Positions 1-38,195 of a stretch of DNA of 38,195 nt are shown piece after piece. Position 1 is the stretch's first letter. Each line of letters begins with the position of its first letter. The position numbers were made by a program, and so were the translations under genes. The DNA comes from Sulfuricurvum sp. (GTDB lineage: Bacteria; Campylobacterota; Campylobacteria; Campylobacterales; Sulfurimonadaceae): the NCBI GenBank assembly GCA_020721585.1, contig DYMK01000015.1, positions 1-38,195 on the forward strand, in the 5' to 3' direction. The notes under the pieces are model-generated. The model worked only from the letters and a program-made list of their open reading frames with translations, was not told where the DNA came from and did no database searches.

Positions 1-2
1 AA

Positions 3-173
3 CAAGAAAATTTTAAAGAACTTTTCCCCATTTATAAAGACTATACGCATCATTTAGCTCTTGCTTCGTTTTATATGCCTCCAGAGCTAAAAGAAAAAGC
101 ATTGGAGAATAACGTCATCGTTTTGCAACGCAAAGGGGATGTGATAGAAACGTTTATCCCTAAAAATCCGTAA
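3..173 (+). CDS. C-terminal end of an unknown protein (gene starts before the window)
   Basis: An open frame runs from the window edge to a TAA at 171-173, giving 56 residues with no start inside the window. The segment around ALASFYMPPELKEKA followed by a short 'VIVLQRKGD' strand resembles the C-terminal end of DUF3782/PD-(D/E)XK-like proteins, where a helix and a final strand carry such residues. The catalytic part would lie upstream, so this similarity is only a suggestion. A composite palindromic repeat begins about ten bases after the stop. Confidence 0.55.
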   Translation, partial: QENFKELFPIYKDYTHHLALASFYMPPELKEKALENNVIVLQRKGDVIETFIPKNP

Positions 174-183
174 TTTTCTACGC

Positions 184-268
184 TGGATTCCCGCCTTCGC
201 GGGAATGACAGGTTTCGTCACCCTGAGCTTGACTCAGGGTCTAAAAGAGGAGATTCAGCATGACAAAT
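184..268. repeat. Composite palindromic intergenic repeat, copy 1
   Basis: Three units lie in tandem. The first is a perfect 8-bp hairpin, ATTCCCGC-CTTC-GCGGGAAT (187-206), followed by GAC. The second is GTCACCCTGAGCTTGACTCAGGGTC from 217, with an imperfect CCCTGA/TCAGGG stem at 221-239. The third is a truncated unit ending TTCAGCATGAC (254-264). The same units recur at 9121-9194, 18003-18080 and 37445-37503, always between genes. This is a dispersed non-coding repeat family. The first hairpin has no T-run, so it is not a classic terminator. Confidence 0.8.
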
Positions 269-314
269 AAATCAAAATATTATTGTCTGCCCCTCACACA
301 CCGCACAAGAGAAA

Positions 315-1403
315 TCACCCCTTGATTGCCCCTCTCACTGCTTCAGCGATAACCACCGCTTCATTAGCATGTACCACCAAAACGGGTATACGACTCTGTG
401 CGGTACTAATGACAAACGTCCCCTCTTTCTCACACTGGTTTCGTTGTGCATCGAGGGTAATGCCGATATGTTCTACTCCATGGAGAATTTTTTCCCGCAT
501 AAACGCCGAATGTTCCCCAATTCCCCCCGTAAAGACCACCCCATCGACACCTCCTAAAATCGCCCAATACGCCCCAAGATAGTGTTTTGCGCGGTGGGCA
601 AACATTTCCAGTGCCAAATGGGCGTGACCACCTCCCTCATGGGCTAAGGTGATGACATCCCGCATATCACTAAGTCCGCAAATCCCTTTGAGTCCTGATT
701 GGGTATTGAGTAACGTATCGACTTCTTCGCTGCTCATCCCCTGATTTTTTTCGAGATAGAGGAGAATTTCGGGATCAATATCACCACTGCGTGTCCCCAT
801 CATTAACCCTGCCAATGGGGTAAATCCCATGGAAGTATCGATGCTTTTCCCTTTTTGGATTGCACAGACACTGTCCCCATTACCCAGATGAAAGGTGATG
901 AGGTTGAGTTCTTCAGGGGAGCGATTCAGGTACGCGGCACTCGCATGGAGGGCATATTGGTGCGAGAGACCATGGAATCCATAACGGCGAATTTTTTGGT
1001 GGGTGTACAAGGTATAGGGGAGTGGATACATAAACGCATGCGGAGGAAGCGTTTGGTGAAAAGCGGTATCAAACACCGCCACCTGGATCGCTTGAGGGTA
1101 CAACGTCGCAATGGCACGAATCCCTGATAGTGCGACAGGATTATGCAAGGGGGCAAGGGGGATTAACGATTCTATGGTCTCTATGACATTTTCATCAATA
1201 ATGACCGCTTCATGGTAGTGTTCTCCCCCATGGACGACCCGATGCCCCACCGCATCCATCGCCCCAATCTCACGGATAAGGATCGCAATTGCGGTTTCAA
1301 AACATTCAATCCGTTCAATGAGACCCTCTTTGACCAATGTCATAGCGTCAAAAAGGGCGTATTTCACCGAAGAACTTCCACAATTGATGACCAAAATTTT
1401 CAT
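315..1403 (-). CDS. ackA: Acetate kinase (short form)
   Basis: Catalyses reversible phosphoryl transfer between acetate and acetyl phosphate in the cytoplasm. The start at 1403 follows a GGGGAGG Shine-Dalgarno; the longer frame to 1487 would begin inside the promoter region. The 362 residues hold NCGSSSVKY (7-15), RVVHGG (55-60), FDTAFH (catalytic Asp about 112), YGFHGLSHQY (141-150), HLGNGDSV, GTRSGDIDP (Arg about 205) and FTGGIGEHS (291-299). All catalytic landmarks are present, yet the protein is shorter than the usual ~400 residues. Phosphotransacetylase, the common neighbour, is absent here. The gene diverges from the TonB-like gene. Identity is near certain. Confidence 0.96.
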   Translation of the reverse strand: MKILVINCGSSSVKYALFDAMTLVKEGLIERIECFETAIAILIREIGAMDAVGHRVVHGGEHYHEAVIIDENVIETIESLIPLAPLHNPVALSGIRAIATLYPQAIQVAVFDTAFHQTLPPHAFMYPLPYTLYTHQKIRRYGFHGLSHQYALHASAAYLNRSPEELNLITFHLGNGDSVCAIQKGKSIDTSMGFTPLAGLMMGTRSGDIDPEILLYLEKNQGMSSEEVDTLLNTQSGLKGICGLSDMRDVITLAHEGGGHAHLALEMFAHRAKHYLGAYWAILGGVDGVVFTGGIGEHSAFMREKILHGVEHIGITLDAQRNQCEKEGTFVISTAQSRIPVLVVHANEAVVIAEAVRGAIKG

Positions 1404-1424
1404 ACTTTTTTCCTCCCCTTCGTT

Positions 1425-1440
1425 TATAATCCCTATTATA
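1425..1440. promoter_or_regulatory. Divergent -10 boxes for ackA (-) and the TonB-like gene (+)
   Basis: TATAAT reads on the plus strand at 1425-1430, and a second TATAAT reads on the minus strand at 1440-1435. The minus-strand box would start ackA transcription about 25 nt before its start codon; the plus-strand box would give a ~30-nt leader for the TonB-like gene. Neither has a clear -35 hexamer. Because the boxes are adjacent, the two promoters probably compete. Confidence 0.5.
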
Positions 1441-1468
1441 ACCTTTTCACCATTTTCGATACAATGGC

Positions 1469-2158
1469 ATGATGGGCTTGCATTCACCTCTTTTTCGCGC
1501 TTTTGTTATGGCAGTGGGAATCCATTTGGTCCTTTTCATAGGAGTATTTTTGGCGCGATACCCTTTTAGCAAACCACCTCATCCCCCCAAAGAGGAAAAA
1601 ACAGCCATTTCATTCCACCCTTTTCATCCCATTCTCCCGAAAAAAGCCCCTAAAACTCTTACGGTCACCCCCCCTAAAAAGGTACCTAAAAAAGGGTTAC
1701 TCCCCGATACTGCTCCTCTTAAAACCCCCATTCTCGATGTTAATCAGACCCAATCCCCCATAATGCAACCCCCCATGACCGCCCCCATTGTCCCCATGGG
1801 ACGCGTTGCGGGATTGATCAAACGCCATTATGGGGAGATTTTCGAGGAGTTATCCCCCCAAGAACAAGCCTATATCCTTGAGAACATTGTGACCATTCAC
1901 CGCATTGATCGGCACGTAGGCAATGCACTTTTAGCCGAAAAAGAGGCGAATCTTTTTCACGATGGTGATAGCAATTATGTGGAGATGTACCTTTATCCCG
2001 ATGGAACCGTGGCGGACATTACGATTATCGATGAGGAGAATCACCCTGCCTTGACCCAATTGACGATGGAGACTGTTGAGCGTAGTTATGCCCAGTATCC
2101 TCGCCCCAATCAAAAGACGCTGATTCGATTGCATACGCGGATTTTACGGGCAAAATGA
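1469..2158 (+). CDS. TonB-like energy-transducer protein
   Basis: A 229-residue protein with the TonB layout. A short cytoplasmic N-terminus and one hydrophobic segment (about residues 9-30, AFVMAVGIHLVLFIGVFLA) are followed by a long Pro/Lys-rich periplasmic spacer (about 33-110). A compact C-terminal domain (about 145-229) contains 'VEMYLYPDGTVADITI', the strand pattern of TonB/TolA C-termini. It would link the inner-membrane ExbBD motor to outer-membrane receptors, but neither exbBD nor a receptor gene is nearby, so the partner is unknown. The Shine-Dalgarno is weak. Alternative start ATGs are at 1472 and 1508. The gene ends 7 bp from convergent rsuA. Confidence 0.75.
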   Translation: MMGLHSPLFRAFVMAVGIHLVLFIGVFLARYPFSKPPHPPKEEKTAISFHPFHPILPKKAPKTLTVTPPKKVPKKGLLPDTAPLKTPILDVNQTQSPIMQPPMTAPIVPMGRVAGLIKRHYGEIFEELSPQEQAYILENIVTIHRIDRHVGNALLAEKEANLFHDGDSNYVEMYLYPDGTVADITIIDEENHPALTQLTMETVERSYAQYPRPNQKTLIRLHTRILRAK

Positions 2159-2165
2159 AAAAATT

Positions 2166-2870
2166 TCATGAAATTTTCTCTCTGTCGAGAATCCGATACT
2201 CCCCCTCTTTTAAATCCCCCAGTGTCAAATCCCCGAAGCTACAGCGGTGCAGTGCAGTGACATGATTGCCTACCGCCGCGAACATCCGCCGTACTTGATG
2301 ATAACGTCCCTCAGTAATCTCCAGTGTCACGTGTGTCTCATCGATAATGGTAAGTTTGGCGGGGAGGCAAGGGGTTTTTTCGCCATTGAGCATCAATGTC
2401 CCCGAAGCGAAAATTTCTGCTTCATTCCCGTTTAACGCTCTATCCAATGTCGCTTCGTAGATTTTAGCAACATGGTGGCGCGGGGAGGTGAGGCGGTGGA
2501 GGAGTGTTCCATCATCGGTGAGGAGTAGTAATCCGCTTGTCTCTTTGTCGAGTCGTCCTACGGTAGAGATTTTAGGATCGCGCACTCTCCATCGCGGCGG
2601 GAGGAGATCGTAGACGAGTTTTCCCTCGCCGTCGTCGTGGCTACAGATTAGACCTGTGGGCTTGTGCATCAATATCACCATCCCCTGTGACGGGTCGAGT
2701 GGCTCTCCCTCAAAATAGACTTCATCATGAGCGACTTTGGTATCACTTTTGAGGGGGAGATTTTCGGTGTGGGTAATGATCCCCTCTCGGAGCAGTGTTG
2801 CAACCTTTTTGCGAGAGCAATACCCCAATGAGGAGAGAAGTTTGTCGAGGCGGACTTTAGTGGGATTCAT
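2166..2870 (-). CDS. rsuA: 16S rRNA pseudouridine synthase, RsuA type
   Basis: Converts a uridine (U516 in E. coli) of 16S rRNA to pseudouridine. An N-terminal S4 RNA-binding domain (about 5-50, VRLDKLLSSLGYCSR) precedes the catalytic domain with GRLDKETSGLLLLTDDG (106-121; catalytic Asp108). The later SPRHH and EGRYHQVRRMFAAVGN segments match RsuA more closely than RluB/E/F. The 234-residue length is normal. Its ATG overlaps the stop of the TOPRIM gene in a TAATG arrangement, so translation may be coupled to the upstream accessory unit. No other Shine-Dalgarno is obvious. The exact target position is inferred from the family. Confidence 0.92.
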   Translation of the reverse strand: MNPTKVRLDKLLSSLGYCSRKKVATLLREGIITHTENLPLKSDTKVAHDEVYFEGEPLDPSQGMVILMHKPTGLICSHDDGEGKLVYDLLPPRWRVRDPKISTVGRLDKETSGLLLLTDDGTLLHRLTSPRHHVAKIYEATLDRALNGNEAEIFASGTLMLNGEKTPCLPAKLTIIDETHVTLEITEGRYHQVRRMFAAVGNHVTALHRCSFGDLTLGDLKEGEYRILDREKIS

Positions 2871-3397
2871 TAAAATAGGTTTATGAGTTTGCTTTTAAGG
2901 TCGTCGAAGTTAGGGTGGTTGAAGTCAAATTTTGGATAGGGGTATAAATCTCGATATAAATTTGCAATAGGTTTTTTGTTTGGTTTAACACTTTCTACTT
3001 CTAAACACGTTACTAAATTATCAAAATACTCATAACACGCTTTATCTCTGATGGTCTCAATCAAAAAATAGTCTAAATTCCGTTCAAAAATATAGACATC
3101 AGTAGGAATTTGCCAATTTAATGTTTGTTTGAGTGTTTCAAAACATTCATGAGATTTTTCCATTCCGCCACAGGTGTTATCATCATTTTCAAAGTCACAA
3201 TCAAAAATAAAAAGGATTTTTTTAATTTTTTGCGTTCTTATTTGTTCTCCAAGTGTTTTATAATGCTTGTTATTGGAATCAAGAAGCGCAGATTTTCCTC
3301 CCATTTGGATAATAGAGGGGTCTTTTATATCAAGATGATTTAAAAAAGAAGTAAAAAAGTTTTTATCATCATTGCCCTCAACAATGATTTTTACCAT
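2870..3397 (-). CDS. TOPRIM-fold (DUF3226-like) nuclease-type protein, partner of the AAA ATPase
   Basis: A 175-residue protein with TOPRIM landmarks: an N-terminal strand ending in Glu (IIVEGNDDK, E7) and an IFDCDFEND strand with two aspartates (D66, D68), preceded by hydrophobic ILFIF. These residues would bind metal for nucleic-acid cleavage. The length and the 'VEGNDDKNFF' opening fit the DUF3226 group rather than primase or topoisomerase. Its ATG overlaps the stop of the upstream ATPase by 7 nt, so the two proteins are made together. The gene is visibly richer in A+T than rsuA and the ABC-F gene, which suggests transfer. Its role (anti-phage or DNA repair) is inferred from analogous ATPase+TOPRIM pairs. 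Confidence 0.75.
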   Translation of the reverse strand: MVKIIVEGNDDKNFFTSFLNHLDIKDPSIIQMGGKSALLDSNNKHYKTLGEQIRTQKIKKILFIFDCDFENDDNTCGGMEKSHECFETLKQTLNWQIPTDVYIFERNLDYFLIETIRDKACYEYFDNLVTCLEVESVKPNKKPIANLYRDLYPYPKFDFNHPNFDDLKSKLINLF

Positions 3398-4347
3398 CCT
3401 CGTATCTCCTGATTTTGTTCTACCTCATTTCTAAATGCTTCAAAATCGTACACGATTGACATTAATTCATTGGCATCATTTCGCCCCAATTCAATAAAGG
3501 TTATGTCTTCATCCCCCAATTTCTTCGCCACTCGTGTGTATGATTCGATGCACTCTTTTGAGTGGGTAGTGGCAAAAACTTGAACATTTTGTTCTTTGGA
3601 AATGGTGAGGATAAGTTCCCAAAGGGTGTCTAAATGGGTGTAATGGATACCATTACCTATTTCATCAATGAACAAGTAACCATTTACACAAGCATACAAT
3701 GAACAAATAATTGAGATATAATGCTTTAATCCATCACCAAACTCATTTAAATCTTGATAATCTCCTTCAATTTTTTGACACTGAGGCTTATCTCCTCCAA
3801 TAATTTTAAATTTTAAAATATTTTTATCGAACTCATTAATATATTTATATAAAACTTCTTCTTTATCTTTAATCTGTACAGCTTCATACACAAGTTTTAA
3901 CTCATAATTTGTAAATCCAAAATTATCTATAAATTCAATATTATCAGCATATTTATAATCTTCTGAAAACTCATTCTTATTGATTTCAATACCATCAAAA
4001 AATTTATACGTTTTTTTTGCATCGATTGAAATAACTTTAAATTTTACAGTTTTAAGATTCGATTCTGATTCATAAAATTGAATTGTATCTAATACTTTTT
4101 TTACACTTGGTTCTTTATTATTAACATATTCCAAATAGTTTCTACTATGCGTACAAGCATAAAGAGCATAAGTTAAATGCTCAATACTTTCTGAATGAAC
4201 ATTGACATAAACAGCTTCCATAAATGCCGTTTTACCAACATTATTTTTACCACCGATGAGGTTGACTCTCCCAAATCCTTCAGCTTTAAAATTTTGAAAA
4301 CATTTAAAATTTTTAATCTCTATATTTTTAATAAAATGGTCATTCAT
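3391..4347 (-). CDS. AAA (ABC/RecF-like) ATPase, OLD/AbiEii-like
   Basis: A 318-residue ATPase of the AAA_15/AAA_21 type. It starts with the typical 'IKNIEIKNFKCFQNF' strand. Walker A is GKNNVGKT (33-40), an ABC-like signature lies around NEFGDGLKHY (201-210), Walker B is YLFIDEIGNG (224-233), and the switch histidine is in ATTHSKE (about 262). There is no long coiled coil, unlike SMC/RecN. A strong GGGAGGG Shine-Dalgarno precedes the ATG. It heads a two-gene unit with the TOPRIM gene. The composition is AT-rich relative to the flanks. Such ATPases act as sensors in OLD, PARIS and related systems; the present combination is only analogous to those. Confidence 0.85.
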   Translation of the reverse strand: MNDHFIKNIEIKNFKCFQNFKAEGFGRVNLIGGKNNVGKTAFMEAVYVNVHSESIEHLTYALYACTHSRNYLEYVNNKEPSVKKVLDTIQFYESESNLKTVKFKVISIDAKKTYKFFDGIEINKNEFSEDYKYADNIEFIDNFGFTNYELKLVYEAVQIKDKEEVLYKYINEFDKNILKFKIIGGDKPQCQKIEGDYQDLNEFGDGLKHYISIICSLYACVNGYLFIDEIGNGIHYTHLDTLWELILTISKEQNVQVFATTHSKECIESYTRVAKKLGDEDITFIELGRNDANELMSIVYDFEAFRNEVEQNQEIRGW

Positions 4348-4400
4348 AGTATCCCTCCCAAAAAAATTATCATAGCTAAAATCACGTAAAGAGGACGATT

Positions 4401-6233
4401 TCAGAGCGTCTCAATCTTCGCCTCATATTCAGCCTCGATACGTGCTATCTCATCACTCGCAATTTCGAGCCGCTCGAATAACTCTTCGATCATCTTCTCA
4501 TCGTCGCCGACCTGCTTGGAGAGTTCGAGGAGCTTGGACGTTTCCCCTTGATTGGAATAGGTCGTTAGGAGTTCATGGGAGGTTTTGAGTTTCTCTTCGA
4601 GTTTCATGATCGTATTCTCGCAATGATCCACCTCTTTTTTCAGCGGGCTAAGGAGCTTTGATCGCTCTTGGATGAGGGTGGCGCGAAGTTGTTTGTTCTC
4701 TTTTTTAGTGGTATTCGGTGTCGATTTTAGAGGTTTGGGTGCGTCGGTGATCTCTTCATCCCATCCGATTTTCTCTAAAAATTCATCGTAACCGCCATCA
4801 AAAAACTCAGCATTCCCCTCACGGAAGATAATGAGCTGATCGGCTAACTCACGTAACAGCATCTCCGAGTGGGTGACGATGACGCTTGAGCCTTCAAAGC
4901 GTTTGAGGGCATCGCACAGTGAATCGATCGACTGCATATCGAGGTGGTTGGTCGGTTCATCGAGGAAAAGGAGATTGGCAGGAGTGGCGATGATCTTGCC
5001 CAGCATGACACGGCTGCGTTCCCCCCCTGAGAGAATGCTGATTTTTTTGTCAGCATCCTCACCGCTAAACATCATTGTCCCACAAATACCCCGAATACGG
5101 ACGTTTTGGAGCGTATTATCAGCACTTTGGATCTCTTCGGTGATGGTGCGATTTTTATCCAATCGGTCGATGTTGGTCTGACCAAAGTGGGCGATGGCGG
5201 TGGAGGGGTGGGCAATAATCTCACCCTTGGGGGTTAAAACCCCTGCGAGGGTGTTGAGGAGGGTTGATTTCCCTTTACCGTTTTTCCCGATGATGGCGAG
5301 GCACTTTTTCGCTTCCAACGCAAACGAGAGCTGTTTAAACAGCCGTTCATCGGGGGTATACCCAAAGGAGAGATTTTTGACTTGCATGATCACTTTAGCA
5401 GGAGTTGGGCGGTAGGAGAACGAAAAGGAGAGGTCTTTTTCCCCCTCCAGTGATTCCATGATCCCCATTTTATCCAGCTCTTTTTGTTTGGATTGCGCCA
5501 TGACGGCAGTGGAGGCACGGGCTTTGTTGCGGGCGACAAAATCAAGCAGCTCTTCGCGCTTTTTATCATGATTGAGTTTGGTTTTGGCATAGAGTTCATC
5601 CTCACTTGCCATCATCTCATAGTATTTGTGACTATTGCCTTTGATCATTGAGACGCTACGACGGCGTAATCCCATCGTATGGGTGGTGACCGAATCCATA
5701 AAATCACGATCGTGGGTGATGAGGATCACTTCCCCCTCGAAACTACGGATAAAGGATGCCAACCAGCGCAATGAGACAATATCAAGGTAGTTGGTCGGCT
5801 CATCAAGTAAGAGCAAATTGGGTTCGGTGACCAGTAGTTTGACCAGATTCAGCCGAATTTGGTACCCCCCTGAAAAACTCAACGGTGCTTTATCCAAGTC
5901 CTCTTGGGTAAATCCCAGCCCGAAAAGGATCTTTTCGACGCGATACACCTCATGTTCCCTATCGCCGGTGAGGACAGAAGCACACTCTTCACGGACGGTT
6001 TTATGGCTAAAATGGAGATGTTGCCGTAAGGTTCCGATCCGGTAATTGCGGGGGAGTATGATTTCACCTGCATCGTAGCCTTCTTCCTCCAAGATGAGTT
6101 TAAAGAGGGTCGATTTTCCGGTTCCGTTACGTCCGACAAATCCCACTTTGTTGCCTGCGTTGAGTTTAAGGGATAAGTTTTCAAAGAGAACTCGTGTGCC
6201 GTAGCTTTTGGTAAGGGCGTTAATTTGGATCAT
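4401..6233 (-). CDS. ABC-F family ATPase (Uup/YheS-like)
   Basis: A 610-residue protein with two ABC ATPase domains and no membrane segment, as in ABC-F translation factors that act on the ribosomal E site. First domain: GRNGTGKST (34-42), signature SFSGGYQIRL, Walker B LLLLDEPTNYLD. Second domain: GKNGKGKST, LSGGERSRV, LLFLDEPTNHLD. A charged linker (about residues 210-270) joins them. A C-terminal Lys/Glu-rich coiled coil (about 520-610) resembles the Uup/YheS extension. The Shine-Dalgarno is weak. It is upstream of the AAA/TOPRIM unit with ~53 bp between. The subfamily is uncertain because several ABC-F types have this C-terminal region. Confidence 0.9.
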   Translation of the reverse strand: MIQINALTKSYGTRVLFENLSLKLNAGNKVGFVGRNGTGKSTLFKLILEEEGYDAGEIILPRNYRIGTLRQHLHFSHKTVREECASVLTGDREHEVYRVEKILFGLGFTQEDLDKAPLSFSGGYQIRLNLVKLLVTEPNLLLLDEPTNYLDIVSLRWLASFIRSFEGEVILITHDRDFMDSVTTHTMGLRRRSVSMIKGNSHKYYEMMASEDELYAKTKLNHDKKREELLDFVARNKARASTAVMAQSKQKELDKMGIMESLEGEKDLSFSFSYRPTPAKVIMQVKNLSFGYTPDERLFKQLSFALEAKKCLAIIGKNGKGKSTLLNTLAGVLTPKGEIIAHPSTAIAHFGQTNIDRLDKNRTITEEIQSADNTLQNVRIRGICGTMMFSGEDADKKISILSGGERSRVMLGKIIATPANLLFLDEPTNHLDMQSIDSLCDALKRFEGSSVIVTHSEMLLRELADQLIIFREGNAEFFDGGYDEFLEKIGWDEEITDAPKPLKSTPNTTKKENKQLRATLIQERSKLLSPLKKEVDHCENTIMKLEEKLKTSHELLTTYSNQGETSKLLELSKQVGDDEKMIEELFERLEIASDEIARIEAEYEAKIETL

Positions 6234-6259
6234 AGATTTAGTATCTTTCGTGAAAAAAA

Positions 6260-6401
6260 TTAGTAAACATCATCATGACTTCCTATATCCATCAAAATGA
6301 TCTGTTCATCGTTCATAATAAGGGTTAAAAAGTTCAGGATGTTTTTTGAAAAACTTTTGGGCTGTCCGTTGGAATGTTTCCGTTTGATCAATGGTATACA
6401 C
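6260..6401 (-). pseudogene. Decayed RelE-type mRNA interferase toxin
   Basis: Directly after the antitoxin stop (TAA at 6404-6402) a GTG at 6401 opens a 31-codon frame beginning VYTIDQTETFQRTAQKFFKK, the typical N-terminus of RelE-family toxins. It ends at a TGA (6308-6306). In another frame, ending at the TAA at 6262-6260, lies DEQIILMDIGSHDDVY, the typical RelE C-terminus. Roughly the central 40 residues of a normal ~85-90-residue toxin are missing and the ends are out of frame. The toxin is therefore inactive, probably through an internal deletion. Confidence 0.75.
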
Positions 6402-6605
6402 TTAACCTACTTTTTTGATCAGTGTTTCCAAGTCAAAGGGGATAACTTTACCCTCTTGCATATCTTTTTGGGAAGCGTACAATCGATTTAAAAATTCTAT
6501 TCGACTTTGACTAATAATGGAAACTTCATGGCTTTGAAAATGGGAAAGGAGCCATAAAAAATTTTCACTCACACTTTCTTGAATTTCCAGTGTAACCGTC
6601 TGCAT
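6402..6605 (-). CDS. Small antitoxin-like protein of a broken toxin-antitoxin pair
   Basis: A 67-residue protein with an AAAGGGG Shine-Dalgarno five bases before its ATG. The N-terminal 'MQTVTLEIQES' strand resembles DNA-binding/dimerisation regions of small antitoxins. The C-terminal part (DMQEGKVIPFDLETLIKK) looks like the flexible toxin-neutralising tail. Immediately downstream are remnants of a RelE-type toxin, which supports the assignment. It appears intact although its partner is destroyed. It could still act as a repressor or neutralise related toxins elsewhere in the genome. A TATAAT box (minus strand, 6644-6639) lies upstream. Confidence 0.7.
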   Translation of the reverse strand: MQTVTLEIQESVSENFLWLLSHFQSHEVSIISQSRIEFLNRLYASQKDMQEGKVIPFDLETLIKKVG

Positions 6606-6638
6606 AAATACCCCTTTTTCTCTTTTTTATGACTGCAA

Positions 6639-6644
6639 ATTATA
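6639..6644 (-). promoter_or_regulatory. -10 box for the antitoxin gene
   Basis: TATAAT on the minus strand, about 34 bp before the antitoxin ATG, with no strong -35. It lies just beyond the end of the DHH phosphoesterase gene, so the antitoxin appears to have its own promoter. Confidence 0.45.
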
Positions 6645-6658
6645 GCGAAGCTAACATA

Positions 6659-7738
6659 TTAACGCTCTTCCACTTTATGCGGCAATTTACCATGAACTGC
6701 TTCTTTGTTGGCGAGTAAATCATCGATTTGACGCTTCACTTTGTCGTAGCGAAATTGCTCTTTGAACCCATTAATACGCCCACCTGCGGCATTAGGATGA
6801 CCGCCACCGCCTGCCCATTCGTTTGCCATAACCGCAACATCGACTTTGTTATGCCCACGGATGCTCATCGTTCCGCGACCGCTTACATCGACGATAAAAT
6901 CAAAATCGGGATTGGCGACCAAAAAGCCATTACCGATGATGGAGGTATTGCCCAAACTGTAGCTCAAAAAGCCTCTCCACCCTTTGTAATAGATGGTCAT
7001 CGTGGAGCGTTTGGTTCCCAGTAAAGTGACGATGTGTTTGGTGGAGAGATTATCAAGGGTGTTATCGGTGGTCTCGTGGAAAAATGCTTTTTTCATCCGA
7101 TGGAGCGATTCATCCAAAAGGATAGTGCTATTGGGAAGGTCGCGCATCCTAGCCGCTTCTTTGAGTAAGGTGAGTTTATACGCACGGTCTTCGTTGGCAA
7201 ACATCACACGACTCAGTTCCCGTGCATCGCTAATGAGGCGCATGCACACTTTGCCGTATTCAAAATCTTCTTCTTCCTCTTGTTTCCACAAATCCACCGC
7301 ATTGACCACACGGACAAAGGGTTCAAGCCACGCTTCCCCCACCAAACCATAATGGTCACACGCATAGTCATACACGATTTGGGTCGCGCATCGGGTGGTA
7401 TCAAGATAGTACCATGGGTAGAGGTTGGCGGTCTCTTTGCCGCTGCCGTGATGATCCAAAAGGGTTAAGGTGAGATTCCACCCTGTGGTATTGAGACGGT
7501 TGACTTCGGTATTGAGCCAACGCGCTTCGTCGGTGGTGAGATTAAGATCACTGATGAGGATGGTGGCGGTTTGTTTGGCTTTTTTGATCGTATCGATAAT
7601 CTCTTCGAGGCGATCGGTTACTTCCGCGCCATAATTGGCATTGTAGCTGTGCATGGTATGGGCAGTTTGCGCCATCACCAATTGGCAGCTATAGCCATCC
7701 AAATCGGTGTGAGAGAGGTGGTAAAAAACGGATGACAT
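6659..7738 (-). CDS. DHH/DHHA1 family phosphoesterase (NrnB-like)
   Basis: A 359-residue cytoplasmic phosphoesterase. The N-terminal DHH domain has HTDLDG (10-15), a second metal-binding aspartate in ISDLN (about 64) and LLDHHGSG (93-100). The C-terminal DHHA1 domain has GGGHPNAAGG (311-320). These proteins bind two metal ions and hydrolyse short RNA, pAp or cyclic dinucleotide products. The short 'FYHLSHTDLDGYSCQL' opening resembles oligoribonuclease NrnB more than GdpP or RecJ, and there is no membrane segment. An AGGA Shine-Dalgarno lies upstream. It sits 26 bp after the Rrf2 regulator on the same strand, so they may be co-transcribed. The substrate is not decidable from sequence. Confidence 0.85.
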   Translation of the reverse strand: MSSVFYHLSHTDLDGYSCQLVMAQTAHTMHSYNANYGAEVTDRLEEIIDTIKKAKQTATILISDLNLTTDEARWLNTEVNRLNTTGWNLTLTLLDHHGSGKETANLYPWYYLDTTRCATQIVYDYACDHYGLVGEAWLEPFVRVVNAVDLWKQEEEEDFEYGKVCMRLISDARELSRVMFANEDRAYKLTLLKEAARMRDLPNSTILLDESLHRMKKAFFHETTDNTLDNLSTKHIVTLLGTKRSTMTIYYKGWRGFLSYSLGNTSIIGNGFLVANPDFDFIVDVSGRGTMSIRGHNKVDVAVMANEWAGGGGHPNAAGGRINGFKEQFRYDKVKRQIDDLLANKEAVHGKLPHKVEER

Positions 7739-7764
7739 AATACTATTCCTATTTAGGGGGTAAA

Positions 7765-8172
7765 TTATTCTTCGGTGAGAATGGTCTCAAGGGTCAGGGT
7801 TGCCAAAAAAAGATCAACTTTGGTTTGGAGACGGTTGAGAAACGGCCATAATGAGCAACTGGGGGCTTTGTTGGAGGGGCATTCCTCTTGGGAGGGGGAA
7901 CAGCTAAAGACCGCGGGACTCTTCCCATCGGCTGCTTCCATCACCTCTAACATGGTGATCTTGCCGCTTTCGCGCGCCAATTCAAACCCTCCATTAACCC
8001 CTTTGTAGGAGTTAAGAATCCCCTGACGGGCAAGAGCTTGGAGGATTTTAGCTAAAAAACTTTTGGAGATGTCCAATTCACGGGAAAGGGTATCGACATC
8101 CAGTGGCTTTTGGGCTTTGGCTAAAATAATGAGGGATAAAATAGCGTATTCGCTAGCACGGGTCATGAGCAT
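7765..8172 (-). CDS. Rrf2-family transcriptional regulator with Fe-S cysteines
   Basis: A winged-helix regulator of 135 residues. The start at 8172 is chosen because AAGGAG lies seven bases upstream and the protein then begins MLMTRASEYAI, as Rrf2 proteins do; the longer frame to 8223 runs into the promoter. The HTH covers about residues 20-55 (DVDTLSRELDISKSFLAKIL), followed by the Rrf2 'GVNGGFELAR' wing. Three cysteines (CSPSQEEC, then C after PSNKAPS) sit where IscR/NsrR-type members bind an Fe-S cluster. It may therefore sense iron-sulfur status, NO or redox. It diverges from rpsO. Confidence 0.9.
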   Translation of the reverse strand: MLMTRASEYAILSLIILAKAQKPLDVDTLSRELDISKSFLAKILQALARQGILNSYKGVNGGFELARESGKITMLEVMEAADGKSPAVFSCSPSQEECPSNKAPSCSLWPFLNRLQTKVDLFLATLTLETILTEE

Positions 8173-8205
8173 CGATGGTCTCCTTTCTATTGCGTTAGGG
8201 GGGGT

Positions 8206-8266
8206 ATTATAGCCAAATATCATTAGCGGGAAGTTTTACCGCAAAAAGTAATTTTTTGGCTATAAT
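8206..8266. promoter_or_regulatory. Divergent promoters of the Rrf2 gene and rpsO
   Basis: A minus-strand TATAAT (8211-8206) precedes the Rrf2 gene and a plus-strand TATAAT (8261-8266) precedes rpsO. Both sit in the same context, TTTGGCTATAAT, an extended -10. Neither has a convincing -35 hexamer; the rpsO side has a T/A-rich stretch, as seen in Campylobacterota promoters. Confidence 0.6.
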
Positions 8267-8320
8267 TTCGCCTCTGCTTGAGACCCTCAAGTAAATTACA
8301 CTACCCATCAGGAGGCTATT

Positions 8321-8596
8321 ATGGCTTTAGATACGGCTAAAAAAATGGAAATTATCAAAGCGTTCCAACGAACCGAAGGTGACACAGGATCAAGCGAAGT
8401 ACAAATCGCGTTGTTGTCAAAACGTATTAGTGACTTAACAGAACACCTTAAAGTGTTCAAAAAAGACCACTCTTCACGTCTTGGTTTGTTGAAATTGGTA
8501 GGTCAACGTCGTCGTTTGATGCGTTATTTGAAACGTACCAACCGCACAAGCTACAACACGTTGATCGCTGAACTTGCTATCCGCGACAATATCTAA
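8321..8596 (+). CDS. rpsO: 30S ribosomal protein S15
   Basis: A 91-residue protein, close to the normal 89-residue length, that binds the central domain of 16S rRNA early in small-subunit assembly. Typical S15 segments are [16 protein letters not shown] (about 21-36), [15 protein letters not shown] with the rRNA-binding His/Asp/Ser cluster, and [12 protein letters not shown] perfect AGGAGG stands seven bases before the ATG. The ~54-nt leader after the predicted start site could hold an autoregulatory fold, but I cannot show one. A good terminator follows, so it is a single-gene unit here. Confidence 0.98.
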
Positions 8597-8607
8597 ATTT
8601 CCCTCTT

Positions 8608-8633
8608 ATCCCTTCCTCCGAGGGGATTTTTCT
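8608..8633 (+). terminator. Rho-independent terminator of rpsO
   Basis: ATCCCTTC-CTCC-GAGGGGAT forms an 8-bp stem (one T-G pair) with a 4-nt loop, immediately followed by TTTTTCTT. It begins 11 bases after the rpsO stop. Confidence 0.85.
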
Positions 8634-8687
8634 TGTGTATCTCCCTTAATCTTACCCATTACTTCTTCTTTAACGTTAAATTAGGCA

Positions 8688-8705
8688 TAATAATCCAAAT
8701 TATTA
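8688..8705. promoter_or_regulatory. Perfect inverted repeat overlapping the promoter of the NifX-like gene
   Basis: TAATAAT-CCAA-ATTATTA is a perfect 7-bp inverted repeat. It overlaps the likely -10 CATAAT (8686-8691) and ends directly before the AGGAG Shine-Dalgarno. Its position suits an operator or a weak RNA hairpin at the transcript start. As it is pure A/T in its arms, chance is possible. Confidence 0.4.
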
Positions 8706-8717
8706 GGAGAAACTATT

Positions 8718-9116
8718 ATGAAAATTGCTGTACCCGTCGTCGATGACACCCTTAAAATGGCAGGAAATGCGGGGCATACCCCCTATTTTGCGGTCTTTAC
8801 CCTCACCGGTGGGATGTTTAAAAGTTTTATTTTAGAGGGTGTACGCCCCAATCCCAAAGTGGCGAATGACGATCATCACCACCATGACCACGATGATCAC
8901 CACACCTGTGACCATGATGAGGGGGACATCGAACACATCAAAGCGCACGATACGATGGCGCAAGCGATTCACGATTGTAACTATCTGGTGGTCAAAATGG
9001 CGTGTAAAAACACCGCCAAAAGTATGAGCCAAGTAGGGATTAAACTCAAAAAATACAACGGAACCCACTCTAACGCCCAAGAAATTCTCAAAGAGCTTTC
9101 CGCGCAGTTTGTTTAA
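8718..9116 (+). CDS. NifX/NifB-C-terminal-like protein with a His-rich metal-binding insert
   Basis: A 132-residue protein of the dinitrogenase iron-molybdenum cofactor-binding (Nitro_FeMo-Co) fold. It begins MKIAVPVVDD, has GHTPYFAVF (19-27), and ends with 'MACKNTAKSM...GIKLKKYNG', where family members bind clusters or metals. Between the two halves (about residues 51-68) lies an unusual run of His and Asp with one Cys, able to bind Ni, Co or Zn. No nitrogenase genes are nearby, so a general metal or cluster carrier role is more likely than FeMo-co synthesis. It is preceded by AGGAG and followed by repeat debris. Confidence 0.8.
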   Translation: MKIAVPVVDDTLKMAGNAGHTPYFAVFTLTGGMFKSFILEGVRPNPKVANDDHHHHDHDDHHTCDHDEGDIEHIKAHDTMAQAIHDCNYLVVKMACKNTAKSMSQVGIKLKKYNGTHSNAQEILKELSAQFV

Positions 9117-9120
9117 ATCC

Positions 9121-9194
9121 GTCACCCTGAGCTTTTCCCCCGTCACCCTACCCAGCGCACCTCGTCACCCTGAGCTTGACTCAGGGTCTAAAAG
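9121..9194. repeat. Intergenic repeat cluster, copy 2 (one full and two truncated units)
   Basis: GTCACCCTGAGCTT at 9121-9134, GTCACCCT at 9142-9149, and a full unit GTCACCCTGAGC...TCAGGGTCTAAAAG from 9164. The full unit matches that at 217-246. The truncated head-to-tail copies suggest replication slippage or repeated insertion. Confidence 0.8.
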
Positions 9195-9200
9195 ACGTGC

Positions 9201-9800
9201 TTAATCCACCAACACAATCCCCATCGACTCAAGCAAAAACAATGCCTCGTAGCGGTTGAAGATTGCCCCCTTGAGATGGTTGGAGCGTACATCGATAGAG
9301 GTGTTGGAAGAGTCGGTGAAATTTGAGCCTTCGAGGTGGGTGTTACCGAACAGCGCTCCTTTAAAATCGCTCAAACTAAAGTCCGCTTTTTTAAAACTTC
9401 CATTGCGAAAATCAACCTCTTTAGCTCGGCACTCCCGCATCACCAACCCTTCCAAATTCAAACCAAAAAAATTGCTGTCATTAAGAATACACTCGTGAAA
9501 ACGTAAGGGATCGGCATTGAGCAAACTCTTCCAATCCGCCATCGTCCAATCGATCCCGATCATCTTGCACGAGACAAACTCGACATCGCTCATTTTGCTA
9601 CTGGTGAGTTTCATCAGGCTCAGATTGCAGTTTTCGAAATGGCATTCGGTAAATTTACAAGACGAAAAAAAGGTCTCGCTAAAATCACACGAGACGAATG
9701 TGCAGTCATCGAATTCAGCTTTGGTGATCTTTTTGCCGTGGAGATCGATACCCTCGAATTTTTCGGCGAATACGTCCATGTTGTCGGTGATAGGGGTCAT
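9201..9800 (-). CDS. Pentapeptide-repeat protein
   Basis: A 199-residue protein built of degenerate five-residue repeats with a central Phe/Leu and preceding small residue or Cys, for example CTFVSCDFSETFFSSCKF (about 33-50), ADFSLSDFKGALF and GSNFTDSS. Such repeats fold as a right-handed quadrilateral beta helix, as in Qnr and MfpA, some of which mimic DNA and protect gyrase. There are many cysteines in the first half and no signal peptide. The start is uncertain: ATG 9800 and an in-frame ATG at 9779 both lack a clear Shine-Dalgarno. The function cannot be told from the repeat alone. Confidence 0.85.
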   Translation of the reverse strand: MTPITDNMDVFAEKFEGIDLHGKKITKAEFDDCTFVSCDFSETFFSSCKFTECHFENCNLSLMKLTSSKMSDVEFVSCKMIGIDWTMADWKSLLNADPLRFHECILNDSNFFGLNLEGLVMRECRAKEVDFRNGSFKKADFSLSDFKGALFGNTHLEGSNFTDSSNTSIDVRSNHLKGAIFNRYEALFLLESMGIVLVD

Positions 9801-9825
9801 GTTAATGCCAATTTAAAACAAGAAT

Positions 9826-10515
9826 CTAATTATAACTTCGTATTTCCGTATCAAAATTCGGGAACGTATATATGCCATTAATTTGAAGCCAAAAACCACC
9901 TTGATATTCTCTGCCAAGTCCAACTCTTAGATAAATAGATTCTTGTCTTCTTATAAAATCATTTATTATTTTGGGAAAGTTGGCATCATTAAAATGTTTC
10001 ATAGCATAGTTATAAAAACCTAAATCGGTAATAGAGAGAAATGAAAATCTTTTTTCATCATTATCCAATAAATTTAGTCTGATTTTAGCTTCTTTGAATC
10101 CATCCTTTACAATCTCAATATTTCGTGTGTTAATCTTAAGTGTTATGATGGATTTTGTTGGTGCGAAATCTTTTGGAATCACTTTTCCTTTTTCTGGAAA
10201 ATCATAGCCAAAGCCTTCACCGATACTACCAACCAAATCGCTCTCTAGTAACTCTTGAAATTCAGCAGAGCCACATATGCGTACTCTGCTGAGCTTTGTA
10301 TAGCGGCAATCTTCTGAATGTGGGTTTTCTATTTTTTCTAGTTTTGTAAAATCGCCATTAATCACATTGCCTGGTAAAATATTTAACCTTTTACAATCAG
10401 CTACAGAAACATACGGCAAAGGTCTTATGCACTGATTTGTCGCCATATTTATGCCAGCAATACATACAATCTCAGGATTGCTGAATCTCGTTAAATCCGT
10501 AATAATAATTTCCAT
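9826..10515 (-). CDS. Dual-OB-domain-like protein, third gene of the DUF488 cassette
   Basis: A 229-residue protein with the N-terminal pattern 'IVCIAGINMATNQCIRPLP', the hallmark of proteins annotated as dual OB domain-containing (about residues 17-35). A second all-beta region follows (about 120-229), ending in 'LGREYQGGFWLQINGIY'. The start at 10515 is preferred because AAGGA lies five bases upstream, whereas ATG 10521 touches that Shine-Dalgarno. It is 3-9 bp downstream of the second DUF488 gene and clearly in the same operon. AT-rich. OB folds suggest nucleic-acid binding, but this is inference. Confidence 0.65.
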   Translation of the reverse strand: MEIIITDLTRFSNPEIVCIAGINMATNQCIRPLPYVSVADCKRLNILPGNVINGDFTKLEKIENPHSEDCRYTKLSRVRICGSAEFQELLESDLVGSIGEGFGYDFPEKGKVIPKDFAPTKSIITLKINTRNIEIVKDGFKEAKIRLNLLDNDEKRFSFLSITDLGFYNYAMKHFNDANFPKIINDFIRRQESIYLRVGLGREYQGGFWLQINGIYTFPNFDTEIRSYN

Positions 10516-10524
10516 GCTCATCCT

Positions 10525-10959
10525 TTATAAGTGCTTAATATTTACGTTGTCAAAATGCTTAGCAATATATTCTGCTGCTAATCTCCGATGACATTGTTTA
10601 GCTGTTGGTTCACTGCACAATAAAACTGCATTTTCAAATTCTAAAATAGATATTTTTTTCAAAATATCTCTATTCGCTAAAATTTGGTTGTATTGTTTCT
10701 CATACTCTTGCCAATCAATTACTTTATTTTGATACCCATTCAACAGCTCTTTTGTCGGAGCAAATTCTGTTTTATACTCATAGGCAATATTATGAATTTT
10801 TAATAAATAGGGCAAATGCTTTGCATTTGCAAAACCTGCAAGTTGCGATTGATTATTTAATCTTATATCAATTAATTTTTTTACGCCATTTTGAGTCAAT
10901 GAGGTAAAAAACTCTTCTGCACTTTTTTGAGTATACCCGATAGTAAACAGATTCATCAT
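10525..10959 (-). CDS. DUF488 family protein (second copy)
   Basis: A 144-residue DUF488 protein. It has the N-terminal 'LFTIGYTQKSAEEFF', the 'KLIDIR' strand followed by a loop (about 28-33), and the C-terminal LLCSEPTAKQCHRRL (about 113-127), the conserved Cys...CHR signature of the family. Its ATG overlaps the stop of the first DUF488 gene by 4 nt (ATGA). At 144 residues it is shorter than the upstream copy and the sequences differ widely, so the pair is probably not a recent duplication. The biochemical activity of the family is unknown to me. Confidence 0.85.
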   Translation of the reverse strand: MMNLFTIGYTQKSAEEFFTSLTQNGVKKLIDIRLNNQSQLAGFANAKHLPYLLKIHNIAYEYKTEFAPTKELLNGYQNKVIDWQEYEKQYNQILANRDILKKISILEFENAVLLCSEPTAKQCHRRLAAEYIAKHFDNVNIKHL

Positions 10960-11579
10960 TCATCCCCTTCTTTTGTTATTGCATTATAGGCAATGTCAAT
11001 ATTTCTTAATTCATATGCCAAATTTAATTGCTCTTCAATACGAATATCTGGATTAAATAAATCTACTGCTGGAATTTTTTTCTCATATTTTTTTAATAAT
11101 TTTTCTTCAAGCTCTTTATGCTGCACAATTTTATCGGGATAAATATGATTTACATTTATTGATATTTTTGATAAAAACTCCGAAATCAATCCAAATCTAT
11201 GACAATCAAATGCCTCTTTTTCAGAGCACATCAAAGAAATGTTATATCCCTTCTCAATACCCCTTTCTAATCTCACAATACCATCTTGAAAATTTTTGGT
11301 TTCTTGCACTTTTTTAAAATTTACTTTTCCATTATCAAAAAGAAGACCTTTATCTTCGTATCTTGCACCAAGAGTATCCCCCATAAAAATATAACAGATT
11401 GCATTTTGCTTCAAATATTGTTTCAATAATTCTTTGTTATATTGTGGTGCAAATTTACTGTATGGAGTACTTCGGACATCTACAATCGTATTGATATTAT
11501 TATTTTGTAATAATTTTATAAAATCTTCAATTTCATATATTGAATGACCGACTGTATACAACTCTTTCAATAAATGCAC
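10956..11579 (-). CDS. DUF488 family protein (first copy)
   Basis: A 207-residue DUF488 protein with 'LYTVGHSIYEIEDFI' near the start, 'IVDVRSTPYSKF' (about 33-44) and LMCSEKEAFDCHRFGL (about 115-130), the family's Cys/CHR signature. It opens the three-gene cassette. The frame begins with GTG at 11579; a TTG at 11570 has a better-placed AAGGTG and may be the true start. The gene is rich in A+T, as are its two partners, in contrast to the flanking pentapeptide and kdsB genes. This suggests a transferred cassette. Confidence 0.85.
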   Translation of the reverse strand: MHLLKELYTVGHSIYEIEDFIKLLQNNNINTIVDVRSTPYSKFAPQYNKELLKQYLKQNAICYIFMGDTLGARYEDKGLLFDNGKVNFKKVQETKNFQDGIVRLERGIEKGYNISLMCSEKEAFDCHRFGLISEFLSKISINVNHIYPDKIVQHKELEEKLLKKYEKKIPAVDLFNPDIRIEEQLNLAYELRNIDIAYNAITKEGDE

Positions 11580-11686
11580 CTTCTACTTTTTCGTATAAAT
11601 AACTTCAAATCTTACTTCCTATATACTAAAGAAGAGTTGAGTAATTTCCCTCTTCAACGCCTTATTTTTTACCTGATCATAAATCA

Positions 11687-11710
11687 CACCCTTCGACAAG
11701 CTCAGGGCGA
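11687..11710. repeat. Isolated repeat unit (CACCCTTCGACAAGCTCAGGGCGA type)
   Basis: A CCCTTCGACAAGCTCAGGG palindromic unit related in style to the other GTCACCCTGA units of the window but with a different loop. It lies between the DUF488 cassette and the small antitoxin-like gene. Confidence 0.55.
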
Positions 11711-11721
11711 ATGGAAAAGAC

Positions 11722-11898
11722 TTAATCAACATATTGAGAAATCACCCGATCAAATCCTTCATCAATACTCATATATTCACCCCGCTCGATTTGCTCCATC
11801 GCCTCTTTAACTTCAGATTTGAGCTGTGCATGGGTACAGTTGTGTTTATCAGAAGAGATAACCGTAATACTCTTATCATTACTATTACACCCATCCAT
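11722..11898 (-). CDS. Small antitoxin-like protein (unpaired)
   Basis: A 58-residue protein starting at ATG 11898, chosen because AAGGA lies five bases upstream; a TTG at 11916 would be the only longer start. The C-terminal half, LKSEVKEAMEQIERGEYMSI, resembles the tail of ParD/RHH-type antitoxins ('...I.RGEY....'). The N-terminal part has few distinguishing residues. No toxin gene is adjacent on either side. It may be an orphan antitoxin or a remnant. Confidence 0.45.
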   Translation of the reverse strand: MDGCNSNDKSITVISSDKHNCTHAQLKSEVKEAMEQIERGEYMSIDEGFDRVISQYVD

Positions 11899-11938
11899 AG
11901 GATTCCTTACTAACAATTTTTTCTCATCATAGCAATTT

Positions 11939-12028
11939 TTGGAAGTGAGGCTTCAGCCTCGCATAGTTACTTTGTTGGAAGTTGCAGTGCTTACGAAACT
12001 TTTAGCGGGGCTAAAGCCCCACTTCCAA
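11939..12028. repeat. ~90-bp inverted-repeat (MITE-like) element
   Basis: The ends are inverted copies: TTGGAAGTGAGGC... at 11939 and ...GCCCCACTTCCAA at 12028. Each end also holds its own palindrome, GAGGCT-TC-AGCCTC on the left and GGGGCT-AA-AGCCCC on the right. The two palindromes differ at positions that keep pairing within each arm. The interior (about 11965-12003) has no ORF. The structure looks like a miniature transposable or REP-type element. Confidence 0.7.
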
Positions 12029-12156
12029 TGAAGTGCGTAACATCAGTTATTTATATATCCCTTCATACTCTTTCGTAACTTTTGAGGTGATTTCACCGTC
12101 TGGCATTTGGAAATAGGGAACTCCGTCGCGACTGTAGCCATTCGAGTGCACTCGTT

Positions 12157-12483
12157 TTATTTGGCATAGAGTATTTTTCCGTTTTGCAGAATATCTACTC
12201 GGTAAAAATGGTCATCCCTGCTTTGGAGGAAATTATTGCTTGCCGCCAAAACATCAAATCCAATCTCATGTTTAAAAATCAAATCACGCAACTGTTTTCG
12301 TGCAGCCAACCGATACTCACGGGCATGAGAGGGATCGATGTCTTTGACTAAAAAGAGGTCAATGTCACTCTCTTTAGTCGGAGTTCCGTAGGCGTACGAT
12401 CCAAAGAGGATAATTTTATCAGGATCGAGAGGTTTTAGACGTTCGATGATTTCATCTTTTAATGTGTCCATGTTGAGAATCAC
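12157..12483 (-). CDS. MNT-type nucleotidyltransferase domain protein
   Basis: A 108-residue minimal nucleotidyltransferase. The signature GSYAYGTPTKESDIDLFLV (about 28-46) has the GS motif and the paired aspartates (SDIDL) for metal and NTP binding. A further acidic residue lies in 'IGFDVLAA'. The GTG start at 12483 is preferred because AGGAGGG is five bases upstream and a minus-strand TATAAT (12515-12510) would start RNA at about 12503. ATG 12471 is possible. Related MntA antitoxins AMPylate HEPN toxins, but no HEPN gene follows. Only ~100 bp of unrecognised sequence lie before the hairpin element. Confidence 0.8.
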   Translation of the reverse strand: MILNMDTLKDEIIERLKPLDPDKIILFGSYAYGTPTKESDIDLFLVKDIDPSHAREYRLAARKQLRDLIFKHEIGFDVLAASNNFLQSRDDHFYRVDILQNGKILYAK

Positions 12484-12509
12484 TAATCCCTCCTCTCGCA
12501 AAGTGTTAA

Positions 12510-12515
12510 ATTATA
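12510..12515 (-). promoter_or_regulatory. -10 box for the nucleotidyltransferase gene
   Basis: TATAAT on the minus strand, about 27 bp before the favoured GTG start. It argues against the longer TTG start at 12501, which would lie at the transcript start. Confidence 0.45.
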
Positions 12516-12546
12516 CTCCAAAATCAATAAATTTTTAGGTGTTACA

Positions 12547-13266
12547 TCACACCCCAAAAATCTTTTTCGCCCGTTCCAAATCCTCTAGCGTGTCGATCCC
12601 AAACCCGCTGCTGGCGACCTTGACCATCGAGATTTTTTTGCCGTGATACAAGGCGCGGAGCTGTTCGAGCTTTTCGATGTCTTCAAGCGGTGCTTCGCCG
12701 AGGGCACAAAAGTCATGAAGTGATTTTTTGGTAAATCCATAAATCCCAATATGACCAAAATAGTTCGCCTCACCGCTACGGTTAAAGGGGATGGGGGAGC
12801 GGGAAAAATAGATCGCATTGTGATTGGCATCGGTGATCACTTTGACCAAATTGGGGTCTTGCGCCGATTCGGTATTGATCGCGTTGTAACAGCTTGCCAT
12901 GATGAAGGGGGCGTTTTGCGCTTTGAGGGCGGTGAGTCGTTCAATGAGCAATTCAAGAACTTCGGTCTCGATAAATGGCTCATCGGCTTGGACGTTGATA
13001 ATCAGCTCATCATCGGCACTATCGAGCAATTGGGCACACTCGTTGATACGGTCGGTACCACTTTTGTGGGTGGTGGAGGTCAGACGCGCTTCAATGCCGT
13101 GTGCAGCACAAATATCAAGTATCTTCTCATCATCGCACGCGACCACGACACGGTCGATAGATGCGACCCGTTTGGCAGTACGGATGACCATGGGCAATCC
13201 ACCAATATCAGCGAGTACTTTTTGGGGGAAACGGGTGGAAGCAAGACGGGCAGGGATGATAATCAT
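12547..13266 (-). CDS. kdsB: 3-deoxy-manno-octulosonate cytidylyltransferase (CMP-Kdo synthetase)
   Basis: Activates Kdo with CTP to give CMP-Kdo for the lipopolysaccharide inner core, in the cytoplasm. The 239-residue protein begins IIIPARLASTRFPQKVL, the nucleotide-binding signature of the family. It also has VVVACDD (Asp pair, about 40-46), 'STTHKSGTDRINE' (about 64-76) and NVQADEPFIE (about 90-99), the metal and sugar-binding segment. The length is normal. It diverges from the TrmN6-like gene, with a 54-bp gap between the two starts. Certain as to family. Confidence 0.95.
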   Translation of the reverse strand: MIIIPARLASTRFPQKVLADIGGLPMVIRTAKRVASIDRVVVACDDEKILDICAAHGIEARLTSTTHKSGTDRINECAQLLDSADDELIINVQADEPFIETEVLELLIERLTALKAQNAPFIMASCYNAINTESAQDPNLVKVITDANHNAIYFSRSPIPFNRSGEANYFGHIGIYGFTKKSLHDFCALGEAPLEDIEKLEQLRALYHGKKISMVKVASSGFGIDTLEDLERAKKIFGV

Positions 13267-13285
13267 AGTTAAACCTAGTGAGAGA

Positions 13286-13291
13286 TATAAT
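13286..13291 (+). promoter_or_regulatory. -10 box of the trmN6-ykgJ-TPR-pyrX operon
   Basis: TATAAT in the kdsB/methyltransferase gap, about 30 bp before the ATG, followed by the AGAGG Shine-Dalgarno. There is no clear -35. Confidence 0.5.
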
Positions 13292-13320
13292 TGCTTAAAT
13301 CATAACAAAAAGAGGCGTAA

Positions 13321-14016
13321 ATGCTCCTTTATCAACCTGAAAATGGTTATTTTTACAACAGCGACTCTATTTTATTGTATGGGTTTATTGCTCAATTGAA
13401 CCTCAAAGGCAAAGTGCTTGACATCGGCGCGGGGTGTGGTATTGTGGGGCTTTTGACCGCTCAAGCGTTTCCTGCCATTACGTTAGAAGCGGTGGAAAAA
13501 CAGCCCATTTATGCCCAATTCGCCCGACGAAATGCCCAAATTAATGGAATTGGGTATACCTTGCATGAGGGGGATTTTCTGACATTGGGAGGGCATGGAA
13601 GTTACGATTGGATCGTCTCCAATCCCCCTTTTTATCACGAAGGGTCAGCGCGTTCAGACAATGCGATGATTCACCAAGCCCGCTATAATGTGCACTTACC
13701 CATTGAGGCGTTAGCCTCCAAAATGGCGAAATTACTCACCTCCAAAGGGGAAGCGGTGATCTGTTATGATGCCCGTCAATTTGTCCCTTTGTCCAGTGCG
13801 TTTGAGCGTAGTGGATTAAGAGTGTGTACTGTACAATTCGTCCATTCCAAAGGGGATCGTCCAAGTCACGTGGTGATGGTGCATCTGAAAAAAAACAGCC
13901 GATCGTTGGCGACTATTTTGCCCCCACTGATCGTATTTGAAGAGGATCACTACACCCCCGCTGTTAAAGCGATGTATCAAAAAGCAAAGGTGCACAGTAT
14001 TAAATGTCCGATCTAA
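13321..14016 (+). CDS. TrmN6-like N6-adenine methyltransferase (tRNA1(Val) type)
   Basis: A 231-residue class I SAM-dependent methyltransferase. SAM motif I is VLDIGAGCGIVGLL (32-45), an acidic end of strand 2 lies in EAVEK (about 56-60), and NPPFY (101-105) is the catalytic motif of N6-adenine enzymes. 'YQPENGYFYNSDSILL' at the start is the segment conserved in YfiC/TrmN6, which modifies A37 of tRNA1(Val). It heads a four-gene operon: its stop overlaps the next gene and the following genes are within a few bases. The exact substrate is inferred. Confidence 0.85.
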   Translation: MLLYQPENGYFYNSDSILLYGFIAQLNLKGKVLDIGAGCGIVGLLTAQAFPAITLEAVEKQPIYAQFARRNAQINGIGYTLHEGDFLTLGGHGSYDWIVSNPPFYHEGSARSDNAMIHQARYNVHLPIEALASKMAKLLTSKGEAVICYDARQFVPLSSAFERSGLRVCTVQFVHSKGDRPSHVVMVHLKKNSRSLATILPPLIVFEEDHYTPAVKAMYQKAKVHSIKCPI

Positions 14017-14381
14017 TGACCCAAGAGGGATTTTGTTATGCGTTTGATCCCAGCGCGTGTGCTTCGTGTGGTGGGAACTGCTGTACGGGTGAGAGTGGCA
14101 ATATTTTTGTTTCGGTCACCGAAATTAAGGCGATTGCGACCCTGTTGGAGATGGAAGAGTCGCTGTTTCGCCGCACGTTTTTACGCAAGGAGGGGTATCG
14201 TTACTCCTTGCTAGAAAAAGTGGTCAAAGGGTCGTATGACTGTGTCTTTTTTGATCGTACCGCTAATGGGTGCAGTATCTATCACGCGCGTCCGTTGCAG
14301 TGTCGAACGTTTCCGTTTTGGGACTATTTTCGGCACCGTGTGACGGAGCTAAAACACGAGTGTCCGGGGATCGTAGGATGA
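14004..14381 (+). CDS. YkgJ-family cysteine-cluster protein
   Basis: A 125-residue protein with an N-terminal CASCGGNCC cluster (Cys about 19, 22, 26, 27). A central Cys lies in YDCVFF and two more in NGCSIYHARPLQCRTFPFW, the pattern of the YkgJ/CxxCxxCC family (putative Zn or Fe-S binding). A final Cys is near the end (HECPG). The start is ambiguous: ATG 14004 overlaps the previous gene by 13 nt, while ATG 14016 forms a TAATG junction with its stop. The following gene starts inside its stop codon (ATGA). The function of the family is not established. Confidence 0.85.
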   Translation: MSDLMTQEGFCYAFDPSACASCGGNCCTGESGNIFVSVTEIKAIATLLEMEESLFRRTFLRKEGYRYSLLEKVVKGSYDCVFFDRTANGCSIYHARPLQCRTFPFWDYFRHRVTELKHECPGIVG

Positions 14382-15664
14382 AACAATTTGCAGTACTAAT
14401 GATGATTATGGCGTTGATGGGAATGGAAGCCATAGGAAAAACGCTCTCCCCCCAAAAAACAATAGCACTCCCTCAAAAACCCATTGAGGTGAACTTAGAT
14501 GGGTATCTTTTGGGGGCATTGGATGCTCAAGCGCGCCAAAAATACGATGTAGCTGAAAAGTATTGGGAAGTGTTGTACACCAAAACGGGGGATAAAGGGA
14601 CGTTGTACCAATGGATGAGTCTGTTGGAAAAAACCAATAACAATCCCAAATTGGTCGAAGTGACCCAAAAAGCGTTGGTGACCTACCCCGCTGATCTGAT
14701 ATTCCACCGTTTCTTGGCGATTGGGTGGCTTAAAGGGGGACACTATCCTCAAGCCACTACTAAAGCGACATGGTTGGCGCAACAAACCCAAAAAGGGGGT
14801 GATTATGCCCTTGTGGGGGAAGCATTGATCAAAACCAACGATTTTACGGGGGCATTAGCGGCGTTTAACCAAGCGTATACGACACTCCATACCGATGCCA
14901 TTGCCGATCGTATCGCGCTGATCATGTATCTCCAATTAAAACAAAAAAAAGAGGCAATCGCGTGGCTTAAAGCGCATATCCAAAACTATGGCACCAGTGT
15001 ACTCTTGGGGAAACGGTTAGGGGCAATGTACGCAGATGGTGGTGATTTGGACAATGCCGCCCTTATCAATGAACAAGCGTATGATACGACCAAAGATCTT
15101 TCGTGCGCCACGGAGGCTCTCAAAATTTATACGTATCAAAAGAGGATGGATAAATTAGCCGCTTTATTGGAAAAATCCTCACTCAACAATCCGTTATTGC
15201 TGGAAATTTACATTCAAACCAAACAATTTGACAAAGGGTCTGCGTTAGCCAAAAAACTTTATGAGAAGGATCATAATCTCCACTATCTAGGTCAAAGTGC
15301 CATTTTAGCGTATGAGGGATCCAAAAATCAAAATGATCCACTCCTCCTAAACGAGGTGACTCAGAGGCTTAAAACGGTCAATGCTCAACTCAAAAGCCCT
15401 TTATACCAAAACTATTTGGGCTATTTAATGATTGACCACAATATGGACATTGATACGGGAATGGGCTATGTGAAACAAGCATTACTGGGCGAACCCAAAT
15501 CCCCCTTTTATCTGGACTCATTGGCGTGGGGGTATTATAAAAAAGGGGAGTGTACCAAAGCTCTCTCGCTCATTAAAGAGGCAAAATCTCTCTTACAAAG
15601 CCCAGAGCAAGAGGTGGAAGATCACCTCAAAGCGATTGAATCGTGTAAAAATAGAAAGGAGTAG
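14378..15664 (+). CDS. Exported tetratricopeptide-repeat protein
   Basis: A 428-residue protein starting at ATG 14378, which overlaps the ykgJ stop as ATGA. The first ~20 residues (MKQFAVLMMIMALMG...) form a signal peptide, so it should be periplasmic or outer-membrane attached, although no lipobox Cys is visible. The rest is helical with TPR-like spacing, for example 'KYDVAEKYWEVLYTKTGD', 'NDFTGALAAFNQAYTTL', 'GDLDNAALINEQAYDTT' and 'SLAWGYYKKGECTKALSLIKEA' near the end. It probably acts as a scaffold in envelope assembly. No enzyme motif is seen. It is followed after 5 bp by the dihydroorotase-like gene. Confidence 0.85.
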   Translation: MKQFAVLMMIMALMGMEAIGKTLSPQKTIALPQKPIEVNLDGYLLGALDAQARQKYDVAEKYWEVLYTKTGDKGTLYQWMSLLEKTNNNPKLVEVTQKALVTYPADLIFHRFLAIGWLKGGHYPQATTKATWLAQQTQKGGDYALVGEALIKTNDFTGALAAFNQAYTTLHTDAIADRIALIMYLQLKQKKEAIAWLKAHIQNYGTSVLLGKRLGAMYADGGDLDNAALINEQAYDTTKDLSCATEALKIYTYQKRMDKLAALLEKSSLNNPLLLEIYIQTKQFDKGSALAKKLYEKDHNLHYLGQSAILAYEGSKNQNDPLLLNEVTQRLKTVNAQLKSPLYQNYLGYLMIDHNMDIDTGMGYVKQALLGEPKSPFYLDSLAWGYYKKGECTKALSLIKEAKSLLQSPEQEVEDHLKAIESCKNRKE

Positions 15665-15669
15665 CGGGT

Positions 15670-16893
15670 ATGGTTATTGTTAATGCGCACATTTGGGACG
15701 CTTATGGAGAGCATTTTGGGAATCTTCGTATCGAAAATGGGGTGATCGTTGAGATGGGTGAGGGATTGTCCCTTGAGGATCACGGGTGTATCGATGCCCA
15801 AGGGTGTTATCTTTTGCCTGCGTTGGTCGATACCAATGTCTCGCTTAAAGATGGTCAGCTCAATGGGAAAAATCTCACTTCATTAGCCCATTATGCCCTC
15901 AAAGGGGGTGTGGGAACGGTGGTACTTAACAGCGATCTCTCCCCAAAAATCGACAATGAGATTACGCTGGAATTTGTCCATCACCATCGCACTACCCCCT
16001 CAGGCGCGGTGATCGAGTGCAGCAGCAGCGCCCTCAATGACGCGGGTGGATTGAGTAACAGCGCGATTTTGCTCAAAAAAGGGGCATTGGCAATCAGTGC
16101 ATCAACCCAAGGGGACTACAACCAAATGAGCCGTATCGCGCAATATTGTCAGATGAATGGGAAGAGTCTTTTTTTCCATGCCGTCGATAGCAGTTTGTTT
16201 GAGAGTGGGGTTATGGCAGATGGTGCAGTAGCTGCCCAATTAGGACTTAGTGGTATCTCTCCCCTTTCGGAGATCGTCCATGTGGCATCGATGATTGAAG
16301 TCTCTCGCCATTTTGGGATCACCCTTGTGTTTAAAAACATTACGGAGCCTCGAAGTATTCATCTCATTGCCACCGCCGCGGCATCGGGGATCAAGGTAAA
16401 ATGTGAAGTGGGATTGCACCATCTCATCAAAACCGATGCGGCATGCAACGGATACGATTCGGATGCCAAGATCAATCCCCCTTTGGTCACTGAAGCCAAA
16501 CGATTGGAATTAAAAGAAGCTCTCAAAGCGGGAAAAATTGATCTTTTAACGGCGTTGCATCATCCCAATTCAGACATCCACAAAGATGTGACGTTTAACG
16601 ATGCCCATTTTGGAACCACCTCGATTGGGGAATATTTTCCGTTGAGCTATACCTATTTGATTCATACGGGGATCCTCTCGTGGAACCACTTTTTGACCTT
16701 GGCATGCGCCAATCCGGCTTGCTACATGGGGATGAACAAAGGGAAAATTGCTGTGGGGGAAAAAGCCGATCTGATCCTTTTTGATCCCAAAGGGATGACC
16801 CCTGTCCCCCATCACCACTCACTGTATAAAAATGAGTCCCTTTTGGGGCGGGTGACCATGGCGATCCAAGGGGAGAGTGTCACACGCTTCTAA
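15670..16893 (+). CDS. Dihydroorotase-like protein lacking the metal-binding HxH (PyrC'/PyrX type)
   Basis: A 407-residue amidohydrolase-fold protein of dihydroorotase length with the usual order: a small beta domain (IENGVIVEMG), the barrel, then GKIAVGEKADLILFDP near the end. At the position of the catalytic DxHVHxR it reads LVDTNVSLKD (about 52-61), so both histidines are replaced (Asn56, Ser58). The late barrel aspartate region reads LLTALHHPNSD instead of the usual SDHAPH. It should not bind the zinc pair and is probably non-catalytic. Non-catalytic homologues are known to stabilise aspartate transcarbamoylase in some bacteria, and this is the likeliest role. AAAGGAG precedes the start. 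Confidence 0.85.
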   Translation: MVIVNAHIWDAYGEHFGNLRIENGVIVEMGEGLSLEDHGCIDAQGCYLLPALVDTNVSLKDGQLNGKNLTSLAHYALKGGVGTVVLNSDLSPKIDNEITLEFVHHHRTTPSGAVIECSSSALNDAGGLSNSAILLKKGALAISASTQGDYNQMSRIAQYCQMNGKSLFFHAVDSSLFESGVMADGAVAAQLGLSGISPLSEIVHVASMIEVSRHFGITLVFKNITEPRSIHLIATAAASGIKVKCEVGLHHLIKTDAACNGYDSDAKINPPLVTEAKRLELKEALKAGKIDLLTALHHPNSDIHKDVTFNDAHFGTTSIGEYFPLSYTYLIHTGILSWNHFLTLACANPACYMGMNKGKIAVGEKADLILFDPKGMTPVPHHHSLYKNESLLGRVTMAIQGESVTRF

Positions 16894-17189
16894 AGGGAGC
16901 GTGCGTTACGAAATTCGGCGATTTCGGATTCGACCATCTCATTAATCATAATCGTATAGAGTTTGGTTAGCAAATTGGGGGAGACTTCCAGTTCCATGGC
17001 GCGCATTCGCACCCGATCCATCACCGCTTCCATCCGATCTTTCCCTTTGACCTCTTCAATGGAGTGTTTAAACTTCGCCGCTTGTTTCACATACGCATTG
17101 CGTGTAGCGATAAGTTCGACGATTTGGTCATCTAATCCATCAATAAAGCTTCGTAGTTCCTCTAAACTGGCACAATTTTCCGTTTTCAT
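16890..17189 (-). CDS. Chorismate mutase-family protein (AroQ/PchB-like)
   Basis: A 99-residue all-helical protein. LRSFIDGLDDQIVELIATRN (12-31) followed by VKQAAKFK (34-41) matches the AroQ fold, with Arg13, Arg30 and Lys41 in the positions that bind the chorismate carboxylates in PchB. It may be a chorismate mutase (prephenate for Phe/Tyr) or an isochorismate-pyruvate lyase; the sequence does not separate these. AAGGAG precedes the ATG. It lies 2 bp after the YceI gene on the same strand. Its stop overlaps the convergent dihydroorotase-like stop by 4 nt, leaving no room for a terminator. Confidence 0.82.
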   Translation of the reverse strand: MKTENCASLEELRSFIDGLDDQIVELIATRNAYVKQAAKFKHSIEEVKGKDRMEAVMDRVRMRAMELEVSPNLLTKLYTIMINEMVESEIAEFRNARSL

Positions 17190-17191
17190 GA

Positions 17192-17767
17192 TTATTTCTC
17201 CTTAGAATTTTGGGTACACGTTGAGGTAAAAGGGATCTCAAATCCTATCTCAACCTCTTGCCACGTTTTTCCCCCATGCAGATCAAAGCACGCTTTGTTG
17301 AGCGATTGCAACGAGGGGAGAAGCGAAAAGTCTCCCAAATCCATGACCCCTTTCGCCATAATTTTTTCCCCTTGAATCTGATACGGAAAAGGGATGGTGC
17401 GGGTGATACCATTGAGCGTAAGAGCGACCAATGCTTTGGCATCTTTTACCCCTACTACCGTAGCCGTTAACGTATTAAGATGTTGAACCTTAAAGAAGGA
17501 TTGTACCAACGTAGCATCCCGTCCGCTGTTACCGGAATTGACCGTAGCGGTGTCAATGGTCACTTTACTCCCCATTAAAAGAGCTTCTACACTGGTGTCG
17601 CTGTGAGGTGAAAAGTTGACGCGGTTAAAAGCGCCTGATACGCCGATTTTTTCGTAGGTTTTAAACGCTTTCCATGAGACATTTGCCGTATCAGCGCGGT
17701 AGGTACACGATCCATACGCGCTTAAGGTCATAAAGGCGGTTGTGGCAATGAGGGTTTTGATTTTCAT
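17192..17767 (-). CDS. YceI-family periplasmic lipocalin-like protein
   Basis: A 191-residue protein with a Sec signal peptide (about residues 1-19, cleavage near AYG-SC). A YceI domain follows: the opening 'TANVSWKAFKTYEKIGVSGAFNRV', the central 'VTIDTATVNSGNSGRD' and the 'LNGITRTIPFPYQIQGEKI' strand. YceI proteins form a beta barrel that binds long isoprenoid or amphipathic molecules in the periplasm. The ligand is unknown here. A GAGAGAAG Shine-Dalgarno and a minus-strand TATAAT (17796-17791) lie upstream. It is the first gene of a two-gene unit with the chorismate mutase-like gene. Confidence 0.85.
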   Translation of the reverse strand: MKIKTLIATTAFMTLSAYGSCTYRADTANVSWKAFKTYEKIGVSGAFNRVNFSPHSDTSVEALLMGSKVTIDTATVNSGNSGRDATLVQSFFKVQHLNTLTATVVGVKDAKALVALTLNGITRTIPFPYQIQGEKIMAKGVMDLGDFSLLPSLQSLNKACFDLHGGKTWQEVEIGFEIPFTSTCTQNSKEK

Positions 17768-17790
17768 GGCTTCTCTCTCTTTTTTTGGAT

Positions 17791-17796
17791 ATTATA
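17791..17796 (-). promoter_or_regulatory. -10 box for the YceI/chorismate mutase unit
   Basis: TATAAT on the minus strand in the context GTTTTGCTATAAT, about 24 bp before the YceI start. Confidence 0.5.
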
Positions 17797-17870
17797 GCAA
17801 AACCATTGTAGCGTGTATGGGTGAATGTTTAGCTCATCGAATTGGGTTTTAGCAAATAAGGGAAATAGGG

Positions 17871-17972
17871 ATGAACAAACAACAATTAGCTGCCAAAATT
17901 TGGGAATCAGCCAATCAAATGCGCTCAAAAATCGCAGCAAATGAGTATAAAGATCGCCAATTCAAGTCATAA
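17871..17972 (+). pseudogene. hsdM: N-terminal stump of a type I restriction methyltransferase (HsdM)
   Basis: A 33-codon frame beginning MNKQQLAAKIWESANQMRSK and continuing to NEYKD, which is the characteristic N-terminus of HsdM (~500 residues normally). At the point where the 'YILGFIFYKYL' segment should follow, it changes to RQFKS and stops. The change coincides with a 22-nt motif (17955-17976) found again at 34062. No further HsdM, HsdS or HsdR sequence is present. This is the leftover of a deleted restriction system. Confidence 0.8.
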
Positions 17973-17976
17973 GTGC
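17955..17976. repeat. 22-nt motif shared with 34062-34083, possible mobile-element end
   Basis: CGCCAATTCAAGTCATAAGTGC here and the same with one change (C to A) at 34062-34083. Here it sits exactly at the break in hsdM, as expected of an insertion-sequence end or a deletion junction. The flanks differ after the motif. No transposase is present at either site. Confidence 0.5.
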
Positions 17977-18002
17977 AAGGGTCTGCTAAAAAGAAGAGCT
18001 GG

Positions 18003-18085
18003 ATTCCCGCCTTCGCGGGAATGACGGGATTTCGTCACCCAAAACATCCACCCCGTCACCCTGAACGTGTTTCAGGGTCTAAAAA
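18003..18085. repeat. Composite palindromic intergenic repeat, copy 3
   Basis: ATTCCCGCCTTCGCGGGAAT (18003-18022) is identical to 187-206. It is followed by a truncated GTCACCC (18034-18040) and a full GTCACCCTGAACGTG...TTCAGGGTCT unit (stem 18059-18077). The order of units is the same as in copy 1. Confidence 0.8.
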
Positions 18086-18130
18086 AATGGCGATGAACAC
18101 TCTTGATTTTGAAAAGGTAAGGGGGGTGGC

Positions 18131-18379
18131 GTGATAAGAAGTAGCTTAAAAAAAATAGTATCACTTGTGATAAATATATTTTTATCGTTTGTTATTTGGA
18201 CTTTTTTAATTGATGCACTAGGCTTTTTAGGATGGGCGATTGATTATAAAAGCTTAGATTTCAATCATTGGTGGTGGCATAATATGGAAGAAGGCTCATT
18301 AAGTTGGGGGATTTTTACCTTCATAGTAAGTTTTCCATTTACTTTTTTAATCGTTAAAAAAGTAAATATCAAACTTTAA
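18131..18379 (+). CDS. Small membrane protein of unknown function
   Basis: An 82-residue frame from GTG at 18131, with a G-rich possible Shine-Dalgarno (AAGGGGGG) just upstream. Two hydrophobic segments, about residues 8-30 (IVSLVINIFLSFVIWTFLIDAL) and 58-75 (WGIFTFIVSFPFTFLIV), flank a Trp/His-rich loop (NHWWWHN). I recognise no family. It is AT-rich and follows the hsdM scar and repeats, so it belongs to accessory DNA. A 15-codon frame from ATG 18087 ends by overlapping its GTG and could be a leader peptide or a remnant. Confidence 0.5.
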   Translation: MIRSSLKKIVSLVINIFLSFVIWTFLIDALGFLGWAIDYKSLDFNHWWWHNMEEGSLSWGIFTFIVSFPFTFLIVKKVNIKL

Positions 18380-18405
18380 AGGATCTTCTCTCCCTCCCAA
18401 AAATT

Positions 18406-21400
18406 CTACTTCTTAATCGTATAGAGCTTACGTAATTTGGCATCCAAGGGGGCAAGAACTTTATACAACGCAGGGACAACGAACAAACTCGTAAGTGTCG
18501 AAAGCAATAACCCACAGATGACCGCAACCCCCATAGGAGCCTTGACCCCAGACCCCTCACCCACCGATAAGGCAAGGGGAAGCATCCCAAACGTCATGGC
18601 AGTGGTGGTCATCAAAATGGGTCGCAGACGCGAAAGACCCGCTTGGATAATGGACGCATCCAAATCATGACCGCTGTAATAGAGGCGATTGGCAGCATCG
18701 ACCACAAGGGTGGAGTTTTTCCCCACCAATCCCAACAACAGCATCAACCCCATCATACTAAACAGCGACATATTCATCCCCGCAATCCATAACCCAATAA
18801 ACGCCCCCGTAAAACTCAACGGCAACGCACTCATGATAATCAATGGTTGCAAAGGGGATTCGTACAATGCTGCAAGGATCAAATAGATCATCACCAGCGC
18901 CGCACCAATGGCAACTCCAAACGCCTCATTACTCTCTTTCATGTGTTTGGCATCCCCATCGAGTTCAAAGGTCACCCCGTGGATTAACCACTCGTTTTGA
19001 CGTGCATTCACAAGGGTAACAAGTTTATCCAAGGGTAATTTTTTGGTAATATCCGACCCCACAATCACTTTTTTGAGGCGGTCAAACCGTTTGATGGTCG
19101 TGGGTGCAACACTGTGACGGATGGAGATGACCGATGAAAGAGGGATTAGCTCTCCGGAGGCGCTACGGACATTCAAGGCATTAAGATGGTCGATGGTATG
19201 GCGTTGGGTATCATCCAGTCGCATCACCACATCGTACTCTTTTCCTTTTTCGCGGATAAAGGTGATCGTCCCCTCTCCTGAATAAGCACTGGCGATAATA
19301 CGGGCAACTTCCTCCACATTTACCCCAAAATGGGTAGCGTTTTGGGTGAGAATCGTGACACTTAGTTGCGGGGCTTTAAACTGAATATTGCTTTGGACAT
19401 CGGTTGTCCCCTCTATGCTTTTGAGTAAGGTCATCAGTTTTTGGGCAGATATTTCGGCATCGTCCATGTTTTGGGCTTTGAGGATCACTTGATAGGGGGT
19501 GTTGATCTCATACCCGCCGATGTCATTGACCTCCGTGACGCTGGTCATCGTGAACCCTTTGATCGCATCCAACATTGCGCGGGTGGTTTTCATCACCTCC
19601 GCTTGGCTTTTGGTGCGTTCATCAAGCGGTTTAAGACGGACGTACAATGCCGCTTCGTGCGCTTTTTGATCCGTTCCCCGTCCCACGTAGAGGGTACAGT
19701 ATTGCACCTCTGCCATGGTACCCATACGGCGTTGCACCTCCAGTGACAGGGTTTTCATCCCCTCCACACTTGTCCCCACGGGAGCTTTGAGGGTGATGTC
19801 AAACTGGCTTTTGTCCTCTTTGGGCATAAAGACCATCCCAAGGGTGCCAGAAAGGAGGATTGAGACGATAAAAATTCCTAAGGTTCCCACTAAAGTGATC
19901 TTTTTGTGCCGTAAAACCCACTCGATGAGTCCTCGGTATTGCTCCTCCATTGCCACAAAAAAGGGTTCGGTTTTATGGTAAAACGCACTGTGTTCCCCTT
20001 TGGCAATTTGAGAGGCAATCATCGGAATCAGCGTCACCGCCACCACAAACGAAACGACAATCGCCGCAATAATGGTCACCCCAAAACTGGTAAAAAATCG
20101 CCCCACAATCCCGCTCATTTTTGCAATCGGGACAAATACCGCCAAAAGCATCGCCGAAATCGCCACAATCGAAAAGAGAATCTCACTCACCCCCTCCATA
20201 GCAGCAGTGAGACGGTCACGTCCCACTTCGAGACGTTTGAAAATATTTTCGATGACGACGATAGCATCATCAATAATAATCCCAATGGCTAAGGTCAATG
20301 CCGTCAAAGTCAAAAGATTAAAGGTTTGACCACTCCACCCCATGATCGCAAACACCCCAAAAATCGAGACGGGAAGTGAGACCGCCGCAATGAGGGTCAA
20401 CGTGAGATTTCGCAAAAACAAAAAGATCACCAGTGAAGCCAAAATCGACCCCAAAATAAGGTCAAATTGCACCCCATGGAGGGTGTCGCGAATGTATTGG
20501 GTCGTATCTTGCAAGGGGGTGAGGGTCATACGCGGTTCCAATGCACGCAACGAGGGCAACTGCGATCGCACCGTATCGGCAATGGCAATGTCATTGGCTC
20601 CCGTCATCTTTTTGACCATCAACAAAACCCCCGCTTTCCCATCCAGTGAGGCAAAACTACGCTCTTGCGCCAAGGTATCGCTAATGGTCGCCACATCCCC
20701 CAACATCACCCCTTGTTGGATCTGAAGGTGTTGGAGCGATTCCACCGTTTTGGCATCATTATCGATGAGAATTTGGGTTTCGTGAAGCGAATCGATGGTT
20801 TTTCCCCCATCCATACGGATATTTTGGGCGCGGATAATCCCGATAAGATCACTCATCGTGAGGGAGTATTTGGCAAGGAGGGTCGGATCGGGGGTGATGA
20901 GAATCTGTTTTTTGCGCAATCCAGCAACGGTCACCCCCCCTACTCCATCAATGCGTTGAAGGCGTGGTTTGAGCATCTCATCGGCGTGTTTCATCACTTT
21001 TTGGGTGTCACTCCCCGCCAAAAAGAGGGTGATCACGGGGGATGAGGTGATCGAATATTTATCCACGGCGGGCTTGTCGACTTCATTGGGCAATGGGATA
21101 CTGGCGACTTTATCGCGCACATCATTGACCGCTTCATCAAGATTTTTGGAGAGTTTAAACTGCGCCACGACGATGCTAATCCCCTTGGAACTGTCCGAGC
21201 TTAGGGTATCAAGACCCGAGATACCACTGAGTGCTTCTTCGATTTTATCACTCACTTTACTCTCAACAATATCGGCATTGGCCCCTTTGTAGGTGGTGGT
21301 GACAATAACGATGGGGAAATCCACATTAGGGTACAACGCCGAGGGCATACCACTGCGTTCCACCAACCCAAAAAAGATCAGCGCGAGGGCAAACATCAGC

Positions 21401-21435
21401 GTGGTGATGGGGCGCAGAATGGCAATTTTATACAT
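18406..21435 (-). CDS. RND efflux permease, HAE1 type (AcrB-like)
   Basis: The 1009-residue inner-membrane proton antiporter of a tripartite pump. Features in order: TM1 (about 8-28); the periplasmic porter region with 'YPNVDFPIVIVTTTYKGA' (about 36-53); TM2-6 with IIIDDAIVVIENIF, carrying the paired aspartates of the proton relay; the second porter region; and TM8-12 with GLVGKNSTLVVDAAN, carrying the relay lysine in TM10. All relay residues are present, so it should be functional. AGGAG precedes the ATG. It is the last gene of the TolC/MFP/RND operon (8 bp after the MFP). The substrate is unknown; the HAE1 class usually exports organic compounds. Confidence 0.93.
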   Translation of the reverse strand: MYKIAILRPITTLMFALALIFFGLVERSGMPSALYPNVDFPIVIVTTTYKGANADIVESKVSDKIEEALSGISGLDTLSSDSSKGISIVVAQFKLSKNLDEAVNDVRDKVASIPLPNEVDKPAVDKYSITSSPVITLFLAGSDTQKVMKHADEMLKPRLQRIDGVGGVTVAGLRKKQILITPDPTLLAKYSLTMSDLIGIIRAQNIRMDGGKTIDSLHETQILIDNDAKTVESLQHLQIQQGVMLGDVATISDTLAQERSFASLDGKAGVLLMVKKMTGANDIAIADTVRSQLPSLRALEPRMTLTPLQDTTQYIRDTLHGVQFDLILGSILASLVIFLFLRNLTLTLIAAVSLPVSIFGVFAIMGWSGQTFNLLTLTALTLAIGIIIDDAIVVIENIFKRLEVGRDRLTAAMEGVSEILFSIVAISAMLLAVFVPIAKMSGIVGRFFTSFGVTIIAAIVVSFVVAVTLIPMIASQIAKGEHSAFYHKTEPFFVAMEEQYRGLIEWVLRHKKITLVGTLGIFIVSILLSGTLGMVFMPKEDKSQFDITLKAPVGTSVEGMKTLSLEVQRRMGTMAEVQYCTLYVGRGTDQKAHEAALYVRLKPLDERTKSQAEVMKTTRAMLDAIKGFTMTSVTEVNDIGGYEINTPYQVILKAQNMDDAEISAQKLMTLLKSIEGTTDVQSNIQFKAPQLSVTILTQNATHFGVNVEEVARIIASAYSGEGTITFIREKGKEYDVVMRLDDTQRHTIDHLNALNVRSASGELIPLSSVISIRHSVAPTTIKRFDRLKKVIVGSDITKKLPLDKLVTLVNARQNEWLIHGVTFELDGDAKHMKESNEAFGVAIGAALVMIYLILAALYESPLQPLIIMSALPLSFTGAFIGLWIAGMNMSLFSMMGLMLLLGLVGKNSTLVVDAANRLYYSGHDLDASIIQAGLSRLRPILMTTTAMTFGMLPLALSVGEGSGVKAPMGVAVICGLLLSTLTSLFVVPALYKVLAPLDAKLRKLYTIKK

Positions 21436-21443
21436 ACAAACTC

Positions 21444-22181
21444 CTAATGGGTGGTGATGATGCCATCACCAAAAGTGCCTGCACGAAACCCTGACATATC
21501 CGATTCTGCACTCATTTGGTGATTTTTGGGGTTAATGGAGGGGTAAATTCGGGTGATTTTGGTACACTGTCCCGTTTTTTTCCCATCAATCGCCGGACAA
21601 AATCGATCCCCCACGTTGACACTCAACGCATATTTGGAGTCGTAATGGAGAACCAATTTGGTGTGATTACTGATGAGTTTAAACAGTGGCGCACCCCCCA
21701 TTCCTGAGACCATCCCCCCTACTTCGACCGTTTTATCCCCAATGCTCCCCGAAAAAGGGGCGTACAAAAAGGTTTTAGCCAATTTTTGTTGGGCGTACGC
21801 TACTGCCAATTGCGCCCGTTGCCTCTGCGAACGTTTGGTATCGAGTTCGGTTTTGAGTTTTTCAAGGGTATTTTTATCAAACACCTGCGCACTTTTTTCG
21901 TATCGGGCGTATTGGGTACCCAAAAAGTCACACTCATGCGTTACGGCGGTGAGATCGGCTTGTGCCATTTGAAGGGAGAGTTTTTCTTCACGGTTGTCCA
22001 ATTCCAACAGCAACGCCCCTTTAGTCACCACAGACCCATTTTGAACCAGCATCTTTTTGACAATTCCCGATGCGTTCATCCCCAAAAGGGTCTCCTTCGC
22101 CCCTTGGGCTTCAAAGGTGGCGTACACCTCCGCGCTCCACAAACTCACCACCGTGATACCTAAAAGTCCTAACATTTTCAT
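21444..22181 (-). CDS. Periplasmic membrane fusion protein of RND pump 1
   Basis: A 245-residue adaptor. The start at 22181 is chosen for the GGAGA seven bases upstream, the 4-nt ATGA overlap with the TolC gene, and the signal peptide that then follows (MKMLGLLGITVVSLWSA). A biotinyl-lipoyl half motif (GIVKKMLVQNGSVVTKGALLLELDN, about 40-64), a short alpha hairpin (about 65-130) and 'TFLYAPFSGSIGDKTVEVGG' (second lipoyl half) are visible. It is shorter than AcrA-type adaptors (~380 residues) because the hairpin and the membrane-proximal domain are reduced. It joins the permease and the outer-membrane channel. Confidence 0.88.
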   Translation of the reverse strand: MKMLGLLGITVVSLWSAEVYATFEAQGAKETLLGMNASGIVKKMLVQNGSVVTKGALLLELDNREEKLSLQMAQADLTAVTHECDFLGTQYARYEKSAQVFDKNTLEKLKTELDTKRSQRQRAQLAVAYAQQKLAKTFLYAPFSGSIGDKTVEVGGMVSGMGGAPLFKLISNHTKLVLHYDSKYALSVNVGDRFCPAIDGKKTGQCTKITRIYPSINPKNHQMSAESDMSGFRAGTFGDGIITTH

Positions 22182-23410
22182 GGTTGTTTCTCCAAAAGAT
22201 TTTCTAAATTCATCCCCGATGCGTACGCACAATGGGCGTATGCGACTTGCAAGGCGTGATGGGTGGTTTGCACTTTGGCAAGTGATAGACTCAAGGCACT
22301 GAGTTCACTCAAATAGGTGGTGGCGGGGATTAGTCCTACCTCAAAGCGTTTTTTGATAATCGCAAACGCTTCACGACGGGCAGATGCTTCGGCTTGAGCG
22401 GCATTCAACGCACTTTGGGTCGCTTGAAGTTTTAACTGAGAAATTTCTTCATCATTATGGAGACGTTGTCGTTTATAGTCGACCATTTTTTGGGCTTTGA
22501 GGGTCATAAGACGCGCTTGTTCCCGCTCTTTGGCAATACGCCCCGCATCAAAAAGGGTGAGGGAAAGCGATGCCGTTATCTCATTTTGGTTCATGGGCTG
22601 AAGATTAATCCCCCCCATCGTATCGTAATTACGATAGTCTAGTGTTTTATGTTTCCCTTGCACCGCAAGGGTGGGGAGATAGGTATAGTTTTGTTCACTT
22701 TGGTGGAGAAATTCAACCTGTAATTGATCGGCTTGGAGATCGTGACGCTCGTGATGGAGAGGAAGTTTTACCATCAAATCGTGATATTCAAGGGTATCTA
22801 TGGGCAAACCACTCAGAAGTTCCAAATTTTTTTGGCTCTGTTGGCGAATAATGTGTTCATGTTGCTGGTTATACTCCACCTCAAGCTTAGAGGCGATGAG
22901 GGATTGGAGGACATCGTGGGTGGAGAGATCATTCTCCACCAACACACTGACCCGTTTGATTTGTTCGAGCAATTCAGTTTTTTTGGCTTGGAGTGCTTCA
23001 AGGCGGGATGCAGCATCGAAATAGTCATAATACGCCAAAATCGTCTCCATAAAAACCGTCTGTTCTTCGTGTTCCACGGTGTGAGAAGCAGCATCAACCG
23101 AAGCATGGAGTGCTTTTAATGCCGCTTCGCGACGAAATCCATCGAACAAGGTTAAGCTCCCCCCAAGCTCGACACCCTGTACGATTTTGGGTTCAAATGC
23201 GGTCGCTTTGTCTTTTTTGCGGTACAGACCCTCTAATTTAAGCGTCGGAAAGTAGGCGGTTTTGGCTTCATCTAATTGCGATTGGGTTTGTTGCATCTCA
23301 AGACGACTGGATTCAACGCGAAGATTGTGTTTGGCATGGGGAAGCAATGAGGTTAAATCCATCCCCATGAGTGTTTGGGCGGTGAGGAGCAAAAGAGCGG
23401 TTTGTCTCAT
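22178..23410 (-). CDS. TolC-family outer-membrane channel of RND pump 1
   Basis: A 410-residue outer-membrane efflux protein. The start at 23410 (AAGGGA upstream) gives a signal peptide (MRQTALLLLTAQTLMG). The longer frame to 23485 crosses the operator region. Two long heptad-rich helical stretches form the periplasmic coiled coils of the TolC barrel, for example about 30-60, 125-190 and 310-400. 'LKALHASVDAASHTVEHEEQT' and 'AAQAEASARREAFAIIKKRFEVG' are typical family segments, with 'RFEVGLIPATTYLSELSAL' near the end. First gene of the three-gene pump operon. Confidence 0.9.
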   Translation of the reverse strand: MRQTALLLLTAQTLMGMDLTSLLPHAKHNLRVESSRLEMQQTQSQLDEAKTAYFPTLKLEGLYRKKDKATAFEPKIVQGVELGGSLTLFDGFRREAALKALHASVDAASHTVEHEEQTVFMETILAYYDYFDAASRLEALQAKKTELLEQIKRVSVLVENDLSTHDVLQSLIASKLEVEYNQQHEHIIRQQSQKNLELLSGLPIDTLEYHDLMVKLPLHHERHDLQADQLQVEFLHQSEQNYTYLPTLAVQGKHKTLDYRNYDTMGGINLQPMNQNEITASLSLTLFDAGRIAKEREQARLMTLKAQKMVDYKRQRLHNDEEISQLKLQATQSALNAAQAEASARREAFAIIKKRFEVGLIPATTYLSELSALSLSLAKVQTTHHALQVAYAHCAYASGMNLENLLEKQP

Positions 23411-23450
23411 AAAAAATGTCCCTTCGATAAATTCGATTAAGTGTTTTATG

Positions 23451-23485
23451 TTGACAATGTTAACATTTAATGTGACTATTGTCAA
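23451..23485. promoter_or_regulatory. Inverted-repeat operator between pump operon 1 and tetR, with divergent -35 boxes
   Basis: TTGACAAT (23451-23458) and ATTGTCAA (23478-23485) form a perfect 8-bp inverted repeat with a 19-bp spacer. AATGTTAACATT lies inside it. Each arm contains TTGACA, so each can serve as the -35 of one direction: plus TTGACA-17-GACTAT toward tetR, minus TTGACA-16-TTAACA toward the pump. A TetR dimer or pair of dimers bound here would block both promoters. Confidence 0.6.
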
Positions 23486-23529
23486 TATGGTATCTGCTAT
23501 TTTTGAACTAAGCGTGTTACAATACCATT

Positions 23530-24153
23530 ATGAAAGCGAAAAAAACTTCCCCCTACCATCACGGAAATCTTAAAGAGGCGTTACTCCAAACCGCTTTGGA
23601 ACGGATTGCGTGTGATGGGATTGATACAATTACCCTCCGTGATCTGACCCAGCGGCTAGGAACCTCTCGAAGTGCCGTATACCGCCATTTTAGCAGCAAA
23701 GAAGCCCTTATTTTGGGGGTAATTGAAAAAGGGTATGAACAGCTGGATTACCTATTTACCCCTATTTTTCAGGATAAAACACGCAGTGTCGATGAACGTT
23801 TTGAAGCGATGGGGAGAGCTTATCTTGATTTTGCCATCGAACATCCCAATGTCTATCGCCTTCTCTTTGGAGAGCAATACCGCCAAGAGCGAGAGCGTTT
23901 ATGTGATTACAAAAATGAGACACAAGCTGCAGGATTGTACGCATTAGTGGGGCTTTTGGTTGAGGCACAGGAGGTAGGAATTATCGCTGAAGGAAATCCA
24001 ATGGTGCAAGCTGCCACGGTGTGGGCTTCCATTCACGGATTGGCTTCACTGCTGATCGATGGGCATTTGCTCATGAGTGATAATTTAGAAGCGATTTATA
24101 CCTACAGTCAAGGGGTTCTTTTGCAAGGTTTACGTTCCTTTACTTTGCCCTAG
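23530..24153 (+). CDS. TetR/AcrR-family repressor, likely regulator of pump operon 1
   Basis: A 207-residue TetR-family protein. The N-terminal HTH lies at about residues 18-60: LLQTALERIACDGIDTITLRDL, then LGTSRSAVYRHFSSKEALI, the recognition helix region. The C-terminal ligand-binding domain is of the WHG/TetR_C type ('LDFAIEHPNVYRLLFG' about 97-112, then 'ATVWASIHGLASLLIDGHL'). It diverges from the TolC-MFP-RND operon across an inverted repeat, the usual layout for local pump control and autoregulation. The Shine-Dalgarno is weak. The effector is unknown. Confidence 0.9.
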   Translation: MKAKKTSPYHHGNLKEALLQTALERIACDGIDTITLRDLTQRLGTSRSAVYRHFSSKEALILGVIEKGYEQLDYLFTPIFQDKTRSVDERFEAMGRAYLDFAIEHPNVYRLLFGEQYRQERERLCDYKNETQAAGLYALVGLLVEAQEVGIIAEGNPMVQAATVWASIHGLASLLIDGHLLMSDNLEAIYTYSQGVLLQGLRSFTLP

Positions 24154-24171
24154 CAAAGCAAAGGGGAGAGA

Positions 24172-25881
24172 TTAGGGACGGGTCGCAGAAACTGCTTTAC
24201 GTTCATGAAAATGAAAATGGCGTTCCAAATCGGAATTATCCAATAAAATAGGGACGACAATCAACGAAGCGACCACCGCAGCGATCGTTCCAAAAATCAA
24301 CGCTACCCCCAATCCGCCAAAAACCGCATCGCTGGCCAAGAGGGTCGATGCCAAAATAATCGCTGCGGCGGTGAGGAAAATGGGTTTTGCCCGTGTCGCA
24401 GCTGCGTACGCCAACGCTTCACTTTTGTGCATCCCTTTTTCGATCATCAACGATTTGGTAAAGTCAATCAACAACAACGAGTTACGCGAACTAATCCCGA
24501 TCAAGGCGATAAACCCAATCAGCGAAGTTGCGGTCAAAAAGAACGTATCGGCGGTGAAAATATTCATAATAAAATGCCCCACAATCACCCCAACGATGGA
24601 GAGGAAACTCCCCAACAACACAATGCCACTGAGGGTAAAGCTTTTGTAGTAGACCACCATCAATAAGAAGATCAAAATGAGTGCAGCAATAAACGCACCC
24701 CCCAACTCAACAAACGTATCAAGAGTCACTTCCATCTCACCATCCCATAACAGTTGATACCGTTCATGGGTTTTTTTGTCCACCAATTCAAGATTAAAGA
24801 GACCCGTTTTGGTAATCTCATACTCATTGCTAAAAGTCGACAAAATGGTATCGCGCGCTTCCATCAAGGGGTACACTTGTGAGACCATGTCGGTTTCGGC
24901 TAGTACGTTGGTCATTTGGTGAAGATTTTTGGTCACAATCATCGGATTGGATTTGACCGAAACGACACTGACCACTTCGGTAATGGGAACCATCATCCCC
25001 ATACCGTTCATCAATTTAAGGCTCGAGAGTTTAAACAACACCCCATTGAGGTCTTTGGAGGTAAATTTTTTTCCCATGGGATCCAACACCAAAAAGATGG
25101 GAATTTGCTCGGACACATTCGAGGAATTTTTGACCGCAATGGGCATCCCCTCAAAGGCAAGATACAAAATATCATTAACGTGTTTGATGTCCAAACCGGA
25201 ACGGGCAATTTTATCGCTGTTAACCCGCACTTCAAACTTATCGTAAATTTCATCTTGCATAATATCAATGTCAACCAGACCACTGGTCTTATGGAAAACG
25301 TCTTGAATTCGTCCTGCGAGATGGCGAATCCCTTTGGCATCATTGCCATACACTTCAGCAACGACCGCTGCCATCGTCGGAGGCCCTGCGGGGGGTTCGA
25401 CAAATTTGATATTGGTTCTAGGGACAATAGCCTCACACTTTTTTTGGATCACGGGGCGAAGACGTTGTACCATAAGGTACGAAGGCTCTGAACGGTCATG
25501 TTTTTTGGTCAAATTCAACACGATTTCGGAGACATTTTCCGAATTTTTAAAATGAGACCCTTTGATCAATCCCGCAAAATCCAGCGGAGAACCCGATCCT
25601 AAAAAGACCTCCATATCCAACGCTTCTGGCTCTTTTTGGAGAATAGTGGTGACACATTCGCTGACGTGCTTGGTTTGTTCAATCGAACTGCCCGAAGGGA
25701 GATCAATGTAGACGGAATAGGTGTCGTTGTTTTTTCCTGGGAGCATTTTTGCCATTACCAATTTGGTGGGGATCATCGCCACAGAGAGGATAAACCCTCC
25801 AAGGGTCAGCCACAACATCAACCTTTTTTTGGAAGGGGTTTGAAGAATGTTCAAAAGAATGTGTTCAAATTTATCATACAT
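24172..25881 (-). CDS. RND efflux permease of pump 2, C-terminal half (split gene)
   Basis: A 569-residue frame equal to the second half of an RND permease. It starts just before TM7 (about 22-42), has the second periplasmic porter region with 'VEPPAGPPTMAAVVAEVYG' (about 161-179), then TM8-12 with 'LIGFIALIGISSRNSLLLIDF', where the TM10 lysine position reads Arg. Its ATG lies one base after the stop of the N-terminal half (TAA-A-ATG), in a different frame, with AAAGG about ten bases upstream. It may be translated by coupling as a separate subunit, or the pair is a frameshifted gene. Together the halves make ~1100 residues, a normal full length. Confidence 0.85.
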   Translation of the reverse strand: MYDKFEHILLNILQTPSKKRLMLWLTLGGFILSVAMIPTKLVMAKMLPGKNNDTYSVYIDLPSGSSIEQTKHVSECVTTILQKEPEALDMEVFLGSGSPLDFAGLIKGSHFKNSENVSEIVLNLTKKHDRSEPSYLMVQRLRPVIQKKCEAIVPRTNIKFVEPPAGPPTMAAVVAEVYGNDAKGIRHLAGRIQDVFHKTSGLVDIDIMQDEIYDKFEVRVNSDKIARSGLDIKHVNDILYLAFEGMPIAVKNSSNVSEQIPIFLVLDPMGKKFTSKDLNGVLFKLSSLKLMNGMGMMVPITEVVSVVSVKSNPMIVTKNLHQMTNVLAETDMVSQVYPLMEARDTILSTFSNEYEITKTGLFNLELVDKKTHERYQLLWDGEMEVTLDTFVELGGAFIAALILIFLLMVVYYKSFTLSGIVLLGSFLSIVGVIVGHFIMNIFTADTFFLTATSLIGFIALIGISSRNSLLLIDFTKSLMIEKGMHKSEALAYAAATRAKPIFLTAAAIILASTLLASDAVFGGLGVALIFGTIAAVVASLIVVPILLDNSDLERHFHFHERKAVSATRP

Positions 25882-25882
25882 T

Positions 25883-27475
25883 TTAGTGTGCCTTTGAATG
25901 ACGCTCAGGTTTTTTGAGCAATCGTACTGCTAAATAAGGGGTAAAGATATACGCCACAAACAACGATGCGACCAATGCCACAGGGACATTGGCGGGGATA
26001 GGCTTCATAAATTGCCCCATCATCTGTCCGACAAACGCCATGGGAACCATGGTCAAAATAATGGCGAAGGTAGCGATATTGGTGGGTGCGCCAATCTCAT
26101 CGGTCGCTTCTACGATGAGGTCATCCACATCGCGTGTATGGGCATCGATGGCATGGAAATGGCGATGGATATTTTCAATGACGATAATCGCCGCATCCAC
26201 CAACAGTCCCAAACTCAGCAAAAAGGCAAACAGCGTAATACGGTTAATCGTTTGACCCGTAAGATACGCCACAAAAAGGGTAATTGCCAAAATGGCAGGA
26301 ACGGTAAAGGTGACAATCAGAGACTCTCTCCATCCCAACACAAAGACCAACAAAATGGCGATAATCACGATCGAAAGGAGCAAATGGAACACCAACTCAT
26401 TGACCGCTTCATTGGCACGTTCCCCATCATTACGGGTGATAACGTAATGAATCCCCTCCGCTTCCATCGATTTTTTGTATTTTTCCAACTCCGTTTTTAC
26501 CGCTTCAGCAATAATGACCGCATTGGTTCCTTGTAATTTGGAGACGGTCAAGGTCACTTGATCTTTAAACGGAGAAAACTTCCCATTCTCCCCTTTTACG
26601 CTGACCAGTGCGGATTTAAAGTTTTGAATATCCTGACCCGCAGTGACCGTAGCAACATCGCGCAAATAGATCGCCGATCCCCCATATTGGGCGATAATGA
26701 TATTCCCCACATCCTCAACGGTATCAATGGCATTTTTCACCCCGATCATCACGATCTCATTGGATTGGGTTTTCCCTTTGATTTCAGGGACATTGTACGA
26801 AAGGGCTTGCACTGCCTGAAAAATTTGCCCCAACGAGAGGTTGTATCCTGCAAGGCGGTTCATATCCACTTGAATGTTAAATTGGTGCCGCTTTGCCCCT
26901 TTGACATCGGTGACCGCGACATTGGGTAACCCATTGATGTGGTGCTGAATCTCTTTGACATGGTCATACAAAATCGTTGGATCAATGGCATGGTTATTGG
27001 AGTAAAACGCGACCGAAACGACAGGAATATCGACATCAATGTCCAAAGGTTTAATGATCGGCTGCATCGCCCCTTTGGGGAGGATGCTCATATTTTGCAT
27101 GATCTTGTCATAGATTTTGAGGTTTGATCCCTCTTTTCCCTCGCCGATGTAAAAAGCAGCATTAATGACTGCAACATTATCCATCGCCATACCATGAATG
27201 TTTTCGATCCCTTTTACCTCTTTGAGTTTTCGTTCAAGGGGTTTAACAATAACCGTTTCAATCTCTTTTGCCGTAGCTCCGGGCATGGCGACAATGATGG
27301 TCGAACCACTTACCACCATCTGAGGATTCTCTTCCCGTGGCATCATCACCAACGAGATATAGCCAATAACCAAAAGAAATATCCCCAAAATAGAGGTAAG
27401 GGGATTGCGTAAAAAACCTTTTGCCAGTTTTCCAGCAATGTCTTTAGGGGGGTGCGGTACAGTGCGTGAAGACAT
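25883..27475 (-). CDS. RND efflux permease of pump 2, N-terminal half (split gene)
   Basis: A 530-residue frame equal to the first half of an RND permease. It has TM1 (about 28-48), the first porter region ('VSGSTIIVAMPGATAKEIETV'), and TM2-6 with LLVDAAIIVIENIHRH in TM4. Here the second relay residue is Ala, as in some heavy-metal-type RND proteins, not the Asp-Asp of HAE1. It ends cleanly after TM6 (LLKKPERHSKAH). The ATG at 27475 is favoured: AGGAG is five bases upstream, while the longer frame starts at TTG 27478. Follows the MFP gene. Works only together with the C-terminal half. Confidence 0.85.
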   Translation of the reverse strand: MSSRTVPHPPKDIAGKLAKGFLRNPLTSILGIFLLVIGYISLVMMPREENPQMVVSGSTIIVAMPGATAKEIETVIVKPLERKLKEVKGIENIHGMAMDNVAVINAAFYIGEGKEGSNLKIYDKIMQNMSILPKGAMQPIIKPLDIDVDIPVVSVAFYSNNHAIDPTILYDHVKEIQHHINGLPNVAVTDVKGAKRHQFNIQVDMNRLAGYNLSLGQIFQAVQALSYNVPEIKGKTQSNEIVMIGVKNAIDTVEDVGNIIIAQYGGSAIYLRDVATVTAGQDIQNFKSALVSVKGENGKFSPFKDQVTLTVSKLQGTNAVIIAEAVKTELEKYKKSMEAEGIHYVITRNDGERANEAVNELVFHLLLSIVIIAILLVFVLGWRESLIVTFTVPAILAITLFVAYLTGQTINRITLFAFLLSLGLLVDAAIIVIENIHRHFHAIDAHTRDVDDLIVEATDEIGAPTNIATFAIILTMVPMAFVGQMMGQFMKPIPANVPVALVASLFVAYIFTPYLAVRLLKKPERHSKAH

Positions 27476-27483
27476 CAAAGCTC

Positions 27484-28269
27484 CTAGTGCAATTCAACCG
27501 TAGCGTACATTCCAGGGTAGATGGTTTGTTTTGCGCTAAAGGAGATTTTGATTTTAAACGTATGGGTCATAGGATTAGAGCTTGGGACGATGGAACTCAC
27601 CGTTCCGACCCCTTTAAATCCGGTTGAGGGGATTGCAACAGTAAGCTTTTTCCCAATCGGAGCAAATTTTAAATTATCCTCTGAAACCTCTGCTTCGATT
27701 TTTAACGCTCCCAAATCGGATAAGACAATTGCCGGCATCCCCGGCATCGCCATCTCCCCTACTTTGACATTTTTAGAGACCACAACCCCATTATTGGGGG
27801 CAACCACGCGTAAATAACGGTATTGATTGTTCACCTCTTGGAGACGTGCATCGGCTTGTTTTACTTGTTGTTGGGAAATTTTGACCATATTGGCAAGATT
27901 TTTTTGGGCAAGCTCCATGTTTTCGACCTCATAACGGGAGACCATATCTTGCTTGAGCAATCGTCGGTATCGCTCAAGGTTTAACGTCACATTGTCGTAC
28001 TGATTTTGGTACGAAAGACTCGAAGTTTTGGCTTGCTCAATCCCATTTTGGACTTGCGTTCGCGCTGAATCGACCTCTTTGGTATCGATGGTGTACAACA
28101 GTTGCCCTGTTTTGACTTTAGACCCTTCAGAGACATAGACACCCGTCACGAATCCCATGTTACGACTGGTAATCATTTTTTGGTTATCGGAAATAACCAC
28201 ACCCGAAAGGGTCAATCCAGCAGCATTTAGCACCGCACCTAAAAGAAGAAAAGGGACGAAAAATTTCAT
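27484..28269 (-). CDS. Periplasmic membrane fusion protein of RND pump 2
   Basis: A 261-residue adaptor with a signal peptide (about 1-17, MKFFVPFLLLGAVLNAA). The first lipoyl half is 'GFVTGVYVSEGSKVKTGQLLYTID' (about 39-62), followed by an alpha-helical hairpin (about 65-145, Gln-rich) and the second lipoyl half, 'LRVVAPNNGVVVSKNVKVGEMA'. The C-terminal beta domain ends 'TIYPGMYATVELH', a common adaptor ending. Its ATG overlaps the stop of the TolC-like gene by 4 nt, and the split permease follows within ~10 bp. Likely secreted and anchored by protein contacts, as no lipobox is seen. Confidence 0.9.
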   Translation of the reverse strand: MKFFVPFLLLGAVLNAAGLTLSGVVISDNQKMITSRNMGFVTGVYVSEGSKVKTGQLLYTIDTKEVDSARTQVQNGIEQAKTSSLSYQNQYDNVTLNLERYRRLLKQDMVSRYEVENMELAQKNLANMVKISQQQVKQADARLQEVNNQYRYLRVVAPNNGVVVSKNVKVGEMAMPGMPAIVLSDLGALKIEAEVSEDNLKFAPIGKKLTVAIPSTGFKGVGTVSSIVPSSNPMTHTFKIKISFSAKQTIYPGMYATVELH

Positions 28270-29684
28270 TGATTGACTCCATAATTTAGTTTTTCGAGGG
28301 CAAAAATACGCTCATTGCGTTGATTTTTTACCGATTGAAGGGTCATAATTTTTTCAATTTCATTGGATTGCTTGATAATGAGATCGCTCATAGAGACCAG
28401 ATGCTCATGGTAGCGACCTTCGTAGTTTTTCGTAATTTCCGTGGCTAAGGCACGCTCTTTTTCCAAACTCACAATTTGCTCATCCAAGTTTTCAATTTCG
28501 GTGTGCAATTTATCGTATTGAAGGGCAATCCCTTTTTTCGCCATCTCCACTTCGGTAGCAGTTTTAAGGCGGTCAATACGGGCTTTTTCAAAATTATGGG
28601 CATCAACTGCTCCATTAAAGAGGTTCCAGCTCAGTTTTGCCCCCACGGTATAGGCAGCATGGGCGTGCATATTGCGCATCAACGTATCATTGGCACTGGA
28701 AGCCTCCCCAAAAACACCCAAGGTAGGGAGAAAAGGTGCCATCGCCACATCCACCATAGAAGAGCGAACGGCTAACCCATGCGAAGCTTTTTTCAAATCG
28801 GTATTGTTACTCATCACCGAAGCTTCATCGGCGGTTGTGATGGCGTTATCATCCTTAGGAATAGCAATCTCATCGGTTTTTTGGTTCAACAAAAAACTAA
28901 TGTAGTGCAACAAGAGCTTTTTATTGCTCCCCATCTCCAAAACCATCCGATCGACATTGGCTTTTTTGGCTTCAATCTCCAAAAGATCTACCTTCTTGGC
29001 ATACCCCTCAGCGACCATCTCTTTGGTTTTGGCGTGCAATTTTTCCATGTTTTTTTGGATTACGGTCATCTGCTCCAAAGAGTGTTGCAACAATGCCATA
29101 TCGTAGTAACTTTTACGGGTTTCGTAAATTTTCTCTGCCGTTACTTTGGTCGCATCAAGTTGTTTGATCTTCTCCATTTCACGGGCAATTTTGGAATAAC
29201 CACTGAGTTTTCCCCCCGTATAAATGGGGAGCATATAAGTCAATTTACTTTGGAAGTAGTTTTGATACCCTGGATAATTAAGATCTTTGGGTTGAATCGC
29301 CAAAATAGAATTCATCCCTTGGATACTTGCAGGGGTCAATGCTTGCGCATTAGCTCCTAAAAGGGCTTGCCCCATAGGGGCTAAAAATTCACTAAACCCA
29401 AAATCACCAAACGTCGCTTGACGAGAACTAAGTTTAAACCCAAAAACATTACCCGCATCGTTGGAACGGAGTGCCGTTTGGGTAAAATCGAGGGAACCAA
29501 AATTATACCCTTGGGCGATTCTAAGATCGTTATGGGCATTTTTTGCGTCCAATGCAGCCGCTTTAATCTCTAAATTTTGGGCTTTAAGTAACGCAATTGC
29601 TTCATCCAAAGACAACGCAGCACCCTGTAAATTCAGAACACTTAAGAATAACGCAAATACCAATCGGTGCGAGGGAAATGCCAT
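28266..29684 (-). CDS. TolC-family outer-membrane channel of RND pump 2
   Basis: A 472-residue outer-membrane efflux protein and first gene of the second pump operon. A signal peptide (about 1-22) is followed by 'LSLDEAIALLKAQNLEIKAAALD' (about 25-47), the usual TolC opening. Long amphipathic helices come next (about 150-260 and 345-460), together with strand-forming segments such as 'LTYMLPIYTGGKLSGY' and 'AKLSWNLFNGAVDAHN', typical of the repeated TolC halves. The length is normal. The Shine-Dalgarno is distant (AGGA ~13 bases upstream). A promoter is predicted just upstream at 29739-29768. Confidence 0.9.
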   Translation of the reverse strand: MAFPSHRLVFALFLSVLNLQGAALSLDEAIALLKAQNLEIKAAALDAKNAHNDLRIAQGYNFGSLDFTQTALRSNDAGNVFGFKLSSRQATFGDFGFSEFLAPMGQALLGANAQALTPASIQGMNSILAIQPKDLNYPGYQNYFQSKLTYMLPIYTGGKLSGYSKIAREMEKIKQLDATKVTAEKIYETRKSYYDMALLQHSLEQMTVIQKNMEKLHAKTKEMVAEGYAKKVDLLEIEAKKANVDRMVLEMGSNKKLLLHYISFLLNQKTDEIAIPKDDNAITTADEASVMSNNTDLKKASHGLAVRSSMVDVAMAPFLPTLGVFGEASSANDTLMRNMHAHAAYTVGAKLSWNLFNGAVDAHNFEKARIDRLKTATEVEMAKKGIALQYDKLHTEIENLDEQIVSLEKERALATEITKNYEGRYHEHLVSMSDLIIKQSNEIEKIMTLQSVKNQRNERIFALEKLNYGVNQ

Positions 29685-29738
29685 CAGAGGGAACCATCCT
29701 TATAGTCTATTTGTAACTCTTATAGTTTTAATAAGGCG

Positions 29739-29768
29739 ATTATACTGAGTAAAAGTTTAAAAAACTCA
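29739..29768 (-). promoter_or_regulatory. Predicted promoter of pump operon 2
   Basis: On the minus strand TTGAGT (29768-29763) and TATAAT (29744-29739) are separated by 18 bp. They lie about 55 bp before the TolC-like start. One of the few sites in the window with both hexamers. No regulator gene adjoins this operon. Confidence 0.5.
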
Positions 29769-29836
29769 AAAGGGGGGAATTTTATCCCAATAACGCCCCC
29801 CAAATGGGTAGGTTTGAAATTCAAAGCCAATTAGGG

Positions 29837-29842
29837 TAAAAT
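29837..29842 (+). promoter_or_regulatory. Likely -10 box of efp
   Basis: TAAAAT about 30 bp before the efp ATG, with GAGG as Shine-Dalgarno downstream. A second candidate, TAATTATAC, lies nearer the gene. The assignment is weak. Confidence 0.35.
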
Positions 29843-29871
29843 TCGGATAATTATACAGATGAGGAATCACA

Positions 29872-30438
29872 ATGGCAACAATCGGAATGGGTGATATTAA
29901 AAAAGGGGTTCGCCTTGAAATCACAGGCGTACCTTACAGAGTAATCGATTTTCAACACGTTAAACCCGGAAAAGGGGCAGCATTTGTCCGTTGTAAAGTT
30001 AAAAGTTTTTTGAATGGTAAAGTCGTTGAAAAAACGATTCATGCGGGCGATAAATTTGAAGTCCCCAATATGGCACACACTACCATGCAGTTTTTATACG
30101 ATGATGGCGAAATGCTCCAATTTATGGATAACGAAAGTTTTGAACAATTGGGTCTTAGTTATGAGCAATGCGAAGACGCGAAAAAATGGATCAAAGATGG
30201 CACCAATGTCCAAATCGTTTTCCACAACAACAAAGCCATCAGCGTTGAAGCCCCTGAAATCATGGAACTTAAAATCGTTGAGACCGCCCCTAACTTCAAA
30301 GGGGATACTTCAAGTGCCTCTAAAAAACCCGCGACCCTTGAAACCGGTGCTGTGGTTCAAGTCCCGTATCATGTCCTTGAGGGAGATACCATTCGTGTCA
30401 ACACCATAGAGGGTGAATACATGGAAAAAGTTAAATAA
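29872..30438 (+). CDS. efp: Translation elongation factor P
   Basis: Binds between the P and E sites and rescues ribosomes stalled on polyproline. The 188-residue length is normal. Three beta domains: an N-terminal KOW-like domain with the loop [10 protein letters not shown] (29-38), whose Lys34 is the position modified by EpmA/EpmB in many bacteria, then the OB domains with '[21 protein letters not shown]' and the C-terminal '[18 protein letters not shown]'. No epmA or epmB is in the window. Followed by a terminator. Single-gene unit. Confidence 0.97.
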
Positions 30439-30454
30439 CACTTTTCTTCTCTCC

Positions 30455-30488
30455 TTCCGTGCCTTAGCACGGAATCTCCTCTTTTTTT
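30455..30488 (+). terminator. Rho-independent terminator of efp
   Basis: TTCCGTGC-CTTA-GCACGGAA forms a perfect 8-bp stem with a 4-nt loop, followed by TCTCCTC and then seven T residues. The short gap between stem and T-run is slightly atypical. It starts 16 bases after the efp stop. Confidence 0.75.
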
Positions 30489-30529
30489 ACCCACTTTTTT
30501 TTATCCACGTATCGTGATAGAGACTGACC

Positions 30530-31387
30530 CTAACGGGCGAGTACTTGACGGATTTTACCCATCGCGGCGTTGGCTGCTTTTTCCCCTTCTAAAATCGCTT
30601 GATTGCGTTGATTAAACGAAACCGAGGGGAGGTGACTGATGTCAGGGTGAATAACGACCGTTGCCATTTTAAGCTGTTTGTTGAGGGCGACTTGACTCAT
30701 AATATTGATACTTTGGTCAAAGGTTGCTAACAATCCTGACGTATTCCCCGCTTTGGGACGATCGGAAATGTCCACGGCGATAATAATATCTGCCCCCATA
30801 TTTTTAGCCGCTTCCACAGGGACAGGTTGGGTTAATCCCCCATCGACGTACGAATTTTTTCCAATTACGACGGGTTGGAAGACATTGGGGATACTGGCAG
30901 ATGCGCGCACCGCTTGCCCCGTATTACCTTGACGAAAGACTACGGCATCCCCTGTAGCACGATTGGTAGCGACGGCACCAAAAGGGATTTTAAGCTGTTC
31001 GATGGGGCGATTTTTGACCGTTTTATTGATGAAATTTTGCAACGCTTCCCCTTTGACAAATCCACCACTGGACAACGTGTAATCGGTTAAACTGCTCTCA
31101 TCCAAATTGATGGCTAATTGTTGCAACTGATACCCATTAAGACCCGAAGCGTACAAGCTTCCAATGACCGACCCCGCACTGGTTCCCGTGATAATATCGA
31201 CATGGATGCCGTTTTGTTCGAGAACTTTGATTACCCCGATATGGGCGAACCCTTTAGCCGCACCGCCCCCTAAGGCTAGGGCGATTTTAGGTTTGTGTTT
31301 TACCACAGGAGCAGGAGGAGTTGGGGTTAAACACCCTGTTAAGAGCAACGCCCCAGCAAGGAGAAAAATTTTGGATACGAGCGACAT
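30530..31387 (-). CDS. Patatin-like phospholipase, lipoprotein
   Basis: A 285-residue serine hydrolase with the patatin Ser-Asp dyad. A lipoprotein signal with lipobox LTGC (Cys19) attaches it to a membrane, probably the outer one. The glycine-rich oxyanion loop is LGGGAAKG (39-46), the nucleophile elbow is GTSAG (68-72, Ser70), and DGG (182-184) contains the catalytic Asp. It should hydrolyse acyl-ester lipids at the periplasmic membrane face; the substrate is unknown. It resembles the RssA/NTE group of bacterial patatins. AGGTGG precedes the ATG. It diverges from mqnE. Confidence 0.9.
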   Translation of the reverse strand: MSLVSKIFLLAGALLLTGCLTPTPPAPVVKHKPKIALALGGGAAKGFAHIGVIKVLEQNGIHVDIITGTSAGSVIGSLYASGLNGYQLQQLAINLDESSLTDYTLSSGGFVKGEALQNFINKTVKNRPIEQLKIPFGAVATNRATGDAVVFRQGNTGQAVRASASIPNVFQPVVIGKNSYVDGGLTQPVPVEAAKNMGADIIIAVDISDRPKAGNTSGLLATFDQSINIMSQVALNKQLKMATVVIHPDISHLPSVSFNQRNQAILEGEKAANAAMGKIRQVLAR

Positions 31388-31486
31388 ACGACCACCTTTT
31401 TGGCAAGTTTAAAGGGAAAGTTTATCCAAACTACCTCAAAGCTACCAGTTAATTTTGTTTTAACACGACCCCTTTTGGAGTTTTGC

Positions 31487-31492
31487 TATAAT
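31487..31492 (+). promoter_or_regulatory. -10 box of mqnE
   Basis: TATAAT in the context TTTTGCTATAATGCGC. The ATG inside it (31491) opens a longer reading frame but would not be transcribed, so the mqnE start at 31524 is preferred. Confidence 0.6.
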
Positions 31493-31523
31493 GCGCGGAC
31501 AAATTAACCTTAAAGATACCATC

Positions 31524-32585
31524 ATGAATTGCTTAGAAAAAATACGCAACAATCTCCGTTTGACCTTCGATGAGGCGGTCAGTTTATACGATTTAGACCT
31601 TTTGACCTTGGGGGAATTGGCGGATGCAAAACGGCAGGCGTTGCACGGCAAGCGCACCTATTTCAACATCAATCGCCACATCAACCCAACCAATGTGTGT
31701 AAAGATGTCTGTAAATTTTGCGCCTACAGTGCCAGTCGTAAAAATCCCAACCCTTATACCATGTCTCATGAAGAGATCCTTGCCATCACCGATGACATCG
31801 TTTCACGGGGCATTTCGGAAGTCCACATCGTCTCTGCCCACAATCCCGATACGGGATTAGAGTGGTATTTGGAAGTCTTTCGCAAAATCAAAGCACGTCA
31901 CCCCCAATTGCACATCAAAGCCCTTACCGCCGCCGAAGTCCATTTTCTCGCCGAAGAATATCACAAAAGTTACGATGACATTTTGGATTTGATGGTAGCC
32001 AATGGGGTCGATTCGATGCCCGGAGGGGGAGCGGAAATTTTCGATGAAAAGGTACGCGATTACATCTGCAAAGGGAAAGTCAACTCACACCAATGGCTCG
32101 AAATTCACCGTAAATGGCACGAACGGGGGATGAAATCCAACGTGACGATGCTCTTTGGTCACGTTGAAGAACGGTCTCATCGTATCGATCATTTCTTCCG
32201 CATTCGGGATTTGCAAGATGTCACGGGGGGCTTTAACTGCTTTATCCCACTGGTGTACCAAACTCAAAACAATTTTCTCAATGTCAAAGCTTCCATCACC
32301 GCCCACGAAATTCTTAAAACGATGGCGATTAGCCGCATCGTACTCGACAATGTCCCCAATCTCAAAGCTTATTGGGTCACCTCAACGGTCAATTTGGCAC
32401 TTTTAGCCCAAGAGTATGGAGCCAATGATCTTGATGGCACCATCGAAAAAGAGTCGATTAACTCAGCTGCTGGGGCGAAAAGTGCCTACGGTGTCGATCT
32501 TCAGGAGTTTGTGGGACTGATCAAAAACAGCGGGTTTGAACCCATCGAACGGGACAGTCTGTACAATACGCTCAAGGTGTGGTAA
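31524..32585 (+). CDS. mqnE: Aminofutalosine synthase (radical SAM, futalosine menaquinone pathway)
   Basis: Joins the product of MqnA, 3-[(1-carboxyvinyl)oxy]benzoate, to SAM to make aminofutalosine, an early step of the futalosine route to menaquinone. The 353-residue protein carries the radical SAM cluster motif CKDVCKFC (Cys59, 63, 66; CxxxCxxC) and 'FNINRHINPTNVC' just before it. 'MPGGGAEIFDEKVR' and 'VTMLFGHVEERSHRIDH' are characteristic of the MqnE/MqnC/CofH group. The ending 'SINSAAGAKSAYG' favours MqnE. Start at 31524 because the upstream ATG falls in the -10 box. No other mqn gene is adjacent. Confidence 0.92.
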   Translation: MNCLEKIRNNLRLTFDEAVSLYDLDLLTLGELADAKRQALHGKRTYFNINRHINPTNVCKDVCKFCAYSASRKNPNPYTMSHEEILAITDDIVSRGISEVHIVSAHNPDTGLEWYLEVFRKIKARHPQLHIKALTAAEVHFLAEEYHKSYDDILDLMVANGVDSMPGGGAEIFDEKVRDYICKGKVNSHQWLEIHRKWHERGMKSNVTMLFGHVEERSHRIDHFFRIRDLQDVTGGFNCFIPLVYQTQNNFLNVKASITAHEILKTMAISRIVLDNVPNLKAYWVTSTVNLALLAQEYGANDLDGTIEKESINSAAGAKSAYGVDLQEFVGLIKNSGFEPIERDSLYNTLKVW

Positions 32586-32604
32586 GGGTTAAAAAGGAGA
32601 AAAG

Positions 32605-34056
32605 ATGACGCAAGGGCGAAAGATTTTTAATCGTATTTTATTGGTGATCCTCATCGTGTATGGGATCAGTGCCATGGCACTCATAATCTTTCAACGCGAT
32701 TTTCTCTATTTTCCCGCCCCTTCCACCCATCCTAATCTCCCCTCCATCCACGTAGAGACCCAAGGGGAAAAACTTAACATAACCGTACTCAATGAGGGAA
32801 AACCCAATGCGTTGCTCTATTTTGGGGGTAATGGGGAGTCGGTTGATAATGCTGCCGGTGATTTTGCCAATACGTTTAAAGATTACACCGTGTATCTCGT
32901 CGATTATCGAGGGTATGGTCGCAGTAGTGGAAAACCCACAGAAGAGGCATTAAATCACGATGCCCTTCTCCTCTACGATCACCTTAAAGCCCACCATACC
33001 GCAATCTCACTCATCGGACGAAGTTTGGGCAGTGGTGTCGCTACCTATCTGGCTTCCCAACGACCCATTGCTAAGCTTATTTTGGTCACCCCCTTTGATA
33101 GCATTGAGGCTATAGCGTACGAAAAATTTCCTATTTTTCCGATTCGATGGATGCTGTGGGATACCTACGATTCCCTCAGTCGTGTCCCCTCCATCCATGT
33201 ACCTACCCTTATCCTTATCGCTAAACGGGATACCCTCATCCCTACCAAACACTCACTTGCACTGTATAATGCCTTTCGCTCCTCAAACGTTGAAGCCAAA
33301 GTATTTCCCGCATTTGGGCATAACGACATTCAACTTTCTCAAGAATATTACCCCATAATGGAGAGCTTTTTAGCACGAGACACCACAAAACCTAGGAATA
33401 AAACCATCACCGTGAATCTTGATGAACTCAATGAACATCTCACTGAAATAGATATTTTTGAACGCTATGAGGGGCTTAGTTGTTACGATGAATCAAGCGT
33501 TATGGGAGATCGATGTTGTTATGCAGATATAAACCAATTTAATGGAGTTGATGCTAAAGTAATCGCTTTTTTCTTTAAAAATGACCATTTATCCCAAATG
33601 CTTGTCCAATTGAACTCCCATAAAAGTTACCATTCTTTGGTAGATGACGCTACACGACTCTATGGTACAGCCAAAAAAACCCAAAAATCGCTACCTCAAG
33701 ATACTCAACTCATCGAATGGCAAGTACACCATGGGAAATGGGTAACCTCCATGGAATCCGATCCTCTTCAAAAAGAGACCTTTCTCTGGCTTTCAAGCAG
33801 TACAAGCCCCTCCAATACCAAACAAGCAATAGCACAAAAAAGTAGCTTTTTGCTCCTTCTACTTGGAACAATCATCACCCTCATAGCATGGTATAGTAAC
33901 GTGTGGTGGAAGACCCGTTTTCACCATAAACATCATTCATCACCATGGTTACTCTACATCGTCAAAATTTATCTTATCCCAGCTTTCCTTAGTGTCATTT
34001 TGGTTATTGGAGTAGTGCTTTTTTGGATAGGACTCATCATAAGATTAATGATTTGA
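32605..34056 (+). CDS. Alpha/beta hydrolase with N-terminal anchor and a C-terminal membrane extension
   Basis: A 483-residue membrane protein. An N-terminal hydrophobic anchor (about 10-28) precedes a BEM46/ABHD13-like alpha/beta hydrolase (about 65-255) with GRSLGSG (nucleophile Ser140), Asp209 in KRDTLIP and His239 in FGHND. The remaining ~220 residues are not recognised. They comprise a soluble stretch with a CYDES...RCCYAD region, then two predicted membrane helices (about 405-420 and 448-475). Ordinary members of this family end after the hydrolase domain. AAGGAG stands before the ATG, 19 bp after mqnE, so co-transcription is likely. The substrate is unknown. Confidence 0.8.
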   Translation: MTQGRKIFNRILLVILIVYGISAMALIIFQRDFLYFPAPSTHPNLPSIHVETQGEKLNITVLNEGKPNALLYFGGNGESVDNAAGDFANTFKDYTVYLVDYRGYGRSSGKPTEEALNHDALLLYDHLKAHHTAISLIGRSLGSGVATYLASQRPIAKLILVTPFDSIEAIAYEKFPIFPIRWMLWDTYDSLSRVPSIHVPTLILIAKRDTLIPTKHSLALYNAFRSSNVEAKVFPAFGHNDIQLSQEYYPIMESFLARDTTKPRNKTITVNLDELNEHLTEIDIFERYEGLSCYDESSVMGDRCCYADINQFNGVDAKVIAFFFKNDHLSQMLVQLNSHKSYHSLVDDATRLYGTAKKTQKSLPQDTQLIEWQVHHGKWVTSMESDPLQKETFLWLSSSTSPSNTKQAIAQKSSFLLLLLGTIITLIAWYSNVWWKTRFHHKHHSSPWLLYIVKIYLIPAFLSVILVIGVVLFWIGLIIRLMI

Positions 34057-34061
34057 TGAAA

Positions 34062-34083
34062 CGCCAATTCAAGTAATAAGTGC
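34062..34083. repeat. 22-nt motif shared with 17955-17976
   Basis: CGCCAATTCAAGTAATAAGTGC lies six bases after the hydrolase stop, differing at one position from the hsdM-scar copy. The remaining gap to 34208 has no ORF, only low-complexity sequence I cannot assign. Confidence 0.5.
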
Positions 34084-34208
34084 GACAGTGAGAGTCACAG
34101 GAGATAAAAGTTAACTGCACTAAAGTACATTTTTTATACTATTGTAGACGCTGAATTGCGTTCAGAATGATGAGAATAGGTCAATGTGATTAAGTGGATG
34201 AGGAGACG

Positions 34209-35540
34209 TTAACGTCCCCGTCCCCCCGATTTTTTGGGTGAGGGTTTGCTACTGGTGGGTTCTTCTCTGGCTACGCGTGGTCCCCGTTTTCCCAAAAATT
34301 TTGGTTGAACGGGGGCTTTTTTCTTTTTATTGCCAAATGCCCCTTCGATTTTCCCTTTTTTCTCCCCCTCTTTGGAGAGGCTTTTTCCGTACGTTTTTTT
34401 GGTATCCAAGATAGCGGGGGGTTCAAATCCTTCAATCACGATCCGTTGGGGTACTTTGCCTAAAAGAGCCTCAATTTTTTTCCATGAGATATGTTCAAGG
34501 GTTGAAAGGAGGGTGATAGCCATCCCCATTTTCCCCGCGCGTCCCGTACGACCGATACGGTGAATGTAGTCACTGGCGATGTGGGGGATGTCGTAGTTGA
34601 TCACGACTCCCAAGTCATCGATGTCCAATCCCCTTGCTGCCAGATCAGTCGCAACAAGAATTTTTATTTTTCCCTCTCGAAAGTCACTCAACGCACGATC
34701 TCTTGCCCCATGCTTTTTGTCCCCGTGAAGGGTTGCGCAGGGAAGACCACTGTTTTTGAGATACGCACTTACTTCATCAGCGGCAAGTTTAGTGCGGGTG
34801 AAGACCAAGACATTGGGGTAATTATTCGAGCCGATCAGATAGGAAAGGAGAAGACTTTTTTGCTCTTTTTCGACGGGGTGGACGATTTGTTGTATCGTCA
34901 AATCCGCAGGGGAGAGGTTTTCGATCTCCACGACCATCGGTTTATTGAGAATCCGTTCGCTGAGTTTTTTGACCGATCCGGTCATGGTCGCTGAGAACAA
35001 AAGGGTTTGGCGTTTGGGGGGGAGCATATCGATAATTTGCTCTACTTCACGGATAAATCCCATGTCCAAAATGGTATCAGCTTCGTCCAAAACCAAATGT
35101 TTGATATGGGAGAGGGGAACTTTGCCTTGTTTGTTGAGTTCGATGAGTCGTCCGGGGGTAGCGATGAGAATATGCGCTCCTTTCTCCAAGGAGGCGATTT
35201 GTTTACTCATATTCGCCCCCCCTGAGAGATTCAAGATGCGACAATCAAGGTTTTGGGCGTAGGCACGAAGGGTGATGGTGATTTGTTCAGCAAGCTCCCG
35301 TGTGGGGACAATGACCAAAATAGAGGTACGGGGAAAGGTACTTGGATCAGGTATCCCCAACATCTGAAGGAGAGGGAGGGCGTACGCTCCCGTTTTCCCC
35401 GTCCCTGTTTGGGCTGCCCCTAAGATATCCCGTCCGCGTAAAATCAAAGGGATGGCTTTGACCTGAATGGGGGTGGGGGTGGTGTAGCCTAAAGTGGCGA
35501 TGGCGGATTGAAGATGTGCGTTAAGCTGTGAAAATGGCAT
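34209..35540 (-). CDS. DEAD-box RNA helicase (RhlE-like)
   Basis: A 443-residue ATP-dependent RNA helicase. The start at 35540 is chosen because AAGGGG lies four bases upstream and the protein then begins MPFSQLNAHL, as DEAD-box proteins do. Motifs in order: Q motif (TTPTPIQVKAIPLIL), Walker A AAQTGTGKT, PTRELAEQ, GGANMSKQ, TPGRLIEL, DEAD in LVLDEADTILDMGF, SAT, TRTKLAADEV, ATDLAARGLDI and HRIGRTGRAGK. A basic Gly/Lys/Arg tail (about 385-443) probably binds RNA. Likely role in ribosome assembly or RNA decay. RhlE fits best by length and tail. Confidence 0.93.
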   Translation of the reverse strand: MPFSQLNAHLQSAIATLGYTTPTPIQVKAIPLILRGRDILGAAQTGTGKTGAYALPLLQMLGIPDPSTFPRTSILVIVPTRELAEQITITLRAYAQNLDCRILNLSGGANMSKQIASLEKGAHILIATPGRLIELNKQGKVPLSHIKHLVLDEADTILDMGFIREVEQIIDMLPPKRQTLLFSATMTGSVKKLSERILNKPMVVEIENLSPADLTIQQIVHPVEKEQKSLLLSYLIGSNNYPNVLVFTRTKLAADEVSAYLKNSGLPCATLHGDKKHGARDRALSDFREGKIKILVATDLAARGLDIDDLGVVINYDIPHIASDYIHRIGRTGRAGKMGMAITLLSTLEHISWKKIEALLGKVPQRIVIEGFEPPAILDTKKTYGKSLSKEGEKKGKIEGAFGNKKKKAPVQPKFLGKRGPRVAREEPTSSKPSPKKSGGRGR

Positions 35541-35580
35541 GATGCCCCTTTTATGGTAAATGGGTGTACACAGGTGGCAT

Positions 35581-36327
35581 TTATGCCAACACCGTACTCC
35601 ACCCTTGGTAGTGACCGTGTTCTTGTAAGACCAATTCGTATAAAAAAGCAGTCGTTTCGTGGATCGTTTCGGCAGTGACATTATCTTTTTTGGCTAACGT
35701 TAGACCATACGCATAGTCGCTTTGGTCATCGGTAATATGCTCTTTGGGCGAAAATCCATGATCTCCCATTGTTTTTTCAAACCGTTGCAATGCAGTAGGG
35801 GTTTGAAAAAAGAAATAGTGCTCTACCTCTCGCGGGATACTCAACGAATCTCCCTCTTCTATCAGTGCTTGGAGAGTGTGACGATTTTGGATCGCAAGGA
35901 GGTTAAATCCATCGGGATAGAGTCGCTCTTGATACATCTCCCATTTGGCATCACGCGAAATCCCCCGCTCGTAGGGATACCCGCCATGGCGTGTCATCAC
36001 TTCGGAGGTAAAATTTTCAAATTTTTTGGAAGTTGAAGCATAAAAATAGAATTCATGCCACCCCTCTTTCGTGATGCTTCCTCCATAGACCGCATCAAGC
36101 TTACCTTCCAATGTGGCGATTAAATCGTCGAAAAATGCCGTAAAACGGTCATTTTCCTTCGCTGCCGTTTTGACAAAAAGCCACAATAACCATGGTTTGT
36201 CACGATTAGGAGCATCCTCTATCAACGATAAATTGACCTCAACACGGGTTGGGTTTCCCTCTTCATCACAGTGGTCGTAATAGTCAATCATAAAAATATC
36301 CCATTTTTTAAGGGGAATTGTATCCAA
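35581..36327 (-). CDS. DUF695 + RraB-like two-domain protein
   Basis: A 248-residue soluble protein. The first half (about 8-135, 'WDIFMIDYYDHCDEEGNPTRVEVN', then 'WHEFYFYAS') looks like DUF695. The second half (about 155-248, 'ALQRFEKTMGDHGFSPKEH', ending 'HGHYQGWSTV') resembles RraB, which binds and inhibits RNase E in gamma-proteobacteria. The frame starts at TTG 36327 with AAGGAAC close upstream; ATG 36291 is the alternative, but it would cut into the domain. Lies 14 bp after queH, so the two are probably co-transcribed. Function inferred only from the fold. Confidence 0.75.
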   Translation of the reverse strand: MDTIPLKKWDIFMIDYYDHCDEEGNPTRVEVNLSLIEDAPNRDKPWLLWLFVKTAAKENDRFTAFFDDLIATLEGKLDAVYGGSITKEGWHEFYFYASTSKKFENFTSEVMTRHGGYPYERGISRDAKWEMYQERLYPDGFNLLAIQNRHTLQALIEEGDSLSIPREVEHYFFFQTPTALQRFEKTMGDHGFSPKEHITDDQSDYAYGLTLAKKDNVTAETIHETTAFLYELVLQEHGHYQGWSTVLA

Positions 36328-36341
36328 ATGTTCCTTGTTCC

Positions 36342-37421
36342 TTAGGAGAAGTAAAGTTTTTCTCGCGTATCCTCATACGTTTTGGTCTCCAGAATAAGGG
36401 AGATTTTACCACTTGGAATATCGTCCACGACAATAATCGCTGAGGTATTAAAAGGACTATGGGTTAGGTGCATCCGCAAACCCATTTCGATCTGAAGGGA
36501 GGGGGGATTAAACATCAACGCTTGGGTATTTTTATACGACGATGCAGTGAGTGTATTAAATGTATCGATGGTGATAAAACGCACCTCTTCGCGGTTGAGA
36601 AAAAACTGTCCTTCGATTTCAAACTCAATTTTCCCCTCGGTGGAAGTACGATTGATGGTCGAATAAAAGAGGGGATACGAGGGGATTACGTCTAAACCCA
36701 CGGTTAAGGATGCACTCAGGAGACGGTAGTTTAAAAACCGTTCTTTGATGATTCGATAGTCATTATTTTGTTCTTCCAGTTCCATCCGTTTTTGATAGAG
36801 TTCCAACCGCTCTTCGATGGAGGCGGGGAGAATTTGACGACCAAGGGGGGAGAACATCTCATCCATAAGGCGGTGTTGTTGCTGACGTTGCAGGGTAAGT
36901 CCGTAGAGACAGCCACAATAATCTTGACGGTAGAGTTGTTGTTCCCGACTGACCCGCCCTTGGTCGTTGGTTCCGCCGTTTTTGCGGTAATCAAAAGCGA
37001 TAAATTTCACCCCGTGACTGGCATAAAACGCATCACCACTTTTTTTGAGTTGTTCTTGCGATTTTTTGGGACTCACCAGCAAAGTAGTTGTCATGGAGGT
37101 CTCCCCCAATTCGAGGGCTTTGTAGGCACTTACCTCAAAACGGCGATCAAAACAGACTTCGCAGCGTTTCCCTTTTTCAGGTTCGTTTTCCCATCCACGG
37201 ACGGCATGAAGCCAATTTTCGTAGTCGTATTCCCCTTCTATGAGCGTAATACCCAGTTTTTGACAGCTTCGTTGAACATCCAAAAGACGTAATTGGTATT
37301 CGCTATAGGGATGGATATTGGGGTCATAGAAGAATCCGATAAGCTTTTCATCGGGGAATTCGTGTTGGAGCTTCTCCATAAAAAAATGGGAATCGACGCT
37401 ACAGCAGATGTGGACGAGCAT
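36342..37421 (-). CDS. queH: Epoxyqueuosine reductase QueH with C-terminal extension
   Basis: Reduces epoxyqueuosine to queuosine in the tRNA wobble position, replacing QueG. The N-terminal ~180 residues have all landmarks of QueH (DUF208): HICCSVD (4-10, Cys6/Cys7), CEVCF (Cys87/Cys90) and DYCGC (Cys169/Cys171), which together bind a 4Fe-4S cluster and an extra iron. The total of 359 residues exceeds the usual ~200-250. The extra C-terminal ~170 residues contain mixed beta strands ('KIEFEIEGQFFLNREEVRFITIDTF') and no recognised domain. The gene starts after a copy of the dispersed repeat. Confidence 0.9.
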   Translation of the reverse strand: MLVHICCSVDSHFFMEKLQHEFPDEKLIGFFYDPNIHPYSEYQLRLLDVQRSCQKLGITLIEGEYDYENWLHAVRGWENEPEKGKRCEVCFDRRFEVSAYKALELGETSMTTTLLVSPKKSQEQLKKSGDAFYASHGVKFIAFDYRKNGGTNDQGRVSREQQLYRQDYCGCLYGLTLQRQQQHRLMDEMFSPLGRQILPASIEERLELYQKRMELEEQNNDYRIIKERFLNYRLLSASLTVGLDVIPSYPLFYSTINRTSTEGKIEFEIEGQFFLNREEVRFITIDTFNTLTASSYKNTQALMFNPPSLQIEMGLRMHLTHSPFNTSAIIVVDDIPSGKISLILETKTYEDTREKLYFS

Positions 37422-37444
37422 AGTTAAAAGCCTTTGTCTATTTC

Positions 37445-37503
37445 GTCACCCTGAACGTGGTTCAGGGTCTAACTAGGAGATGCTGAATCAAGTTCAGCAT
37501 GAC
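37445..37503. repeat. Composite palindromic intergenic repeat, copy 4
   Basis: GTCACCCTGAACGTGG...TTCAGGGTCTA (from 37445) is followed by GCTGAATCAAGTTCAGC (37482-37498) and ATGAC. The second palindrome is the complete form of the unit truncated at 250-264 in copy 1. It fills the gap between queH and the cyclophilin gene. Confidence 0.8.
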
Positions 37504-37509
37504 AGGATA

Positions 37510-38016
37510 TTAGTTCTTTTCCGCCAAAATTTCCACTTTTTCGATTTTATCGCGCATTTGGATACTATCAAGCACCGCCATGGATGCTACATCTTCTTTT
37601 TCGATTCCTCCAAATACCGTATGAACACCATCAAGATGGGGGGTACTGACAAAACAAATGAAGAATTGACTTCCACCCGTGTTGGGGCCTGCGTGCGCCA
37701 TAGAAAGTGTCCCTTTAACGTGACGGTGTTTGTTAAGTGCCGTTTCACACGGAATAGCCCACCCAGGTCCTCCTGTACCCGTACCATGAGGGCATCCCCC
37801 TTGTGCCATAAATCCAGGGATAACACGGTGGAAATTGAGTCCATTGTAATAGCCATCATTGACCAATGCAGCGAAGTTAGCGACGGTATTAGGAGTTTCG
37901 TCGTTGTACAATTTGATCCACATAACCCCTTTAGCGGTGGTCATTTTTGCCCATTGATAGCTTGCTAATTCTTCAGCAGTGGGTTTATAGGTTTTAAGTT
38001 CTTTGCGTCCAAACAT
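37510..38016 (-). CDS. Cyclophilin-type peptidyl-prolyl cis-trans isomerase
   Basis: A 168-residue cyclophilin that speeds proline isomerisation during folding. There is no signal peptide, so it acts in the cytoplasm. Family landmarks: VANFAALVNDGYYNGLNFHRVIPGF (about 45-69, including catalytic Arg in FHRV), FMAQGG (69-74), 'MAHAGPNTGGSQFFICF' (about 106-122) and 'HLDGVHTVFGGI' (about 126-137). The Trp that confers cyclosporin sensitivity reads His here (LDGVHTVFG). AAGGA upstream. A minus-strand TATAAT lies at 38054-38049. Confidence 0.94.
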   Translation of the reverse strand: MFGRKELKTYKPTAEELASYQWAKMTTAKGVMWIKLYNDETPNTVANFAALVNDGYYNGLNFHRVIPGFMAQGGCPHGTGTGGPGWAIPCETALNKHRHVKGTLSMAHAGPNTGGSQFFICFVSTPHLDGVHTVFGGIEKEDVASMAVLDSIQMRDKIEKVEILAEKN

Positions 38017-38048
38017 GATTGAATCGTCCTTAGGAGAAATTTTTTTGC

Positions 38049-38054
38049 ATTATA
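38049..38054 (-). promoter_or_regulatory. -10 box of the cyclophilin gene
   Basis: TATAAT on the minus strand, about 33 bp before the cyclophilin ATG, without a clear -35. Confidence 0.45.
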
Positions 38055-38157
38055 GTAGAGTAATCTTAACGCATCGTTAGAACTGTGCACCAATGAAACA
38101 TAATAGACTAAAATTACTACTTAAATATTTGTTTTATTAAATGATTATGTTTTTTGG

Positions 38158-38163
38158 TAGAAT
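38158..38163 (+). promoter_or_regulatory. Likely -10 box for a gene beyond the window
   Basis: TAGAAT after a T-rich tract, in the divergent gap right of the cyclophilin gene. A purine-rich GAGAAGAGAGAG follows up to the window end and may be a ribosome binding site. Confidence 0.35.
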
Positions 38164-38195
38164 AGGGTTAGATTGTTTTTGAGAAGAGAGAGTAG

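Follow-up and report, generated by a model that had tools for sequence, protein, structure and literature searches.

Gene content and layout of the cassette

We analysed a 38,195-nt stretch of Sulfuricurvum sp. DNA (hereafter, the window), in which three adjacent minus-strand open reading frames at positions 9826–11579 encode two DUF488 proteins, B and C, and one DuOB protein, A (Table 1). This arrangement had been described in a first-pass annotation of the sequence and was confirmed, including the 4-nt overlap of B and C (10956–10959) and the short gap between C and the DuOB gene, which measures 3 nt from the annotated ATG and 9 nt from a second ATG at 10515. The second ATG is the likelier start, because relatives and the ribosome-binding site AAAGG point there; the DuOB protein has 229 aa from this codon and 231 aa from ATG 10521. 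B probably starts at TTG 11570 rather than GTG 11579, because the former agrees with a 204-aa relative from a Sulfurimonas MAG (L014) and the latter overlaps the ribosome-binding site AGAAGG. The G+C content of the cassette is 30.4% as compared to 44.2% for the window, of which it is the lowest 1.75-kb stretch, in line with the AT-rich setting noted before.

Both B (71.8 bits) and C (76.1 bits) matched PF04343 (DUF488) far above its curated cut-off of 22.2, and C also matched DUF488-N3a with 39.9 bits. The DuOB protein scored 36.7 bits against PF22557 (cut-off 27) and covered positions 6–210 of the 210 in this profile. With the PADLOC profiles, B and C were recognized as the mutually adjacent PDC-M45B (E 1e-56) and PDC-M45C (E 1e-53), and the DuOB protein of the window had no match to PDC-M45A at E 0.1.

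Table 1 Features of the cassette and its surroundings in the window
Feature	Position	Strand	Description
DUF488 gene B (PDC-M45B type)	10956..11579	minus	Predicted Cys-dependent rhodanese/phosphatase-like enzyme; 207 aa from GTG 11579, 204 aa from TTG 11570
DUF488 gene C (PDC-M45C / DUF488-N3a type)	10525..10959	minus	Predicted second Cys-dependent enzyme, 144 aa
DuOB gene A, divergent class (class 2)	9826..10521	minus	Predicted ssDNA/DNA-end binding tandem OB protein
Pentapeptide-repeat gene	9201-9800		Beside the cassette
Antitoxin-like (RelB-like) ORF	11722-11916		Sub-threshold match, 19 bits (cut-off 60)
Imperfect hairpin	about 11939-12026		Folds better than shuffles (z -3.65)
Nucleotidyltransferase-domain gene	12157-12501		MntA-antitoxin match below threshold, 31 bits (cut-off 60)

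The pentapeptide-repeat gene and the hairpin reported earlier are indeed present beside the cassette, and the antitoxin-like gene is represented by a sub-threshold match alone. The hairpin is an imperfect 24-bp inverted repeat with the palindromic core GGCTTYAGCCYCGC, resembles a REP-type or IS200-end palindrome, and has no second exact copy in this assembly. No HEPN partner was identified beside the nucleotidyltransferase-domain gene. All four elements were considered as possible parts of the system and rejected, as none was seen recurring beside related cassettes.

Conservation of the three-gene module across genomes

A scan with C across 84,980 species genomes recovered at least 556 relatives, and the 80 best loci were read; being those with the greatest similarity to C, they are a non-random sample. 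All three genes were present together in 72 of these 80 C-anchored loci (the best 80 of at least 556), in the orders B-C-A (n = 53), A-B-C (n = 16), A-B-C-A (n = 2), and B-A-C (n = 1). Eight loci were incomplete; three of them are truncated at the end of a contig (L022, L057, L092), and one carries a DuOB-B fusion (L059). An adjacent DuOB gene was absent in four of the 80 (L041, L055, L089, L091). From the opposite direction, a DuOB-anchored search was positive in 11 of 395 Bacteroidota genomes, and one or both DUF488 genes adjoin DuOB in nine of these 11. The other two (L204, L206) have weak DuOB matches of 31 and 23 bits without a DUF488 neighbour and are possibly DuOB relatives with another partner. 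DuOB was found in 26 of 28 cassette genomes, with nearly all of those DuOBs located inside the cassette, and the partner genes accompanied every plasmid DuOB that was read except that of pH205 (L179). In this plasmid, a DuOB remnant (132-2057) severed by ISEcp1 lies upstream of blaCMY-36 and the partner genes are gone; the cassette is therefore dispensable to pH205.

The co-occurrence of the three families, which the first-pass annotation had proposed as a check, was thus recovered from both the C and the DuOB anchors, and its frequency argues against rare co-occurrence or random neighbours. No constant fourth gene was found among 121 neighbour ORFs. DUF488-DUF488-DuOB is a real, fixed module in many bacterial phyla, and its range extends to at least one archaeal contig.

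Conserved residues and predicted fold of the DUF488 proteins

DUF488 has been assigned to the rhodanese-phosphatase superfamily. The Cys...CHR signature noted earlier in both copies corresponds to C118 and C126-H127-R128 in B and to C115 and C123-H124-R125 in C, and these residues are 99–100% conserved in 105 homologues of B and 131 homologues of C, respectively. Given this conservation, neither DUF488 copy looks inactive as judged from the alignments. Both copies carry C-x7-C-H-R (= C-x9-R) in place of the C-x5-R P-loop signature of protein tyrosine/dual-specificity phosphatases. A recent duplication of DUF488 was rejected as the origin of the pair, as B and C are only about 25–30% identical, each has its own orthologues, and their order is the same across phyla.

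The structure of B was predicted from the window's own sequence (pLDDT 95.3). In this model, C118 ends the core strand 114–118 and the next helix starts at residue 127, with R128 at its beginning, a placement of Cys and Arg that recalls the phosphatase P-loop apart from the x9 spacing. The best structural matches were the dual-specificity phosphatases KAP (Z 8.6), laforin (Z 7.9), and PRL-1 (Z 7.9); RNA 5'-phosphatases followed with Z 7.1 (RNGTT-like, 8p4c), Z 6.9 (baculovirus, 1yn9), and Z 6.5 (PIR1, 4mbb). Tetrapyrrole-methylase-like folds scored between these two groups of phosphatases, and one sulfurtransferase appeared low in the list. With regard to a rhodanese-phosphatase fold, i.e., a Rossmannoid domain whose catalytic Cys terminates a core strand, the matches to phosphatases (Z 7.9–8.6) and methylase folds have borderline scores. 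RapZ was absent among the structural matches listed for B, which is still compatible with kinship. A sequence search of the PDB gave zero matches for B, C, and DuOB.

The superfamily assignment and the two conserved cysteines per enzyme, which suit a sulfur relay, also allow for a rhodanese-type sulfur transfer, in which the DUF488 pair would thiolate nucleic acid bases or backbone as a new sulfur-based modification. We regard this as very improbable, considering that phosphatases and tetrapyrrole methylase-like domains head the structural matches, a single sulfurtransferase being listed low down, and that the cassette was not seen together with a cysteine desulfurase or with an adenylating or Dnd/Ssp partner.

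Predicted fold and exchange of the DuOB protein

The DuOB protein of the window is predicted to adopt a tandem OB fold (pLDDT 95.7), and its best PDB matches were RPA70 (1jmc; Z 6.0 over 165 residues) and the Oxytricha telomere end-binding protein (Z 5.5), accompanied by Teb1 and HIN domains. The model agrees with the earlier description of a dual-OB-like gene and resembles ssDNA-binding proteins; DuOB would most likely recognize single-stranded DNA or a DNA end. Cys20 and Arg33 are invariant in DuOB; they would be superfluous for a plain ssDNA binder and count against a simple ssDNA-binding reading. The Z scores of DuOB (6.0) and DUF488-B (8.6) are modest, and fold assignments alone therefore carry no function. 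The previously proposed pairing of a Cys-dependent domain with a nucleic-acid-binding fold accordingly stands for the retained Cys and CHR residues and the tandem OB model, with catalysis and binding being predictions from sequence and models.

Compared to its nearest B+C relative, the Sulfurimonas MAG, the window has identities of 76% for B, 70% for C, and 16% for DuOB. At the 3' end of C, the DNA identity of the two drops to the background level. The DuOB of the window is instead 37–49% identical to DuOBs from Desulfobacterota, one cyanobacterium, and viral contigs. These divergent proteins constitute class 2, which was delimited by clustering of the DuOBs prior to construction of the B+C tree. 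The nine class-2 DuOBs group together as a single clade of the DuOB tree (SH-aLRT 99), yet their cassettes are scattered on the B+C tree, where monophyly of the six B-bearing ones was rejected (AU p 3e-5); this incongruence indicates that DuOB has been exchanged between cassettes. DuOB is the first gene in the other class-2 cassettes and the last gene in the window, i.e., it follows the B-C-A order usual in its own lineage, and the simplest reading of these sequence comparisons would be that DuOB was replaced in the window's lineage. With the PADLOC profiles, canonical DuOBs match PDC-M45A, whereas the class-2 DuOBs of L016, L100, and L123 do not. Conservation in the alignment of class-1 DuOBs was insufficient for pattern scanning.

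Gene fusions and the mSLOG-DUF4326 variant

DuOB is fused to RecQ-HRDC-HTH_40 in two loci (L045, L072), to PIF1-HTH_40 in another (L026), and to a Gp157-like region in a fourth (L039). The fusion of DuOB and B in L059 is a true one, and B is fused to C in L122; a fused B in L074 was rejected, as it merely reflects an over-long ORF start. In a Calothrix genome, a DuOB-WD40 fusion (L019:8241-9935) is located about 1.8 kb from the B-C pair, and a second DuOB is present elsewhere in the genome.

On viral contigs and small plasmids, the gene order is DuOB, DUF488-C, and a mSLOG-DUF4326 fusion that replaces B. Among 115 loci, 85 have B without mSLOG-DUF4326, 23 have mSLOG-DUF4326 without B, and none has both; the 23 loci with the fusion in B's place are on viral contigs, and several plasmids show the same replacement. 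The Klebsiella plasmid CP052514.1 (L178; 4167 bp) carries a complete DuOB, DUF488-C, mSLOG-DUF4326 cassette of 1.66 kb at 2370-4028 and is probably the smallest natural carrier among those seen.

The SLOG domain of this prophage variant points to a nucleotide or ADP-ribose ligand and counts against the reading favoured below. The system might accordingly sense or remove a diffusible NAD+/ADP-ribose-like or nucleotide infection signal, with the DUF488 proteins trimming terminal ribose phosphates and DuOB merely coupling the system to DNA. The mutually exclusive use of mSLOG-DUF4326 and B would fit such a role, as would the binding of NAD+/ADPr-type ligands by SLOG domains and the proposal that DUF4326 processes terminal phosphates on the ribose of ADPr (PMC9503650). 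We nevertheless consider it rather unlikely, given that B of the window has no SLOG domain, that DuOB is the constant partner and is fused to RecQ/PIF1 helicases and to B, not to Macro or NADAR, and that no ARG, Macro, or NADAR genes were seen beside the cassettes read.

Mobility and genomic surroundings

Of 100 relatives, three carry DuOB, and it was missing from all 40 genomes of the same genus. In the window, rpsO and kdsB are 3.95 kb apart (8596–12547) as compared to about 0.1–3 kb in same-genus genomes, and the cassette is absent from this interval in those with both flanking genes readable. The interval has the appearance of a site with variable cargo, and only some same-genus genomes share a nifX-like gene located within it. 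Copies of the cassette are found on prophages and plasmids, and the alignment of C identified 35 viral-contig loci; a single-protein search of viral contigs with B gave zero matches. The G+C content of 30% versus 44%, the lack of the cassette in same-genus genomes, their empty rpsO-kdsB intervals, and the prophage and plasmid copies together show that the cassette is horizontally acquired and mobile.

Such carriers raise the question of whether these are counter-defence or superinfection-exclusion genes of prophages and plasmids, a role for which the 35 viral-contig loci and the Klebsiella plasmid of only 4.2 kb, 1.66 kb of it cassette, could be cited. Most B-bearing copies are chromosomal and spread over many phyla, and essentially none occur in lytic phage genomes, which makes this explanation quite improbable.

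Cassettes on plasmids adjoin type III CRISPR (L007, L010), CBASS (L008), and NotI restriction-modification (L177) genes. Co-occurrence in defence islands had been proposed as a check, and matches to defence profiles are indeed more numerous around the cassettes than in matched distal regions: at E 1e-8, 165 PADLOC families were matched from 121 neighbour ORFs versus 40 from 121 distal ORFs. This family count is a rough proxy, as a single protein can match many profiles; the distal control comprises a subset of the same genomes, and most of its 40 families are kinase profiles hit by three proteins. Many cassette loci have no nearby defence gene.

The neighbour ORFs also include matches to an RtcR-type CARF regulator and to RtcB, which, along with the RecQ/PIF1 fusions and the RPA/telomere-like OB folds predicted for DuOB, would suit a cassette for DNA/RNA repair or end healing that serves the host or plasmid without attacking invaders. 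The patchy horizontal spread, the enrichment of defence profiles nearby, and the exchange of DuOB are untypical of housekeeping repair, and we deem this reading unlikely.

Putative mechanism and significance

The reading that we favour, and whose chances we see as evenly balanced, is a mobile PDC-M45-type system that takes part in conflicts with phages or plasmids and whose DuOB protein positions two Cys-dependent phosphotransferases of the DUF488 type at ssDNA or DNA ends. We infer the ssDNA or end binding, the chemistry, its substrate, and the role in phage/plasmid conflict. DuOB would recognize ssDNA or a DNA end, e.g., on unwound, replicating, or recombining invader DNA, and would bring both DUF488 enzymes to the bound site. 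Each enzyme could then use its thiolate Cys (C118 in B, C115 in C) and Arg (R128 and R125, respectively) for phospho-transfer on a nucleic-acid end or a nucleotide derivative, which may leave the end unusable or marked. B and C would probably perform successive steps.

A more speculative extension, which we put forward tentatively and hold to be doubtful, casts DuOB as the interchangeable recognition subunit of an immune system whose two enzymes modify DNA ends. Cassettes would trade DuOB classes, and also helicase fusions, much as restriction systems do with their specificity subunits, and the DUF488 pair, or DUF488 with SLOG-DUF4326, would provide a chemistry new to defence.

If active on DNA ends, the module would represent an enzyme class new to bacterial immunity. 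The 4.2-kb plasmid represents a minimal natural form that makes the module testable, and the natural swap of DuOB next to conserved enzymes isolates the recognition subunit. Class-2 DuOBs escape present defence-finding profiles.

Comparison with known systems

DuOB shares its predicted tandem OB fold with RPA70 and telomere end-binding proteins, but the identity is about 10% and the invariant Cys20 and Arg33 are DuOB's own. Similarly, the predicted DUF488-B resembles dual-specificity and RNA 5'-phosphatases (KAP, laforin, PRL, capping-enzyme triphosphatase) in having a Cys at a strand end and an Arg at the following helix, but differs from them in its C-x9-R motif with a second Cys-His, in place of C-x5-R, at about 10% identity. 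Burroughs and Aravind reportedly defined a RapZ-C-DUF488-DUF4326 clade in 2023 and predicted its members to form nucleic-acid-end-processing conflict systems. The Pfam families DUF488-N3a, DuOB, mSLOG, and DUF4326 of the systems of this clade match the cassettes described here. Their study is cited in PMC12419801.

The closest counterpart is the PADLOC candidate PDC-M45, which comprises M45A (DuOB), M45B (DUF488), and M45C (DUF488) and is the same three-gene operon as in the window. The DuOBs of relatives match M45A, whereas that of the window and other class-2 DuOBs do not. PDC systems are unvalidated candidates (PMC12988326), and two other PDC systems were inactive when assayed elsewhere (PMC12409345). 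PDC-M45 is not named in the literature searched. With PDC-M45 listed in PADLOC and the prediction attributed to Burroughs and Aravind, this kind of system has thus already been proposed; the class-2 DuOB, which PADLOC misses, and the exchange of DuOB between cassettes may be new.
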